Positions 1 to 64,000 of a DNA stretch of 64,000 nucleotides are shown piece by piece. The notes below the pieces were generated by a model. It was not told where the DNA came from, made no database searches, and saw only the letters and a program-made list of their open reading frames with translations. Location of the stretch: NCBI GenBank assembly GCA_030123625.1, contig CP126121.1, positions 2,830,179-2,894,178 on the forward strand. The letters are read 5' to 3'. Numbering within the stretch: position 1 is the first letter of the stretch; every line of letters starts with the position of its first letter. Origin of the DNA: Nitrospira sp. Its GTDB lineage: Bacteria; Nitrospirota; Nitrospiria; Nitrospirales; Nitrospiraceae. The translations under genes were made by a program, and so were the position numbers.

Positions 1-252
1 GAGCCAGGCAGGTGCTGACTATATAGCTATTTGAGAGACACCACACTAGCGTCGTCATGGGGGTAAGCCCTCCTTCAGTGGAGAATGGGTTGTCTGAGCA
101 ACAACCAGCTTACACCCTTCGTCTTTTACACAGAGAAGATTACATCACCCGCCTGCGGTTTGCGGTTGACAGTGAGGAGGCGTCACCGTAGGGTATTTCT
201 GGTTAGACTGTCTACCATGCGAAGAATCTCCTCACCAAGACTCTCGCCAACG

Positions 253-558
253 ATGACCGATGCCGATCGACGTCTTGACCGGTATATGGCTGTGCTGCGA
301 CGGCAATTACCGGGGCTCCGGAGGAAATATCATGTCCTTGCGCTCGGTGTATTCGGCTCGCACGTCCATGGCACTTCGCGACCGGGGAGTGACCTAGATC
401 TGCTCGTTGAGTTTACCCAGGTACCAACCCTCTTTGAGTTTGTCGAACTGGAGCATCGATTGACGCGGCTGCTGGGCGTCAAGGTGGATCTCGTGATGAG
501 GGATACGCTCAAGCCCTTGATCGGCCGACAGATCCTCAAAGAGGTCGTGGGCCTGTGA
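253..558 (+). CDS. mntA: MntA-type minimal nucleotidyltransferase antitoxin
   Basis: Minimal nucleotidyltransferase domain: GSHVHGTSRPGSDLDLLVEF carries the GSxxxG...SDxDLLV signature with the paired catalytic Asp residues. In the known type VII modules MntA adds AMP units to a tyrosine of HepT and so neutralises it. The open frame extends upstream to 85, but the ATG at 253 gives about 101 aa, the usual size; no strong ribosome site separates it from an ATG at 217. The stop overlaps the next start by 4 bp (GTGA), so the two are translationally coupled. Family assignment is strong; activity is inferred. Confidence 0.85.
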   Translation: MTDADRRLDRYMAVLRRQLPGLRRKYHVLALGVFGSHVHGTSRPGSDLDLLVEFTQVPTLFEFVELEHRLTRLLGVKVDLVMRDTLKPLIGRQILKEVVGL

Positions 559-917
559 CCGTGAAGCGAGAGTACCTCGACTATGTGGCGGATATTCAGG
601 AAGCGGTGAGCAGCATCCTCGTGTTTACGGACAGCATGACATGGGAGCAATTCGCGGCGGACCGAAAGACACAGTATGCGGTCGTGCGGGCGTTCGAAAT
701 TCTCGGTGAAGCAGCTAAGAAGGTCCCCATGTCGGTCCGGAAACGGCATGCCGGAGTCCCGTGGAAACAAATGGCCGGTATGCGTGACAAGCTTATTCAT
801 GAGTATTTTGGCGTGAACTATCAAGTGCTCTGGAAGACGGTTCAGACGGATATCCCCTCATTGCAACCACGTATTGCCAAGGCCTTGGAGCAAGAGTCGA
901 AGAAAGCCCGTCGATGA
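555..917 (+). CDS. hepT: HepT-like (DUF86) ribonuclease toxin
   Basis: All-helical HEPN protein of 120 aa, starting at GTG 555 inside the end of the nucleotidyltransferase gene. The HEPN catalytic motif Rx4HxY is intact as RDKLIHEY near residue 77, so the toxin is probably an active RNase. The fragment EILGEAAKKVP upstream of the motif is typical of DUF86 proteins. Together with the preceding gene it forms a two-gene HepT/MntA toxin-antitoxin operon. The gene ends 225 bp before the convergent Uma2-type gene. Confidence 0.88.
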   Translation: MTVKREYLDYVADIQEAVSSILVFTDSMTWEQFAADRKTQYAVVRAFEILGEAAKKVPMSVRKRHAGVPWKQMAGMRDKLIHEYFGVNYQVLWKTVQTDIPSLQPRIAKALEQESKKARR

Positions 918-1142
918 GCATGGTGCTCTCTTTCAATCGTTCCCATTCTTACTCTCGCAGCACAATAGATCGAAGCGTCGCTTGGAATAATGCGGTTACC
1001 CCATGGCCCGCGCCGGATGCGAGCCTCGTGCGTTGGCGATGTCACGTGGTCGTGCGCTCAGCACGACAAACTCTCATCAGATGATCCGCGTCCACTGGGC
1101 CGACGCCCATACTGTTCTGTTCCAGAATCTGCTAGAGGAGTG

Positions 1143-1691
1143 TTACTTCAGAAGAGAGTCCAGGTTGAGAACCAAACCAGGTAAGAGGCGGGACGAACAT
1201 TGAGCTGGACGCGTCGCTCGGCATACTTCCACATAAGGCCCACCCTTCAAGACGAGCATCTCCAGCGTGTTGCTGTCGGGATCGACCATCCAGTACTCCT
1301 GCACGCCGAAGCGCTCATAGCGCTTGCGCTTTAATTCGCGATCGCGTGCGGCCGTGCTGGGGGACAACACCTCGAGAATCATATCGGGTGGACCTTGAAC
1401 ATTGTTCTCCGTGATGGCGGCGCGACTGTTATTGAGCACCAGAAGGAGATCGGGCTCGACGATATCCGTATCACTGAGCACCACGTCATAGGGCGCAGTG
1501 AACACCGTTCCAATGGGGTGAGTTTCGAGATATGTCATTATGTGGTGGAGGAACCGACCGACGATCAACTGGTGTCGAGTCACGGGAGAAGGAGTCACGA
1601 ACAGATCACCGTCGAGAATTTCATACTGCTTCCCGTCGTCCGGCAGGAGCCTATAATCATGATAAGTCAGTTTTGTCGTGGCCAGATTCAT
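1143..1691 (-). CDS. Uma2 family (DUF820) PD-(D/E)XK endonuclease-like protein
   Basis: A 182-aa protein with the Uma2 layout: N-terminal YHDYRLLPDDGKQYEILDGD, core VEPDLLLV and MILEVLSPSTAARDRELKRK, then YERFGVQEYWMVDPDSN. The Asp of EPDLL, the Glu of LEVLS and the following Lys match the PD-(D/E)XK nuclease core. Uma2 proteins are abundant in cyanobacteria and some other phyla; their biological role is unsettled. The gene stands alone between two toxin-antitoxin-like loci and converges with hepT. Family call is firm; function is not known. Confidence 0.85.
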   Translation of the reverse strand: MNLATTKLTYHDYRLLPDDGKQYEILDGDLFVTPSPVTRHQLIVGRFLHHIMTYLETHPIGTVFTAPYDVVLSDTDIVEPDLLLVLNNSRAAITENNVQGPPDMILEVLSPSTAARDRELKRKRYERFGVQEYWMVDPDSNTLEMLVLKGGPYVEVCRATRPAQCSSRLLPGLVLNLDSLLK

Positions 1692-1871
1692 CCTGGTTCC
1701 CCTGCATCGATTTCACAATACTGAAAAGGCCTATCTGAGTCAACGAGAGAACTGGATATGGAAAGATCTTCGGCTTGGCGAACTGCGCGGCTGCGGCGGC
1801 GATCCATTGAATGTCGTTGGTCAAAATACTCCCGCGCCCGGTGTGTGGTGCCTCCTTCTACTCAGGTGATG

Positions 1872-2069
1872 TCAGTGTTGCGACGGATCGAACGTAAATT
1901 GAAACGGCCCAGCGACGGGGCGGTCTTCAAGCTGTGTCAGTTTCGTCTGACCCTTGGGTAACACGTAGACTTTGGCAATGTGATGCGGCGGAGCGTTCGG
2001 ACCCTGAGCAGTGACGATGGCCACATTCGGCGCGAGTTGCTTGATGGCCTTGAAGTTTTTACCTCGCTG
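1872..2069 (-). pseudogene. Decayed C-terminal fragment of an unknown gene
   Basis: In the 1692-2142 gap the minus strand holds a 65-codon open stretch, from just after a TGA at about 2071 to a TGA at 1872-1874, without a usable start codon. Its translation looks protein-like (for example APNVAIVTAQGPNAPPHHI and VYVLPKGQTKLTQLEDRPV). This suggests the tail of a lost gene. I do not recognise the family, and nothing else convincing is in this gap. Confidence 0.35.
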
Positions 2070-2142
2070 TCAGGAGCCAGCTCCAAGACTGATTGAGCCT
2101 TCTCTCGTTTTTTCACCATGTTCTGCTATGATACGCCCTATT

Positions 2143-2472
2143 ATGAGCAGCCCGATCGTACATCCTGCACCGTTACTGTTGCCGGCCTACACCGGCTGTA
2201 CTTCTCTCGAAGAGGCGCTGGTCCATCCGCGACATCGGACTCTGTTATGGCTTGAGGTATTGTTCAATGATCGGTTGGATGAGACCGCTTTGTTGCAACA
2301 TCCAAATGGAAGGGAGGCCTATGACCTGGCATGTCGATGGTACACCCAATTTCGCAGTTTGATTCAGTTCATCGCTCCGCGATCTCCGCTACCGGCCCAT
2401 GACGGCCCCATCGACTTTCGGCAGTATCGTACGTTCGTCGAGGCCCTCTATTTTGTCAGCCCTGACGCTTGA
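2143..2472 (+). CDS. Hypothetical protein, overlaps a nucleotidyltransferase-like gene
   Basis: A 109-aa soluble protein starting at ATG 2143 (MSSPIVHPAPLLLPAY). No signal peptide, membrane segment or known motif is seen; the middle is rich in Leu, Arg and aromatic residues (HRTLLWLEVLFNDRLDE). Its 3' end overlaps by 20 bp the probable TTG start of the downstream nucleotidyltransferase-like gene, so the two were probably co-translated. That arrangement resembles toxin-antitoxin or nucleotidyltransferase/partner modules, but the function is unknown. Confidence 0.6.
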   Translation: MSSPIVHPAPLLLPAYTGCTSLEEALVHPRHRTLLWLEVLFNDRLDETALLQHPNGREAYDLACRWYTQFRSLIQFIAPRSPLPAHDGPIDFRQYRTFVEALYFVSPDA

Positions 2473-2940
2473 CCATATCCTCACCCTGTTCGAAGAGTAC
2501 GTCCGCCAGACCGGGCAACGTTTGAATGTGCTGTTGATCGGAAGACTGGCGCTGTACGCCTATGGCTCGTCCGAAGCTCGAACTGATGATGTGGATGCCG
2601 AGCTTGCACAGATGGTGTGCCGTCCAATCTCAGCGAAAATATTTCCGGCTGGTCGATCGTGTCACTGTCTCCCGGTTATCGGGATCGTGCCAAGGTCCTG
2701 CATGAGCGGGAGAATCTTCGAGTTGCGGTCCTGGAACCTACCGATTTTATTGTCAGTAAACTTCGCCGAGGGACTGAACAAGATTTTTCGGATGCGGAAT
2801 TTGTCGCGCAGCGCTATGGCGTGACTCCTCAGGCCGTTCAGGCTGCCGCCGATGCAGCGGTTGCTGCTTCACCGAAAGACACGGCGCTGTTTGTCTTTCG
2901 CAAAGCCGTTGCACTCTTTATCCGGCGGATGACGCAGTAG
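2453..2940 (+). pseudogene. Frameshifted nucleotidyltransferase-like gene (DUF6036-like)
   Basis: Two overlapping frames together make one protein. Frame one, from TTG 2453, reads LTLDHILTLFEEYVRQTGQR, then NVLLIGRLALYAYGSSEART and DDVDAEL, which resembles the nucleotide-binding start of DUF6036 nucleotidyltransferases (G-hydrophobic-A, then D-D-V-D). Around 2600-2620 the coding sense switches to the other frame, VPSNLSENISGW... to RKAVALFIRRMTQ, ending at 2940. The tail ALEPTDFIVSKL-like segment (here VLEPTDFIVSKLRRG) fits the same family. The gene is therefore broken by a single frameshift, or the raw sequence has an indel. Confidence 0.65.
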
Positions 2941-3140
2941 GCCTGAGTCATGGACAAGGTTCGAAACATCGTAATGGTTGAGTCCTCGAGCGATGTAAAA
3001 GCTGACTGATTCCTCTTTTCCTGGCGCTTTGCCGGTACAGCGGTATCACTCATTCCAATCGACCGGGCTTCACGCATTCCACGAATACACATCTGGCCGA
3101 TTCCTCCAGAGAGCCCAAGGTGAGGCATCTCAACGGGAGT

Positions 3141-3689
3141 TTAGGAGGGTGACACCCCCGTGAGGAGAAAGTAACCGGTATTATAGAAAACATGCAGAAC
3201 GATGGAGGGATACACGGATCCAAAGCGATCTCGTACGAGGTCGAAACAGAGGGAAGGAATGAACACGAGCAAGGACCACGAGATGGAATGGCTGGCCAGA
3301 TGGGCCAATGTGAATAAGAGAGATGTCAATAGATTTGCGAGGGATAGACCAATCCATGTCTGCTGCTTCGCCATGGATTGCAGAACATACCCCTGAATGA
3401 TGCCACGGAACAGCAATTCTTCGAACAGGGGTTGCCAGAGGGCGACGGAGAGAAAAGCCGAGAACAACATGGCATGCCGAGGCAGTGGTTGAAATGTAAA
3501 GAACGCGATCATGGAAAGCCATGTCATCGGGCCAAGAGCCAATAAGAGGAGGAATACAGAATCCCGATAAAAGGGACGATTATATTGAAGGCCCAATAAT
3601 GGCCGTATTTGTGCTGGGCGTTGGAGTAGAGGGCGTACACCCGAGGAAACGTCCTGAGTCCCGACTCGCATTCCGAAACTCAGTCTCAT
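3141..3689 (-). CDS. CPBP-family glutamic-type intramembrane protease (MrtJ-like)
   Basis: Membrane protein of 182 aa with all three CPBP (CAAX protease) motifs: EELLFRG (EExxxR), FTLAH (FxxxH) and HVFYN (HxxxN), set among about four or five hydrophobic segments. The start is placed at ATG 3689, because its ATGA overlaps the TGA of the subtilase gene, indicating tight translational coupling. CPBP enzymes of the MrtJ type are the processing proteases for JDVT-CTERM C-terminal sorting tails, and the neighbour ends in such a tail. The general family is certain; the MrtJ role is inferred from context. An alternative is a plain CAAX-like protease of unrelated role. Confidence 0.85.
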   Translation of the reverse strand: MRLSFGMRVGTQDVSSGVRPLLQRPAQIRPLLGLQYNRPFYRDSVFLLLLALGPMTWLSMIAFFTFQPLPRHAMLFSAFLSVALWQPLFEELLFRGIIQGYVLQSMAKQQTWIGLSLANLLTSLLFTLAHLASHSISWSLLVFIPSLCFDLVRDRFGSVYPSIVLHVFYNTGYFLLTGVSPS

Positions 3690-5989
3690 CGGCGTCTGGC
3701 CCTCCACAACAAGACAACCAGAGACATGAGGAGCATGGCCGGTAGCAACATGTCTCCAGTTGCGCCGGGGGCGAGAGTGCAGCCACCACCTCCGGCGTCA
3801 TTGCCGGGAACCGGCGAAGGTGGCGCGATATTGAAGGTTGCGGTGACAGTCGCATTGTGGGTGAGCGAGCAGGAATCAGCTCCACGGCACTCTCCACTCC
3901 ACCCTACGAAGGCCGACCCAGGATCAGGTGCTGCGGCGAGGGTAACAGTGCTACCTTGGGGAAACTGTCCATTGCATGTCGCTCCGCAGTCAATTCCGGC
4001 AGAGTCGGATGTCACCGTGCCGGTGCCGGCCCCTGCTTTGCCGACGGTGACAGTGAAATTTGTCACCACGCTGGCCAACGCGGCTCGGGCATTGATCCGA
4101 CCACCGGTCGACACTTTTCCTCCCAAGGACGCCTTCCGATCCACTGTGTTGAGGATTGCGTTCCTAAGTTGGGATACGGTGAGATTGGGATTGACCGAGA
4201 GCAGCAAGCCGGCGAGTCCCGCCACATGAGGAGCGGCCATCGAAGTGCCCAGAAGAAACTGGTAGTCCGTCGTTCCCGACGGCTGACCCGCCACACAGGC
4301 GACGCGGACGTCGTCCACATACACGCCGTCGAAAACCAGACTCTCATCCGATATGAATCGAAAGCGAAACCGTGAACCAGCCACACCATCCGCGACGTCC
4401 CCCCAGGTGAAGGGCACAAATTGAGCGTCGCTACTTTCCGTAACCTCACGAGTGGGCTGCCAACTGGTTCCGCTGTTTCTCGATGTTTCAACCAAAAGTT
4501 TGTCTATATTCTGATCGGTTTGCAGGCGAACGCGGCTGTCAAGTCGGCACCCCCTTTGTCCCCCCGTCGTGAACACCGGTCCCATCGCGAATGAATCGGT
4601 GTTGTTCTGATAGCTTCCGGTCGGACTGTCGGTCAGGCTGTTCGGTGGGCTGAATGATGTGGAATTGGTGAATCCCCAGGTACTATTGGTTCCTCCGAAG
4701 ACATATCCGAGTCCGGTTGGGTTGGAGTCAAAATTATTGAGGAGCACATGTGTGACGTTCGACGTGGGCTTCGTGCTGTTGATGCTGACCCCCGGCGCGG
4801 CCACCTGGACGGTCGCGGAACCGAAATTAGAGAAGCTCGCCAATTGATCATTCTCGTCCGTGGCTGCTACCGCGATCACGTTTGCGAGAGCGGCCTTCTG
4901 CTGCCCGCTACACAGAGAGGAGGCACTGAAATTTGCGGGGAAGCTGGGTATGTCGTCGTTATCCGATTCTGCGTTTCCTGCCGCTGCAACAAACAGGACG
5001 CCCGCCCCATTTGCGGCACTCACCGCATCATAGAGAGTCAGGCTACAGTCAGGTCCGGCAAAGCTCGCGTTGATTACGCGTGCACCTTTGGTGACGGCAT
5101 AGTGGATCGCGCTGACAATCGCGGTGGTGGATAATGATCGATCCACCCCGCCGGCTTTCAGAGCCATCAATCTTGCGGTCCACATGACTCCTGTGATTCC
5201 GGTTCCATTGTTCCCGGCTCCAGCGATGGTTCCCGCGACATGAGTCCCATGCCCCGGATTACCACCGGAATTGAGATCGATCGGGTCCATCGGCTCACTG
5301 TCGTCCATGTGAAAGTCCCATCCATGCACATCGTCTACCAGTCCATTTCCATCGTCATCAACGCCGTTCCCGGCTATCTCTCCCGGATTCGTCCAGATAT
5401 TGGGTGCGAGATCCGGATGGTCATAGGCAATACCTGTGTCAATGACGGCGACAGTCACGTTGGGACTTCCCGTGCTGATATCCCAGGCTTCCGGCGCATC
5501 GATGTCGGCATCGGCTGTTCCCGCCGTACCATTCACCGCTTGACCGATGTTATGGAGTCCCCATAACGAGCCGAACTGCGCATCGCTGGGAATGGTTGTG
5601 AGCCAGAAGAGATAGTTTGGTTCGGCATATTCAACGGCAGGATTACTTCGGTACTTCAACAGCGCTTCGTCGATCGACAAGGCGCCTTCCAATTTGTACT
5701 GATGAATCACTCCGGCGTTCACCGATAGTGCTCTCAGTTCTTTGGCACCCGCAACGGCATTCAGAGACTGGATTCCTGACGAGGCCGCCTCATCCCTGAA
5801 CTTGACGAGCACCTCTCCTGGTACATACTTGGCCGGGTGGCGAACGTCCCGTGATAACGCCGTCATCCCGCCGGATGCCTGTTTCTGCCCCGCATGAACC
5901 AAGCGGTCTCCCGTCAGAAGTCCCGACAAGGCGACCACGACGGCTGCTATTCCTGAGATCGTCCAGCCGCAACAGAGCACAATTCTCAT
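3686..5989 (-). CDS. Subtilisin-like S8 serine protease with InlB-type repeat and CTERM sorting tail
   Basis: A 767-aa exported protease. Signal peptide at residues 1-33 (MRIVLCCGWTISGIAAVVVA), inhibitor-I9-like prodomain about 52-130 ending VEYAEPNY, then the S8 triad: Asp184 (AVIDTG), His247 (GHGTHVAGT) and Ser583 (GTSMAAPHVAG), with oxyanion Asn339. About 150 residues (410-570) of beta-sandwich-like sequence are inserted between Asn339 and the catalytic Ser. A Cys-containing repeat (646-721, WSGEC...CSLTHNATVTATF) follows, then linker, GGGGCTL at 733-739, a hydrophobic helix and RARRR. That tail matches Gly-Gly-Cys CTERM sorting signals. The start at 5989 gives a clear signal peptide; a longer frame exists. 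Confidence 0.9.
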   Translation of the reverse strand: MRIVLCCGWTISGIAAVVVALSGLLTGDRLVHAGQKQASGGMTALSRDVRHPAKYVPGEVLVKFRDEAASSGIQSLNAVAGAKELRALSVNAGVIHQYKLEGALSIDEALLKYRSNPAVEYAEPNYLFWLTTIPSDAQFGSLWGLHNIGQAVNGTAGTADADIDAPEAWDISTGSPNVTVAVIDTGIAYDHPDLAPNIWTNPGEIAGNGVDDDGNGLVDDVHGWDFHMDDSEPMDPIDLNSGGNPGHGTHVAGTIAGAGNNGTGITGVMWTARLMALKAGGVDRSLSTTAIVSAIHYAVTKGARVINASFAGPDCSLTLYDAVSAANGAGVLFVAAAGNAESDNDDIPSFPANFSASSLCSGQQKAALANVIAVAATDENDQLASFSNFGSATVQVAAPGVSINSTKPTSNVTHVLLNNFDSNPTGLGYVFGGTNSTWGFTNSTSFSPPNSLTDSPTGSYQNNTDSFAMGPVFTTGGQRGCRLDSRVRLQTDQNIDKLLVETSRNSGTSWQPTREVTESSDAQFVPFTWGDVADGVAGSRFRFRFISDESLVFDGVYVDDVRVACVAGQPSGTTDYQFLLGTSMAAPHVAGLAGLLLSVNPNLTVSQLRNAILNTVDRKASLGGKVSTGGRINARAALASVVTNFTVTVGKAGAGTGTVTSDSAGIDCGATCNGQFPQGSTVTLAAAPDPGSAFVGWSGECRGADSCSLTHNATVTATFNIAPPSPVPGNDAGGGGCTLAPGATGDMLLPAMLLMSLVVLLWRARRR

Positions 5990-5993
5990 CACA

Positions 5994-6353
5994 CTACTTC
6001 TGCGATTCGTACCGATAATTGGGCTCTGCATACTCGACCTCCGGATGTGAAATGAGCTGGGTGATCGCAGATTCAACCGGCCGATCGTCCAAGATTCGGA
6101 CGTGATAGAGGCGTCCCTCTTGAATTTCAGCGATCATGGCGACCCTGTTCTCCTTCAGGATGGACGCGATCCTGTCTTTCGAAATCCCGTCCTTGAACTT
6201 GACCAACATTTCATGTGGGATGAATCGTGGTGCCGGAGATTTCATAGGGTATTCACATGTAAGGGTCGTTGTCGCATTCCGATTCCTTGCGTCACAGGAT
6301 GTAGAGAACCAGAGAGCCGGCACACAGATCATGACTATGGCAAATTGTGTCAT
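5994..6353 (-). CDS. Stand-alone subtilase prodomain / I9-like inhibitor, exported
   Basis: A 119-aa protein: hydrophobic leader ending STSCDARN, possibly lipid-anchored at Cys20 though the lipobox is poor, followed by a complete subtilase prodomain-like fold. The core IPHEMLVKFKDGISKDRIAS through ISHPEVEYAEPNYRYESQK aligns by eye with the prodomain of the downstream protease (VPGEVLVKFRD ... NPAVEYAEPNY). It stops 4 bp before the protease start, so they are co-transcribed. Prodomain-like proteins act as chaperones or inhibitors of subtilases; that role is inferred. ATG 6353 is preferred over an in-frame TTG at 6434. Confidence 0.75.
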   Translation of the reverse strand: MTQFAIVMICVPALWFSTSCDARNRNATTTLTCEYPMKSPAPRFIPHEMLVKFKDGISKDRIASILKENRVAMIAEIQEGRLYHVRILDDRPVESAITQLISHPEVEYAEPNYRYESQK

Positions 6354-6561
6354 CCCATGAGATAGAGCGGGCAAATGAATCACACGTCCTCTTCCTGAAA
6401 CACCCTGAACACTCTTCTCATGTGATTGAGGCAACTACATGTAGTGGAGATGGTGTGACAATACCTTTAATGGTGCGTTACATCTCTACCGGGTTTTTGT
6501 ACGTTACTTGACGATAGGTTGAGTTGGCTATGTATGGTGGCGAACGCTGCTCTTCCGACCA

Positions 6562-7080
6562 TCAGTCCTTCCTCGTAGACGGCCGTTCCACTTTTTGATG
6601 CACCCATCTGGTGGGTATGGCCGAGGTGGAGATGAAGGCTTGGCCGAAGCCGAGCACAAAGTGAGCGTCTTCCAGCCGCAATTCCCAGAGAGCAAAATCA
6701 CCAAAGCCAAATATCATCTCCGCTTGGGGAAACCGCGACAGATATCGTTCCTTGAGCTCGCCATACGACGGTGTGTCGGGTGAAAGCAGTGCCGCGTGGC
6801 CCTGAAGATTGATCCTTCTTAACGCGAGAGGATTTTTCCCCGGTCCATCCGGTTCGGCGATGAACAGCGACACGTGAGGATCAGCCAGCAGATGCTGCGT
6901 ATGGAGCGCCAGTCGGCTGAGATGGAGATAAACTCGCGTCCAGTCAAGTCCAGATACATAGGGCACATGTGATCCAAACGGCCGTCCATTTCGCATCGTG
7001 AGCAGCACGGCTGTGCGAACATCTTGCACCAGTGCCGACCATGCCTGTTGTACGTCCTGACTCGTCAATGCTTGAGCCAT
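6562..7080 (-). CDS. Pyridoxamine 5'-phosphate oxidase-fold (HugZ-like) protein
   Basis: A 172-aa split-barrel protein: VRTAVLLTMRNGRPFGSHVP, LHLSRLALHTQHLLADPHVS, then INLQGHAALLSPD and ERYLSRFPQAEMIFGFGDFA. This pattern (GxPxxSxVPY, shed H-T-x-NL stretch, RYxxxFP, FxFG) is typical of PNPOx-like flavin- or haem-binding proteins of the HugZ type, which oxidise or store haem or F420/FMN substrates. No neighbour suggests the substrate. It is probably monocistronic. Confidence 0.82.
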   Translation of the reverse strand: MAQALTSQDVQQAWSALVQDVRTAVLLTMRNGRPFGSHVPYVSGLDWTRVYLHLSRLALHTQHLLADPHVSLFIAEPDGPGKNPLALRRINLQGHAALLSPDTPSYGELKERYLSRFPQAEMIFGFGDFALWELRLEDAHFVLGFGQAFISTSAIPTRWVHQKVERPSTRKD

Positions 7081-7507
7081 TGCTCACCTTTCAAAAATTG
7101 AAGAGAGAGCACCCTGCACGTTACGATTTCAAACGTCAAGAGGATGCCCTCGTGTTTTGTCTACCATCATTGCTTGAATGACGGCGACACATTAGTTTTC
7201 TTGACTGATTCATCATTGAAGCCTATCGTACACAGGTGGGAGGAGTTAACGCCCCGAGGGAATATGGTTCATCAGGGGATCGAGCGTGAGGATGGTGTGC
7301 AAGCCCAGCTTGTACTGGGAAGCCTAAAGTCCTCCCAAGATCTCCGCCGTACCTAATCGTCCTCGGTTAGGTGCGTGCTCCTCCCACCTTTACTCATCCT
7401 TCCATCACACCACTTCGAGAACCTTTTCTGGTTCCCATTGTTTCCGTGAAAGTTTTATGGTACCAACAGTGCACGTTTGTTTCATGAGAGGGTGCATGAG
7501 AGGGTGA
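7081..7507. other. Intergenic region, no gene seen
   Basis: Short open frames here lack a ribosome site or family resemblance. The region probably contains the promoters of the divergent oxidase-like gene and the topoisomerase VI operon. I cannot identify specific sites. Confidence 0.5.
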
Positions 7508-9604
7508 ATGGCAAAAAAGAAAGAATCCACGTCAGAGACTGAATCGACATCTTCCGCTCCGCGAGCAAATCCTGAACCAGCCGCTACCAAGAAAGCCGCC
7601 GCCAAACCGGCGGAACGCGTCACTGCGGTCGAGATGGGAGCGCGTCAACGGGAAATCTCCGTCTCGGAATTTTTTACGAAGAACCGGCACCTGCTCGGCT
7701 TCGACAATCCCCGCAAGGCGCTGTTGACCTGCGTCAAAGAAGCGGTGGACAACGCGCTCGACGCGTGCGAAGAGGCCGGGATCCTTCCGGATGTGACGGT
7801 CAGACTTGAAGTGGTGCCGAACGGCGAGCCCGTTGCGCCCAGCCAGGCAACCAGGTTTCGCATCACGGTGGCCGATAACGGACCCGGCATCGTCCGTCAG
7901 CAGATTCCCCGAATCTTCGCGAAGCTGCTCTACGGGTCCAAGTTCCATCGATTGCGGATGAGTCGGGGACAACAAGGGATCGGCATCTCCGCCGCCGGCA
8001 TGTACGGGCAACTGACCACCGGCAAGCCGGTCAAGATTATTTCCCGTATCGGCCCCAAAGCCGCCGCGCATTTTTTCGAAGTGCAGATCGATACCAAGAA
8101 GAATGAGCCGCTGGTCCACGAGAACAAACAGATCGAGTGGGAGCAGCCGCGAGGGACCCAAGTCACGCTGGAAGTCGAAGGCAAGTATCAGAAGGGCCGT
8201 GCCTCGGTCGATGAATGGCTGGAGCAGACGTCGATCGCGAATCCTCACGTGAAACTGATCTACCAGACGCCGGAAGGCGAGACGAAAGAGTATCCCAGGA
8301 CGTATCATGAGCTGCCGCCGCAACCGCGCGAGATCAAGCCCCATCCTTACGGCATCGAGTTCGGCATGCTGCTCAAGATGTTGCAGGATACGAAGAGCCA
8401 CACGCTCTCCGGCTTTCTCGCCGGCGATTTTTGCCGAGTGTCCCCTCAGATGGCTGAAGAAATCTGCAAAGCGGCGAAGGTCTCGCCTGAGGCCAAACCC
8501 CGCGAGCTGAAGGGGCCGGTGGCCGAGACGCTCTATAAGACGTTGCAAGAGACAAAGATCATGGCGCCGCCGACCAACTGCATCTCACCGATCGGCGAGA
8601 AGGCGATCCTCGCCGGACTCTATAAGCAAATCAAGGGCGAGTTCTACACGGCGGTCAGTCGACCACCGGCGGTCTATCGCGGCAATCCGTTCATCATCGA
8701 GGCCGGGCTCGCCTACGGGAATAGACCTCAGGATCAGAATAAGCCGCAGCAGCCGGCCATGCCGAAGGCCGAAGGCGAACATGAAGAAGAAGACTCGGAG
8801 CTTGCGCGCGTGATCCGCTACGCGAATCGAGTGCCGCTGCTGTACCAGCAGTCGGCCTGTTCGACGTTCAAGGCTGTCCTGAGCACAACCTGGAAGAACT
8901 ACGGTTTGACCCAATCGCGAGGGGCATTGCCGGGTGGGCCGATGGTGATCTTCGTCCATATGGCGTCGGTTTGGGTACCGTTTACGAGTGAATCCAAAGA
9001 AGCGATCGCCGATTATGACGAAATTCAAAAGGAAATCACCCTCGCGCTTCGCGAGTGCGGCAGGCGGTTGGGCCTCTTCGTGCGTCGGCGTGAACGGGCG
9101 GCCAGCGAATATCGGCGCCGAAACATCTTCGAACTGTATATTGAAGAAGTCGTCGATGCGTGCAACCGGCTCAAGGGTGGCAAGCTGCCGAAAGAAAAGT
9201 TGAAAGAGCAGCTTCAGAAGATTGCGAGCTCGCGGACGGGTGGTGTGAAAACTGACGAGGCGCTGGGCAAGACCGGCACAGGACCCGAAGGGCTGCCGCA
9301 TTCTATCATCGTCACAGCGGAAGGAGTCGAGGGTGAGACGGCATTGGCCACCCAAGTTGAAGCCGATCAGGCGACGGCCGGACCGATGGCGGAGCCGGAT
9401 TTGCTTGTTGATACACCGTCAGTTGATGAGCCGGTTTCGAAAGAGAAAACCGCCAAGGAGAGCCGTGCGAAAAAGTCGCCGAAGAAGACAACCACGAAAG
9501 CGGATCAGATCGCGCTCTTTTTCGGTGAGTCGGAAACAAAGAAGAAATCCGGTGGAAGCTCCGCCAAGTCGGCCAAGGCAGTGGCTCCCCGCAAACCCAA
9601 ATAG
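7508..9604 (+). CDS. top6B: DNA topoisomerase VI subunit B
   Basis: ATPase subunit (698 aa) of type IIB topoisomerase. The Bergerat GHKL fold is clear: N-box KEAVDNALDACEEAG (general base Glu78, Asn82), DNGPGI at 123-128, and the lid GQQGIGISAAG at 154-164. A helix-two-turn-helix and transducer follow. The first 40 residues and the last 100 are Ala/Lys-rich low-complexity extensions, absent from the compact archaeal proteins. Only 6 bp separate it from the A subunit. Topoisomerase VI relaxes and decatenates DNA by ATP-driven strand passage; it is characteristic of archaea and plants and sporadic in bacteria. Confidence 0.95.
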   Translation: MAKKKESTSETESTSSAPRANPEPAATKKAAAKPAERVTAVEMGARQREISVSEFFTKNRHLLGFDNPRKALLTCVKEAVDNALDACEEAGILPDVTVRLEVVPNGEPVAPSQATRFRITVADNGPGIVRQQIPRIFAKLLYGSKFHRLRMSRGQQGIGISAAGMYGQLTTGKPVKIISRIGPKAAAHFFEVQIDTKKNEPLVHENKQIEWEQPRGTQVTLEVEGKYQKGRASVDEWLEQTSIANPHVKLIYQTPEGETKEYPRTYHELPPQPREIKPHPYGIEFGMLLKMLQDTKSHTLSGFLAGDFCRVSPQMAEEICKAAKVSPEAKPRELKGPVAETLYKTLQETKIMAPPTNCISPIGEKAILAGLYKQIKGEFYTAVSRPPAVYRGNPFIIEAGLAYGNRPQDQNKPQQPAMPKAEGEHEEEDSELARVIRYANRVPLLYQQSACSTFKAVLSTTWKNYGLTQSRGALPGGPMVIFVHMASVWVPFTSESKEAIADYDEIQKEITLALRECGRRLGLFVRRRERAASEYRRRNIFELYIEEVVDACNRLKGGKLPKEKLKEQLQKIASSRTGGVKTDEALGKTGTGPEGLPHSIIVTAEGVEGETALATQVEADQATAGPMAEPDLLVDTPSVDEPVSKEKTAKESRAKKSPKKTTTKADQIALFFGESETKKKSGGSSAKSAKAVAPRKPK

Positions 9605-9610
9605 GACATC

Positions 9611-10714
9611 ATGACGACCAAGACAAAGAAAACCACACTGGTCGAGAAGAAGCTGATCGGCCTGGCGGACATTGTGGTCGAAGCGGCCGAGCGATCAAAA
9701 GACCCGACGTTTCAGATCCCGATCCGCGCCCTCTCGAACGTGTCCTTCAATGAACGGAAGGGCCTGATCGAGATGGGTCATAAGAAGCAGGAGCGGTCAT
9801 TCTTCAACGTCGGCATGGCGAAGAAATTCATGCAGACGGTGCTGGTGGCCGATGCTCTTTCCGAATTGCAGCGGGCCGATCTGACCACATCGCTTCGTGA
9901 AATCTACTATCGCACGAAACATACGATCAAAGACTCGCACGAGAACACCTTCGATACGCAGGATGAGTCCGATCCGGTGATCGAAGATTTGGAAGTCTCA
10001 CTTGCCGCGCTTCGGGAGGAGCTGCATGTACGTGCCGAGAACAGCGGCAGCATCGTTGGGCCGGTGGTCTTCGGCGATGACGGCGATCGCGTCGACTGTT
10101 CGAAGTTGGGGAAAGGCGGCTACTCCGTGCCGTCGATCGTCGAGCCGGAGTATCTGGAAATTCGACGCTGCACGGCGGATTTTGTATTGCTGGTGGAAAA
10201 GGGCACCCAGTGGAACCGGCTGTCGGAGGACAAATTTTGGCGGCGGTATAACTGCATTCTCTTGACGGGAAACGGTCAGCCGCCGCGAGGTGTCCGCCGG
10301 TTAGCCAGACGGCTGCACGAGGAACACCGGCTGCCGGTCTACGTCTTAGTCGACAACGATCCGTGGGGATACTATATCTATTCCGTCGTCAAACAGGGCT
10401 CCATCAATCTGGCCTTTGAAAGCCAGCGAATGGCGATTCCGAAAGCCAAGTTCATGGGCTTATCCAGCGCCGATCCGGAACGGTATGAATTGCCGCGCAA
10501 TGTCGGCATCAAGCTCAACGAGAAAGACATCGCCCGCGCGAAAGAGTTGATGAACTACCAGTGGTTTCAGAAGCCCGCCTGGCAGGCAGAGATCAAGCGG
10601 ATGCTGACGAGCGGATTGAAGTACGAACTCGACGCCTTGGCCAATAAAGACTTCCAGTATCTCACCAAGAAATATCTGCCGAAGAAACTTCAGGAACGGG
10701 ATTGGCTGGACTAG
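9611..10714 (+). CDS. top6A: DNA topoisomerase VI subunit A (Spo11-like)
   Basis: DNA-cleaving subunit, 367 aa. The 5Y-CAP domain carries LREIYYRTKHT with catalytic Tyr100, and the Toprim domain has Glu198 (LLVEKG) and the Asp250/Asp252 pair (LVDNDPWGYY) that bind Mg2+. Length matches the archaeal A subunit and the Spo11 core. An N-terminal Lys/Thr-rich stretch precedes the fold. It is the second gene of a B-A-helicase operon (36 bp to the next start). All catalytic residues are present, so the A2B2 enzyme is probably functional. Confidence 0.95.
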   Translation: MTTKTKKTTLVEKKLIGLADIVVEAAERSKDPTFQIPIRALSNVSFNERKGLIEMGHKKQERSFFNVGMAKKFMQTVLVADALSELQRADLTTSLREIYYRTKHTIKDSHENTFDTQDESDPVIEDLEVSLAALREELHVRAENSGSIVGPVVFGDDGDRVDCSKLGKGGYSVPSIVEPEYLEIRRCTADFVLLVEKGTQWNRLSEDKFWRRYNCILLTGNGQPPRGVRRLARRLHEEHRLPVYVLVDNDPWGYYIYSVVKQGSINLAFESQRMAIPKAKFMGLSSADPERYELPRNVGIKLNEKDIARAKELMNYQWFQKPAWQAEIKRMLTSGLKYELDALANKDFQYLTKKYLPKKLQERDWLD

Positions 10715-10749
10715 TCTCCCTTTCCCCGAACCGGCACGACGCACCGGCC

Positions 10750-12309
10750 ATGAAGAGTTTGCCTTCCTGGACTGCGCCCCTTCGCGACTGGCAGCAGCGA
10801 GCTCTGTCGGCGCTCTGTACCCATCAGGCCAAAGACTTTCTGGCGATGGCAACTCCTGCCGCGGGAAAGACGCGCTTTGCGCTGCGCGTCGCGCACGAAT
10901 TTATGGCGAAGCAGGCTGCGGTCCGGGTGCTGGTCGTCTGCCCGACCAATCATCTTCGCACGCAATGGTCGGATGCCGCGGGGAAGATCGGGTTGCAGCT
11001 CGATCCGACTTTGACCAATGAGCAGGCGGCAGAAGCATCGGACTATCACGGCGCCGTAGTGACCTATCAGCAAGTCTGTCTGGCCCCGGCGAGCTTCCAG
11101 CGGGTCTGCAAGAGCAAGAAGACGTTGCTCATCTTCGACGAGCTTCACCATGCCGGCGACGGCAAGAACTGGGGGAAGGCGTTGCGTACTGCATTCGAGC
11201 CGGCGGTGTTTCGGTTGATCCTTTCAGGCACGCCGTTTCGCTCGGACAACAATCCAATCCCGTTTATTCGGTATGAAAATGGAGAAAGCCGGGCGGATTT
11301 TGCCTATGGGTATACCGATGCGATACGCGACAGCGTCTGCCGGCCCATTGTCTTCCCGAGCTACGAAGGCGAGCTGAGTTGGTTGTCCGACGGCCGCGAA
11401 CATCAGGCGACATTTGAGGACGGGTTGACCTTCAATCGGCAGCGCGAACGGCTGAAGACCGCGTTGCTTCAAGACACCTGGCTTGGGCCGGTGATCACCG
11501 ATGCCCATGTCCAATTGACCCGCCTTCGGAAGCAGGAACAACCGGATGCCGGTGGGCTGATCGTCTGTATGGATCAGGAACATGCACGGTGGGTTGCGGA
11601 TCTTGTCGGGCGTATCGTCGGCGCCAAAGCAGCCGTCGCCGTATCAGACGATCCCGCTGCCTCGCGCACGATCGAAGAATTTGCCGATCACAAAAAGCTG
11701 CAGTGGCTGGTGGCGGTCAACATGGTGAGCGAGGGCGTAGACATTCCACGGCTTCGTGTCGGCGTCTATGGAACGAACGTGATCACGGAAATGTACTTCC
11801 GACAAGTTGTCGGCCGGTTTGTTCGAATGCAGGAGGGTTTGCCGAAACCGCAACGGGCCTGGCTCTATCTGCCGAAAGATCCGATCCTGGTGCACTATGC
11901 CAAACAGATCAAGGCAGAGCGCGATCATGTGTTGGAAGAGATCATGCCGGCCGGGCAGCGAGATCTGTTCGGCCGCGTCACGGTCTCCGCCAATGAATAC
12001 GTGCCGTTGATGGCTGTGGCCAGGATGGATAGCCTGATCGGCGAAGACGAGACGCGGGGGGAGAGCGACGCGGCCGGCGTTACCGAGTCGGTTGTCTCAC
12101 TCCATGAGCAGAAGCAAGACTTGCGGGATCTCCACCGATTGCTCGTCGGTGCTGTCGCCAGAAATAGCGGCATCGATCATCGAAAACTCAACGCGGAGTT
12201 GATCGCGCGCACCGGGAGCCGTGTCGATCAAGCGACGGTCGAACAGCTTCGGAAGCGCATCCAACTCTTGGAGCGGTGGAAAGAGCGTGGGTATGATGGA
12301 AAACGGTAG
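10750..12309 (+). CDS. SF2 DEAD/DEAH-type helicase co-operonic with topoisomerase VI
   Basis: A 519-aa superfamily 2 helicase. RDWQQRAL is a Q-like motif, ATPAAGKT (35-41) a Walker A, DELH (130-133) the Walker B box, LSGTPFRSD motif III, and VSEGVDIPRLRVGV with MYFRQVVGRFVRMQ motifs V and VI. The layout recalls XPB/UvsW or restriction-type translocases. The ATG at 10750 is preferred; an upstream in-frame ATG at 10702 would overlap top6A. The 35-bp spacing puts it in the topoisomerase operon, suggesting DNA unwinding coupled to strand passage or repair. That functional link is inference. Confidence 0.88.
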   Translation: MKSLPSWTAPLRDWQQRALSALCTHQAKDFLAMATPAAGKTRFALRVAHEFMAKQAAVRVLVVCPTNHLRTQWSDAAGKIGLQLDPTLTNEQAAEASDYHGAVVTYQQVCLAPASFQRVCKSKKTLLIFDELHHAGDGKNWGKALRTAFEPAVFRLILSGTPFRSDNNPIPFIRYENGESRADFAYGYTDAIRDSVCRPIVFPSYEGELSWLSDGREHQATFEDGLTFNRQRERLKTALLQDTWLGPVITDAHVQLTRLRKQEQPDAGGLIVCMDQEHARWVADLVGRIVGAKAAVAVSDDPAASRTIEEFADHKKLQWLVAVNMVSEGVDIPRLRVGVYGTNVITEMYFRQVVGRFVRMQEGLPKPQRAWLYLPKDPILVHYAKQIKAERDHVLEEIMPAGQRDLFGRVTVSANEYVPLMAVARMDSLIGEDETRGESDAAGVTESVVSLHEQKQDLRDLHRLLVGAVARNSGIDHRKLNAELIARTGSRVDQATVEQLRKRIQLLERWKERGYDGKR

Positions 12310-12365
12310 CGTTATGGAAGTGGTTCGCTGTTTTCTGGAGAGAGATCAGTTTGACGTGCGCGGCA

Positions 12366-12663
12366 TCAATACCTCGTTGCCGTAGCTGCGGCGCAAGCGC
12401 GGCATGGACGTTTTCATCCAGGTAGAATATCAGCGGGATGGCGGCGTCTTCCCGTGTTGGTATGCCTGCGTCTCGTGCTGGATTTCAAGTTCGATTTCCG
12501 CGAGATGATCATAGGCATAACTGAGCGCATCATGGATTTGAGCGTGGGTGAGGTGGGGATAAGCTTGCCGAATGGTCTCCACGGTATCTCCATCCTGCGT
12601 CCGCTGATAAATATGACGGACTGGAATGCGGGTGCCGACAATGACGGGATCACACGCAGAGGC
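12366..12663 (-). pseudogene. Decayed copy of the DUF433/DUF5615 toxin-antitoxin pair
   Basis: Highly similar to 16100-16400. The DUF433 reading frame is open from about 12663 to its stop at 12430-12432 (GTRIPVRHIYQRTQDGDTVE) but its first 20 or so residues are gone, a stop lying just upstream. The DUF5615 gene survives only as its N-terminus (FYLDENVHAALAPQLRQRGI), starting in the same CTGA overlap and ending in unrelated sequence near 12366. The copy is truncated at both ends and is not functional. The rest of the 12310-12762 gap shows nothing else. Confidence 0.8.
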
Positions 12664-12762
12664 TCACACCGTGGTCCTCACATAGTGAAACGGGTGACTC
12701 TGCACTAGCCTTTATGGCCGCATTCCAGGTAAGCTCTACACGTTCAGGGAGAAGATTGTGTC

Positions 12763-13173
12763 ATGCATCCCTTCCTCCCCAGCATGCTGAGTTTGTATCT
12801 TGGGCTCGGATTGGTATCGGTAGCGTTCGCCAACGATGGCCTGCCCATCAACAAGATTCTAAAGCATCCCGCCGATTATCAGGATCAAGTCGTGACGGTC
12901 GAAGGACGGGCAAGGGCTGTCAGCACCTTACCGGTTCATCGTGGTACGCGAAGCTGTGGAGGGGGCGCCGTCTACGACAGCCAAATGTTTGCGCTTCAGG
13001 ATAAGTCGGGCGCTATTGGAATCAGCACGACCGGTGCCTGTCTGCCGAACATGACGAAACCGGTTGTGCAGAACGAACATCTCCGCGTCCGTGGGGTGGT
13101 GATGACCGACCGGAACAATCCAAAGGGAACACCTTTGATCCATGCGCAATCGATCGACCATGTGTCGCGATAG
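12763..13173 (+). CDS. Secreted hypothetical protein, OB-fold-like
   Basis: A 136-aa protein with a signal peptide (PFLPSMLSLYLGLGLVSVAF, cleavage after AFA). The mature part begins NDGLPINKILKHPADYQDQV and has VTVEGRARAVS ... FALQDKSGAIGIST ... LRVRGVVMTD, the pattern of bacterial OB-fold nucleic-acid-binding-like or ssDNA-type periplasmic domains. Two Cys (SCGGG, GACLP) could form a disulfide. No operon partner. The function is unknown. Confidence 0.65.
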   Translation: MHPFLPSMLSLYLGLGLVSVAFANDGLPINKILKHPADYQDQVVTVEGRARAVSTLPVHRGTRSCGGGAVYDSQMFALQDKSGAIGISTTGACLPNMTKPVVQNEHLRVRGVVMTDRNNPKGTPLIHAQSIDHVSR

Positions 13174-13712
13174 CATTCCTTCTTCTCATTCACTCGCCCA
13201 TGTTCAAGAAGAGCAAGAAGAGCAAGAAGAGGGGGGCGCTTTTGATATCGGTACGCTCATAGTTTTTCCCGCTGCTTCGATTGCATGGCACGCCGTCATT
13301 GATTCGCAATAGGCCTGACCGTCGGGTTGAGAAAAGCCACGAATCTTCCCCGAGACAGCCGATAGAGCATCTTGATGATGCCCATATCACGGTCAATTCA
13401 CTTCTCCACCGTATCTCCTCAGATACGCACAGTATTATTTTGGATACGTTTGTAATGAACACGCACGAGGTCGGACACGAAGCAATCATTTATCAGCGGT
13501 TTTGAAACCTTAGCGGTATAAGTACTTTACCGGCGGCTAACGGTAGCTTTCTTGCAGGGCGAGGGCATGAGCCGACTACACGTTGTCGGTTCGGTGTCGA
13601 TTTACATTTGCCTGCCGGCAAGCGTGACCGCGAAATCATGGAGCTATATGTCGGCGATATCCGATGAAGGTCGATCAATTTGATCACTCTCGCAAACGAA
13701 AGGAGCACGCTC
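13174..13712. other. Intergenic region without a convincing gene
   Basis: Apart from a short purine-rich tandem repeat, no supported feature is seen. The stretch before 13713 ends in an AAAGGAG ribosome site for the tyrosinase gene. A 74-codon frame from 13281 has no ribosome site and no recognisable content. Confidence 0.5.
13205..13231. repeat. Three tandem copies of CAAGAAGAG
   Basis: Three exact 9-bp units run from 13205 to 13231, followed by a G run, just past the end of the secreted-protein gene. No protein frame explains it. Slippage during replication is a likely origin. Confidence 0.9.
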
Positions 13713-15164
13713 ATGATCATAGATTCATTGAACCAGTCCACGGAGTTAAGCCGAAGAGTATTCATCAAAGGCATAGGCTATTTGAGCTTGGGCTTTATAT
13801 TCTCGACCATGCTGGGCGGTTGCGAATCCATTATCAAACAAATTGAAAATAGACCCGTTCGTCGCAGATTGCGTACGGGGTCCGCTGAGGTGGACAGTGC
13901 CATTGCGATCTACAAGGATGCCGTCCAGCGAATGAAGGCACTTCCGGCGAACGATCCGCGTAGTTGGACGGCGCAGGCTGCGTTGCACGGGACCGTCGCC
14001 GGCGGTTTCAATCTCTGCCAACATGGGAACAACCATTTCTTTTCCTGGCACCGCGCCTATTTGTTTTATTTTGAACGGATCTGCCAAGAGCTGACCGGGG
14101 AAAAGACCTTTGGGCTGCCCTATTGGAACTGGAATCAAAATCCCGTGATGCATCCGGCCTTTACCGACAGTGCCGGCCCGTTGTTTCACCCCCGGAATAA
14201 TACCAGTGTTGCAGGTAATCCGGCTTTTTCCGACTCGACGCTGAACCCTATATTCTCGGACAACAATTTCTTTACATTCAGTGGACAGGTGGAGGGCACA
14301 CCGCACAATACCCTACATGTTGCGGTGGGGCGCGATATGGCGTCTGGAGGTTCGGCGCAGGACCCGGTGTTTTGGATGCATCATTGCATGGTGGACTACT
14401 GTTGGGCGAAATGGAATATTGAGCTTGAAAACGACAACACGAACGACGCGTCGTGGATCGGCACTTCATGGAATCACTTTGTGGATGGAAAGGGGGCTTC
14501 CGTCAATGTGACGGCGGGAGCAACTATACTCATGCCTTTATTAGGCTATCGCTATGAACCGAGCACCATAGGACGGTTTAGCGTCACGAGGGATCTTCGC
14601 GCAGCCAGTGTTGCGGAATTAAACAAGCTCGAAAAGCGTTTGAAAGAAGGTGCCGATATCCGATTTGACGTCAAAAAGCGCATCCCCATTGCAAGAGGCA
14701 CCAGACTCTCCATTGCAAGGCCGTTTTCGGCGGAGGCTCTGGTACCGGCCGATGACGTTTCAGCGCTGATGGAAGCAACAACTGGCCGCGAAGAGCGGGT
14801 ATTCGTGAATATTGAATCAGCCGAGTTGCCGGAAATGAATGACTTCTTTATTCGCGTGTTTATCAACCTGCCTGGCGCCGATTCCCAAACGCCGACGACT
14901 GATAGTCACTTTGCCGGTAGCTTTGCCTTCTTTGGGCGTCATATGGACGTCGACGGTACGCGCCGTGGAAGAACGGACTTTCTGGTGAATGTGACGGAGA
15001 CCCTGCAAAGGCTTAGACAGCAAGGGCGATTGCGTGCCGGCGAGCCGATTCAGGTACAGTTGGTTGCGGTTCCGGCCACGGAAGCCTTTATGAGTCCCGA
15101 GACAGACTTTACGCTCAAGAGCATTGACATGGTCGTGACACCCGTTATTATTCGCCGGAAATAA
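13713..15164 (+). CDS. Tat-exported tyrosinase / polyphenol oxidase lipoprotein
   Basis: A 483-aa type-3 copper oxidase. A Tat motif (SRRVFIKG, Arg14-Arg15) precedes a hydrophobic helix and a lipobox MLGGC (Cys37), implying folded export and lipid anchoring. CuA ligands are His92, His104 (in CQHGN, where Cys102 can form the Cys-His thioether of fungal and plant enzymes) and His113; CuB has His198, His202 and His223/224 (DPVFWMHH). The C-terminal part (VFVNIESAELPE, HFAGSFAFFG) resembles the KFDV domain of plant polyphenol oxidases. Start ATG 13713 has AAAGGAG upstream. Phenol oxidation is inferred from the family. Confidence 0.93.
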   Translation: MIIDSLNQSTELSRRVFIKGIGYLSLGFIFSTMLGGCESIIKQIENRPVRRRLRTGSAEVDSAIAIYKDAVQRMKALPANDPRSWTAQAALHGTVAGGFNLCQHGNNHFFSWHRAYLFYFERICQELTGEKTFGLPYWNWNQNPVMHPAFTDSAGPLFHPRNNTSVAGNPAFSDSTLNPIFSDNNFFTFSGQVEGTPHNTLHVAVGRDMASGGSAQDPVFWMHHCMVDYCWAKWNIELENDNTNDASWIGTSWNHFVDGKGASVNVTAGATILMPLLGYRYEPSTIGRFSVTRDLRAASVAELNKLEKRLKEGADIRFDVKKRIPIARGTRLSIARPFSAEALVPADDVSALMEATTGREERVFVNIESAELPEMNDFFIRVFINLPGADSQTPTTDSHFAGSFAFFGRHMDVDGTRRGRTDFLVNVTETLQRLRQQGRLRAGEPIQVQLVAVPATEAFMSPETDFTLKSIDMVVTPVIIRRK

Positions 15165-15215
15165 AGTGTCCGTCACGGCTTCTTCAGCAGGCATTCGTGC
15201 GGCCTGGGGAAGATC

Positions 15216-15710
15216 ATGAAAGTCGATCCTCAGGCGAAAGCATCTGATGTGACAGAATATATCTATAAAGTGACTTGCCTGTTTTTGGTTGCGGCGGCCT
15301 ATGCAGCCGCTATTTGCAACCATGCACGGGCCGATACCGATACGAGCACAATGGATTCACAGGGGTACGAATTGACTCTTGCTTCTCGATCCGTCGCGCA
15401 GCAGATTGACCCAGGAATTGCTTCGCCGCAAGCAGTGAAATTTCTCCAGTTCGAGGTAGCGGATGTCAACAATCCCGGGAAAGTTCCATTGGCTTTCACC
15501 GTGCACTATCGACCCGTGCGGGGAGAACAATCCTTGCTGGGCATCTTTTCGCTTTTCCCCCCTGACAACCCCGGAAGATTCATCATCGCGACGCAAGGCA
15601 AGCTTGAAACGGGCGGGACGATCGTTGTGTCATTGACGCCTTTAGAAGAATCGGAGGATCAGAAGGAAATACATGTCCGCTTGAAGCGCATCTCATTCCT
15701 ACGGGAATGA
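15216..15710 (+). CDS. Secreted hypothetical protein downstream of tyrosinase
   Basis: A 164-aa protein with a signal peptide after a polar start (VTCLFLVAAAYAAAICNHARA). The mature region is beta-rich: VKFLQFEVADVNNPGKVPLA, FTVHYRPVRGEQSLLGIFSL, ending HVRLKRISFLRE. The 51-bp spacing after the tyrosinase gene suggests one operon. It could be an assembly or copper-delivery partner like the MelC1 caddie proteins, but it has no obvious copper-binding His/Met cluster, so this is speculation. Confidence 0.7.
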   Translation: MKVDPQAKASDVTEYIYKVTCLFLVAAAYAAAICNHARADTDTSTMDSQGYELTLASRSVAQQIDPGIASPQAVKFLQFEVADVNNPGKVPLAFTVHYRPVRGEQSLLGIFSLFPPDNPGRFIIATQGKLETGGTIVVSLTPLEESEDQKEIHVRLKRISFLRE

Positions 15711-15833
15711 CTTTCTCGGCACTAATGGACGCATTCCTCCTTTCACCCCACTTGGCTTCGGCAATCGAGGCAAGTAACTTGGCCTCCCCTCTGAAGCCAG
15801 CTTAAAGGTTTTCGGAAAAGGATCTTTGAACGT

Positions 15834-16166
15834 TCAGAGAAATCGAAGTGTGTTCGCCAGTTCTTCAGCAGTAGTAGTCTCATGGAGAGCGATCAGGCGT
15901 GTGAGCAGCGTGCCGATGGGTCGCACCGGCGTCACGACAATCCCCGCATGGGGTCTGTCCTCAGCCAGATAGGATCGGTGCAGCGTCACAAAGTGACTGA
16001 TGTTGTGTGTGACAAGAACACGTCCTTGGGCCGCGGCTTCTTGAAGGACAACCATGTCCGTGGAGCCTTGTCGCTGGAGGTCATAGACGCTGCAAGCATC
16101 AATACCTCGTTGCCGCAGCTGCGGCGCAAGCGCGGCATGCACGTTTTCATCCAGGTAAAAGATCAG
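15834..16166 (-). CDS. DUF5615 PIN-like toxin with probable CTG start
   Basis: About 110 aa: FYLDENVHAALAPQLRQRGI, then SVYDLQRQGSTDMVVLQEAA and GRVLVTHNISHFVTLH, ending HAGIVVTP-like sequence. This is the DUF5615 PIN-like nuclease pattern, in which the N-terminal D-E-N and later T-H-N matter. The D-E-N lies upstream of every in-frame ATG, GTG or TTG. The only sensible start is CTG 16166, whose CTGA overlaps the antitoxin stop. A GTG at 16142 would delete the conserved residues. It is coupled to the upstream DUF433 gene and is probably its toxin. Confidence 0.8.
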   Translation of the reverse strand: MIFYLDENVHAALAPQLRQRGIDACSVYDLQRQGSTDMVVLQEAAAQGRVLVTHNISHFVTLHRSYLAEDRPHAGIVVTPVRPIGTLLTRLIALHETTTAEELANTLRFL

Positions 16167-16447
16167 CGGGATGGCGGTGTCTTTCCGTGCTGGTATGCCT
16201 GTGTCTCTCGCTGGATTTCCAGTTCGATTTCCGAGAGGTGATCATAGGCATAGCTGAGCGCATCATGGATTTGAGCGTGGGTTAGGTTCGGATAGGCTTG
16301 CCGGATGGTCTCGATGGTCTCTCCATCCTGTGTCCGCTGATAAATAAGACGGACTGGAATACGGGTGCCCGCAATGACGGGATCCCCCCCGCAAACCGCG
16401 AGATCTTTGTGGACGTAACGATGTTCAGTCTTCACCGCCTGGGGCAT
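16163..16447 (-). CDS. DUF433 antitoxin
   Basis: 94 aa with the DUF433 signature: VCGGDPVIAGTRIPVRLIYQ followed by IRQAYPNLTHAQIHDALSYA and YDHLSEIELEIQRE. This small winged-helix-like domain is the usual antitoxin partner of DUF5615 nucleases. It starts at ATG 16447, with a short A/T-rich leader upstream, and its stop overlaps the toxin start. A nearly identical decayed copy lies at 12430-12663. Confidence 0.88.
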   Translation of the reverse strand: MPQAVKTEHRYVHKDLAVCGGDPVIAGTRIPVRLIYQRTQDGETIETIRQAYPNLTHAQIHDALSYAYDHLSEIELEIQRETQAYQHGKTPPSR

Positions 16448-16475
16448 TACATGTTCCTTTAAGAATTGTGTTTTA

Positions 16476-16860
16476 TTATGCTCGTGCCAGGTTTCTAGCG
16501 CAAGCGCTTGATGGGTTTATGTCAACCACTTGGCGCGGTGAATGGAACACGACCTCGCATGCGCAACTTTTGGCTACTTGAAGATCAATCAACTCGTAGC
16601 TACCTCTTTCTCGCGAAGATATTTTATCGAACACAAATGGCCAAACGGGAGAATAGACGCAAGAAGGCATAGAATGAAAACCTATTGTCCCATTGATGCT
16701 TGATCCGTAACTTGGCTAACTGGCCGACATAGAGCAGAAACAAGATTCTATGAATCGCCCCCACGACGGTTACGACTCTTGGCATCCCCATCAAGTAGTT
16801 CATCGGCATCGCCACGAACAGCAACAAGAGAAACGAACTGCCCTCGGCCAAGGCAATCAT
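16476..16860 (-). pseudogene. Frameshifted DUF3817 membrane protein
   Basis: Frame one begins MIALAEGSSFLLLLFVAMPM and continues NYLMGMPRVVTVVGAIHRILF, the EGxSFLLL...AMPLKY...G..H DUF3817 pattern. It then diverges near position 16645. The plus-one frame continues SPVWPFVFDKISSRERG, which matches the family end (PFGtFvfdk). A single-base indel thus splits the gene, and the second frame runs on to a stop at 16476, longer than the usual end. Either the gene is decayed or there is a sequencing indel. Confidence 0.6.
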
Positions 16861-16908
16861 CCTAAATGCACGGGCTCATGATCATTAATGAGTGTTGGGT
16901 GACAGCGA

Positions 16909-17361
16909 CTATTTAGTTGCTGACTTGAGTAACTTGTTCCAGGTATCCGCCTGGATTGGATCGAAATGCAATGTATTATTCTCTCCTCTTCCGATTATGG
17001 AGGCATGACCGGTCTCCTCAAACACTGATAGGACTATTCCTCCTTTTCGCTCCGCACCGTGCAGACGAATTTGAGGAACTCCTGCATGAAATCCGATGAA
17101 AAGAGCCCCGTCTTTTTTGTATCGCTCGCCAATAGTTTCGGGACCTTCTAGAGATAAAAAAGGCAACTGGCTATGAGTATTAGCTGCCCATCGACCAACG
17201 ATTTGGTTTTTGCTACTCAACAGGTGAAATTCGTGAGCGCTCACGATCGTCTCATTGTCGCCCTGCGCTGGAGCATTATGAAGAAGCAAAGAGAAAACCC
17301 CTGCACCGATAAAGCCAGCTACTGCCGATACGATTAATTCCACTGCTCGACCCTGCCTCAT
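16909..17361 (-). CDS. Membrane-anchored hypothetical protein
   Basis: 150 aa with one N-terminal hydrophobic segment (VELIVSAVAGFIGAGVFSLL) and an exported beta-rich domain that has repeated phrases: FHLLSSKNQIVGRWAANTHS, LSLEGPETIGERYKKDGALF, IGFHAGVPQIRLHG. The rhythm (xLLDxxGxxRAxx, LxLxDxxGxxR) recalls a beta-helix or bactofilin-like secreted family found in Nitrospira relatives, but I cannot name it. It is probably monocistronic. Confidence 0.7.
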   Translation of the reverse strand: MRQGRAVELIVSAVAGFIGAGVFSLLLHNAPAQGDNETIVSAHEFHLLSSKNQIVGRWAANTHSQLPFLSLEGPETIGERYKKDGALFIGFHAGVPQIRLHGAERKGGIVLSVFEETGHASIIGRGENNTLHFDPIQADTWNKLLKSATK

Positions 17362-17519
17362 AGGTTATCCCTCCATGATAGATGTATCTTGAGTGAGATT
17401 TCAGGCGAAAAACCGAGTGGATCAATGCCAGGGGTGGCTTGAACACACGGCTGGACAGTTGCGAGCAGAACAGTGGAGCACAAGCTTTTATAAATTTACG
17501 ACCATAATTTCTACCGCTC

Positions 17520-17870
17520 TTACTCGCTGGCTCTTCCCTTCTCACTCGTCGAATGATGAATCTCACCACCGTGCTGTAGAGCCCATTCGTGCATAGCCGT
17601 CAGTACCGGCTCCAGCGAGCGCCCGAGCGGCGTCAGCCTATACTCCACGCGGGGCGGGATCTCACCGAAGTCTTCTCGCTCCACCAAGCCGTGAGCCTCC
17701 ATCTCCTTGAGTTGCTTGGCAAGCGTCCGATGCGTGATGCCGGACAGGTCACGTTGGAGTTGATTGAACCGCCGCTTTTCTTGGAGCAGCCAGAAAATGA
17801 CCATCACCTTCCAACGGCCCGCGATCACGTCGAGCGTGATTTCAGTCGGGCAACCGACTTGTTTGGTCAT
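17520..17870 (-). CDS. HxlR family transcriptional regulator
   Basis: 116 aa, winged helix typical of HxlR: CPTEITLDVIAGRWKVMVIF (with the conserved Cys6), then FNQLQRDLSGITHRTLAKQL, KEMEAHGLVEREDFGEIPPR and VEYRLTPLGRSL. HxlR proteins sense electrophiles or oxidants through that N-terminal Cys and usually repress a divergent gene. Here it is divergent from pirin with 125 bp between them, which makes pirin the probable target. Confidence 0.92.
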   Translation of the reverse strand: MTKQVGCPTEITLDVIAGRWKVMVIFWLLQEKRRFNQLQRDLSGITHRTLAKQLKEMEAHGLVEREDFGEIPPRVEYRLTPLGRSLEPVLTAMHEWALQHGGEIHHSTSEKGRASE

Positions 17871-17995
17871 GACGGTATCCTCGAAGACCGTACTTGAGAA
17901 CTGTGTGTACCGTGCTTAGTATTTTACACAGGCGCGTCGGAGAATTCTCTTGCGGCGCGCTTTCATTCCGATGTGTAAAAACTGGAGGTGTGAAC
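17871..17995. promoter_or_regulatory. Divergent promoter/operator region of HxlR and pirin genes
   Basis: The 125-bp spacer between the divergent regulator and pirin contains two GTAC cores (17890-17893 and 17907-17910) in an approximately symmetrical setting, ACCGTAC ... GTACCGT. Paired sites in such a spacer are a plausible HxlR operator. No direct evidence for binding. Confidence 0.4.
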
Positions 17996-18862
17996 ATGAA
18001 GAAAATCGCAGAGGTCATGCGTGCCAATGGCCGCCACTGGGTCGGCGACGGCTTTCCCGTCCGCTCACTCTTCTTCTATGGCGACGATGCGCAGGCTATC
18101 AGCCCATTCCTGCTCTTTGATTATGCCGGACCTCACGCCTTTGAGCCGGCAGACAGGCCGCGCGGTGTGGGGCAGCACCCCCATCGCGGCTTTGAGACCG
18201 TCACCATCGTGTACGACGGTGAGGTCTCACATCGTGACTCGACCGGTGCAGGCGGTACGATCGGCCCCGGCGATGTGCAGTGGATGACGGCCGCAGGCGG
18301 CATTATTCACGAGGAGTTTCATTCCCAGGCCTTCACCAAGACCGGTGGCCCATTCCGGATGGTCCAGTTGTGGGTGAACTTGCCGGCAAAGGATAAAATG
18401 ATGCCTCCCGGCTACCAGTCGATTACCAAGGCCGATGTTCCGGTCGTCGATCTCGCTCACGGCGTCGGCCGCGTGCGGGTCATCGCGGGCACCTTCGCAG
18501 GTACGAGCGGGCCGGCACGCACGTTCAGCCCGGTGAATGTCTGGGATGTGCGGCTCCACCGTGACGCCGACATCACTTTTGACTTGCCTGAAGGCCATAC
18601 CGCGATGATCGCGGCGCTGTCCGGCAAAGTGACGGTCAATGGCAGCGAACAGGCGGAGGAGGCGGAGGTCATCCGCTTCGAGCGCGATGGCTCGCAGGTC
18701 AAAATTCATGCTGATAGCGATAGTATCTTGCTGGTACTGACGGGTGAACCGATCAAAGAGCCGGTTGTCGGCCAAGGTCCTTTCGTCATGAACAACGAGG
18801 CGGAAATCCGACAAGCCATCGACGACTTTAATCGCGGCCGTTTCGGACAGGTCGCCCATTGA
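17996..18862 (+). CDS. Pirin family protein
   Basis: A 288-aa bicupin. Motifs: FLLFDYAGPHAFEP, GVGQHPHRGFETVTIVYDGE (metal-binding HPHRG, plus His and Glu), HRDSTGAGGTIGPGDVQWMT and GGIIHEEF. These are the pirin metal-site residues. Bacterial pirins show quercetin 2,3-dioxygenase activity or bind partner enzymes. ATG 17996 is preferred over an upstream in-frame extension that would run into the operator. Downstream is a strong hairpin, then a hexapeptide acetyltransferase. Confidence 0.93.
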   Translation: MKKIAEVMRANGRHWVGDGFPVRSLFFYGDDAQAISPFLLFDYAGPHAFEPADRPRGVGQHPHRGFETVTIVYDGEVSHRDSTGAGGTIGPGDVQWMTAAGGIIHEEFHSQAFTKTGGPFRMVQLWVNLPAKDKMMPPGYQSITKADVPVVDLAHGVGRVRVIAGTFAGTSGPARTFSPVNVWDVRLHRDADITFDLPEGHTAMIAALSGKVTVNGSEQAEEAEVIRFERDGSQVKIHADSDSILLVLTGEPIKEPVVGQGPFVMNNEAEIRQAIDDFNRGRFGQVAH

Positions 18863-18867
18863 ATGGA

Positions 18868-18895
18868 GCCGCGCCGCCCAAGATGGCGGCGCGGC
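18868..18895. terminator. Strong GC hairpin between pirin and acetyltransferase
   Basis: An 11-bp perfect stem (18868-18878 pairs with 18885-18895) and a 6-nt loop CAAGAT. No U-run follows, so it is either an imperfect terminator, an attenuator or a processing signal. It lies immediately after the pirin stop. Confidence 0.6.
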
Positions 18896-18931
18896 GGTTC
18901 GGTCAAGTCATCCACTGATAAGACATCTTCT

Positions 18932-19495
18932 ATGGCCACGCAGAGCGAAAAAGACAAAATGCTGGCAGGGGAGCTTTACCGCTCGGCGGATAAAGAGCTG
19001 GTGGCGGACCGCCGCCATGTACAAACAATCCTAGCCCGATACAATGCACTCTCCAACGACGATCCCAATCTCCTCATTTCTCTATTGCGCGAGTTCATGG
19101 GGGCGGTCGGCGACGGAACGACCATCATGCCGCTCTTTACATGCGACTACGGCTACAATATTCGACTCGGGCGCAATGTTTTCATCAATTATCACTGCGT
19201 CTTCCTGGACTGCGCGTCGATCGAGATCGGTGACGACGTGCAAATCGGTCCCGCGGTGCAGCTGTATACGGCGCAACATCCGCTCGATCCGGTTGTTCGC
19301 CGATCCGGCTTGGAGTCTGCGAAGCGGATCCAGATCGATCACGACGTTTGGATCGGCGGTGGAGCCGTGATGCTGCCAGGCGTCACTATTGGGGCTCGTA
19401 GCGTGGTGGGAGCGGGGGCGGTGGTTGTGCGTGACGTGCCGCCGGACACCGTCGTGGTGGGCAATCCGGCTCGTGCGGTGCGAACGCTGTCCTAA
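18932..19495 (+). CDS. Maltose/galactoside O-acetyltransferase family (hexapeptide repeat)
   Basis: 187 aa: N-terminal helical segment KMLAGELYRSADKELVADRR and hexapeptide left-handed beta-helix: GYNIRLGRNVFINYHCVFLD, IEIGDDVQIGP, AVMLPGVTIGARSVVGAGAV, ending VVVGNPARAVRTL. The catalytic His sits in YTAQHPLDPVVRR, as in LacA, Maa and NodL. It transfers acetyl from acetyl-CoA to a sugar. ATG 18932 gives the standard N-terminus; a longer frame in the hairpin is unlikely. Confidence 0.92.
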   Translation: MATQSEKDKMLAGELYRSADKELVADRRHVQTILARYNALSNDDPNLLISLLREFMGAVGDGTTIMPLFTCDYGYNIRLGRNVFINYHCVFLDCASIEIGDDVQIGPAVQLYTAQHPLDPVVRRSGLESAKRIQIDHDVWIGGGAVMLPGVTIGARSVVGAGAVVVRDVPPDTVVVGNPARAVRTLS

Positions 19496-19582
19496 AGATC
19501 GGGACAGACGGGAAAGCCGGCAGAGACCTGCAAGCTTGATTCATGACCCGCTGGCCTGCGGAATTCTTCTCCGTTTATCGGG

Positions 19583-20569
19583 TTATCGGTTTCGAGAAGG
19601 ACTGACTTCGATTTCTGCAAGGACGCCGCGATGGTCGGACGGCCACAACGCGGCGCCGCTCGGGAGACGACCGGGGCGGTCAAATGCCAGGCGGCTTGAA
19701 CGCACGATCGGACTGTTGCCGGTTTTCCTATCCAGCAAAAAAATAAAATCAACCCGGCGATCGGCGGTGGACCGTTCGGCATGAATGTCCTGCCAAACAG
19801 TTCCTCCGGATACTCCTGGGTTGGCGACCCGGAAGACATCGATGAATCCCGGTTCCTTCTGCCATCCGGTGAGAACCGAAGATTGCTCACCAGTATTCAA
19901 GTCACCCAACAAGATGGCTTGTCCCGTCCCTCGATGCGCTCGGAATAGTTCCCCGACGCGCTGAAGTTGGCACTCGTCGCTTTTCGAAGTATGCGCCGAA
20001 AAGACCTGGACCGGTCTATCGGGTATGTCGATCTCGGCACGAAGCAGAATGCGAGGGTCGAGCCGATATCGGCAGCGAGGCAGGTCGTAGACTTCCGAGG
20101 CGATGATCGGATACCGGCTTAAGATGGCCGGCCCCTCTTTGAACCCCAATGCCCAGATAATCAGTCGATCCAGGAGTCCGATACCGAAGATACGCTCAGT
20201 CGCGGAGCTGAACACCATGTGATATCCGAGCGCATCGGCGATCCGCTGCGGCACGTTGCCGTGTGTCCGACTGACGGAAGCTTCTTGAAGAGCGATGACA
20301 TCAGGCTGTAAACGCCCCAATTCTTGAATGGTCATGTCGAGCCGTTCTTCGAGATGGGTGCCGTTCTCGAAGAACCCCGACCATGGGCCGTCGTGCAGCA
20401 GATTGTAAGTTAGAAGACGGAGCTGGGAGGACTGGCTTTGAGCTGCGGTTGCGGCCGGCTCATTCGTCAGACAGGTCAGCAGGAAACAAACAAACAACAA
20501 GGGCATGAGAATCCATTGGATGGTAGGAAAGGCAGAACGCGTCGAGGCTCTCACAGGTGAGTATTTCAT
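19583..20569 (-). CDS. Secreted endonuclease/exonuclease/phosphatase family protein
   Basis: A 328-aa protein with an N-terminal hydrophobic signal (IQWILMPLLFVCFLLTCLTN). EEP fold motifs: LRLLTYNLLHDGP, DVIALQEAS (metal-binding Glu), VFSAHTSKSDEC, LLGDLNTG (Asp and Asn) and the terminal SDHRGVLAEI (catalytic Asp-His). This family includes sphingomyelinases, DNase I and phosphatases; the substrate here is unknown. ATG 20569 is chosen because it makes a clear signal peptide. Confidence 0.88.
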   Translation of the reverse strand: MKYSPVRASTRSAFPTIQWILMPLLFVCFLLTCLTNEPAATAAQSQSSQLRLLTYNLLHDGPWSGFFENGTHLEERLDMTIQELGRLQPDVIALQEASVSRTHGNVPQRIADALGYHMVFSSATERIFGIGLLDRLIIWALGFKEGPAILSRYPIIASEVYDLPRCRYRLDPRILLRAEIDIPDRPVQVFSAHTSKSDECQLQRVGELFRAHRGTGQAILLGDLNTGEQSSVLTGWQKEPGFIDVFRVANPGVSGGTVWQDIHAERSTADRRVDFIFLLDRKTGNSPIVRSSRLAFDRPGRLPSGAALWPSDHRGVLAEIEVSPSRNR

Positions 20570-20638
20570 GGAGAACCTCAATTCAAGCAGGGGAATCTCC
20601 GAGTAGGCAGAGAGCGTGCTCTGCGATATCGTGGAGTC

Positions 20639-20956
20639 ATGAAGCGATGGCTTTTCATTGTACTCCTCCTGATTGCATGTGTGCCGCCTGTGCTGGCGGC
20701 GGATATCACTCCTGCGCCCGGATCGCCTCCGTCGATCACGCCACAAGATCCGTCAACCGAGAGATCACAACCGGACGATCCTCCAAGCACGCGAGACCCG
20801 GGAATGGTGAAACAGCCCGAGACGGTTCCTCACCCGGATTCCGTCGTGACGCCGCCTGTGATCGATCCCAAAATGGCCATTGATCCTGAAGCCAAGACTG
20901 AAGAAGAGCGACATCCGACACTTCCACCTGAACAGCCGGCACCGCCTAAAAAATAA
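20639..20956 (+). CDS. Small proline-rich secreted protein
   Basis: 105 aa with a signal peptide (FIVLLLIACVPPVLAA) and a mature part made of Pro, Asp, Glu and Thr (SPPSITPQDPSTERSQPDD, then PEQPAPPKK at the end). No fold is expected. It may act as a disordered periplasmic spacer. It precedes a co-directional small gene by 16 bp. Confidence 0.7.
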   Translation: MKRWLFIVLLLIACVPPVLAADITPAPGSPPSITPQDPSTERSQPDDPPSTRDPGMVKQPETVPHPDSVVTPPVIDPKMAIDPEAKTEEERHPTLPPEQPAPPKK

Positions 20957-20972
20957 CGGTCGGAGGATAGCT

Positions 20973-21245
20973 ATGTCTATCGTTTCTGACGCTAAGAAAG
21001 ATATCAAGGACATGGTCGTGGCTGGGTGCCGCGTGCAGCTCTTCTTTCGTGCCATCGAGCCAAGGCAATGGACCGTTCAGGGTACCGTGAGATGCGGTGT
21101 TGACGACCATGCAGCTGAACAATCTTTTCATACTGCCGGTTATCCTACGCGCGAAGAAGCCGAACAAGAAGCTCTCAGACGAGCTGCTGATCTGTTGGGG
21201 AACAATGTGGATAGAAATACCAGCCGGGTCAATAATTTGAGCTAA
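20973..21245 (+). CDS. Conserved small hypothetical protein
   Basis: 90 aa starting at ATG 20973 behind a CGGAGGATAG ribosome site; the upstream in-frame extension is not needed. Core: CRVQLFFRAIEPRQWTVQGT, VRCGVDDHAAEQSFHTAGYP, TREEAEQEALRRAADLLG. It resembles small double-stranded-RNA-like or beta-beta-alpha domains but I do not recognise a family. It lies 17 bp upstream of a peroxiredoxin gene and may be co-transcribed. Confidence 0.7.
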   Translation: MSIVSDAKKDIKDMVVAGCRVQLFFRAIEPRQWTVQGTVRCGVDDHAAEQSFHTAGYPTREEAEQEALRRAADLLGNNVDRNTSRVNNLS

Positions 21246-21262
21246 GAGAGGAGCATGGCTGC

Positions 21263-21829
21263 ATGCCGATGATCGGACAAGCGATTCCGGAGGGGACGTA
21301 TCAAACCTATCATCACCATGAGATTCAATCGGTGACGTTACGGAGTTACGAGGGACGTTGGGTGGTGCTGGTCTTTTATCCGGGGGACTTCACCTTTATC
21401 TGCCCCACGGAATTGGAAGATCTCGGAATGCTGTATCCCGAGTTCCAAAAATTGAACGCTGAAGTACTGGGCATCAGCACTGATTCCGTGTATGTGCACA
21501 AGGCATGGCGTGATACCTCCCCTGCGGTGAAAGACTTACCGTTTCCCCTGCTGGCTGATCCCGGAGGACGCCTGACTCAGCGGCTTGGCGTGTATCTGCC
21601 GCAGGAGGGTGTCGCGTTGCGTGGCAGCTTCGTGTTCGACCCGGACGGAAAACTATGCGCGTATGAAGTACACAACAATGCCATTGGACGCAATATGGAA
21701 GAGTTGCTCCGCAAGGTACAAGCGGCTGCCTTCGTTCGAGAGAATGGGGGAATCGAAGTCTGTCCATCCGGATGGAAGCCTGGTGAAAAGGCTCTGAGAC
21801 CCGGCCTCGACCTGGTCGGAAAAATATGA
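21263..21829 (+). CDS. 2-Cys peroxiredoxin (AhpC/Prx1 type)
   Basis: 188 aa. Peroxidatic Cys in PGDFTFICPTELEDLG and resolving Cys near the C-terminus in IEVCPSGWKPGE, the typical AhpC/Prx1 pair; DPGGRLTQRLGVY and RGSFVFDPDGKL are also conserved. It reduces peroxides using thioredoxin- or AhpF-type electron donors. A small thioredoxin-like protein is encoded 470 bp downstream. Closely preceded by a 90-aa gene and followed by a lipoprotein gene after 13 bp. Confidence 0.93.
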   Translation: MPMIGQAIPEGTYQTYHHHEIQSVTLRSYEGRWVVLVFYPGDFTFICPTELEDLGMLYPEFQKLNAEVLGISTDSVYVHKAWRDTSPAVKDLPFPLLADPGGRLTQRLGVYLPQEGVALRGSFVFDPDGKLCAYEVHNNAIGRNMEELLRKVQAAAFVRENGGIEVCPSGWKPGEKALRPGLDLVGKI

Positions 21830-21842
21830 TGAGGGAGGGTCT

Positions 21843-22121
21843 ATGGACTCTGCCAATAGAAGATCGCGTGCCATCGTTGCTGGGATGGTCCTCGTAGCAG
21901 CTCTCGGTTGTGTGCCGAAGGAGACTAAAAATTCTCTGGCACAGAATACTGGAGATCCAGGAAGCACCGTCGTTCGAACAGGGCCGCCCTACTATAACTA
22001 TCCCAATACCGCTGGCAACATCGTTGCCCCGCCGGGAAATCCAGCTGGAAATCCCGCCGGCTCTCCTCCTATCATCAATGGCACGGAAAATTCGTCCGAC
22101 GGATGGCCGGCAGGGAGATAA
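21843..22121 (+). CDS. Small hypothetical lipoprotein
   Basis: 92 aa with a signal peptide ending in lipobox LVAALGC (Cys23). The mature region is Gly-, Pro- and Asn-rich (NIVAPPGNPAGNPAGSPP) and probably disordered. It sits 13 bp after peroxiredoxin and is probably its operon partner. No function can be inferred. Confidence 0.7.
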   Translation: MDSANRRSRAIVAGMVLVAALGCVPKETKNSLAQNTGDPGSTVVRTGPPYYNYPNTAGNIVAPPGNPAGNPAGSPPIINGTENSSDGWPAGR

Positions 22122-22175
22122 ATTCTCTCTCGATCATCGCAATGCATCGGCGTGTCGCTAGAGGAGACGCTTCTT

Positions 22176-22197
22176 GCACCGGCTTTTCAGCCGGTGC
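22176..22197. terminator. Stem-loop in the intergenic region after the lipoprotein gene
   Basis: A 9-bp perfect stem, GCACCGGCT with AGCCGGTGC, and a TTTC loop. No U tract follows on the plus strand. It probably ends or stabilises the peroxiredoxin-lipoprotein transcript. Confidence 0.55.
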
Positions 22198-22295
22198 TAA
22201 GATCCAAGAGGACTGAGGTCTAGGGCTGAGTTTGCGAAACATAATGCAAATCCGGCTGAGCCTTAACCTTAGCCTATTTATTCTATAGTTCGACG

Positions 22296-22562
22296 ATGCC
22301 GAATATCACCTTGCTTGTGTCACCCAGTTGTGGAGCCTGTCCGTCAGCCAAGAGCCTGTGGAAGCAGTTGAGGGTTAAATACAGCTTCTCTTATCGGGAA
22401 GTTGATATTACGACGAAAGACGGCCAGGAACTGGCCGACCGACATTCTGTCCGTGCCGTGCCTGCAACCATCATCGATGGACGGTTGACTTTCGTCGGAG
22501 TGCCGAGTCGAGAGAGCGCGGAAAAAGCCATTCAATTGAAGATCAAGCAACGAGAAGGGTAA
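22296..22562 (+). CDS. Glutaredoxin/thioredoxin-fold small protein
   Basis: 88 aa. The CxxC motif sits at residues 12-15, SCGAC, within LLVSPSCGACPSAKSLW, followed by cis-Pro in RAVPATIIDGRL. This pattern fits the compact thioredoxin-3/glutaredoxin-like fold. It probably reduces disulfides or is a partner of a peroxidase. The next gene, a zinc ribbon, starts 7 bp downstream, so they are likely co-expressed. Confidence 0.8.
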   Translation: MPNITLLVSPSCGACPSAKSLWKQLRVKYSFSYREVDITTKDGQELADRHSVRAVPATIIDGRLTFVGVPSRESAEKAIQLKIKQREG

Positions 22563-22569
22563 GAAGACC

Positions 22570-22725
22570 ATGGAAGAAGACGATATTGAGCTGCCGGTTC
22601 TTCCTAAACTCGATAAGGGACCTCCTCCCGATTGCCCAATCTGCGGTGATCCCATGTCTTTCATCGACGGGGATTGGGCTTGTGTGGACTGCAATGGAGA
22701 GCTCTTGGGCCCCGAGACCGGGTAG
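22570..22725 (+). CDS. Short zinc-ribbon protein (51 aa)
   Basis: A 51-aa frame from ATG 22570 to TAG 22725 encodes an acidic N-terminus, EEDDIELPVLPKLDKG, then PDCPICGDPMSFIDGDWAC and VDCNGELLGPETG. The four Cys (CPIC at 22-25 and C-x2-C at 38-41) form a zinc ribbon. It starts 7 bp after the thioredoxin-like gene and ends 15 bp before addB, so it belongs to the same transcription unit. Small ribbon proteins of this type may bind DNA or other proteins; role unknown. Confidence 0.75.
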   Translation: MEEDDIELPVLPKLDKGPPPDCPICGDPMSFIDGDWACVDCNGELLGPETG

Positions 22726-22740
22726 AGTAGAATACCCGCC

Positions 22741-25700
22741 ATGTTGCGGGTCGTCACCGGTCGGTTTCATCCTCATCTGGAATCTGCGCTGGTCGAGCAT
22801 CTCACGCATGTCAAGGCAATTGATCCGCTTGCGCCTATCGCGATCTTCGTCCCCTCCAAGCTGTTAGCTGATCGCCTTCGCACCTTGTTTGCCGTCGAAC
22901 ACCGACTGTCGCTCCTGAACCTACACGTATTGACCTTTCATCAACTGGCCCTGCGGCTGGCTGGAGACGTCACCGCTGCTTATCCGTTGCCGCGCATCGT
23001 TGACGAGCTGTTCTTCGAACAATTGGTTCGCCATCTTGTTCGCAACAACCTCACCAATCAGACTCCCTTACAACGAATCGGGCACTCCTCCGGGACGTGG
23101 GGCGCACTCTGGGCGACGATTCGCGACCTGAAGGATGCCGATGTCGATCCAGCGCGAGCACTACAAGGACTCCGTGAAGGTTATTTCGAGGAAAACGACA
23201 AGGAGTGGCTCGGTGCGCTCATTTCACTCTATGCGGCAGTCAAGGAAGCGGGCAAGGCGCTCGGGATCGGGACGCCGGACGATCTGGCTGAGTCGCTCAT
23301 CCCGTTCGTCGAGACGGCCTCGTTCCTCAAGCCGTTGAGCGAGGTATTGTATTACGGGTTCTATGATCTGACGCAGGTGCAGCTGTCTCTCTTTGAAAGC
23401 GTCAGCCGAGTGAAGGAGACGACGCTCTTTTTCCCGCTTGAGGATGATCCGGCCTGTGGATTCGCCAGGCGTTTTTTCGATCGATACATTCGGCCTCTGG
23501 TGAAGTCAGACGGGGCGATGATCCGATTGGAACAGGAATCATTCGGCGTGGCCTCACCTTCCGTCCGAGTCTCCATACGGAGTGTGATCGGAGCGGAAGA
23601 AGAATTGGCGACAACTTGCCGCACGATTCTCGATCTGGTCGAAACACACGGCTATCGATTCGACGAGATCGGCGTCATCGCCCGCGCGCTTGAGCCCTAT
23701 GGCTTGTATCTTCAGTCGATCTTCGATCGCCATCGCATTCCCTTTTGTACGACCGCGTCACAGCCGTTAATTCAGGAACCGATCTGTAAACTCGTCTTGC
23801 AGCTCGCTTCCTTGCCGTTGAACGATCTGTATCGCGCGTCGGTCCTCAATGTGGTGACGTCTCCGCTCTACGTCACCGATTTGTATGACGAGCGGTCGGA
23901 GTCATACCGGCCTGAGCAGTGGAGGGTGATTGCTCAAGCCTTGCACATCACGCATGGAGCCGACGAATGGAAACGATTGGAGCAGGCGGGCCGGGCTGCA
24001 TTGATTCTCAACGGCGATGAGGGTCCCATTGGCTCTTGGGTCATTGCGCCGGAGGTCATTAATTTACTGTGGCAGGTGGTCTCACAACTCATGCAAGACT
24101 GTTCGACCCTTCCATCGCGAGGCACGATCGGCCGGATGGCCGCAGCTTGTCGAGCACTCGTTGAGCGGCGTCTGCACCGACCCGATGCAGCGGCATCGAT
24201 TGCCGAGGACGTTCAGCTCGCCCGCCAAGCGGCGACATGGGACGCCATCGACCGAATTTGGACGACTCTCGCGGAATTGGAGCCGCTGAATGAGGAGATG
24301 ACATGGGCCGAATTCGTCGAATTGCTGACGCATACCTTCGAGCGGACGACGAAGCCTTTCCATAATGGCTCATCTCAAGGGGTCATGGTGTGCGACGTCA
24401 TGGCGGCTCGCGGGGTGCCGTTCAGAGCTCTGTTCATTCTCGGTCTGAACGAGAAAGTGTTTCCGCGTTATATCAGAGAGGACGCGTTTCTGCGGGATCG
24501 CCATCGGCGTGTGTTCGACGCCACGCTGGGATTTAAAATCGACGAGAAGTTGATGGCCTATGAAGAAGAGGCATTGCTCTTTCACCTATGCTGTCGGGCT
24601 GCCTCTCAGCGCGTGTATCTGTTCCATCAACGGGCCGATGAATCGGGGCGCATGCTGGCCGTCTCTCCTTATCTCGGAGAAGCCTGTCGTCGGTTCGGCC
24701 TCGATGAACAATCGATAGATGTGGTGCCCCGCAGCCTGACGGATCGGACTTTGCATCGACCGACGATCAAACTGTTCCTATCGCCGGCTGAACTGACTCA
24801 GTGGTCGGCGATCAATGGACAAGACCCGACGGATCTCATGCTGGCGCTCGGGCGTGATGTGGATACGTTCCGCCATGCGGCATCGGCGCTCGGTCGGATT
24901 GAAGAGGACGGCTCAATGCTGACTCTCTTCGATGGGATAACAGGGGCGGTCGAGTCTCATTGGACGAGGGTCATCGAACGGGGCCTCGCTCCCACGCCGC
25001 TTGAACGGTATGCCCATTGTCCGTTTCAATATTTTGCCGCTGATGTGCTGCGACTCGAACCGAGCCGTGTTCCAATGGAGCAGGAAACGGACGCCGCATT
25101 GGTCGGTACGCTCTGCCATGCGGCGTTACGTCGTTGTTATGAACGGCTCGTGCAGGCCGGGTGGCCGGCCGTACCGGCGGCGGACAACGTCGATCAGACG
25201 ATCCGCACGTCGGTGGAACAGGCGGCGGCGGATTTGGAGTCACAGCACCGGACAGGCCACTATCTTTTATGGGAGTTGGCGAAAGAACTGATCGTGACAT
25301 TGGTGACTGCGGCGGTGAAGGCCGATGAAACGGAACAGGCCGAGCATCCGTACCAGCCTATCGCCTTTGAAGTGGACGGGGAAGGAATGGTTCCCGACAT
25401 CCTCGACGAAGGATCGTTGAAGATCCGTGGTCGCATCGATCGGCTCGATCGGAACCGGATCTCCGGCGCGCTCCGCGTGCTGGACTACAAGTTCAAAGCG
25501 GGCTCAGCCATGAAACCGGAAGACCGCCATTTGGCTCAGTCAGCGGTGCGTGGATATCGGTTGCAGCCACCACTCTACAGTTGCCTCACTGTTCCCGGAC
25601 AAACCACACCGAGTCAGGTGCAGTTCCTGTTTCTCGCTCCCCGGTGGCCGACGGCAATCAGTCGCTCGACGTTTGAGGTCATGTCATGGGCATCCGATAC

Positions 25701-25902
25701 CGGAACACTCATCCAGAGCACGATCAGAACGTTGGTGGACGGCATCCGTGCCGGACGATTTTTTATTCTTCCCGACGGCTATTGCGACGGATGTGACTTT
25801 CGCGTGGTCTGTCGGCGAGAACATGGGCCGACTTGGTGGAGAACTTATCGTGCGGTCGAACCCAAAACATTGAAGATGCTGCGCCTGCGGAAGAATGCAT
25901 GA
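22741..25902 (+). CDS. addB: AddB-like subunit of ATP-dependent helicase-nuclease
   Basis: A 1053-aa protein: degenerate UvrD-like helicase N-terminal domain, lacking a usable Walker A (IAIFVPSKLLADRLRTLF), and a C-terminal PD-(D/E)XK nuclease with RGRIDRLDRN and LDYKFK. A 4Fe-4S cluster is predicted from Cys760 (AHCPFQYF) with Cys1015, Cys1018 and Cys1024 (CDGCDFRVVC). This is the AddB pattern, where AddB digests one strand and its iron-sulfur staple holds the complex. ATGA overlap with the next gene. The complex resects double-strand breaks for RecA loading. Confidence 0.88.
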   Translation: MLRVVTGRFHPHLESALVEHLTHVKAIDPLAPIAIFVPSKLLADRLRTLFAVEHRLSLLNLHVLTFHQLALRLAGDVTAAYPLPRIVDELFFEQLVRHLVRNNLTNQTPLQRIGHSSGTWGALWATIRDLKDADVDPARALQGLREGYFEENDKEWLGALISLYAAVKEAGKALGIGTPDDLAESLIPFVETASFLKPLSEVLYYGFYDLTQVQLSLFESVSRVKETTLFFPLEDDPACGFARRFFDRYIRPLVKSDGAMIRLEQESFGVASPSVRVSIRSVIGAEEELATTCRTILDLVETHGYRFDEIGVIARALEPYGLYLQSIFDRHRIPFCTTASQPLIQEPICKLVLQLASLPLNDLYRASVLNVVTSPLYVTDLYDERSESYRPEQWRVIAQALHITHGADEWKRLEQAGRAALILNGDEGPIGSWVIAPEVINLLWQVVSQLMQDCSTLPSRGTIGRMAAACRALVERRLHRPDAAASIAEDVQLARQAATWDAIDRIWTTLAELEPLNEEMTWAEFVELLTHTFERTTKPFHNGSSQGVMVCDVMAARGVPFRALFILGLNEKVFPRYIREDAFLRDRHRRVFDATLGFKIDEKLMAYEEEALLFHLCCRAASQRVYLFHQRADESGRMLAVSPYLGEACRRFGLDEQSIDVVPRSLTDRTLHRPTIKLFLSPAELTQWSAINGQDPTDLMLALGRDVDTFRHAASALGRIEEDGSMLTLFDGITGAVESHWTRVIERGLAPTPLERYAHCPFQYFAADVLRLEPSRVPMEQETDAALVGTLCHAALRRCYERLVQAGWPAVPAADNVDQTIRTSVEQAAADLESQHRTGHYLLWELAKELIVTLVTAAVKADETEQAEHPYQPIAFEVDGEGMVPDILDEGSLKIRGRIDRLDRNRISGALRVLDYKFKAGSAMKPEDRHLAQSAVRGYRLQPPLYSCLTVPGQTTPSQVQFLFLAPRWPTAISRSTFEVMSWASDTGTLIQSTIRTLVDGIRAGRFFILPDGYCDGCDFRVVCRREHGPTWWRTYRAVEPKTLKMLRLRKNA

Positions 25903-28900
25903 ATAACGGTCTATCCACAACGGATCGCATGGCTCGAGAATCGGCGGAGACGACATTCGATCGCAATGTCGTCGTTGTGGCCGGAGCGGGGACCGGCAAG
26001 ACGACCTTGCTCGTGAATCGTCTCGTGTCTCTCATCATGAAAGAGCCGGCTCCGGTACCCATCACGCAGGTCGTGGCTTTGACATTCACCAACAAGGCGG
26101 CGACCGAGATGAAAGTGCGGTTGCGCGAACGACTTGCCGTACTCGCCCGTCCGGAGGCCGATTCGATACGGTCCAGCGACGGGGGGACCGTCGCATGCGG
26201 CGATCTTCAAGCACGGTATAGGCTGAGTGTCGACGAGATTGCCGCGCGTGCTCAGGCAGCACTCAACGACATTGAAAAAGCGCAGATCGGCACTCTTCAC
26301 AGTTTTGCCGCGCACCTACTACGGCTCCATCCGCTGGAAAGCGGAGTCGATCCTGATTTCAAAGAAGACGACGGCTTGCGATTTGAAGAGCAGTTCACCG
26401 CCGCGTGGGATTGCTGGCTCGATCAGGAATTGAGCCGAGCCGGACAACACCATCATCTGTGGCGATCGGTGTTGTCGTCGACCACTCTCGAGACGGTCAG
26501 GGCATTGTGCCGATCTTTGTGCAGCGAATCGGTCGATCTCGGCACGCTGCAACGGCAACTCGCCGTGACGGCGGTGACCCCGGCCGTCGCACGGTGGATT
26601 CAGCACATGGAAGACCGGGCGAATCAGCTCATGAAAACGTATGACCGGCCGAAGCGCCGTAAAGTCGAACACATGCTCGCTGCGGCGGCGTCTGTGATGC
26701 GGCTCATGGCAGAAAAGGGACTGGCGGGTCGGCAAGGCTTGACGACGGTAGAACGAGAATGGCTCGACAAGGATCTCGGTAACGCCGTGGGTGAATGGGA
26801 GAAGGGCGATTTCAAAGAGGCCGGCTTGCTTATCCGGACGGCGCAACAACTTCTGTCGGTCGATCATGCATTCTTGAACGATCTCTTGACCCTGCTCCTT
26901 CCTGTGGTGCGGAACATTCGCGAAACCTTTTCTCGGCAGGGCTGGATTTCATTCGACGGGTTGCTGGCACGTGCGCGAGCGCTCCTCTTCGAACATCCGG
27001 CCGTCCGCGAACGGATTAAAAGGGATTATCGAGCCGTGTTGGTCGATGAATTTCAGGATACGGACCCGGTGCAGTACGAAATCATCCTTGCGGTTTCGGA
27101 GCGACAGGGCAGTCACGCGGCCGACTGGCACGAGATGCTGCTCGAACCAGGGAAACTTTTCATTGTGGGAGACCCCAAACAATCGATTTATGCCTTTCGG
27201 CGTGCCGACATCGAAGCCTTTGATCGAGTGATGGAGAAAATCATGGCTGACGGTGGAATCACCCACACGTTGACGACAAACTTCCGAAGCGACGCGGCTG
27301 TCTTGGAGCCGGTGAATGAGATCTTCGATCGGCTGTTCGAGCGGAAGCCGTTGATCCAGCCGGCGAATGTCCGCCTGGAGGTGCGCCCTCAGCGACGCCC
27401 GGCATCGATCGAGCCGGGCCTTCGACTCAGCGTGACGGCGCCGGATGGTGAAGAAGAGGCATTCGATGCGGCCGGGGCGACGAGAGCCGAGAGCGAAGTG
27501 TTGGCTCGCTGGCTGACTGACGAGGTCCTGAATCGTCCTTCGATGAAACCGGGCCATGTGGCGCTGCTGTTTAGAAAGCTCACGCAAGCCGATGCCTATC
27601 TCGATGCCTTGCGCCGGTATGACATTCCCTACGTCATCGAGGGGGAAAAGCATTTCTATCGCCGTCAAGAGGTGATCGACCTGGTCAATCTGCTGCGGGT
27701 CTTGGACGACCCTCATGACGAGATCGCGTTGACCGGTCTCCTTCGTTCGCCGCTTGGCGGCCTGACAGATCGGGAACTCTATGAGCTCAAACAAGCGGGG
27801 CATTTCAATTATCTTCGCACGACGGGCCTGGAGGAATGGCCCCAGGCTTGTGCCGTTGCTGTTCGGCGGCTGTACGAACACCTGGCGTGGCTGCATCGGG
27901 CCATCCCTGTGCTCCCGTTGGTTGAGGCCATCGAGCTGATGTTTGATCGATTGCCGATTCTGGACTTGGCTGCCGCATCGCTCCATGGCGAACAAGCCGT
28001 GGCGAATCTCATGAAGGTAAAACAGACGGCTGCGTCCTTGGCCGATCGCCCCCACATGACCCTGAGTGGATTCGTGGACCTCATGATCGCCCGGCTGGAA
28101 GAACAACCGGACGAATCGGAGAGTCCTCTCGCCGAGGAGTCGCTCGACGCCGTGCATGTCTTGACGATTCATAAGGCCAAAGGATTGGAATTTCCCATTG
28201 TCGTGCTGCCGGGACTCCATCAGGGGAGCGGACGAGAGCGCGATGTGCCGCAGGTCTCTTACGATTGGTCGAGCGAAACCTACGGGCTTTCACTGGGCCG
28301 TCATTGGTCGCTCGGCTCGCTGCTGGTTCAACACAAGCTGCGACTGCGAGAAGAGGCGGAACGACGGCGTGTGCTCTATGTGGGGATGACCAGGGCCAAA
28401 GAATTGTTGCTGCTGTCGGGAGGAATCGCGAGCCGCTCGGTCGGTGAAACGGTTTTCGACCTGCTGCAGAACATCGGTATGGGAGAAATCGGGAACGCTT
28501 CAACCGAGACCTTGAAGGTCGGCGGCTGTGCGATTCCATATCGGGTTATCAAAGCACCGGAACGGAGGCGGCCCCGCCCACGTGTGGAGAGAGCGGGCGG
28601 TGCGGCATTGATTGATCCATATGAGATGGCCGAACGGTGGGCAATCAGAACCGCTCGATGGACAGAGATTCGTGAGATCCCGCATCATCTGACACCCACG
28701 GCGCTGGGCACTCGAGCGGCGTCGGTCATACGTAAGACGACTCCGGTTCGGCAGGATGCGGAGATCGGTCGGTTGGCCGGTGTTGCGGCCCACCGTCTGC
28801 TCGAGCGATGGGACTTTTCACAAGACCCTTCCGGATTATTTGCTCAGGTTGCCGTAGCCGTCCAGGCAACTCTTGGGTCGGACGGCCAGTCCCATGCTGG

Positions 28901-29246
28901 AGCGGTCGCTGAATCCGTGAACGATCTCATTGCGACGTTCAGCCGGTCGGAAGCCTACGCGCGTCTTTGTGCATCTCAGATCCTTGGCCGAGAGGTCCCG
29001 TTCATCATGCCGTGGGGGGGCAGGCAGGTGATGGAAGGGATCATCGACCTCATGTACCGGATGCAGGGAGAGCTCTGGATAGCCGACTATAAGACGGATG
29101 CGATATCGGCTGATCAGGCCGCGGCACGGGCTGAGCAGTACCGCATACAGAGTGAGATCTATAAGACTGCTGTCAAACAAAGCCTCGGAACTGAACCACG
29201 GTTTCACTGTCTGTTCCTTCGTTGTGCGACGGCGGTAGAATTATGA
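25899..29246 (+). CDS. addA: AddA-like UvrD helicase and PD-(D/E)XK nuclease
   Basis: A 1115-aa SF1A helicase-nuclease. Walker A AGAGTGKTT (28-36), motif Ia FTNKAATEMKVRL, DEFQDTDPVQYEI (Walker B), VGDPKQSIYAFRRADI, HKAKGLEFPIVVLPG (motif V) and RRVLYVGMTRAKELLLLSGG (VI). The C-terminus (GIIDLMYRMQGELWIADYKTD) is the RecB-type nuclease site. Start ATG 25899 overlaps the addB stop by 4 bp (ATGA). The pair is complete and probably functional in recombination and in degrading foreign linear DNA. A small zincin follows after 12 bp. Confidence 0.93.
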   Translation: MNNGLSTTDRMARESAETTFDRNVVVVAGAGTGKTTLLVNRLVSLIMKEPAPVPITQVVALTFTNKAATEMKVRLRERLAVLARPEADSIRSSDGGTVACGDLQARYRLSVDEIAARAQAALNDIEKAQIGTLHSFAAHLLRLHPLESGVDPDFKEDDGLRFEEQFTAAWDCWLDQELSRAGQHHHLWRSVLSSTTLETVRALCRSLCSESVDLGTLQRQLAVTAVTPAVARWIQHMEDRANQLMKTYDRPKRRKVEHMLAAAASVMRLMAEKGLAGRQGLTTVEREWLDKDLGNAVGEWEKGDFKEAGLLIRTAQQLLSVDHAFLNDLLTLLLPVVRNIRETFSRQGWISFDGLLARARALLFEHPAVRERIKRDYRAVLVDEFQDTDPVQYEIILAVSERQGSHAADWHEMLLEPGKLFIVGDPKQSIYAFRRADIEAFDRVMEKIMADGGITHTLTTNFRSDAAVLEPVNEIFDRLFERKPLIQPANVRLEVRPQRRPASIEPGLRLSVTAPDGEEEAFDAAGATRAESEVLARWLTDEVLNRPSMKPGHVALLFRKLTQADAYLDALRRYDIPYVIEGEKHFYRRQEVIDLVNLLRVLDDPHDEIALTGLLRSPLGGLTDRELYELKQAGHFNYLRTTGLEEWPQACAVAVRRLYEHLAWLHRAIPVLPLVEAIELMFDRLPILDLAAASLHGEQAVANLMKVKQTAASLADRPHMTLSGFVDLMIARLEEQPDESESPLAEESLDAVHVLTIHKAKGLEFPIVVLPGLHQGSGRERDVPQVSYDWSSETYGLSLGRHWSLGSLLVQHKLRLREEAERRRVLYVGMTRAKELLLLSGGIASRSVGETVFDLLQNIGMGEIGNASTETLKVGGCAIPYRVIKAPERRRPRPRVERAGGAALIDPYEMAERWAIRTARWTEIREIPHHLTPTALGTRAASVIRKTTPVRQDAEIGRLAGVAAHRLLERWDFSQDPSGLFAQVAVAVQATLGSDGQSHAGAVAESVNDLIATFSRSEAYARLCASQILGREVPFIMPWGGRQVMEGIIDLMYRMQGELWIADYKTDAISADQAAARAEQYRIQSEIYKTAVKQSLGTEPRFHCLFLRCATAVEL

Positions 29247-29258
29247 GGGTAGGAGCCA

Positions 29259-29642
29259 ATGGAAATGGCCAGGCAAGACCATATCTCATCTGAAGCCTTT
29301 GCGCAGCTGGTTCAACAGGCGATTGCCGATCTGCCCGCCCCTTACGCCAAACTGATGGAATCGATCGCCGTCGTGGTAGAGGAAGAACCGCCGGAAGAGG
29401 TGTTGCAGGATCTGGATCTAGACAGCGAGAACGACTTGCTTGGCTTGTATCAAGGTCAGTCGCTGGCGGCTGATTCATTCTTCAGGTCGGGAGGGGACTG
29501 TCCGCCACGGATTTCCATCTATCGCGGCCCCATCCTCCGACTGTGTGAGAGTCCGGAAGAAGTGGTACAGGAAGTGTACGATACAGTCGTTCACGAACTG
29601 GGTCACCATGTGGGCTTGGACGATGACGAGATGCCGTACTGA
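29259..29642 (+). CDS. Small zincin-type metallopeptidase (DUF1025-like)
   Basis: 127 aa. A zinc-binding HExxH extended motif, HELGHHVGLDDDEM at the C-terminus, matches the small stand-alone zincin family (HExxHxxGxxDD). N-terminal SEAFAQLVQQAIADLPAPYA and VVEEEPPEEVL are also family-like. It sits 12 bp after addA in the same operon, but such zincins occur in varied contexts; no link to DNA repair is established. The exact length matches the family. Confidence 0.88.
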   Translation: MEMARQDHISSEAFAQLVQQAIADLPAPYAKLMESIAVVVEEEPPEEVLQDLDLDSENDLLGLYQGQSLAADSFFRSGGDCPPRISIYRGPILRLCESPEEVVQEVYDTVVHELGHHVGLDDDEMPY

Positions 29643-29783
29643 ATGCCTCACCAGACATGGCTGGTGAACTACTTAATAAAAATACACTGCTACACCTCTC
29701 AGTTGCAATCTGCCTCCCCCCACTGGGCTTTTGATGGTCTCGTGACGAACGCGTCCAGCTTCTGGCTTTTGATGCCCGCTATC

Positions 29784-30197
29784 TCACCGAGGGGCACGGC
29801 TCAATTCCTCGAGCATTGGATCGGCACTCGGCAGCGTCGGGATCCCTCCATAACCGGACCCACCGGAGGGCGACTTCGAGGCTCCAGACAATTCTTTTTC
29901 AGAGGAGTTGGGGCCATATCGGCCTTCGTTGCTGGATGAACCAGACTTATACTCCTCTGCTTGGCGACTTGTGAAGGGGATGGGCCCATGCTCGGGATGC
30001 CCCAATGTCTGGTACTCAGGGTCATGCTTGGGGTCGTCCACAGTATGGATCATCGGGTTCCACTCTAACCCCCCTCGGTCGACTACATGTCGGTCGTTGA
30101 CGTCCAGCCACCAAGCCATGGCGAGGCTATTCGGAACGCTGACTGCTCCGGTTACTGCAATGATCGCCAGGACTGTTACTATGCGTCTCTGTTTCAT
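29784..30197 (-). CDS. Secreted hypothetical protein
   Basis: 137 aa with signal peptide (IVTVLAIIAVTGAVSVPNSL then AMA). The mature part starts WWLDVNDRHVVDRG and has a polar Gly-Ser-rich C-terminus. No membrane segment or known motif is seen. It is antisense to the end of the AddAB operon. Conserved-looking but not assigned. Confidence 0.6.
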   Translation of the reverse strand: MKQRRIVTVLAIIAVTGAVSVPNSLAMAWWLDVNDRHVVDRGGLEWNPMIHTVDDPKHDPEYQTLGHPEHGPIPFTSRQAEEYKSGSSSNEGRYGPNSSEKELSGASKSPSGGSGYGGIPTLPSADPMLEELSRAPR

Positions 30198-30769
30198 GGC
30201 ACCCTCCTCAACGGTATAGGGTATAGATGGATAGACCGGACAGCATAGGCATTTCGCTGGTTATTTCCTGTTGACCTATAGGCTGGCGCAAGTCAGCAAG
30301 CGGCATCCCATGATGCTCATGACTCCACTCCGTTTTCCGGCTCGTGGTGAGACAAAATCTCCAGCGTTCGGACAGCTTGTCCCGGTAGAAGGCCCATTCT
30401 GTTTCAATTTCCCCTGAGTTTTCGCGGCTCTTTGAGCTTCTGTTCTTAAGCTATTGAGGTAGTGCAGAGAATATGCCCTTGCCTCACTTCTTGTCCGCTC
30501 GCAAGTTATGGATAGCCATGACGGGGGTAACAAGGAGGGGAGGGAAGCTGCGATGGTGCGCAATAGACCTCAGCTTCAGCGGGGCTGCATGGCGTCTTGA
30601 TACTCCTCCCATCGAAAGATGCAAGGTCACAATGGCAGACTTCACCAGCCGTAGCCCGCGTCTGCCGGATACTGCCCTGAAGAGGATGGGGACGGGATTC
30701 ATCATGCAGCCCTCAAAAACGACGGTCGCGCCAGATTGAGCGTGGACTCGGTTCAACATGGAAGTGACC
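30198..30769. other. Intergenic region, no confident gene
   Basis: Several short frames (for example 30276-30563 minus, 30473-30739 plus) overlap on both strands and share no ribosome site or recognisable motif. I cannot support any of them. Confidence 0.45.
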
Positions 30770-31063
30770 ATGATCATGTTCGTGGATGTAAAGGAGCGGA
30801 ACACCGTGAATACGGCCTACGAGCTCTATCGATCTCAGGCGGACTATGCGGTGGCGCGTGGCGGCATGCGGTGGGTTAAGGGAGCTTTATCGAAGCCGGT
30901 GCCTGACGTGCCCGCTAAGTATGAGGTTCCGATTACGTCGGCGGGCTCGCCGAGGCATAAGAAACCGGGACGGGCTAAGCCGCCATCACGAGCATATCTT
31001 TCTTTCAAAACCATACAATTTCCCCTTGACGGAACCATCACACGCCACCTGGAAGCGCGGTGA
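30770..31063 (+). CDS. Possible small hypothetical protein
   Basis: A 97-aa frame from an ATG at 30770 (MIMFVDVKERNTVNTAYELY). Its N-terminal part looks protein-like (RSQADYAVARGGMRWVKG) while the C-terminus is basic and polar. No clear ribosome site or homologue comes to mind. Included only because it is the best frame in the gap. Confidence 0.25.
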   Translation: MIMFVDVKERNTVNTAYELYRSQADYAVARGGMRWVKGALSKPVPDVPAKYEVPITSAGSPRHKKPGRAKPPSRAYLSFKTIQFPLDGTITRHLEAR

Positions 31064-31082
31064 TTCATGGCCGAGACAAAGG

Positions 31083-31886
31083 TCATGCTTTCTGACCGGC
31101 TCCGGCGTAGCCTCGGATAAGCATGACGGCTCCGAGCAAGACCATGGGCACGGACAAAATTTGACCCATGGTGATCGGGCCCAAGATAAATCCCAAGTGC
31201 TGATCCGGTTCACGGAAGAGTTCAACGATCAGTCGGCTGATGCCGTAACCGGTGATAAAACTCCAAAAGATCGTGCCGGGCGGGGTCGGACGTCGATCGA
31301 TCCACCATAATGCCATGAACAAGACAAGGCCTTCCAGCGTGGCCTCATACAATTGCGAGGGATGGCGGCAAGCAGGGCCTCCCGCTGGAAAGACCATGCA
31401 CCAAGCCACGTCGGTTGACCGACCGAAGAGTTCGCCGTTGATGAAGTTCCCGATCCGACCGAATCCTAAGCCGATCGGTGTGACGCAGGCCGCCAAATCG
31501 GCGATGGTATAGGCAGGAATCCCTTGCCTTCGGCTGAACCACATCAACGCAATGATGGTTCCAAGAAGCCCTCCATGGAAGGACATGCCTCCTTCCCAGA
31601 CCGCAAGAAGTTTCAGTGGGTTTTGGCTGTAGTAGGAAAAATTGTAAAAGAGCGTGTAGCCGATTCGCCCGCCGAGAAACACGCCGAAAGCGGCATAGAC
31701 GACCATGTCATAGATTTGGTCTTTTCTGATCGGCAACGCTTTACGGGCAACGTTGTGTTGAATAAGGAAATAAGCCGCGGTCAGGCCGATCAGGTACATC
31801 AGCCCATACCAGCGGAGCTGAATGGGGCCCAGCGCCACAAGGACAGGGTCGATGTTTGGGTAAGGAATGGCGGCTGGAGGACCCAT
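31083..31886 (-). CDS. lgt: Prolipoprotein diacylglyceryl transferase
   Basis: 267 aa, multi-spanning inner-membrane enzyme that adds diacylglycerol to the lipobox Cys. The Lgt signature GRIGNFINGELFGRSTDV is intact (with the conserved Arg and Asn), as is LRWYGLMYLIG near the N-terminus and GGMSFHGGLLG (active His). The GPPAAIPYPNIDPV start at ATG 31886 is typical of the family; the frame extends upstream without a signal. It serves the many lipoproteins seen in this window. Confidence 0.96.
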   Translation of the reverse strand: MGPPAAIPYPNIDPVLVALGPIQLRWYGLMYLIGLTAAYFLIQHNVARKALPIRKDQIYDMVVYAAFGVFLGGRIGYTLFYNFSYYSQNPLKLLAVWEGGMSFHGGLLGTIIALMWFSRRQGIPAYTIADLAACVTPIGLGFGRIGNFINGELFGRSTDVAWCMVFPAGGPACRHPSQLYEATLEGLVLFMALWWIDRRPTPPGTIFWSFITGYGISRLIVELFREPDQHLGFILGPITMGQILSVPMVLLGAVMLIRGYAGAGQKA

Positions 31887-32330
31887 TACTGTGCTTCCAG
31901 TACAGTCCTTCGTGAGATGAAGCTCACGGCTTGCAGGGAGCACACATCGCAAATCATACGCAGTCCCCTTTGCGACATACGGGCAAAATGTGCCGATGGA
32001 TAATACGGGGGCTCATGTGTCAATGCAAGCGCGTCAAAGGTTAGAAACGGATAAAGTTTGACCCAGACAAATCGGCTTCCATGGCTGATTTACCGGTATG
32101 TATAAATCGAAGTGTTGGCTTTCTGAAACGGCTGTGTCTCGGCCTGTCGAGAAAAAGAGACCAAAAATTAGGCACTCCTAATTGCCAAAAAATGTCTCCC
32201 ATGGTTTTTCGCGGGAATCGCCTCTCCTACGAACACTCTTATCTTGGCACAGAGCATGCTCAAAGACCCAGGCATAGGAAGAGTTCCTAAAAGGTTTTCC
32301 GGTTCATTCACCATCATGAGGAGGTTCACC
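31887..32330. other. Intergenic region between lgt and the YtxH gene
   Basis: Divergent promoter space for lgt and the YtxH-type gene. No gene is supported here. The end, GAGGAGGTTCACC, holds the ribosome site of the following gene. Confidence 0.5.
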
Positions 32331-32600
32331 ATGTCGGAGCAGGGGAATCAGGTCGCCAAGGCAGCAGCATTCATCGCCGGTGGGGCGGTCATCGGAGCGG
32401 GACTCGGGCTCCTCTTCGCTCCACAGACCGGTGCGGAAACTCGTCGAAGCATCGGCCGCTATGCCCGCAAGGCGCAGGTGCAGACCAGTCGATGGGGCAA
32501 GGCCATCAAGTCGGGGGTGGAGGAAGCGCTGGACCGCAAACCAGGAAAAGAGAAGAGTGGTGAGAAAGAGCGGCCGCAACTGACCGCGGTGTTGAACTAA
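32331..32600 (+). CDS. YtxH domain protein
   Basis: 89 aa with one N-terminal hydrophobic segment (AAAFIAGGAVIGAGLGLLFA) followed by PQTGAETRRSIGRYARKAQV, the YtxH signature. YtxH proteins are small membrane-associated stress proteins. The start is ATG 32331 with a GAGGAGGT ribosome site; 29 extra residues of open frame precede it. Confidence 0.88.
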   Translation: MSEQGNQVAKAAAFIAGGAVIGAGLGLLFAPQTGAETRRSIGRYARKAQVQTSRWGKAIKSGVEEALDRKPGKEKSGEKERPQLTAVLN

Positions 32601-32613
32601 GCTTCTCGAAGAT

Positions 32614-32674
32614 CATCGGTAGCAGATCACCCCGTTGCTTTCCTCCGTCGAGTACGGGCTGTCTGCTACCGATG
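32614..32674. ncRNA. Large structured stem-loop, 13-bp perfect outer stem
   Basis: CATCGGTAGCAGA (32614-32626) is perfectly complementary to TCTGCTACCGATG (32662-32674), and the 35-nt loop contains a further CCCGT/ACGGG pairing. It lies 14 bp after the YtxH stop. It could be a terminator, a small structured RNA or a REP-like element. The identity is unknown. Confidence 0.5.
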
Positions 32675-33110
32675 GTCCGAGGGATCTGAATACTGATGAC
32701 CCCGGCCAGTTCTTCTACTCGAGCACCCTCTCTCGGATAGCCTGAATGTCGAGGATCCCCTTTAGGATTCCCGTGGCAGGCGAGGCAATCCTACGAATAG
32801 TAAGTCGGCATCATGGTTCTGAGTAGCCTCCCATTGTCGATCCATTCGACAATCGGCGTGTCAAGGTCGGTTGGTTCGAGGCCGATTCAATACCATTTCT
32901 TCATACGTCTCGGTAATTGGGTAGACCGATTACCAACCGGGCCCTTGTGTCCTCAGCGGCCTGTCTCCTTAGATGATCCTTGAATGTACCGCGTCTCATC
33001 CCCTCGTGCCGATTGCTTAACCAAGTCCCATCGTCTTCTCGAACTGGCGAGCCAGCCGCAGCGAATGGCCGAGATAAAAGTGGCTGTCTGCCATGGGTGC
33101 TATGTTAAAA
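32675..33110. other. Intergenic stretch with no gene seen
   Basis: No open frame is convincing. The region includes the promoter for the tRNA, with a TATGTT box near 33101 that fits a -10. Confidence 0.4.
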
Positions 33111-33136
33111 TCCGCCACTCTTGCCGGAGTGGCGGA
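33111..33136. repeat. Inverted repeat overlapping the 5' end of tRNA-Leu
   Basis: TCCGCCACTC (33111-33120) is the exact reverse complement of GAGTGGCGGA (33127-33136), the latter being part of the tRNA acceptor and D regions. The loop is TTGCCG. If transcribed, the leader could pair with the tRNA's 5' half. Confidence 0.7.
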
Positions 33137-33212
33137 ATAGGCAGACGCAAGGGACTTAAAATCCCTCGGGTCCACAAGGCCCGTACCGGTTCGATCCCGG
33201 TCTCCGGCACCA
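33123..33212 (+). tRNA. tRNA-Leu, anticodon TAA
   Basis: Acceptor stem GCCGGAG pairs with CTCCGGC; discriminator A and an encoded CCA end at 33212. The anticodon stem AGGGA/TCCCT holds the loop CTTAAAA, so the anticodon is TAA at 33157-33159. A long variable arm (CGGGTCCACAAGGCCCG) marks a class II tRNA, as in Leu. T-loop GGTTCGATCCC is canonical. Confidence 0.97.
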
Positions 33213-33258
33213 GTCACATGAGAGTCAGGTATTTGTCGTAGAACCTATAGAGGGATGC

Positions 33259-33504
33259 ATGAATACAAAAGGAATCGTGATGCTCGTTGCCGGTGTAATT
33301 TTCTTTCTTAGTGTCATCGGGATTGGGGCCTGGGTGATGACTGCCCCATTGGAAGCCGGAGAGGTCGAAACGAAGCGTTGTCATGAATATGTGGATGAGT
33401 TGGATATGTTGAAGAAGTACAACTGGTTTTGGACTCCCTATCACCGGCGCATGGCGTTCAACGACTGCTTAACCAGGAAGTTGGGCGAGCAGAAGCAGCC
33501 ATAA
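33259..33504 (+). CDS. Small single-pass membrane hypothetical protein
   Basis: 81 aa: one transmembrane segment (IVMLVAGVIFFLSVIGIGAW), then EAGEVETKRCHEYVDELDML and NWFWTPYHRRMAFNDC. No lipobox. It starts at ATG 33259 with GAGGGATG upstream and sits between tRNA-Leu and an adhesin-like gene. Function unknown. Confidence 0.65.
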   Translation: MNTKGIVMLVAGVIFFLSVIGIGAWVMTAPLEAGEVETKRCHEYVDELDMLKKYNWFWTPYHRRMAFNDCLTRKLGEQKQP

Positions 33505-33589
33505 GAGATTTTTCTGTCGGACGCTCATTCCTAGAAGTGTCCGGGATGAGATTGTAGGTCTCCTCGAAATATTCCCTCTTCGATGTTCC

Positions 33590-34015
33590 ATGCCCGCTTT
33601 AGATGGACCTTTTCGCGGATTTTCTAGTGCTTTCCTTGTGTTGATCATTCTTCATATGTGGAATGCCACTGCTGTACTCGCTGAGTGGCAGTTCGTCGAC
33701 GGCAATGAACAGGCGAAGGTCTATGTCGATTCTGAGACCATTACCCGAGACGGTGGATTGGTGAGTGCGTGGGTTATGGACGATCTGAAGACTGCTCAGA
33801 CCAGAGGATTCCGGAAATACTTGTCCACTCGGGCACACGAAGAGCATGATTGTGCCAAAGAGCGGTTTCGGTTGCTGGCATTGGAATACTTTTCGGGGAA
33901 TATGGGATCCGGAGAAGCGCTCTATAAAACATCAGGCGAATCAGATTGGACGCCTATTCCGCGAGGAACCTTGGCCCAATCGGTTTGGAAGTTTGTGTGC
34001 AGAATGAGAAGGTAA
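33590..34015 (+). CDS. Surface-adhesin E-like secreted protein
   Basis: 141 aa with a hydrophobic leader (AFLVLIILHMWNATAVLAEW) and a beta-sandwich-like core, WQFVDGNEQAKVYVDSETIT, VSAWVMDDLKTAQTR, then a single Cys pair (HDCAKERF and FVCRMRR). The pattern, W-x4-v, YVD, S-x-C, resembles the adhesin E domain of Haemophilus-type proteins; the match is moderate. Exported and small. Confidence 0.65.
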   Translation: MPALDGPFRGFSSAFLVLIILHMWNATAVLAEWQFVDGNEQAKVYVDSETITRDGGLVSAWVMDDLKTAQTRGFRKYLSTRAHEEHDCAKERFRLLALEYFSGNMGSGEALYKTSGESDWTPIPRGTLAQSVWKFVCRMRR

Positions 34016-34042
34016 ACAAAGAGGCGGTGAGAAAGGTGCTTC

Positions 34043-34273
34043 ATGGCCGGACAAGTCTTCAAGTTCTCCGGCTCCGTGTCTGAGGAGGGCTCGCTGACCG
34101 ACAACAAGACCACCGACGAACATTACGCCATCGTGACTTATTGGCGATCCTTTGAGGCGCACGAGAAGTCCCGTGCAGACGAAGTATTTACCAGCAAATT
34201 TTCTTCCATAGCGAAGATGGGCTCGGAGACCAAAGAACCCGGCTATGACATGCTGTGGCCAGGCACACCGTAA
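34043..34273 (+). CDS. Small hypothetical protein
   Basis: 76 aa, no signal peptide or motif recognised. It is acidic and aromatic (HYAIVTYWRSFEAHEKSRAD). It starts at an ATG 28 bp after the adhesin-like gene and may be in its operon. A long hairpin follows the stop by 38 bp and could terminate transcription. Confidence 0.55.
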   Translation: MAGQVFKFSGSVSEEGSLTDNKTTDEHYAIVTYWRSFEAHEKSRADEVFTSKFSSIAKMGSETKEPGYDMLWPGTP

Positions 34274-34310
34274 ACGAGCAGGCGGCATAGCGCGGCTATT
34301 TTGGTTTCAA

Positions 34311-34349
34311 GCGCCGGTAGCTCACTTCTGAATGCGTGAGAGCCGGCGC
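34311..34349. terminator. Imperfect hairpin after the small gene
   Basis: The outer stem GCGCCGG pairs with CCGGCGC and an inner CTCAC with GTGAG, separated by a small internal loop. No U tract. The region 34274-34570 holds no other supported feature. Confidence 0.5.
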
Positions 34350-34570
34350 CTAACCCGCTGATGAAGAGTCAGGGGGTGATCTCACATGACGTTGCCTCGA
34401 TCCTTAAACGGGAGCTGATAGGAGTACGGTTGCCTAAGAGGCCACGGTGGCATTTTCAAAGCAGGTTCTAGACTCAGCCCAGCCATCACGGATTCACCAC
34501 GCGTCAGTTTGCCGACGCTAGAGTTACTTTGAATGGTACCGAGCCAAGCTGCGCCACCACCCGCACGGTG

Positions 34571-34828
34571 TCATTTCTTAAAGACCATCCTTGGATTCGT
34601 CATGTTTCCCATCGCGAACCCTACAAGCTCCCATCCGTTGGAGCCGAACTCATTCAATCTGGTCTGCATAGTCTCAGTATCAGGAATCACCTCGATGATT
34701 TGGTATTGAAATCGTTTCGGTTCCTGAGCCTTGACTGTGAACGGTTGAACAAGGAGCAGCAAAAGTCCAAGGGTTCCAAGGCAGATGACTGCGATTAGCC
34801 ACGCGACTGAAATTCGTATGGTCAGCAT
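34571..34828 (-). CDS. Membrane-anchored DUF4177-like protein
   Basis: 85 aa: N-terminal helix (VAWLIAVICLGTLGLLLLLV), then RFQYQIIEVIPDTETMQTRL and NEFGSNGWELVGFAMGNM. The pattern YxYxxV...LNxxGxxGWELV matches DUF4177. Function unknown. It is followed downstream (minus strand) by the 34274-34570 gap. Confidence 0.7.
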   Translation of the reverse strand: MLTIRISVAWLIAVICLGTLGLLLLLVQPFTVKAQEPKRFQYQIIEVIPDTETMQTRLNEFGSNGWELVGFAMGNMTNPRMVFKK

Positions 34829-35089
34829 GTATCACCTCGCATTGGTAATGAGTTAGGGGTCTGCGATGCGCCGGTTTATTGCCGATGAGATCCTCTATCT
34901 CTGTTTTTACCGGCTACATTTCTTTGTTGCAAGTGTCGGTGTGTAGATTGGGGTCCGAACTGTCGGTGAGATAACTGGTTTGCGAGAAAACGTATACCTT
35001 ATCGGCAAGGGTGAAGCGATTTATTGGCCTTCTCGCTAAAAGCGTAATTCCAGCGAGGACTGCTCGCTTGATGCGGACGAGGATGTCGC

Positions 35090-37747
35090 TCATGGATGTG
35101 CCGCACGCCAGTTCTTGCCGACGCCGAGATCCACTTTGAGTGGCACCGACAGGCCCAACTGTTTGCCGACACCTTCCATCACACGTTTCACCAGCCGCTT
35201 CGCTTCTTCCAAATCATGGTCCGGCACTTCGAAGATGAGTTCGTCGTGGACTTGGAGGATCATCTTCACGTGCGGCAGTTCTTGATGCAGTTTCTTGTGG
35301 ACATTGATCATGGCCATTTTGATCAAGTCCGCGGCGGTGCCCTGGATAGGACTGTTCACCGCCATGCGTTCGCCAACACCTCGTTGTACCGGATCGCTGC
35401 TTTGGAGTTCAGGTATCGGGCGTCGGCGGCCAAGGATCGTGGTCGTGTAACCTTTCTCCCGTCCTTCAGCGATGTTCCGATCCATCAGGGCACGGACGGC
35501 TGGGAATCGTTCAAAGAAGGTTTCAATGTATTTTTTTGCTTCAGCTTGGGGCACGCCGAGATTCTGAGAAAGGCCGAATGGACTGATTCCATAGACGATG
35601 CCGAAGACGACGGTTTTGGCCGCCCGGCGCATGTCTCTGGTGATTTGACCTGACGGCAGGCCGAAGATTTCCATGGCCGTCGCCATGTGGATGTCTTCTG
35701 CCTTGGTAAAGACGGACAGCAACCGCGGATCTTGCGAGAGATGGGCGAGGATACGCGGTTCAATTTGGCTGTAGTCCGCGCAGAGGAGCTCGTGACCTGT
35801 GGGGGAGATAAATGCTTCGCGGATGCGGAGGCCATAATCGCCTTTTACGGGGATATTTTGGAGATTGGGATCGGTGGACGAGAGCCGTCCTGTTGCGGCG
35901 ACCGTCTGGTTCAGCGAGGTATGTAACCGTTTGGTCTCCGGATGCACCAGTCCCGGCAATGCATCCACGTATGTCGACTTGAGTTTGCTCAGACTCCGGT
36001 AATTGAGGATTTGTGCGGGTAATTCATGTTGTGCCGCAAGTTGTGTAAGTGTATCTTCATCGGTGGAGTAGCCGGTCTTGGTTTTGCGGATCGGTTTCAA
36101 ACCGAGCTTTTCGAAGAGCACTGTCGCCAGCTGTTTCGGTGAATTGATGTTGAACTCGCCGCCGGCTAACCGGGCGATAGTTTGCATCATGCGGTCGAGC
36201 TCCTGTTCGAGCTCCTTGCTCAGTCCATTCAGGCCTTCGACATCGAGCAAGAACCCATTCCGCTCGATGTCGGCGAGGACCGGTACGAGCGGCATCTCGA
36301 CTTCCTCAAATAGTTTCAGACTTCCCTGAGCTCGCAGTCGCTCGCGCAGTAAAGGCGTGAGCTTCGCGACCACCGCAGCCCGTTCCGAGGTTTGCTCCTG
36401 CGAGGCGGTTTCCACCTGGAACAACGATGTCGGCGGAGATGGTTCTTTCGCCTGAGCGCCGATCCGATGATCGAGGAGTTCAAGAGCCAGAGTGTCGAGT
36501 TGATGGTCCCGGCGATTGGGATTCAGGAGGTAGTCCGCAATCATCGTGTCAAAATACGGCCCAGCAAGTGTGACACCAATTCTGTGGAACGCTATGAGCG
36601 TCAGCTTCAGGTCATGGACAGCCTTCACACGAGTAGTCTCGTGAAAGAGGGTGATGATCGGCCGCATGTAGGCATGCACATCGAGCGGGACAAACGCAGT
36701 CTTGTCATCAGACGACAGCGCGATGCCCTGCACGTCGGCTCGTATGCCGGAAAGGCTTGAGAGGAGACATTGCACGGCGATGGTCTCGTCCTTCCTTAAT
36801 CCTTCGACAAAGGCCTGGGCCGCCGACTCACTCTCAATTGTTTCAATAGAAGCCGGAAGAATAGGTGTCTGCGGCGACACGGGTTGAACGGACTTCAGCA
36901 ATGACGTGAATTCCAACTCCCGGAGCAATTCGGCGAGCTGATCGCCGTGCGGCGGCATAGCCTGTAGAGCCTCTATGTCGGATTCGACAGGACAATCAGT
37001 TTGGATCAGGGCCAGGCGGCGGCTCAGTCTGGCGTTGTCGGCCTGCTCGATCAACATGGTTTTGGTCCGGGCCGGCGTCACTTCCTCCACGCGCCTGAGC
37101 AGCTCATCGATCGTCCTAAACTGACCGATCAGCTTCGTCGCCGTTTTTTCTCCAATACCCTTCACGCCGGGAATGTTGTCGATGGTATCTCCCATGAGAC
37201 CCATGATCTCGGGAACCAGCGCCGGTTCAACTCCAAACCGTTCTCGACATTCCTGCTCACCGATCCATTTATCCTTGACCGGATCATAAATCCTCACGTG
37301 AGGTGTGAGAAGTTGGAACATATCTTTGTCGCTCGTCACGATAACGACATCACGATTCGACCGTTCCGCCTTCCACGCCAGCGTGCCGATAATATCGTCT
37401 GCCTCGTATCCGACCAGCCGAATGGCGGGGACCGCCAGCGCTTCCACAATACGGTGGATATAAGGCACTTGCGCGCTCATGGCGTCCGGCATGGCGGGGC
37501 GCTGGGCTTTGTACGCCTGATATTCTTCATGCCGTTGTGTAGGACCCTTTTCATCGAAGACGACGGCGAGCGCATCGGGCCGATGTTCCCGCATGATCTT
37601 GAGGAGCATGTTGGTAAACCCGTAGACGGCGTTGGTTTGAAAACCTTTCGAGTTCGTCAGCGGCGGTAAGGCAAAGAAGGCTCGATAGATATAGGCGCTG
37701 CCGTCGATAAGGTAGAGCCTCTTCCGAGAGACTGTGGAATCAGACAT
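35090..37747 (-). CDS. polA: DNA polymerase I
   Basis: 885 aa: 5'-3' exonuclease domain (1-300, LIDGSAYIYRAFFALPP), inactive 3'-5' exonuclease-like domain (300-500), and family A polymerase domain. Motif A reads DYSQIEPR, B RRAAKTVVFGIVYG, C LQVHDELIF. The proofreading acidic residues are missing: no DxE (AVQCLLSS instead), and the second and third motifs are degenerate, as in Taq-like enzymes. Leu of the usual QIELR is Pro here. It replicates lagging-strand gaps and repairs DNA. Convergent with nothing; downstream of a membrane-protein gene. Confidence 0.96.
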   Translation of the reverse strand: MSDSTVSRKRLYLIDGSAYIYRAFFALPPLTNSKGFQTNAVYGFTNMLLKIMREHRPDALAVVFDEKGPTQRHEEYQAYKAQRPAMPDAMSAQVPYIHRIVEALAVPAIRLVGYEADDIIGTLAWKAERSNRDVVIVTSDKDMFQLLTPHVRIYDPVKDKWIGEQECRERFGVEPALVPEIMGLMGDTIDNIPGVKGIGEKTATKLIGQFRTIDELLRRVEEVTPARTKTMLIEQADNARLSRRLALIQTDCPVESDIEALQAMPPHGDQLAELLRELEFTSLLKSVQPVSPQTPILPASIETIESESAAQAFVEGLRKDETIAVQCLLSSLSGIRADVQGIALSSDDKTAFVPLDVHAYMRPIITLFHETTRVKAVHDLKLTLIAFHRIGVTLAGPYFDTMIADYLLNPNRRDHQLDTLALELLDHRIGAQAKEPSPPTSLFQVETASQEQTSERAAVVAKLTPLLRERLRAQGSLKLFEEVEMPLVPVLADIERNGFLLDVEGLNGLSKELEQELDRMMQTIARLAGGEFNINSPKQLATVLFEKLGLKPIRKTKTGYSTDEDTLTQLAAQHELPAQILNYRSLSKLKSTYVDALPGLVHPETKRLHTSLNQTVAATGRLSSTDPNLQNIPVKGDYGLRIREAFISPTGHELLCADYSQIEPRILAHLSQDPRLLSVFTKAEDIHMATAMEIFGLPSGQITRDMRRAAKTVVFGIVYGISPFGLSQNLGVPQAEAKKYIETFFERFPAVRALMDRNIAEGREKGYTTTILGRRRPIPELQSSDPVQRGVGERMAVNSPIQGTAADLIKMAMINVHKKLHQELPHVKMILQVHDELIFEVPDHDLEEAKRLVKRVMEGVGKQLGLSVPLKVDLGVGKNWRAAHP

Positions 37748-37833
37748 GCTGCAACCTACACTATCGATTCCGGCCGACCTTCAATTGCTTTGTTGCCCCG
37801 GTACCCCGAACGTGACGAGTGACGAAGTGAGCA

Positions 37834-38265
37834 TCACGAATTCGGCGCGATTGTGAGCGGCGGTTTTCCAAACTTCTGGCGCATGTTATTGATGGTGCTC
37901 AGGACAGCGGGCTGTCCGATCATCTTGGCTTCCATCTTGCGCTTGCCGGGAAAGTCCAGCATCGTCACCCCGATCAACATCGTGAGAATTCCCTGGCCCG
38001 GCAAGAACAACATTAAGAACCCTGCGAACAGGAAGATGGCGCCGACGACGTTCTTTACGAGATGGCCGAGTAACCGAAGCAGGGGATGATGGTTTTCCAT
38101 CCAACGCCGCGGCACACGGGTGTCGAAGAAATCCGTCGGAAGTCGGACAAGGATGAACGGGATCGCAATCAATGATCCGACAAAGAAGACAACCGAGAGA
38201 GCCGTCAGGGTAACGAGAGTTTCAGTCGAGACATACTGCTGAACCGCCGAAAGAAGCCAATCCAT
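37834..38265 (-). CDS. PGPGW-like membrane protein
   Basis: 143 aa with at least two transmembrane segments: TLTALSVVFFVGSLIAIPFI and VVGAIFLFAGFLMLFLPGQG, then ILTMLIGVTMLDFPGKRKME. The LPGxG-LDFPGK segment resembles the transmembrane PGPGW family. Start ATG 38265 gives a compact N-terminus. Located between polA and nth; role unknown. Confidence 0.72.
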   Translation of the reverse strand: MDWLLSAVQQYVSTETLVTLTALSVVFFVGSLIAIPFILVRLPTDFFDTRVPRRWMENHHPLLRLLGHLVKNVVGAIFLFAGFLMLFLPGQGILTMLIGVTMLDFPGKRKMEAKMIGQPAVLSTINNMRQKFGKPPLTIAPNS

Positions 38266-38465
38266 CGGTCGGCATCCTAGCATGGGCTTCTACGACCCTC
38301 AAGGCAAAGGAGGATCGTTATAATCATCATAATCTTTGTGCCTGCCCCCATCCTTTCATTAACCGCCGACGCGGAAACGAAGCTCTTCATCTGAAGGCGT
38401 TCAACGGTATTCGTGAATCGTTGAAACGACCTTTGCGAATAACGATTAACGTGTAACGTCCGTTC

Positions 38466-39125
38466 CTAGCGCGACCTTGTGACTCCCACTCGATCACACA
38501 ATTCGGTCAATTTGCATGTGCTGCACAGCGGCGACACCGGAAGGCACAGGTTCTGTCCGTACGGGACGAGGAGATCGTTGTAGATGATCCAGTATTGCTT
38601 CGGTAGCGTGCGCCGAAGGGCCTGCTCAGATTCCTCCGGGGTCTTCGTTTTGATGTAGCCCCATCGATTGCTGATCCGGTGGACATGAATATCGACACAG
38701 ATCCCGGGCTTGCCGTAACCGATAGTCACAACCAGGTTCGCAGTTTTTCGTCCGACCCCAGGGAAAGTGACCAGCTCATCGATGGAGTCCGGGACGACTC
38801 CGTCATACTCGTCGATCAGCCGACGGCAGATTTGGTGAATGGCGTTGGCCTTCGTCCGATAAAAGCCGACCGGATAAATCACCCGTTCGAGCTTCTTCAG
38901 CGGCAGCTTCAACATAGCTGCCGGTGTCCGAGCCATAGCGAAGAGCCGGTCGCCTGCTTCCCTTGTTGTCCTATCTTTGGTTCTCAAACTGAGAAGCGTG
39001 GAAATGAGGATGAGAAAAGGATTGCGGTCCGACTCCTTGGCTACGACCCCGACGACCGGCTCTTGCCAATGGCGAATTTCCCGCTTGAGGATGCGGACGG
39101 CTGCATGGATCTGCTCCTGACGCAT
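38466..39125 (-). CDS. nth: Endonuclease III
   Basis: 219 aa. HhH-GPD fold: the catalytic Lys in FPGVGRKTANLV and Asp in CVDIHVHRISNRWG. The C-terminal 4Fe-4S motif C-x6-C-x2-C-x5-C (CLPVSPLCSTCKLTELC) is intact. It removes oxidised pyrimidines by glycosylase/AP lyase action. Full length, no sign of decay. Confidence 0.95.
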   Translation of the reverse strand: MRQEQIHAAVRILKREIRHWQEPVVGVVAKESDRNPFLILISTLLSLRTKDRTTREAGDRLFAMARTPAAMLKLPLKKLERVIYPVGFYRTKANAIHQICRRLIDEYDGVVPDSIDELVTFPGVGRKTANLVVTIGYGKPGICVDIHVHRISNRWGYIKTKTPEESEQALRRTLPKQYWIIYNDLLVPYGQNLCLPVSPLCSTCKLTELCDRVGVTRSR

Positions 39126-39187
39126 CGGATATGGTCACGAACGGAGAGGAGGCTGGTGAGATGAGCGGAAGAGAGCCCGACGGTGTA

Positions 39188-39382
39188 TCAGTCAGGTCTC
39201 CGTTTTGACAACCACTTCTGTCGGCGCCGTTGAGCTTCGCGCTGCTTCGCCTTCTTTCTCACGCTGGGCTTCTCGTAAAAACGACGGCGTTTCAGCTCGC
39301 GGAACAGCCCTTCTCCCGCCAGCTTTTTCTTGGCAACCTTCAGAGCTTTTTCAACGTTATTGTTGAAGACCTTGATTTCCAT
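39188..39382 (-). CDS. rpsU: Ribosomal protein bS21
   Basis: 64 aa: MEIKVFNNNVEKALKVAKKK, then GLFRELKRRRFYEKPSVRKK and a basic tail. This is the S21 pattern. The longer open frame to 39547 is not used; ATG 39382 gives the family N-terminus. bS21 helps the 30S subunit in initiation. It follows ftcD by 73 bp on the same strand. Confidence 0.95.
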   Translation of the reverse strand: MEIKVFNNNVEKALKVAKKKLAGEGLFRELKRRRFYEKPSVRKKAKQREAQRRRQKWLSKRRPD

Positions 39383-39455
39383 CCCGTTGATTTTCGACTT
39401 TCTCAGGCCAGATGGGGCCTGCTGCTTATGGATTTCAATAATTCGGCGCCGGAGT

Positions 39456-40919
39456 CTAGCACAACGATTTGAGTTCCTCAAGGCTTTCTGTAGCCTTTGC
39501 AATTCTGACTCGAATGCTCTCTCTAAGCTGCTGATTTCGTTGTGCATTTATATTTGTACGCACTGTAACAAGACCTGCTTGAGCCGATGCAATAGCCATG
39601 GTCAGACCTACTGTGAGGTCAGATTGAATGGTGGGCTTACCTCTCTCGCGCAATGTATGGAGAAATCGCGCAACCTCGCAGGACAGCTCCGCGATTTCTA
39701 ACGGCACTTCCGTAGCATGTTGAAGCGCGATCGAAATCGCATGAAGACGATCAGGATGTTGTTTGGGTATCTTGTAGGCGTCCGTCAGTTTGGTGTAGAC
39801 GTCCGTATCCGCTTGAACAAGCCGATGAAGCTGCCGGCTCAACTCAAGTAGACGCTGTTCTCTGTCCGGTTGTTCACCGAGACGTGCCCCCATGACCCCC
39901 AAGGAAGCCGCCAAGGCACCCACCAGGGCCGCCACGCTGCCACCGGCCGGTGTCGGTTTGGCGTCAGCAACCATGGTCAGGAACTCCGAGAGGGTGTGCG
40001 CCGGCTCCTTCTTGAGCATCGCCTCGGCGATTCTTGTTTCGAGAACCTGGCTTGAATCGAATCGATCGAGCTGCAGCGAAGCAGCTGCAGCGTGGCCCAA
40101 CGCCGCTTGTGGGACTAATCCGACCAGTTCGCTCCCAGCCACCTCTATTCCGCGCTTTGCGGCTTCAGCCTTCACAATCTGAAACGCGGTCAGAATGGGC
40201 GTCACGAGGTAGTCGGTCAAATTCATTGCGACCTGCACCATACCACGGCTGGGTAGCGCGACCCCGATCGCTTTCACAGAGGGCAACCCGCCGCTTGAGT
40301 AACGGACGGCCCGAGCGATGGATCGGGCTTGGTCCACTTCTGTCGAGCGGAGGTTGACATTATAAGCGATCAGCGGAGGCCGGGCGCCGATTGCGATCGC
40401 TCCTGCGCTTTGATGCAGCCGAGGAGGACCGAAGTCAGGAATCCAACCAGGGTCTGACTCCATCCGGAAAGCGAGGCCGTCGAGCCCTCCTCGTCTGACT
40501 GCCTCTAACGGAACATGGTCGGAACGACCTGCAGCACGCTCATACAAGAAAACGGGGATCCCTAATTCACGCCCGACTCGTTCTCCTAGTCGCTTGGCAA
40601 GTTGGACACAATCTTGCATTGTCGTACCCCTGATCGGGATAAACGGCACAATATCCGTCGCTCCTATGCGGGGGTGCACTCCAACATGTGTGCGCAGGTC
40701 GATGAGTTCAGTTGCGATCCGAACGGCACGAAAAGCAGCTTCAATGATCCCGTCCGGGCCACCACAGAACGTCAGCACCGACCGGTGGTGGTCCGCATCC
40801 ATCGAGTGATCGAGGAGTGCTATGCCGGCCGTCGAAGTCACGGCATCGATTAAGGTGTGAAGAATTCCTTGGTCCCGACCTTCACTGAAATTGGGAACAC
40901 ACTCCACGAGTTGATCCAT
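39456..40919 (-). CDS. ftcD: Glutamate formimidoyltransferase / formimidoyl-THF cyclodeaminase fusion
   Basis: 487 aa, bifunctional. N-terminal transferase domain (VECVPNFSEGRDQGILHTL; RTHVGVHPRIGATDIVPFIP) transfers the formimino group from formiminoglutamate to tetrahydrofolate. The C-terminal cyclodeaminase domain (about 305-487) has TPAGGSVAALVGALAASLGV and releases ammonia to give methenyl-THF. No histidine-utilisation genes surround it. A minus-strand terminator lies upstream, so it has its own promoter. Confidence 0.93.
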   Translation of the reverse strand: MDQLVECVPNFSEGRDQGILHTLIDAVTSTAGIALLDHSMDADHHRSVLTFCGGPDGIIEAAFRAVRIATELIDLRTHVGVHPRIGATDIVPFIPIRGTTMQDCVQLAKRLGERVGRELGIPVFLYERAAGRSDHVPLEAVRRGGLDGLAFRMESDPGWIPDFGPPRLHQSAGAIAIGARPPLIAYNVNLRSTEVDQARSIARAVRYSSGGLPSVKAIGVALPSRGMVQVAMNLTDYLVTPILTAFQIVKAEAAKRGIEVAGSELVGLVPQAALGHAAAASLQLDRFDSSQVLETRIAEAMLKKEPAHTLSEFLTMVADAKPTPAGGSVAALVGALAASLGVMGARLGEQPDREQRLLELSRQLHRLVQADTDVYTKLTDAYKIPKQHPDRLHAISIALQHATEVPLEIAELSCEVARFLHTLRERGKPTIQSDLTVGLTMAIASAQAGLVTVRTNINAQRNQQLRESIRVRIAKATESLEELKSLC

Positions 40920-40942
40920 AGGTTCCTACAGTCTCAACGAAA

Positions 40943-40975
40943 AAGCCGGAGGACCGATGACCGTTCCTCCGGCTT
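40943..40975 (-). terminator. Intrinsic terminator of the TusA-like gene
   Basis: 11-bp perfect stem, 40943-40953 with 40965-40975, 11-nt loop. On the minus strand the stem is followed by TTTT. This ends the transcript of the gene at 41008-41250 before ftcD begins. Confidence 0.85.
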
Positions 40976-41007
40976 CTGGCTTAACCGCCTCTCTTACAGG
41001 GGTCTGG

Positions 41008-41250
41008 CTATTTCGCCTTCTTCACGAACGCCTTATAGATGCGGCCCGACTTTGCTTGTTCCTCTTCCAAGCCCATCATTTGATGGCCCGTGGTCTCACA
41101 CCAAGCCGGCATGTCTTTTTTGATTCCCTCATCGTCGGAGACGACTTCCAGTACCTGTCCCAACGCCAATTCCTTGATTTTCTTGGACGTGAGAATAATC
41201 GGCATGGGACAAAAGTAGCCTAAGGTGTCAAGTTTGACATCGGCCTGCAT
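41008..41250 (-). CDS. TusA/SirA-like sulfurtransferase
   Basis: 80 aa. LDTLGYFCPMPIILTSKKIK carries the CPMP active-site Cys14 of the TusA family, and GQVLEVVSDDEGIKKDMPAW follows. It relays persulfide sulfur, for tRNA thiolation or sulfur oxidation. The C-terminal part (EEEQAKSGRIYKAFVKKAK) is longer than in E. coli TusA. No DsrE or Tus relay genes are near. Confidence 0.88.
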   Translation of the reverse strand: MQADVKLDTLGYFCPMPIILTSKKIKELALGQVLEVVSDDEGIKKDMPAWCETTGHQMMGLEEEQAKSGRIYKAFVKKAK

Positions 41251-41481
41251 CAGACTAATCTCCGAATGCTCACGTTAAGGTTGAGATGAGAGGAACCAGA
41301 CCGTAAACTTGATCTTACTTAGCCACGCATGAACAGAATAGTATGTGGTCCTTCGGGGTGTCAAGGAACCGGGTAACACGCAACTGTATCGGCATTACTT
41401 GACCTATCGTCATCCTCTCGATATAGTCGGAATCTATTGCACTAGACCCGTCTCGAGAGTTTCCTTCCTGTCGAATAACTC

Positions 41482-42564
41482 ATGATCGGACAGCCATTAC
41501 CCGAGGTCGCATCTTCCAAAGGCGGTCCGCTCTTTGGATTCTGGTACCCGGCAGTACCCAGCCATACCCTGCGCCCTGGCACCATGAAGGGGCTGCAGAT
41601 GTTGGGTTTGCCGATTGTCCTTTGTCGTGATCGAGTCGGTGGACTCGCGGCGATACGAGATATCTGTCCGCACCGCGGTATGCCGCTGTCCTTCGGCCGG
41701 TTCGACGGAGAACGACTGGAATGTCCGTATCATGGGTGGCAGTTCGACTTGAGGGGACGCTGTCGGTGCATTCCTGCCTTTCCAGAACAGGGAGCTCTAC
41801 AAACCGACAAGATCGGTGTCGCCACTTATCCGGCTGAAGAAACGGACGGCATGATTTGGCTGTATCTGGCAGATGAACGAGGGAACATCGATCCGTTGCC
41901 TCCGGTCCCGCGCATGCCGCTTCCATCGGAACCTCGACAATCGTTCCACATTTCGTTGACCTATGCCTGTAGCGCAGACGACGGCATCATCGGCCTCATC
42001 GACCCGGTACATGGACCCTATGTTCATTCTTGGTGGCGTAGTGACGCGCGTATGCATGAGAAGACGAAGACCTTTGAACCGATTCCGAACGGTTTCCGAA
42101 TGACCGCCCACCGACCGGCCAAGAACAGCGGTCCATTTCATTGGCTCGAACGGGTGTACGGAGGGGCATTGACCACCACGATTGATTTCTTTCTGCCGAA
42201 TCAACGGGTGGAACTCATGCAATGCGGGAGAGCGTGGCTGGCCAATCGGTTGATGGCCACACCTGTGTCCGATGAGGAATGTCGCATCGATTTCTCGGCA
42301 TATTGGGTGGGGTTGCATTGGCTTCCGTTCGGCAATTTGATTTTTCGTACCCTGACGAAAATGTTTCTGGGTCAGGATGAGCGGGCCATGAAGCACTTGG
42401 CGGTGGGACTTCGCCACAAACCCCCATCGATGTTTCTCGGTGATGCCGATATGCCGGCGAAATGGTATTACAAGCTGAAGGCGGCCCATCTGGCGTCCGT
42501 GCAGACTGGCCGGCCTCTTGATCATCCTCTCAAAGAACGAGTGACGCTCCGCTGGCGAAGTTGA
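41482..42564 (+). CDS. Rieske [2Fe-2S] oxygenase, ring-hydroxylating type
   Basis: 360 aa. Rieske ligands Cys62, His64 (CPHRG), Cys81 and His84 (CPYHGW) and, further on, a mononuclear iron site with DGIIGLIDPVHGPYVHSWW (His177, His182). This is a terminal oxygenase subunit of the pheophorbide a / choline / chlorophyllide-type group. No reductase or ferredoxin partner is adjacent, so the electron donor is elsewhere. Substrate not known. Convergent with the antiporter gene. Confidence 0.88.
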   Translation: MIGQPLPEVASSKGGPLFGFWYPAVPSHTLRPGTMKGLQMLGLPIVLCRDRVGGLAAIRDICPHRGMPLSFGRFDGERLECPYHGWQFDLRGRCRCIPAFPEQGALQTDKIGVATYPAEETDGMIWLYLADERGNIDPLPPVPRMPLPSEPRQSFHISLTYACSADDGIIGLIDPVHGPYVHSWWRSDARMHEKTKTFEPIPNGFRMTAHRPAKNSGPFHWLERVYGGALTTTIDFFLPNQRVELMQCGRAWLANRLMATPVSDEECRIDFSAYWVGLHWLPFGNLIFRTLTKMFLGQDERAMKHLAVGLRHKPPSMFLGDADMPAKWYYKLKAAHLASVQTGRPLDHPLKERVTLRWRS

Positions 42565-42604
42565 ACGCCACATCTGGTTCATGCCCATGCCGTGGAACTG
42601 CCTG

Positions 42605-44614
42605 CTAATCTTCGGCTTCATTGGCCAAAATAAATCCCATGGCTCGTCTGATCTGATCACGTGTTCCCAGCAGTACCACAATGTCGCCGGCAAGAAGTTT
42701 TGTTTTCTCGGATGGGTTGGATTCCGTGACACCGCTTCTTGTCAAGGCGATGATGGACGTTCCGATCCGCGGCCGCAACGCCAGTTGGGCGATCGTCTTT
42801 CCGGCCGCCGGCGAATCATCTTCGATTCGGCAGGTCTCCACTTCGACATCAGCGAGTGTGCCGCCGCGAAGGTGGTGAGCCAGTTCGGGAAGCTCGCTGC
42901 GTCGTAAGAGCGCGTATCCTTCGCGGCGAACCTGTTCGGCCTTTTGCATGATGAAATCTTGCGGCATGTTGTAGGTGCGGAGGACGAGCGCAAAGATTTC
43001 AATCGATGTTTCAAATTCCTCCGGCACGACGTCGTCTACGCCCAGCTGGTGCAATTCCTCCAATTCGCGCAAATAGCGCGTCCGGACCACGATGTGAATG
43101 TTCTGGTTCAAGCCACGAGCCACCTGCACTGTTCGGCGGGCCATGAACGGATCGGAGATCGCAACGACCAGGACCCGTGCATCTTCGATCTTTACGTGCC
43201 TCAATACATTCGGGTTTGTGGCATCCCCATAATAGAGCGGCAAACCGTGGGCCGCTTCTCGTCGCACGGTATCCCCGTCCAAATCCAACGCGATATAGGG
43301 CACCTCCGTCTCACCCAATACACGGGCCAGATTGCGTCCGTTGAGCCCATATCCCACGATAATGACATGGTCTTTGATGCGTAAATGCCGACCCTCTGCT
43401 TCGAGCACATGGGCCGCCGTGTGTCCAGGAAACCAATGGTGCAACCGTTGCACGACTTCGACGCGTCGCGCGAGATGCGGGGATAACTGCATCAAGAACG
43501 GCGTGATGATCATGGAGCAGACCGAGACCGCTAGAAATATTTGGTATGGCGGTCCGGACAAAAGCTTATTCTCCAGGCCGACCTGTGCCAAGATGAAACT
43601 GAACTCGCCTACCTGTGCGAGGGCAATTCCTGTCATGACGGCCGAGCGAGGAGGCACGGAAATCGTCAAAACCGCTCCCGCTCCGGCGATGAATTTGACG
43701 AGCAGGACGACGAGTAACACACCGGTCACGACGAGCGGATACTCCAGCAAGACGCGCCAATCCATCAGGATGCCGATGGAGACGAAAAACAAGCTATTAA
43801 AACTGTCTCGAAAGGGCAACACTTCGGCGATGGCTTGATGGCTGTACTCCGATTCGGAAATCACGATCCCGGCGATGAACGCCCCCAAAGCGAGCGATAG
43901 CCCTCCGAGGGATGTCAACCATGCAATGCCGAGACACATGACGATGATGGTCAACAGAAAGAGCTCTCGGCTTCGGCTACGGACGATGTGGTCGAGTAAT
44001 TTCGGAACCGCATACCACGCGGCTACCACAATGCATGCGACCACGACTATCGATTTCACCAACGAGAACAGCACCGGCGTGAGCGTTCCTTCGCCATGGC
44101 TGGCCAGAATGGGCGCCAACAAAATCATAGGAACGACGGCCAAGTCCTGGAAGATCAAGATCCCGATGGTGGCTCGCCCGTGGGGTGAGTCGCTGTCTCC
44201 ACTGGCGGCCAGCGCTTTCAACACAATGGCGGTACTACTGAGCGAGAGCAGAAACCCCCAAAAGATTGCTTGCGGTGTCGGTAATCCTGCCAATGTGCCG
44301 CCGGCCCACGCGATCGCGATGACCCCTCCGACCTGAATGGGAGCGGCAATCAAGATCAGCCGACGAAGCGAGGCCAGTTGCACCAGCGAGAATTCGATGC
44401 CGATGGTAAACAACAGCAGCACAATCCCGATTTCCGCCAGCACTTGCACCGTCGCGATATCAGAAATCAGATTGAGCCCATGAGGACCGATCAAAGCCCC
44501 GGCGACGAGAAACCCGGCAATAGACGGGAGTCGAAATTGATGGAACAGAAACACGACTGCGATGGAGACGGTGTAAATGAGGAGTAAATTGCCGAGCACG
44601 CCGTAGTCAGTCAT
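42605..44614 (-). CDS. CPA2 cation/proton antiporter with RCK domains
   Basis: 669 aa: 12-13 transmembrane segments (SIAGFLVAGALIGPHG, TIGIEFSLVQLASL, LSLSSTAIVLKALAASGDSD), then a TrkA-N domain (HVIIVGYGLNGRNLARVLGE, an NAD-binding Rossmann motif) and a TrkA-C domain near the end. This is the KefB/YbaL layout, K+/H+ exchange regulated by nucleotide binding. The start at 44614 is a good fit. Confidence 0.93.
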   Translation of the reverse strand: MTDYGVLGNLLLIYTVSIAVVFLFHQFRLPSIAGFLVAGALIGPHGLNLISDIATVQVLAEIGIVLLLFTIGIEFSLVQLASLRRLILIAAPIQVGGVIAIAWAGGTLAGLPTPQAIFWGFLLSLSSTAIVLKALAASGDSDSPHGRATIGILIFQDLAVVPMILLAPILASHGEGTLTPVLFSLVKSIVVVACIVVAAWYAVPKLLDHIVRSRSRELFLLTIIVMCLGIAWLTSLGGLSLALGAFIAGIVISESEYSHQAIAEVLPFRDSFNSLFFVSIGILMDWRVLLEYPLVVTGVLLVVLLVKFIAGAGAVLTISVPPRSAVMTGIALAQVGEFSFILAQVGLENKLLSGPPYQIFLAVSVCSMIITPFLMQLSPHLARRVEVVQRLHHWFPGHTAAHVLEAEGRHLRIKDHVIIVGYGLNGRNLARVLGETEVPYIALDLDGDTVRREAAHGLPLYYGDATNPNVLRHVKIEDARVLVVAISDPFMARRTVQVARGLNQNIHIVVRTRYLRELEELHQLGVDDVVPEEFETSIEIFALVLRTYNMPQDFIMQKAEQVRREGYALLRRSELPELAHHLRGGTLADVEVETCRIEDDSPAAGKTIAQLALRPRIGTSIIALTRSGVTESNPSEKTKLLAGDIVVLLGTRDQIRRAMGFILANEAED

Positions 44615-45012
44615 GTCGTGTCTTCATTCAGTCCTCGCATAGGTGATGCCTTCCGTGAATGGCGCCCTAGGCCATCTACGGCATCTTCCATCGTAAGGAC
44701 AGGATCATGGGTCACCGACTGGGAGAGACGCAGGATACCTGAGGTCTCCGGCAGGGACAAGGTAAAGCAAGATGTCGGCAGACCCTTATCCGCGCCGAAT
44801 CCCTGTTTGTCATATTGCGGTCTTGAGAGGGCGGCGATATCCAGAAACGGGAGAGAATCAGGCGATCGTCTTCAAGCCGCTCGGCATGAGGGTTCCCCTC
44901 TAAAGGGGCATAGACCAAGGAATAAAGTATTGCATAGGGTGTAGGCACGGTTCCCATAATGACCCGAGTGTGAGACATTGAGCGTCTTCGTCACAGGATC
45001 TGGAGGTGCCCT
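44615..45012. other. Intergenic region without a supported gene
   Basis: Nothing convincing on either strand. The GGAGGTGCCCT before 45013 is the ribosome site of the next gene. Confidence 0.5.
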
Positions 45013-45579
45013 ATGCGGCCGATACGGATGTTTCCTTTTCTAGTTGCAATGTCGGCGGTCTTTTCCGCTGCTCCGGCATTCTCAGATACCGAAATCGGAT
45101 CGGATGCGACCTGGAAATGCCCTCAAGCCGACGGCAGTTTAATCTATACCAACAAGGAGAAGACTGGCTGCCAAGTCATGGTGCTCAAGCCGCTTTCCAT
45201 TGTGCCCGATTTGGAGCATATGCCGACGGCTCCTCGAACCTCAACCACCGGCGAACCTCATTATTATGAGGTACCTTCCTACCAGGAACGCACTGCTGGA
45301 GCGGGAGGACGTCAAGTCCCTGACTGGGCGCGTGACTGGTATGCCAGCAACATGCCTTCCGGCTCGGCACAGGGCGAAGTATGCTCGTTATACATGGAAT
45401 GGATGCAACTGGTGCAGAAGACCCGTGGAGGAATGTTCTTCGGATCTGACCCTTCCTATGGAGGAGATGTTACCGGGCGTGCTCAGCGGATGCCAAGTCA
45501 GTCGTTTTACGATAATGCCCGCTATATCGCACTGTCGAGGATCTTTGGTACAGGGTTTGTGCCCATCGGTTGTTTCTAG
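45013..45579 (+). CDS. Secreted hypothetical protein (DUF4124-like start)
   Basis: 188 aa with signal peptide (FLVAMSAVFSAAPAFS) and TWKCPQADGSLIYTNKEKTG that resembles DUF4124 (short exported beta-strand motif). The rest has WARDWYASNMPS and VCSLYMEWMQLVQK. Four Cys may form disulfides. The stop is 16 bp from the convergent epimerase gene. Function unknown. Confidence 0.72.
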   Translation: MRPIRMFPFLVAMSAVFSAAPAFSDTEIGSDATWKCPQADGSLIYTNKEKTGCQVMVLKPLSIVPDLEHMPTAPRTSTTGEPHYYEVPSYQERTAGAGGRQVPDWARDWYASNMPSGSAQGEVCSLYMEWMQLVQKTRGGMFFGSDPSYGGDVTGRAQRMPSQSFYDNARYIALSRIFGTGFVPIGCF

Positions 45580-45594
45580 ATTTTCAGATCTTTT

Positions 45595-46617
45595 TCAAAC
45601 CCTATAGAACTCTCGATACCACTTCACGAAACGAGGGATACCCACTTCGATCGATGTGGCCGGCTTGAATCCGACATCGCGGGTCAGATCGCCGATATCG
45701 GCGTACGTCTCCGGGACATCTCCCGGTTGTAACGGCATCAATTTCTTCTCCGCCTTTTTGCCTAATGCGCGCTCCAGGACTTCGATAAAGTGCTGCAGTT
45801 CAACCGGCCGATGGTTGCCGATATTGTAAATCCGTGCCGGAGCCGAGCTGGTTTCCGGTGTCGGCCGATCCCCGGACCATGTTGGATCGGCCTCCGCTGA
45901 ATGATCCAGCGTCCGGATGACCCCCTCGACGATGTCGTCCACATAGGTGAAATCGCGTTTCATCCGGCCCTGGTTAAAGACTTCGATCGGTTTGCCCTCC
46001 AAGATGGCTTTGGTAAAGATGAAGAGGGCCATGTCGGGGCGTCCCCAAGGCCCATAGACGGTAAAAAATCGAAGACCCGTGCAGGGCAGTCGATACAGAT
46101 GCGCATAGCAGTGAGCCATCAGCTCATTCGCTTTTTTTGTGGCGGCGTACAGCGACACCGGATGATCCACATTGTCATGGGTGGAAAACGGCATATGGGT
46201 GTTTCCCCCATAGACGGAACTGGACGAGGCGTAGACCAAATGCTCGATGCGGCTTAGCCGACAGCCTTCCAGAATGTTGAGGAACCCCTCGATATTGCTT
46301 TCAGTGTACGCGTGAGGATTGGTGAGTGAATAGCGGACGCCTGCCTGGGCGGCGAGATGGACCACGCGCCGTATCGACTCGCCGGCAAAGAAATTCCGCA
46401 TCCCTTGTCGATTGAAGAGATCGAGCTTGATGAAACGAAATCGTTCGTGCGGCGTCAATTGGGCCAGCCGGGCTTGTTTCAATCGCACATCATAGTAGTC
46501 ATTGATATTGTCCAGGCCGATCACCTGATCGCCACGGTCCAAAAGACGCATGGCCACATGAAATCCGATGAACCCCGCTGCCCCTGTGACAAGAATCGGC
46601 GATTGTGTCCCGGCCAT
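45595..46617 (-). CDS. NAD-dependent epimerase, UDP-glucuronate 4-epimerase-like
   Basis: 340 aa, extended SDR. NAD motif TGAAGFIG near residue 12, active-site SSSSVYGG and YAATK (Tyr-x3-Lys), [20 protein letters not shown] and [16 protein letters not shown]. The length and motif set match UDP-glucuronate (UDP-sugar) 4-epimerases used in surface polysaccharide synthesis. It is the last gene of the minus-strand operon with the MBL gene 25 bp upstream. Confidence 0.92.
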
Positions 46618-46641
46618 GACTGCTCCTCTACGAAAAATGGT

Positions 46642-48273
46642 TTATCGTCCCTTGCTCGCCTTCATGAACGGCGGATCGCCGTGGTCCAATCGATACAGCG
46701 TCAACGGGGCGAGGGGCTCTCCTGCTGAAATGACCTCGATCATCCCCCCGCTCATGGTTCGATAGAGATCGAAGGCACGGGCCCGATGATAGCGACATGC
46801 CTGTGAAACCAGAAGGTCTTTCAATTTTTCAGGCGGTTCCCAATGAGCCGTTAAGAGCGCGGTTCTGGCGGGATTGCGGCGGCTGAACATGAACGACAGG
46901 TGATCAGGGTACCATTCGGCTCCACCGGTGGCATAGGAAACAAACATCCGTGCGTGGGCGGCCGTGCATACCTCGGCGAGATAGGCGTTCGTGAGATAGC
47001 CGTTTTCGCCGACATCCAGCCATTTGCCCGGATGGGAAAGCGAAGCATGGGCGGCATGGCTCCGAATTTCAAGCAACTGTTGTTGTGAGGCGAAGACCAA
47101 CGGAATCGGTCCGTATCGCTCGACCAATTGCTGAATGACATGGTCCTTGAGCGCGGATCGTCCGTCGTTCGTCGGACCGCTATCCGCATGGATCAGCACA
47201 TTGTGCCCTCGATCCGAAATCAGGTAGCAATTCCTGGGCATATTCAGGTCGCAAGGGTCCTCTCCGTAGAAGGGCACCGACACGACTGTGCCGCCTTCAA
47301 ACGGCCACGTTTCCCCATGGGCCAGCTCGATGACTCGGTCAAAACCCAGTTCCGCGAGAAGCGACCGATAGTCAAAGAACAGCCCTGTTCGATTTCGCCG
47401 ACTGGGCACGATGATCGGCGTGTCTTTCGCCAAATGGAGCAAGGTGCGGGGATCGACGTGATCATCGTGGTCGTGAGTCAGAAACACGGCGGCCGGTTTG
47501 GGGAAAAGTCCGCTCCAAACGGACGGCAACGGCGATTCCGCAAACCAAGGCAGAAGCCATGGGTCGAAGAGGAATACGGTGTCCCGTTGTCGGTAGAGGA
47601 GCGCGGCATGTCCGAGGTGCACCATGTCCTGATCCTGAACGATGTCGTACCAATGTTGCCGGATAGAAGTCGTCGCAGAAGCGGTCAGGCAGCCATAGTG
47701 GTGCAATGATTCCATAATCTTGGTCAGCAGCATCTGCGAATCACGCGGCATTGCCGATACCGCGGAACGGAGATCGTCGGCGGTATGGGTTCCGTCGAGC
47801 AGACCGAGCAGTTTCCCCACGATGGGGCCCAGCGGTCGTCCGTTGAATCCAATAGGGATCGCCTGGTGATTGATCGCATGAAAAATGCGGAGACCACCGT
47901 TGGTGACGGTTGCGGATTTGAGCGGATCGGTCGGGAATTCCCAGTGAAAGGTCCCATCCGATCGCCGCCCGCAGCGAATGTGTTGCTGCAGGTATGGCCG
48001 TGCGTTGACCAGTTCTGCATAGGCATCTTCCAACCGTTGCCCGCGAGTGGGATCGTCGAGCGGCGCCCGTTTTGAAAAGACATCGCTGATAACGGTATCG
48101 ATCGCGCTGGAAAGAAGGCTATGAGCTTCATGCAGACCGGCGACGACTTCAGGAGCCACTCCGCCTACGAAAGGGAAAGGTCCCGGCGGCTCCGCACTCT
48201 CCAGCTGCACCCAACACCAAGGGACGAGACTCACGTAATGATTTTTGGGAAAGCTGGTCCAAACGTGGCTCAT
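46642..48273 (-). CDS. MBL-fold hydrolase with N-terminal and PqqD-like segment
   Basis: 543 aa: an N-terminal alpha-helical domain of unknown type (1-115), then a PqqD/RRE-like winged-helix segment (GLLDGTHTADDLRSAVSAMP, followed by DSQMLLTKIMESLHHYGC), then a metallo-beta-lactamase domain with HDHDDHVD and later AHWEPPEK. The metal ligands HxHxDH are present. RRE-like domains bind peptides in RiPP pathways. It is followed by the epimerase gene and preceded by a four-helix-bundle gene. The substrate is unknown. Confidence 0.8.
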   Translation of the reverse strand: MSHVWTSFPKNHYVSLVPWCWVQLESAEPPGPFPFVGGVAPEVVAGLHEAHSLLSSAIDTVISDVFSKRAPLDDPTRGQRLEDAYAELVNARPYLQQHIRCGRRSDGTFHWEFPTDPLKSATVTNGGLRIFHAINHQAIPIGFNGRPLGPIVGKLLGLLDGTHTADDLRSAVSAMPRDSQMLLTKIMESLHHYGCLTASATTSIRQHWYDIVQDQDMVHLGHAALLYRQRDTVFLFDPWLLPWFAESPLPSVWSGLFPKPAAVFLTHDHDDHVDPRTLLHLAKDTPIIVPSRRNRTGLFFDYRSLLAELGFDRVIELAHGETWPFEGGTVVSVPFYGEDPCDLNMPRNCYLISDRGHNVLIHADSGPTNDGRSALKDHVIQQLVERYGPIPLVFASQQQLLEIRSHAAHASLSHPGKWLDVGENGYLTNAYLAEVCTAAHARMFVSYATGGAEWYPDHLSFMFSRRNPARTALLTAHWEPPEKLKDLLVSQACRYHRARAFDLYRTMSGGMIEVISAGEPLAPLTLYRLDHGDPPFMKASKGR

Positions 48274-48278
48274 GATAA

Positions 48279-48665
48279 TCAGGACTGAGGACTGAGGACT
48301 GAGGACTGAGGTTTTGCGGATTTCGTCCCAGGCGTAGAGACGCGGGCCAGTAGTCGTTGTTTATGCACTGCCTTTCGCAAGCCGCCTATAATCCGTGCGA
48401 CTTCTTCTGCTTGGAGAATCAACCGGCGAAAAGTCGATGGGTTCAGGTGTGTCGCGTCCAACGCGACATAAAGTTGTGATCTGAGTTCTGCGCAATATGA
48501 CTTGGCTACACTCAGAAATTGGTGAAACTCCGAACGCCCGCCTCGCTCGAATCCCTCGGCGAGAGTGGACATGACCGAGACCGCAGCTCGTCGGACTTGG
48601 TCGCGTAATCCGAAGTCTTTGGCAAAAGATCCTGATGCCGTTGCCTGGTAGATCGCTCTTGTCAA
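48279..48665 (-). CDS. Four-helix-bundle protein (23S rRNA IVP-like), 5' end uncertain
   Basis: About 128 aa: [49 protein letters not shown], the four-helix-bundle (IVP) pattern. It lacks a good start. TTG 48665 gives [10 protein letters not shown] but the conserved IAWQKAREL lies upstream in the same frame, after a TGA, with no ATG. The C-terminus is made of the GGACTGA repeat ([10 protein letters not shown]). Either an unusual start or a truncated 5' end. Six bp before the MBL gene. Confidence 0.65.
48282..48309. repeat. Four tandem copies of GGACTGA
   Basis: Four exact 7-bp units at 48282-48309, lying at the 3' end of the four-helix-bundle frame. They probably arose by slippage and form the last ten or so codons. 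Confidence 0.92.
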
Positions 48666-48732
48666 TTCCCGCGCCTTCTGCCAAGCAATGAGTCCTCAAA
48701 TTTATCTGCTCGCTGTCGTTCCATCTCTGTCC

Positions 48733-49176
48733 TCAATCCTCGTTACTCAGTCCTATCCTGAGTTGACTGATCGCCGGTTCATACAGAGCCTGGACCAGAT
48801 TGCCGTCGGGATCGGCAAAATAGAATGAATAGCTGCCGTCACGGTGCTGCTTGGGTTCTTTGGCTATTCGTCCGCCCAGAGATTCGATTTTCGGCAGGCT
48901 CTCTCGGTACATCTGATCGACGGCTTGTGGACTGTCGAGAATGACCCCGACGTGATCAAGCAACTGAGCCGACGGCGGTCGGTAAGAGGATAGTTCATCT
49001 TTTGGGATCTGATGGAGCGCGAAGTTATCGATGCCGGAGCTAAAATACACGTTGTCCTGATCCGGTTCCCACACCGCCTTCATGCCGAGCAATTGCTCAT
49101 AAAATCGGCGCGAACGAGGAAGGTCGGTGACGCGCAGGGCCACATGCCGAAGACCTCTATGGAGCGGAGCCGTCAT
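48733..49176 (-). CDS. VOC family (glyoxalase-like) protein
   Basis: About 147 aa, starting at ATG 49176 (MTAPLHRGLRHVALRVTDLP). Further segments FYEQLLGMKAVWEPDQDNVY and YSFYFADPDGNLVQAL are typical of glyoxalase/bleomycin resistance/dioxygenase proteins; the metal ligands are likely His from RHVALRV, His from DHVGVIL and Glu or Gln near the end. Length fits the VOC single-pair family. Substrate unknown. Divergent from hemD. Confidence 0.85.
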   Translation of the reverse strand: MTAPLHRGLRHVALRVTDLPRSRRFYEQLLGMKAVWEPDQDNVYFSSGIDNFALHQIPKDELSSYRPPSAQLLDHVGVILDSPQAVDQMYRESLPKIESLGGRIAKEPKQHRDGSYSFYFADPDGNLVQALYEPAISQLRIGLSNED

Positions 49177-49297
49177 ACTAAGCAACTCGTTCGATATTCC
49201 GACTAAAATATGCATAGTAGGGAGACTAACCGCAAGCCGTCAACGGAAAATCAGCTCCTGCTCCAGGCTCAACAGCTATGGTACGATCACTGTAGCC

Positions 49298-50125
49298 ATG
49301 ACATTCGACGGCATGACAGTCATTGCATTCGAAAGCCGGATGGCGACAGAGATTGGACGGCTGATCGAGCGTTACGGTGGTCGACCTCTCATCGCTCCTG
49401 TCCTTCGCGAAGTCCTGCTGGAAGACAATTCAGCGGCACAAGAGTTCGGGGTTCGTCTCCTGAACGGGCGAATCGATTTGCTGGTCTTGCTCACCGGTGT
49501 CGGCGCCACAGCGCTGTTCGATCTTCTGAAAACCCGCTATTCTTGGTCGTCGGTGTTGACGGCTCTCCAACGGACGACCATCGTCGCACGGGGACCCAAG
49601 CCGGTCGCAGCCCTCAAGGCTGTCGGCCTTCAAGCAACCATGACAGTACCGGAGCCGAATACCTGGATCGATCTGGTTGCAGCTCTGGATCAGCATCGTT
49701 CGGTGAGGGGATTGTGTGTCGCGGTGCAGGAGTATGGAATCTCAAACCCTGACTTGCTGCAAGCCTTGGAGCAGCGAGGGGCCGAGGTATTCCCCGTTCC
49801 GATCTACAAATGGACACTGCCTGAAGATCTTAGCCCAGCTCGTCATGCGCTCGATGAAATCATTGCCGGGCGAGTCCATGTAATGCTGATCACCAATGCC
49901 GTTCAGGTGGACCACGTCATGCGTGTGTTGGAACTGGACGGGAACATAGAGCCCTTCCGTGCGGCATTGAATAAAATAGTCGTTGCCTCGATTGGTCCGA
50001 CCGCCAGCGAACGGCTGCGCCACCACGGCTGGCCGGTTGATTTGGAGCCGTCACATCCAAAGATGGGAATCTTGGTAAAAGAAGTGTCCGAGCAGGCGTC
50101 GAGTATTCTGGACGGAAAGCGATAG
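49298..50125 (+). CDS. hemD: Uroporphyrinogen-III synthase
   Basis: 275 aa. MTVIAFESRMATEIGRLIER, LLTGVGATALFDLL, VEYGI-like VQEYGISNPDLLQALEQRGA, FPVPIYKWTLPED and VASIGPTASERLRHHGW are consistent with HemD. It closes hydroxymethylbilane to uroporphyrinogen III. ATG 49298 is preferred over a longer frame into the VOC gene's divergent region. No other heme genes are adjacent. Confidence 0.88.
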   Translation: MTFDGMTVIAFESRMATEIGRLIERYGGRPLIAPVLREVLLEDNSAAQEFGVRLLNGRIDLLVLLTGVGATALFDLLKTRYSWSSVLTALQRTTIVARGPKPVAALKAVGLQATMTVPEPNTWIDLVAALDQHRSVRGLCVAVQEYGISNPDLLQALEQRGAEVFPVPIYKWTLPEDLSPARHALDEIIAGRVHVMLITNAVQVDHVMRVLELDGNIEPFRAALNKIVVASIGPTASERLRHHGWPVDLEPSHPKMGILVKEVSEQASSILDGKR

Positions 50126-50534
50126 AGCCGGTTACCGGTCGCGGGTTGATGCTGTTAGCATTCGAGAACGGAATCCCACCCTAGTGCACAGACCACCAGA
50201 TTCTCGTTGAACTCTCACCACGTCCAGACCTGTCGACATCAGATTAGGCTTATGCAGATTGGCGTGTGAATTGAACTATGGGGGTCGGACCATGGGGGTC
50301 GGATCTTGAATTATGCATGCCCCAAAAATCTAAACCAGTGGCTACCGCACGAATCTGACAGCACTGGAATAATCAGTGATCAATTTCACGTGTAAAAGAA
50401 AATTCACTATTCTCGTGGCTCCGACGAGCTGAATGCCGGAATGGAAGACTTGGTTATGTGCCGGTTTGATAGATGGCAAGCGAGCAATCAACAGATGTCA
50501 GTCCCAAAGAATTGTATTGTCCGCACGAATGGGT
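50126..50534. other. Intergenic region with a short direct repeat
   Basis: No open frame with support. The region ends next to the decayed PIN gene. The doubled ATGGGGGTCGGA element and the following TTGAATTATGCATG are the only structured parts. Confidence 0.5.
50278..50303. repeat. Doubled ATGGGGGTCGGA
   Basis: Two exact 12-bp copies at 50278-50289 and 50292-50303, 14 bp apart. Similar GGGGGTCGGA...TTGAATTATGCAT stretches flank REP-associated (RAYT) elements in other genomes as I recall; here no transposase gene is present, so this may be a relic. Confidence 0.5.
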
Positions 50535-50972
50535 TTACAAGGGAATACGTTTAATTTCGAGATGTTCTGACATCGCTGCTCTGATGAGTTGGGCGTCGGC
50601 TGAGATAACAACCGACGGTTCGTCCAGCTGATCTTGCAGCTCGATGGCTGAAGCGAGATGAATGGCGTCGAGGGTGCGGAGGGGGTATCGTTCGAGTAGT
50701 GTTCTGGATCGTCCAAGGATACTTTCGTCCAAGTTGATCCTGACGTAGGCAGGCCACTCCTATAAAAAACGACGTACGACTTCGTAGTATTTGGGTTCTT
50801 TCAATGCTGCTTCCCGCACGTGCCTGCGAAAAGCTGAAAAGGTCTCGGTATAGGCGAGAGTGGCGGTGACATGAGGTGGAGCGTCAGCTCGCAGAGCGAG
50901 GGCTTCGCCTGTTCCAACTTCCTGGATGAATTGTTTCACGAGTGCGCTGGTGTCCCAGTAGTACATGGTCAC
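50535..50972 (-). pseudogene. PIN-domain VapC-like toxin with an in-frame stop
   Basis: The 146-codon frame reads MTMYYWDTSALVKQFIQEVG (PIN Asp) at the start, RTLDAIHLASAIELQDQL and SVVISADAQLIRAAMSEHLE at the end, the usual VapC order. Codon 71, at 50760-50762, is TAG (VVRRFL*EWPAYVR); both halves stay in the same frame. The start overlaps the antitoxin stop by 4 bp (ATGA). Thus a VapC toxin inactivated by one nonsense codon. Confidence 0.85.
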
Positions 50973-51256
50973 CGATCATCACGGTCATCGATGACCGCCC
51001 GTCCAACCGATGGGCCTCGATAGGCGAGTGGTTTAAGTCGCTTGCTTGGCACGCCTGTCGGTGGAATGATCTTGCCGAGCGCAGCGAGTTGCGCCAAACG
51101 AGCCTCGCGTGTCCCGGGCTTTCCGGCCTCGATCTGTTGGAGCAGCGCGATCGGCCGTCCACGGTCGGTTACGACGATTTCTTCACCTTTCTGTGTCCGA
51201 CGTAGATAGTGCGTCAGGCGATTCTTGAGTTCTTTAACGCCGACCAAGCTCATCAT
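50969..51256 (-). CDS. Phd/YefM-type antitoxin
   Basis: 95 aa. VKELKNRLTHYLRRTQKGEE, IVVTDRGRPIALLQQI is the Phd/YefM N-terminal DNA-binding signature. Partner of the adjacent PIN gene. The C-terminal part (EARLAQLAALGKIIPPTGVP) is the usual toxin-binding tail. Since the toxin is broken, this antitoxin may be a solitary survivor. Confidence 0.85.
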   Translation of the reverse strand: MMSLVGVKELKNRLTHYLRRTQKGEEIVVTDRGRPIALLQQIEAGKPGTREARLAQLAALGKIIPPTGVPSKRLKPLAYRGPSVGRAVIDDRDDR

Positions 51257-51470
51257 TCACCTCGGTAGCTATTGTAGCTACCACTGTTAAGGAAGACAAG
51301 CAACTCCCTATGCCCTTCCAGGAAACTACTGGTGGTCGGATCTTTGCCACTGCACGAGCCTAACAGCACGACGGAATGGTGGTTTGGGAACAGATTTTTC
51401 AGCGCGCAGCTGGTGGGGCTCTTGTGGTTGCCAACGAAGAACCAGCAGCATTAGATTCAGTCACGCACGC

Positions 51471-52469
51471 TCACATCGTGAGGACTGCCGCGCCTTGAAA
51501 GCTTCCGGCTTTTAACTCTTGTAAGGCTTGGTTTGCCTCTTCAAGCGGAAAACGGACCGTATGCGGTTTAATAGGAATCGCTGCTGCTTCGCGCAAGAGG
51601 TCGATCCCGTCTTGTCGGGTATTGGCTGTCACACTACGGATGATTCGCTCTCCAAACACATCCCGATCGTAGTCCAGGGAAGGAATGGGAGACATGTGGA
51701 TACCGGCCAAGGCCACAGTGCCGCCTCGGTCGAGCGCTCTCAATGCCGGAGGGACGAGCTCACCGGCCGGCGCAAAGATAATCGACCCATGCAGTTTATT
51801 CGGCGGCATCTCCGTCGCCCCACCGACCCAAACTGCCCCCAGTTGCCTGGCCAATTCCTGATGCTCTCGTTTGAGCGAATTGACATAGACCTGACAACCC
51901 CAATGGCGCGCGATCTGGATCGCGATGTGGGCCGATGCGCCGAATCCGTACAGCCCGAGACGCTGGCCCGGTTTGATGCCGCTGAGCCGTAATGCTCGAT
52001 AGCCGATAATTCCGGCACAGAGCAGGGGAGCGGCTTCTTCGTCCGAAAAGATCGACGGGATAGGATAGGCGAATCGAGCGGGGACAACCGCATATTCTGC
52101 ATATCCTCCGTCGACCTGATAGCCGGTGAATGAAGCTTGTAGACAGAGGTTTTCTCGCCCGCTTGTACAGAATTCGCATCGTCCACATGTGCCCTGAAGC
52201 CAGGCAATCCCGACTCGATCTCCTTCCTTGATCTCTGAGACCTTAGAGCCGACTTGCACCACAGTACCCACTGCTTGATGGCCTGGGATCAACGGCAGCG
52301 CGACATCCGGAAGTTCCCCTTCCACCACATGGAGATCCGTGCGGCAGACGCCGCAGACGTGAATCTTGACGAGGACCTGGTTTTCCTTGGGGACAGGAGC
52401 CAGCCGATCTTGGAGTTGCAAGGGATCGGTGGAGATATCGCTCGTGTGATGAAGCACCATCGCTTTCAT
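51471..52469 (-). CDS. Zinc-dependent alcohol dehydrogenase
   Basis: 332 aa medium-chain dehydrogenase. Catalytic Cys42 (CGVCRTDLHVVEG) and His64 (IPGHQAVG, Gln in place of the usual Glu), structural zinc Cys set in GTCGRCEFCTSGRENLC, and NAD(P) motif LYGFGASAHIAIQIA. This matches zinc-binding alcohol dehydrogenases of the AdhP-like type. Substrate unknown. It is upstream of YceI on the minus strand. Confidence 0.93.
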   Translation of the reverse strand: MKAMVLHHTSDISTDPLQLQDRLAPVPKENQVLVKIHVCGVCRTDLHVVEGELPDVALPLIPGHQAVGTVVQVGSKVSEIKEGDRVGIAWLQGTCGRCEFCTSGRENLCLQASFTGYQVDGGYAEYAVVPARFAYPIPSIFSDEEAAPLLCAGIIGYRALRLSGIKPGQRLGLYGFGASAHIAIQIARHWGCQVYVNSLKREHQELARQLGAVWVGGATEMPPNKLHGSIIFAPAGELVPPALRALDRGGTVALAGIHMSPIPSLDYDRDVFGERIIRSVTANTRQDGIDLLREAAAIPIKPHTVRFPLEEANQALQELKAGSFQGAAVLTM

Positions 52470-52561
52470 GAAGGATAGTTTTCGAGAAGGCTGAGGTTAA
52501 GGTTGAGCGGAAGCACATTCCTCTTAACTTGGCCTAAACCTCAACCTCAATCTTAAAACAC

Positions 52562-53176
52562 TCACGTGTGTTTCTTCGCCTTGATGCACTCGATGTCCAG
52601 ATGGATCTGGACTTCATCTCCGACGACTAACCCGCCGGTGTCGAGCGCCTTGTTCCAAATCATGCCGAAGTCCTTGCGATTCAATGTTCCCTCGGCTGTG
52701 AATCCTGCTCTGGTATTGCCCCAGGGATCCTTGGTAATGCCATTCAACGTGCCGATCAGCGTGACCTCTTTGGTCACGCCGCGTAGGGTAAGATTACCGA
52801 CAACCTTATAGGTATCTCCCTCTTTCTGATAGTTTTTCATTTTATACATGATCGTCGGGAACTGTTTGACATCCAAGAAGTCGGCATTGCGTAGATGCGT
52901 GTCGCGTTTCTCTTGGTTCGTGTTGATCGATTCAGCATTGATCGTGGCTTCAATCGTCTTCAAGGTTTTTGCGTCCGCGTCCAGATCGACAAATCCACGA
53001 TAGTCCAGGAAACGCCCGGATGTTTTTGACACCACCATGTGAGTCACGCGAAATTCAATGGCTGAATGATCAGGGTCGATGTCCCAACGAGCCGTTTCCG
53101 CTGCGGAGCCCAGGGGAAAGGATCCCAACAGACCCGCTATGACGATTCCTTGCAGCCAATGTGAGTGAGTTTTCAT
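52562..53176 (-). CDS. YceI family periplasmic protein
   Basis: 204 aa with signal peptide ending GSAAE. The mature part has RWDIDPDHSAIEFRVTHMVV, SKTSGRF, INTNQEKRDTHLRNADFLDV and FPTIMYKMKN, the YceI lipocalin-like pattern. YceI proteins bind isoprenoid or amphiphilic lipids. Start at ATG 53176 just downstream of AGGTGAGG. Confidence 0.93.
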   Translation of the reverse strand: MKTHSHWLQGIVIAGLLGSFPLGSAAETARWDIDPDHSAIEFRVTHMVVSKTSGRFLDYRGFVDLDADAKTLKTIEATINAESINTNQEKRDTHLRNADFLDVKQFPTIMYKMKNYQKEGDTYKVVGNLTLRGVTKEVTLIGTLNGITKDPWGNTRAGFTAEGTLNRKDFGMIWNKALDTGGLVVGDEVQIHLDIECIKAKKHT

Positions 53177-53344
53177 GCCCTCACCTTTCGATTTTTTCCT
53201 GTCGCGCTGTGAGTACGGTTATCTATCTCTTGGGGCGATTCCGTGATGTATCCGGCATCCTACCCATCGCTCGGAATCCCGTGCAACTTGTTTCTTTCAC
53301 CGAAACACAAGTGTCGCTTGATCGACTTGGTATAGAATAGATCC

Positions 53345-54379
53345 ATGCAAGCACTCGTCAAAACTGCCGCAGGGCCTGGGTTAACCCTCACCGATTGGAC
53401 GGACCCGACACCGGGGCCACACGACGCGGTGGTGAAGGTAGCCGCAACCTCGCTATGTGGAACCGATGTCCATATCTATCGTTGGGACGAATGGGCGCAA
53501 CGGCGGATTCATCCGCCACGCATCATCGGTCATGAACTGTGCGGCCACGTCGTGGAGGTTGGTCGTGAGGTTTCTCTCGTCAAGGTCGGTGACTATGTCG
53601 CCGCAGAATCACACCTCACCTGTGGAGCGTGCTTTCAGTGCCGCACCGGGCAGGCGCATGTGTGTAAAAATTACAAAATTCTGGGAATCGATCGAGACGG
53701 CTCTTACGCTCAGTATGTCGCGCTGCCTGAGAATGTTTTGTGGCAGACGGCTCCGGAAATACCCCGCGAGTTAGCCTGTGTGCAGGAGCCGCTCGGTAAT
53801 GCTGTCGATGCCGCCCTCGCTGAAGATCTCACCGGCCATACCGTGTTGATCACGGGGTGCGGCCCCACGGGGTTATTTGCGGCTGCCGTCGCACGAACCG
53901 CCGGGGCCGCGACCATTATCGCGTCCGATGTCAGTGACTATCGGCTTGGTTTGGCGAAGCAGGTCGGCGCAGATCATGTCCTCAATGCGAAGACGGAGTC
54001 ACCGGAGAAAATGGCGGCGGCCATCCTCGAGATGACCGCCGGTGAAGGTGTCGATGCCGCACTGGAGATGTCGGGAGATCCCACGGCGTTGCATCAAGCC
54101 TTTCGCGCGGTGAAAAACGGCGGACGAGTCACCTTGTTCGGCATCCCGACCGGTTCTATTTGCTTTGATCTGCCGAATGAAGTTATTTTTAAGGGTATCC
54201 GTGTCTATGGGATCACCGGGCGACGCTTGTTTGGAACCTGGTACCGGCTGGCCGGCCTTTTCAAGGCGGGTCTCGATATTCGACCGGTCGTGACCCATTC
54301 CTTTCCGCTGGGCGAATTTGCCACCGGGTTTGAGTTGATCCGATCGGGCCAGTGCGGCAAAGTGGTGCTGTTTCCATAA
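53345..54379 (+). CDS. tdh: L-threonine 3-dehydrogenase
   Basis: 344 aa. Catalytic zinc site Cys38, His63, Glu64 (SLCGTDVHIYRWDEW; IGHELCGHVV) and structural zinc Cys93, 96, 99, 107; NAD-binding TGCGPTGLFAAAVARTAG. The WDEWAQRRI stretch is distinctive for Tdh. It oxidises threonine to 2-amino-3-ketobutyrate, which the next gene (100 bp downstream) cleaves. The pair form one pathway. Confidence 0.95.
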   Translation: MQALVKTAAGPGLTLTDWTDPTPGPHDAVVKVAATSLCGTDVHIYRWDEWAQRRIHPPRIIGHELCGHVVEVGREVSLVKVGDYVAAESHLTCGACFQCRTGQAHVCKNYKILGIDRDGSYAQYVALPENVLWQTAPEIPRELACVQEPLGNAVDAALAEDLTGHTVLITGCGPTGLFAAAVARTAGAATIIASDVSDYRLGLAKQVGADHVLNAKTESPEKMAAAILEMTAGEGVDAALEMSGDPTALHQAFRAVKNGGRVTLFGIPTGSICFDLPNEVIFKGIRVYGITGRRLFGTWYRLAGLFKAGLDIRPVVTHSFPLGEFATGFELIRSGQCGKVVLFP

Positions 54380-54478
54380 AGAAGCGCGCGATTGATGGGA
54401 AGGCGAGAAAAGCGGGACCGGTGAAGATTATGTTTCGTGCAAGTCTCGCCTGTCACGCACGTCTCGCGACCACGATTC

Positions 54479-55669
54479 ATGGCCTACGATTCCCTCAAAA
54501 AAGCTCTCGACACCCAACTCGCCGACATCCGCGCCAAAGGCCTCTACAAATCCGAGCGGCGTATTTTGGGGCCGCAAGGGTCGGACATCCTGGTCGCGCA
54601 AGGCTCGGTTCTGAACCTTTGTGCAAATAATTATCTCGGGCTTGCGAATCATCCGGCCATCGTGCGGGCGGCCAAAGAAGGGTTGGCAACACATGGCTAT
54701 GGCATGGCCTCCGTACGATTTATTTGCGGCACGCAGGATCTACATAAACAGCTGGAACAGGCAGTCAGCGAGTTTCTCGGCACCGAGGACACAATCTTGT
54801 ACAGTTCCTGCTTCGACGCCAATGGGGGACTCTTCGAAGTACTGTTGGATGAGGGCGATGCGGTCATCAGCGATGCCTTGAACCATGCCAGCCTGATCGA
54901 CGGCATCAGGCTTTGCAAGGCCAAACGATTCCGATACGCCCATTCCGACATGGCGGAGCTCGAAACCCGACTTCAAGAAGCCGATGCGTGCCGCCTGCGC
55001 CTGATTGTCACCGATGGGGTCTTCTCGATGGATGGGGATCCGGCCAAACTGGATCGGATCGTGGAGCTGGCGGAGCGGTACGATGCCGCGGTGGTGGTCG
55101 ATGACAGCCACGCGACCGGTGTTTTGGGTCCTCACGGCAGGGGGACGCCGGCTCATTTCGGAGTCGCTGACCGAATCGAGATGGTGACGAGCACGTTGGG
55201 CAAGACACTCGGTGGCGCGACCGGCGGATTTACATCGGGCAAGGCCGAGGTGATTGAGTTGCTGCGGCAACGATCGCGACCCTACCTGTTTTCAAACTCG
55301 CTTCCTCCGCCCATTGTAAGCGGTGCGTTGTGTGCGCTCGACCTGGTGAGGCAGGGCGATCCGCTTAGAGAAAATCTGCGGGTCAATGCCGCCTTCTTCC
55401 GGAAAGAGTTAACCGCCCTAGGCTTCCGACTCGTCCCCGGCGAGCATCCCATCATCCCCGTCATGCTTGGCGAAGCAGCCCTGGCGACCTCCATGGCGGA
55501 GGCATTATTGAAAGAAGGAATCTACGTCGTTGGATTCAGCTATCCGGTGGTGCCGCAAGGGCAGGCACGAATCAGGGCTCAAATGTCGGCGGCCCATACA
55601 ACGGCTCAGTTGCAACGAGCCGTGACGGCTTTCGCAAAGGTGGGCCGGGCTCTTGGAGTAATCCCATAG
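54479..55669 (+). CDS. kbl: Glycine C-acetyltransferase (2-amino-3-ketobutyrate CoA ligase)
   Basis: 396 aa, PLP enzyme of the alpha-oxoamine synthase family. PLP Lys in [14 protein letters not shown], substrate site [12 protein letters not shown] and [11 protein letters not shown]. It makes glycine and acetyl-CoA from the Tdh product. Start ATG 54479 follows an in-frame upstream extension that is not family-like. Gene order tdh-kbl is the classical threonine-breakdown pair. Confidence 0.96.
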
Positions 55670-55754
55670 CGAACCTCACAGACACCCCGCAGAATTGACA
55701 TTTCGCAGCCGGCTCAGTATTCTCTGGCACTTTATTATGTGAAGGAGTACGGGT

Positions 55755-56222
55755 ATGAAAGTCATTCTTCAAGAAACCCTGGAAGGGGTGGGACATCTCG
55801 GCGATCTCATCAATGTCGCCGATGGGTTTGCGCGGAACTATCTGTTGCCGCGTCGCAAGGCCGTCGAAGCCGATAGCCGAAGCATCAAGGCCTTTGAGCA
55901 TGCCAAACGAACGGCGGTCGAGAAGGCCAAGAAGGAAAAGTTGGAAATCGAATCCTACGCGAAGAAAGTGTCGGCGATCGCCCTGACGGTCGAAGCGCAG
56001 GTCGGGAAAGACGATAAGATGTTCGGTTCCGTCACCGCCAAAGACATCGCGGAAGGATTGGCGGCGCAAGGGGTCACGGTGGATCGGCGGAAGATCCAAC
56101 TGGCGCAACCGATCAAGGAACTCGGTACGGTGGCTGTGCCCATCAAGATGCCCAGGGATGTCGTGGCGACTGTGACCGTCCATGTGGTGAAGAAGCAAGA
56201 GCCTGAAGAGCCTTCCGCCTAG
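55755..56222 (+). CDS. rplI: Ribosomal protein bL9
   Basis: 155 aa. [37 protein letters not shown] are L9 signatures; the C-terminal domain is full length. Ribosome site GAAGGAG lies before ATG 55755. bL9 binds 23S rRNA and aids frame fidelity. glyA starts within 20 bp of its stop. Confidence 0.97.
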
Positions 56223-56241
56223 AATGTGGAGCATGGAGAAG

Positions 56242-57507
56242 ATGAGCAGCGACGCGATTGGTTCATGGGATGCACTGAAAACGGCCGATCCCGAGGTTTC
56301 TGCGGCGATTGAGGCGGAAGAAGTCCGTCAGCGTGAGAAGCTGCTTTTGATTGCCTCGGAAAATTTTGCCAGCCCCGCGGTTTTGGCAGCACAAGGTTCC
56401 TTGCTCACCAATAAGTATGCGGAAGGGTATCCCGGCAGACGATACTACGGGGGATGTCAGTATGCCGACGCTGTCGAAGATTTGGCGATTCAGCGGTGCA
56501 AAGAAATCTTTGGTGCCGAACATGTGAATGTGCAACCGCACTCGGGCTCCCAAGCCAACATGGCGGCCTATCTATCGGTCCTGAAGGCGGGGGATACCAT
56601 TCTCGGAATGGATCTTGCTCAGGGCGGTCACCTCACGCATGGGAGCAAAGTCAATTTCTCCGGCATTCTCTTCCGTGTCTTCTCCTATGGTGTGGATCGT
56701 GTGACTGAAACGATCGACTACGATGCCGTCCAGAAGGTCGCGGAGGAATGCCGTCCGCGGATGATCGTGGTCGGAGCCAGCGCCTATGCCCGCGTGCTGG
56801 ATTTTCCTCGTTTCCAACAGATCGCCAAATCGGTCGGAGCCTACCTGTTAGTGGATATCGCGCATATTGCCGGTCTCATCGCCGCGGGGCTTCATCCGAA
56901 TCCCGTTCCCTATGCCGACTTTGTCACGACGACGACTCATAAGACGCTCCGTGGTCCGCGTGGGGGTGTCACCATGTGTAAAGCCGAATACGCCAAGGCC
57001 GTCGATAAACTGGTATTTCCTGGACTACAGGGCGGACCGTTGATGCATGTGATCGCGGCCAAGGCGGTGGCCTTCAAAGAGGCTTTGTCACCGGGATTCA
57101 AGCGTTATCAGCAGCAAGTTCTGACCAACGCGAAGGCTCTGGCACAAGGGTTCGTCGATCGCGGCTATAAGATCGTCTCCGGCGGAACCGATACGCACCT
57201 GATGCTTCTGAACCTCACGAACAAGGGGATTACCGGGAAAGAGGCCGATGCCGCGCTGGACACCGCCGGCATTATCGTCAATAAGAACGCCGTCCCGTAC
57301 GATGAAAAGCCGCCGGCCGTGGCCAGCGGGATCCGCCTGGGGTCGCCCATCGTTTCCACGCGCGGGATGAAAGAACCGGAGATGAAGCAGATCGTCGAGT
57401 TAGTCGATCGTGTGCTCCAGCACAGACAAGAGCCGTCGGTGTTGGAAGAAGTCCGCGGCCAAGCAAAAGCGTTGTGCGCCCAGTTTCCCATCTTTCATCC
57501 CTACTAG
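56242..57507 (+). CDS. glyA: Serine hydroxymethyltransferase
   Basis: 421 aa. [35 protein letters not shown], and the PLP lysine in [14 protein letters not shown]. It interconverts glycine and serine with 5,10-methylene-THF. Three nested ATGs (56224, 56233, 56242) are possible; 56242 gives [13 protein letters not shown], with a GGAG site about 10 nt upstream. Together with tdh-kbl it channels threonine carbon into the folate pool. Confidence 0.96.
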
Positions 57508-57539
57508 TCAGCCGATAGCGAGAGGGCAGGGTCCCGCCG

Positions 57540-58004
57540 GTGAAATGTCCCTTCTGCGATGAACTCGAGGACAAGGTCGTCGATTCTCGTATGGCCAAGG
57601 AAGGCGAGGTTATTCGTCGCCGCCGGGAGTGCCTTGGTTGCAAACGCCGCTATACCACCTACGAGCGGGTCGAGGAAATTCTTCCGGTTGTCGTAAAGAA
57701 GGACGGTCGCCGCGAATCGTTCGACCGCAATAAGATCCTCGTCGGCCTCAAAAAAGCCTGTGAAAAGCGACCGATCAGTATCGGTACGATCGAGGCCGTC
57801 ACCGACCGGATAGAAAAACGGATCCAGGAGATGGGCGAGACGGAGATTGAGAGTCGGATCGTTGGCGAAGAAGTCATGAAGGAGCTGCATCAGTTGGATC
57901 AGGTCGCCTATGTCCGGTTTGCATCCGTCTACCGTGAATTTAAGGACATCGACCAATTTATGGACGAGTTGAAGACGCTGACTCAGCAACGTCGTGAACG
58001 TTAA
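57540..58004 (+). CDS. nrdR: Transcriptional repressor NrdR
   Basis: 154 aa from GTG 57540. Zinc ribbon KCPFC ... CLGC, followed by an ATP-cone ([20 protein letters not shown]). NrdR senses dATP/ATP and represses ribonucleotide reductase promoters through NrdR boxes. It lies 32 bp after glyA. No nrd genes are in the window. Confidence 0.96.
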
Positions 58005-58110
58005 GATGCAACCTCCGGCCCCATCCTTTTCTTTGCCGGCTCATTAATCCCATCCGATTCGACGTTCGCCGTTGTCGTCCGACGAATTGTATGCATGAGG
58101 TGCAGAGCCG

Positions 58111-59217
58111 ATGAATAAGCCGCTTCCCCAGCAGCGTGCTCGGCGGAACCAGCCGACGTCCGGAGCGACGAGCGTCGCGATTATCGGGGCCGGTCGCGGG
58201 GGCACCGCGCTGATGGAGATTTTCGCGAATGATCCGTTGGTGCAGATCGTCGGTGTTGCCGAACGTGATCCGAAAGCGCCGGGTTTGGGATTGGCCAAAC
58301 AGCTCAACATCCCGATTACACGCGATTATCGACAACTGTTGGCGATGGAGCGTGTCGATCTGATCATCGATGTCTCTGGTGATGGGGAAGTCTGGCAGTT
58401 CCTCCAGGATTTTCATCGTATGGGTGTCACCATCATCGGCGGCGCCAGCGCCAAGTTCATGTGGGAACTGATCGAAGCCCGCATTCGCGCGACGGCGGAG
58501 ATTGAGAAGACGCTGAACAAGTATCAATCCCTCTATCGATTGTACGTCAAAGAGACCGGCGCCGCGGTGACGGAAGAGCGGACCAGAATCGCCTGCGAGA
58601 TCCACGACGGACTCGTGCAGAGCCTGGCGGGCGTGAACTTCAAGCTGGACCTCTGTCAGCAACTTATTCGGAAAAATCCACGCGCCAGTTTAACGACCCT
58701 CAAGGAGAGCAAGGCTCAACTGAAGCTGGCCATACAGGAAGCCCGCCAAGTGATCTTCAACCTGCGGCCCCTGCACTACGACAAGATGGAATTGATTCCC
58801 GCCCTCACCAATTATTTCAAGTCGTACCAGACCCAAACCCACATTGCCACGAAGTTTTCGGTCACGGGGGATGAACAGATTCTCTTCCCGCGAACAAAAA
58901 TCTTTCTGTTCCGAATCATTCAAGAAGCCTTGAGCAACGTTGAAAAGCATGCCAAAGCCGACCGAGTCTCGATCAAATTGGACATCGATATGGATCTGTT
59001 GCGCGTGACGATTTCCGATAATGGAATCGGCTTCGATCTGGAAGCCGTTCTGCGTGACCCGGAAAAGTGGGATCATTTCGGCATCAAGGGTATCCTGGAG
59101 CGAGCCCGCTTGGTGGGCGGCGAGGGGCACGTCCAATCCAAACCGGGGAAAGGCACGAAAATCATCGTTGAGGTGCCGTTGGGTCACAAGGAGGAGAGAG
59201 GGAATGGAGAAAATTAA
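58111..59217 (+). CDS. Sensor histidine kinase with N-terminal Rossmann NAD-binding domain
   Basis: 368 aa. Residues 22-120 form a Rossmann unit: VAIIGAGRGGTALMEIFAND (GxGxxG at 26-31), VGVAERDPKAPGLGLAKQLN and VDLIIDVSGDGEVWQFLQDF. A coiled linker (125-150) leads to a HisKA_3 domain (TRIACEIHDGLVQSLAGV, His165), then an HATPase (IIQEALSNVEKHA, DNGIGFD, GTKIIVEVP). No transmembrane segment: a soluble NarL-type kinase. The Rossmann domain suggests NAD(P)(H) or nucleotide sensing. The adjoining response regulator overlaps its 3' end by 14 bp. Confidence 0.92.
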   Translation: MNKPLPQQRARRNQPTSGATSVAIIGAGRGGTALMEIFANDPLVQIVGVAERDPKAPGLGLAKQLNIPITRDYRQLLAMERVDLIIDVSGDGEVWQFLQDFHRMGVTIIGGASAKFMWELIEARIRATAEIEKTLNKYQSLYRLYVKETGAAVTEERTRIACEIHDGLVQSLAGVNFKLDLCQQLIRKNPRASLTTLKESKAQLKLAIQEARQVIFNLRPLHYDKMELIPALTNYFKSYQTQTHIATKFSVTGDEQILFPRTKIFLFRIIQEALSNVEKHAKADRVSIKLDIDMDLLRVTISDNGIGFDLEAVLRDPEKWDHFGIKGILERARLVGGEGHVQSKPGKGTKIIVEVPLGHKEERGNGEN

Positions 59218-59875
59218 GGTTCTGATCGCCGACGACCATCGGGTGGTTCGGGAAGGCTTGGCCGCTATTCTCAAGACCAAGGAAGACATTCACGTCATCG
59301 GCGAAGCTCAAGACGGAACGGAAGCGGTGGAAAAAGCCCGGGCGCTGCTCCCCGATGTGATTCTCATGGATGTGAGCATGCCGAGGATGGGCGGCGTCGA
59401 GGCGACGAGACAAATCAAGCGCGAGTTTCCGCATATCGGGATCGTTGCGTTGACCATGTATGAAGAACAACAGTACATCTTCGATCTTGTCCGCGCGGGA
59501 GCGACAGGGTATCTCTTGAAAGATTCTGAATCGTCTCAGATCGTGGCGGCCATTCGTGCCATCTATCGGGGCGAATCGCTGATCCATCCGTCCGTTGCCA
59601 GTAAAATCTTGGCGGAATTCTCCTTGATGGCCCAAAAGAAAGGCAAGAAGCCGGCGTGGGCCGAGCATGATCTGACCGATCGAGAGATTACGGTCTTGCG
59701 GCTGGTTGCGGACGGGAAAACCAACAAAGAGATCGCCAACAACCTCGATTTGAGCGAAAAGACGGTGAAGAACCACGTCCGGAACATCTTCCACAAACTA
59801 CAAGTGTACGACCGCACGCAAGCGGCCATCCTCGCCATCCGCAAAGGCCTGATCGAGTTGGATCCGAAGCGGTAG
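59204..59875 (+). CDS. NarL/FixJ-family response regulator
   Basis: 223 aa. Receiver domain with phosphoacceptor in ILMDVSMPRMGG (Asp near residue 54), Lys in YLLKD, and LuxR HTH LTDREITVLRLVADGKTNKE, IANNLDLSEKTVKNHVRNIF. The start ATG 59204 lies within the kinase gene, giving a 14-bp overlap and coupled expression. Cognate regulator of the Rossmann-fused kinase; target genes unknown. Confidence 0.94.
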   Translation: MEKIKVLIADDHRVVREGLAAILKTKEDIHVIGEAQDGTEAVEKARALLPDVILMDVSMPRMGGVEATRQIKREFPHIGIVALTMYEEQQYIFDLVRAGATGYLLKDSESSQIVAAIRAIYRGESLIHPSVASKILAEFSLMAQKKGKKPAWAEHDLTDREITVLRLVADGKTNKEIANNLDLSEKTVKNHVRNIFHKLQVYDRTQAAILAIRKGLIELDPKR

Positions 59876-59908
59876 GAACGGCCGCCAGGCGAGGCACTTC
59901 GCATACCA

Positions 59909-60278
59909 CTAGAACGATCGGTTCACCGTGATGCGATAGATCTGCGGACTTCCATCCTGCGCGATCACGGTGATCGGCACATCGATGCTTGCGCCCTGCA
60001 AGGGGACAGTCACCTGACCTGTAGGGACCCCTGACGGTGCAATCACCGACCCCGACGCGGACATCACGGCATTCGGATCCTGCTTGGTCGCGGAGATCGT
60101 CATACTGGGTGTGAAGCCGTTGACGTTCACCGTATAGTTCAGTGTAGTCGGAGCAAAGGAAGGGGTCAGGCTGCCTACTGACACGGTCAACCTGGACAGC
60201 TTGTTGTTGGAGGAGGCAGCTCTGTGGATGGTGAGGCTGTAGGTCTTGCTGCTTCCATTCGGGGCGGTCATCGTGATC
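59909..60278. repeat. 370-bp segment duplicated at 61385-61754 (copy 1)
   Basis: Matches 61385-61754 with three differences in 370 bp, each in a silent codon position. It covers the last domain of the cadherin-like gene and its stop codon. Confidence 0.95.
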
Positions 60279-60931
60279 AACACGGAGGTGTCTGTTCCTG
60301 GCCCATTCAACGGGATGGTGTCTTGACCTGAGGCCGTGCCGGCCGGGACAGTCACTGAATGGAGGTGCATCACGGCATCCGGATCTGATTTCGTCGCGGC
60401 GACGGTGACGCTGGTGACGTCTGTAACCACGTCCACTGTGTAGGCCGAGGTGCTCGGAGTAAAGCCCGGAACCAAGGTGCCGGATGTTACAGTCAGTGCA
60501 GCTAAGTCGTTGTTGCCCGCTAACGCCGCTCTATTGACGGTGATGGTGTAGGTACTCTGGCTCCCGCTCTGCGACGTCAACAGGATGATGATGGCTTTGC
60601 TCGATGGCGGCGCTTCGAGTGTAACCTGAAGGCTCTGGGTCGCTGTTCCAGCGATCGTGACGCTTGACGTGCTGTCTTGAGGGGTGGCCGTTACCGTGAC
60701 AGTGCCGACTGCCGTTGGCACATTCGCTACATAATTGACGGTGTCGCTCGAAAAAGCCGGCTGAAGCGATCCGGGATTGATCGTCAAATCGGCGAGCCGA
60801 ACTTGCGGACCCTCCGAGATCGATGCGGAGTCACCGCAACCAGAGGAAATGATGCCCATTATGGCAAGAACGATAACGGCTATGCATTGTTCGGCAACGG
60901 TAAGCGTGCGACTCAGGGCGATATCCGTCAT
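59909..60931 (-). CDS. Cadherin-like beta-sandwich lipoprotein
   Basis: 340 aa. Hydrophobic leader ending IISSGCGDS, a lipobox-like site, then three cadherin-like beta-sandwich domains (PF12733-like), each having a LSxLTVxxGxLxPxF...YTVxV signature. The C-terminal 122 residues are identical to those of the next gene. Start ATG 60931 is preferred because it precedes the leader; the open frame continues to 61372. Probably a surface or periplasmic adhesion/scaffold protein. Confidence 0.82.
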   Translation of the reverse strand: MTDIALSRTLTVAEQCIAVIVLAIMGIISSGCGDSASISEGPQVRLADLTINPGSLQPAFSSDTVNYVANVPTAVGTVTVTATPQDSTSSVTIAGTATQSLQVTLEAPPSSKAIIILLTSQSGSQSTYTITVNRAALAGNNDLAALTVTSGTLVPGFTPSTSAYTVDVVTDVTSVTVAATKSDPDAVMHLHSVTVPAGTASGQDTIPLNGPGTDTSVLITMTAPNGSSKTYSLTIHRAASSNNKLSRLTVSVGSLTPSFAPTTLNYTVNVNGFTPSMTISATKQDPNAVMSASGSVIAPSGVPTGQVTVPLQGASIDVPITVIAQDGSPQIYRITVNRSF

Positions 60932-61384
60932 TTTCTTTGGTGCATGGAACGATCGTTTGTTCTGATGAACCCAAATGGTAGGTGCCAAGGCTACGAGAGG
61001 GTTCAAAATTGGATTATCATGGCTCGTGTAAAGTCGAGCAGCAATCCTCATATAGCTGATCGTACTGAGCGGGTCAACAGATGAAATGAACGGATATGAG
61101 TGCGTCAGCGCACGAGCCGCAATATCCTCGCCCGCATTATTCATGACGGTTCGTCGCGAATCGCGCAGTCGCATAGCGAGGTTCACGGCGCGAAGAATAA
61201 TGAGCGCCACGTTTGTGGACGCCGCCGAGTTGGTGAGGCGGCGGTGTCTTGCACGCGGAGTCCTGAGAGACCTCGGCGTACTTGAAACAGTACGTCGAGG
61301 TCGCGAGAGGCGAGCCTGTCCGCCGAAGGCTTGTCGCAGCAGCGAATCCGCGATTGCAGCAGAAATGTTCATGAATAATGCGGG
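60932..61384. other. Intergenic region with an inverted repeat
   Basis: Between the two cadherin-like genes. A 12-bp stem (61271-61282 with 61289-61300, one mismatch) with a 6-nt loop lies in a Gly/Arg-coding-like, GC-rich stretch. The longest frame, 61086-61388, looks like noise. The region may be a REP-like or recombination-prone element. Confidence 0.5.
61271..61300. repeat. Imperfect inverted repeat (12 bp)
   Basis: CCTCGGCGTACT and AGTACGTCGAGG, one mismatch, loop TGAAAC. It could be a REP-like unit or part of a mobile relic between two paralogous genes. Confidence 0.55.
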
Positions 61385-61754
61385 CTAGAATGATCGGTTC
61401 ACCGTGATGCGATAGATCTGCGGACTTCCATCCTGCGCGATCACGGTGATCGGCACATCGATGCTTGCGCCCTGCAAGGGGACAGTCACCTGACCTGTAG
61501 GGACCCCTGACGGTGCAATCACCGACCCCGACGCGGACATCACGGCATTCGGATCCTGCTTGGTCGCGGAGATCGTCATACTGGGTGTGAAGCCGTTGAC
61601 GTTCACCGTATAGTTCAGTGTAGTCGGAGCAAAGGAGGGGGTCAGGCTGCCTACTGACACGGTCAACCTGGACAGCTTGTTGTTGGAGGAGGCAGCTCTG
61701 TGGATGGTGAGGCTGTAGGTCTTGCTGCTCCCATTCGGGGCGGTCATCGTGATC
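61385..61754. repeat. 370-bp segment duplicated at 59909-60278 (copy 2)
   Basis: Second copy of the duplicated segment, with the stop codon included. Differences from copy 1 are silent. Confidence 0.95.
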
Positions 61755-62989
61755 GATGCCTGGGTAGTCGTCCCCGGCGCGCCGAGCGGAAGGGTAGCTT
61801 CTCCCCTTGGCGTTCCTGTCCCGGCCGTCACTGAACCCGACATCACGGCATCCGGATCGGATTTGGCTGCAGCAACCGCCACTTCGGTGACGTCGGTCGC
61901 CACCTCCACTGTATAGGCCGTGGTGCTTCGAACAAAGTCCGGAATTAAGGTGCCTGGCGTTACAGTCAATGCCGACAGATTGTTGTCGCTGGAAGGGGCT
62001 GCCCGTTCGATATCGATGCGATATGTTTTTGAGTTTCCATTCTGGGCCGTCACCGTGACCTCTACCTGAGTGGTGGTCCCAGGACCGCCGAGTTGAATGG
62101 TCGCTTGTCCTTCATTCGGCACATCACCCGATATCACGGCATTCGGATCCGCCTTGGTTGCGGAAACGGTGACGCTGGTGACCTTCGTTCCCACGTCCAC
62201 CGTGTAGTTGCGGGTTCCCGCTGCAAAGCGTGGAGTCAACGTGCCGGGTTCCACCTTCAAGGCCGATAGATCGTTGTTGCCGGAGGCGGCTCTCTGTATG
62301 GTGATGCTGTAGGTCTTGCTGCTTCCATTCGGAGCGGTCACGGTGAGCGATAACATTTTACTTGTTCCTGGTCCGTCCAGCGCGATCGTCGCTTGTCCCG
62401 TGGGAACGCCGGCGGCGGCGGTCATAGAACCAGATATCACGGCGTCCGGATCGGACTTGGTCGCGGAAACCGTGACGGTGGTGACGTCAGTCGCCACGTC
62501 AACCGTGTAGGTCAACTTGTTCGGAGCAAAGGAAGGGTCCAAGGAGCCCGATGTGACGCTCAAGGCCGACAGATTGTTGTCGCTCGATAAGAGTCTCGTG
62601 ACGGTGACGGTATAGGCGCCCTCACCCCCGGTCTGTGACGACAAGGCGATGGTGATGGTGGCGGTGGATCCCGGCGGGCCTAGGGGGACAGACCGTCCCT
62701 GCCCTGCAGCGGTTGAAACTCCATTGATCGTCATCGTAGTCGTGCTGTCTGTAGGCGCGGCCGTCACAGTGACGCTGGTAGCGGCCGTAGGCGCATCGAC
62801 CGTGTAGGTCGAGATATTGCTGGAAAACGCTGGCTGGAGGGTGCCGGGGGTGACCGCCAAACTGGAGAGCGGTACCTGAGGCGCGTTCGAAACCGACACG
62901 CTGTCCCCGCAGCTGTAAGAACTCAGACCGATGGAGACGGCGAGGGCGGCAGTCCACCATGGTCCCATAAAAGCCAGAACGCGTTTCAT
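61385..62989 (-). CDS. Cadherin-like beta-sandwich lipoprotein, larger paralog
   Basis: 534 aa. Leader (FMGPWWTAALAVSIGLSS) ending YSCGDS, then five cadherin-like domains. Sequence blocks like NNLSALTVTPGTLIPDF repeat along the protein. The last domain is identical in sequence to that of the neighbour at 59909-60931. Start ATG 62989 is preferred to one at 63004. Probably a surface-exposed scaffold; binding partner unknown. Confidence 0.82.
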   Translation of the reverse strand: MKRVLAFMGPWWTAALAVSIGLSSYSCGDSVSVSNAPQVPLSSLAVTPGTLQPAFSSNISTYTVDAPTAATSVTVTAAPTDSTTTMTINGVSTAAGQGRSVPLGPPGSTATITIALSSQTGGEGAYTVTVTRLLSSDNNLSALSVTSGSLDPSFAPNKLTYTVDVATDVTTVTVSATKSDPDAVISGSMTAAAGVPTGQATIALDGPGTSKMLSLTVTAPNGSSKTYSITIQRAASGNNDLSALKVEPGTLTPRFAAGTRNYTVDVGTKVTSVTVSATKADPNAVISGDVPNEGQATIQLGGPGTTTQVEVTVTAQNGNSKTYRIDIERAAPSSDNNLSALTVTPGTLIPDFVRSTTAYTVEVATDVTEVAVAAAKSDPDAVMSGSVTAGTGTPRGEATLPLGAPGTTTQASITMTAPNGSSKTYSLTIHRAASSNNKLSRLTVSVGSLTPSFAPTTLNYTVNVNGFTPSMTISATKQDPNAVMSASGSVIAPSGVPTGQVTVPLQGASIDVPITVIAQDGSPQIYRITVNRSF

Positions 62990-63237
62990 TGTGGCGCACA
63001 TCACTGTCCCTATGCGTATGGAGTCGAGGGCACTCTGTTCTGGGGAACCAAAACGCTAGGTAATGGAGACTACGAGATGGTCCAGACGCTACAGAGGCTA
63101 AGTAGGCGCTAAAGGTATAACCAATACAATCGGCGAGGTCAAGACTTCAAATCGAGATGCGGTGGACCGATGTGCGTGCATTCAACACGGTCGCACCGAT
63201 GTCGCCGGCGGCATGCCCGAGTATGGCATCCCTGGGA

Positions 63238-64000
63238 TTACGGGAATCCGGGGGCTATCGTGTCGATGGTCACAGGCAAGGGTGGACTCTGGGAAGACTC
63301 ACCCCCGGCATTGGTCACCGTACTGGTAATCGTATGGTCACCGTCGCTCAATGCAGACGTTGGCTTCAGGGTGTTGGCTCCCTGATTGAAGGTCGAATCA
63401 ACTTTGTTCCCATCTACATAGAGGTTCGGAGTTTCTCCCGAGCCAGGCTGGGATATTCTGAATCTTGGTGTGTTGACATTAGTGATGTTGTCGGAATCCT
63501 GGCCAGGAAGGAATCCAGAGTCATCCTGCGGGATCAAATCCGGCGCACTCACCGGTGCGGGCGGCGCCGTGGGTGTTGCTCGGATAAGGTCGATGCTGTA
63601 TGTCTTTGAAGCTCCACTGGGCGCAGTGACGATAATAGATACCGGTGTGGTAGCCCCAGAGAGCGTAATGTTCGCCTGACCGCTATTAGGTACGTCCCCT
63701 GAAATCACCGCATTCGAGTCTGCCTTGGTCGCGGAGATAGCAACGCTTGTGACATCGCTCGCGACATTTACTGTGTAGCTCAGTGTGTCCGCAGCAAAGG
63801 CAGGAGACAAGGATCCGGGTGTTACGCTCAACGCCGACAGATTATTGTTGCTCGCGGGTGCTGCGCGGTGGATAGTGACGCGGTACTCCTGTGGGGCTCC
63901 AGAGGGTGCCGTGACGATGATCGACACCGGTGTGTCTGAGTCTTGTCCGCCTAGTGTAACGGCTGCCTGTCCCGTGCGGGTCCCTGCTGGGACCGTGACG
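63238..64000 (-). CDS. Cadherin-like and Ig-like surface protein, 5' part beyond the window
   Basis: C-terminal part of a larger gene, open through the right edge. At least two cadherin-like domains (NNLSALSVTPGSLSPAF and so on) are followed by a Pro-rich linker and an Ig-like beta domain with DGDHTITSTVTNAGGESSQS, ending TIDTIAPGFP. The terminal domain resembles Big/BapA-type prefix repeats. It is a third member of the array; its start and any leader lie outside. Confidence 0.8.
   Translation of the reverse strand, partial: VTVPAGTRTGQAAVTLGGQDSDTPVSIIVTAPSGAPQEYRVTIHRAAPASNNNLSALSVTPGSLSPAFAADTLSYTVNVASDVTSVAISATKADSNAVISGDVPNSGQANITLSGATTPVSIIVTAPSGASKTYSIDLIRATPTAPPAPVSAPDLIPQDDSGFLPGQDSDNITNVNTPRFRISQPGSGETPNLYVDGNKVDSTFNQGANTLKPTSALSDGDHTITSTVTNAGGESSQSPPLPVTIDTIAPGFP

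Follow-up and report, generated by a model that had tools for sequence, protein, structure and literature searches.

A block of 370 bp that is nearly identical in two adjacent, directly repeated lipoprotein genes of a Nitrospira-type genome, here designated p1 and p2, is very probably the footprint of recent gene conversion between them. It had been originally predicted, for the window (the whole stretch of 64,000 nucleotides that was analyzed), that positions 59909-60278 and 61385-61754 match at 367 of 370 positions with synonymous changes only. Base-by-base comparison identified exactly three mismatches, 59915 (C/T), 60161 (A/G) and 60254 (T/C), all of which were synonymous (S, P and G), and the translation of both copies gave the same 122 residues.

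The genome is a single contig of 4.69 Mb (4,691,675 bases), and the two copies of the block are located 1,476 bases apart. They belong to a minus-strand tandem array of four predicted lipoprotein genes (p1, p2, p3 and p4) built from Cadherin-like (PF12733) domains, of which each protein contains three to seven according to the domain limits given by hmmsearch. Relatives were sampled as one genome per species, with G000 denoting the genome under study and G054 its nearest relative, a Nitrospira MAG (GZL_ISSM_2_bin.53). The features of the locus are as follows.

58111..59217, plus strand: sensor kinase-like gene, the syntenic anchor adjoining the array, present in 74 of 79 genomes of the genus
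59204..59875, plus strand: response-regulator-like gene (from the ORF list), convergent with p1, with identical gene order in G054
59909..60931, minus strand: p1, predicted lipoprotein of 340 aa with three PF12733 domains (E 2e-43, three stretches) and lipobox SSGC; probable donor
59909..60278, minus strand: block copy A, comprising the end of the second Cadherin-like domain, the whole third domain and the stop codon of p1; 367/370 identical to copy B
61127..61130: left flank CTCG of the element, presumably a target duplication of CTAG in which one base has changed; the right-hand copy at 61385-61388 reads CTAG
61130..61385, no strand assigned: MITE-like element of 256 bp with 17-bp terminal inverted repeats GCCCGCATTATTCATGA, in the CTAG overlapping the p2 stop codon
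61178..61252, no strand assigned: inner part of the element that belongs to a second repeat family and is lacking in shorter copies
61385..61754, minus strand: block copy B, comprising the end of domain 4, the whole domain 5 and the stop codon of p2; 367/370 identical to copy A
61385..63004, minus strand: p2, predicted lipoprotein of at most 539 aa with five PF12733 domains (E 2.9e-70, five stretches); probable recipient
63238..64000 and beyond the window end (L008:5417-7963), minus strand: p3, the 3' part of which lies in the window; 848 aa, seven PF12733 domains and Big_13
L008:8310-9656, minus strand: p4, the fourth array gene

In all 19 of the examined relatives' loci that hold the kinase gene, the first array gene adjoins it. 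All array proteins are strings of PF12733, well above the Pfam cut-off of 24.2 (bit scores of 147.2 for p1, 233.2 for p2 and 69.7 for the p3 fragment); the domain defines the protein type and is silent on exchange between genes. A lipobox-like motif with its Cys precedes the first domain in all four genes, and the array proteins are predicted to be cell-surface lipoproteins. The earlier description of the locus as a surface-protein array thus stood with regard to an array of four lipoprotein genes, while its surface label is a prediction based on the lipoboxes and the domain type. The longer version of p1 reported by the ORF caller (59909-61372) begins within the mobile element and is to be disregarded, as the true start of p1 is most likely the ATG at 60931, which has its own lipobox. 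Structure prediction for p1 from a three-row alignment gave a mean pLDDT of 44.

Promoter and terminator scans of the array returned fewer sites than were found in shuffled sequence. A motif upstream of p1, ATCTGTTGACCCGC (61068-61082), is conserved ahead of array genes in several relatives and may be a promoter or a regulator-binding sequence, although the consensus scan did not report it. Repeats were also observed elsewhere: p3 contains a 309-bp tandem repeat in 3.3 copies at 95% (L008:5938-6964), indicating that whole domains are also duplicated inside one gene, p3 of G077 contains a 320-bp repeat pair at 100%, with similar cases in G057 and G060, and a second direct repeat in the window (12363-12651 and 16096-16384) is 289 bp long at 91%.

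The borders of the block are sharp. In the gene sense, identity per 50 bases falls at the 5' border from 49-50 to 33 and then to 31, and this border is located within a conserved segment, APNGSSKTYSLTIHR, with which the penultimate domain closes. On its downstream side, the block stops exactly at the stop codon of each gene, directly past which identity is 9 per 50 bases, and p1 and p2 share nothing beyond it. Mismatches occupy 77 of the 591 columns in an alignment of the last two domains, but only 3 of 366 in the block; none of 20,000 column shuffles of these two domains matched the observed run of 367 columns with at most three mismatches, the longest shuffled run being 151. The divergence originally noted for the rest of the proteins was likewise found, in that p1 and p2 differ by dS 0.033 and dN 0 in the block versus dS 1.16 and dN 0.33 in the domain just upstream. 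No further copy of the block was found elsewhere in the genome. The silence of all three changes says little alone, because silent and replacement changes in the block stand at 15:12 between species, a ratio at which three of three silent changes are expected by chance about one time in six.

Comparison with related genomes, which had been proposed as a check, indicated that the first domain follows orthology and the last domain follows the genome, in a sample of one genome per species. Each of the three p1 domains has its best match in another species in p1 of G054 (87.5, 94.1 and 90.4% for domains 1, 2 and 3). Domains 1-4 of p2 correspond to the five-domain gene p2 of G031 and G077 (best values of 90, 81, 81 and 74%), whereas domain 5 of p2 matches p1 only and not p2 of G031 and G077. 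Of the two origins originally suggested, recent duplication or gene conversion, the latter is therefore favored, because the upstream parts have separate orthologues and the last domain pairs within the genome.

Phylogenetic trees of the two domains are in conflict. In the first-domain tree, where some of the neighbor genes form long branches, p1 and its neighbor gene are mostly apart, with 3 class changes; in the last-domain tree there are 10 p1/neighbor class changes, of which at least 5-6 are forced by starred branches, the neighbor class having been set by position and domain number, with a few genes possibly mis-assigned. A last-domain tree with p1 as one clade was rejected (p-AU 7e-78). 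In the last-domain tree, the p1 and neighbor sequences of G000 group with each other, as do those of G004, and p1 and neighbor genes are intermixed across a clade of seven species. Within genomes, the last domains of p1 and the neighbor differ by dS 0.03 (G000), 0.09 (G004) and 0.20 (G078), versus dS 0.94 to 2.1 for the first domains of those pairs (2.06 in G004); the last domain differs from its nearest orthologue by dS of at least 0.24 in G004 and by dS 0.22 in G078. Near-identical tracts in G004 (348 bp) and G078 (298 bp) also reach the gene ends. Since the same gene pair has a common last domain in other Nitrospira species, exchange between p1 and its neighbor is recurrent and represents concerted evolution of one C-terminal domain.

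For the genome under study, it is proposed that a tract of at least 370 bp was copied non-reciprocally between p1 and p2 by homologous recombination, which, judging from known cases, would be of the RecA type. The tract would run from the conserved stretch closing the penultimate domain as far as the stop codon, beyond which homology is lost. Copying most likely proceeded from p1 into the five-domain p2, after which both proteins would carry the same C-terminal Cadherin-like domain; this direction is the most straightforward interpretation, in view of the unbroken correspondence between p1 and its orthologue on both sides of the block border. An older transfer from the neighbor into p1 is possible, since the shared last-domain type groups with neighbor genes of G064, G065 and G033 with moderate support (93/72 and 89/89). 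The five-domain gene is absent from the G054 assembly, in which a search yielded nothing outside the p1 contig. The conversion event is younger than the split from G054, because dS between the copies is 0.033 versus 0.18 between the block and p1 of G054, and the copying is roughly five times more recent than that split if rates were equal. Carrying a common last domain may be of some benefit.

The element next to the p2 stop codon resembles a MITE: it is short, non-coding and present in several copies, is bounded by terminal inverted repeats and flanked by a short CTAG target duplication, and contains no transposase gene. About 14 full or near-full copies, 186-317 bp long, are present in the genome, and other copies display flanks of the form CTA/G...C/TAG. 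The shorter copies give split matches (1-57 and 128-265) and are missing the 71-bp inner piece, which belongs to a commoner family with about 30 solo matches in the genome (positions 55-129 only). No autonomous partner was found in this genome, in that no pair of the terminal inverted repeats with at most 1 mismatch occurs at transposon length. In G054, a similar element occupies the same CTAG of p1 (L061:2695-2951; with flanks, L061:2693-2954), for which p1 of the genome under study represents the empty site. CTAG is scarce in the window, with 33 occurrences, and the coincidence of the same stop-codon site is worth noting.

The position of the element raises the possibility that the copying was initiated or carried by it, or by a break at its CTAG target, with block and element moving together from an element-bearing p1. 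One end of the element coincides exactly with the 3' limit of the block, the p1 site is occupied in G054, and one base (alignment column 238) is common to the p2 and G054 p1 copies and absent from the closest third copy. However, these two copies are 2.3% apart, which is far less than the divergence of the host genes (dS 0.33 for the kinase gene and 0.18 for the block), and an unrelated copy at 2463468 is only 1.2% from that of G054; these comparisons favor two young, independent insertions over a single element that was inherited or copied along with the block, while the tree of element copies gives no resolution on one versus two insertions. In addition, G004 and G078 have common gene ends and no element of this kind in their arrays. 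Involvement of the element in the copying is thus considered improbable. A tandem duplication of p1, followed by a linker deletion that joined upstream p2 sequence with the 3' part of the additional p1 copy and removed a three-domain gene, is regarded as an unlikely alternative, ranked just ahead of the element. Seven relatives (G052, G034, G004, G006, G015, G060 and G078) have a three-domain array gene that separates p1 from the five-domain gene. This gene is indicated upstream of p1 of G054 by flank similarity read by eye and is missing from the 60932-61129 interval between p1 and p2, and the junction is located in the conserved linker. The loss of this gene counts against conversion, which a multi-step rearrangement could mimic. 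Yet such a history needs a duplication, a fusion deletion and the disappearance of the 3' flank of p1, as neither p1 flank nor response-regulator flank follows the p2 stop codon, and the G004 and G078 pairs share their last domain while retaining the three-domain gene.

Near-identical repeats commonly cause assembly errors, and contigs of several relatives end in this array, so mis-resolution of a repeat, or polishing of its copies to identity, was considered. This explanation is very improbable, in that both copies lie at distinct places of one chromosome-size contig with different flanks and three base differences, one of them with the element, and independent genomes have the same pattern; a collapse of the assembly, which the original prediction had listed for exclusion by long reads, was accordingly rejected. 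Strong purifying selection, acting on a domain that is simply conserved and has undergone no recent exchange, would fit with three of three differences being silent but is scarcely credible, as silent sites are near-identical too. The best protein matches to the block domain are 54% in the same genome, 90% in the nearest other species and at most about 63% in all others, which leaves differences of 10% for the nearest species and of at least about 37% for the others. General domain conservation was therefore rejected, and the possibility raised in the original prediction, that the block is a conserved domain with the same identity everywhere, did not hold.

Gene conversion between p1 and p2 is closest in pattern to the babA/babB genes (and homA/homB) of Helicobacter pylori, in which orthology across strains is kept in the 5' and middle parts, while the two genes of one strain resemble each other in their 3' segments, a pattern attributed to concerted evolution by gene conversion that is likely RecA-dependent (PMC3960876). 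As in that case, p1 and p2 have conserved orthology upstream and within-genome likeness at the 3' end, with one segment far more alike within the genome and conflicting trees for the first and last domains. In contrast, babA and babB encode Hop-family outer-membrane adhesins, an unrelated family, and are located at separate loci rather than adjacent to each other, and the evidence for them is strain-level and experimental, while p1 and p2 were compared via one genome per species. Short segments are also copied between homologous surface-protein genes in antigenic variation at vlsE of Borrelia and pilE of Neisseria, where one expression site is served by silent cassettes. Unlike in those systems, p1 and p2 are complete genes with a start codon, a signal and a lipobox, and the outcome is homogenization rather than a diversified repertoire; no silent donor cassettes were found, each of the four array genes being a complete, lipobox-bearing ORF and the block being limited to its two copies. 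A literature search returned nothing relevant on Nitrospira with cadherin-like proteins or miniature inverted-repeat elements.

It is doubtful, though conceivable, that the array is an active exchange system, in which the C-terminal domains of adjacent surface lipoproteins are repeatedly swapped or equalized and insertions at the stop-codon CTAG mark or provoke exchange; if so, this could result, for example, in an altered or coordinated binding face seen by phages or partner cells. For annotators, such Nitrospira arrays are likely to break short-read assemblies and to mislead whole-protein orthology calls.

In conclusion, this array of predicted surface lipoproteins provides a genuine new case of gene conversion, a process already known, and one that is both recent and recurrent. 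A non-pathogenic nitrifying genus thereby joins the bacteria in which paralogues of predicted surface proteins are homogenized by gene conversion, and several of its species are affected at one and the same domain of these two genes.
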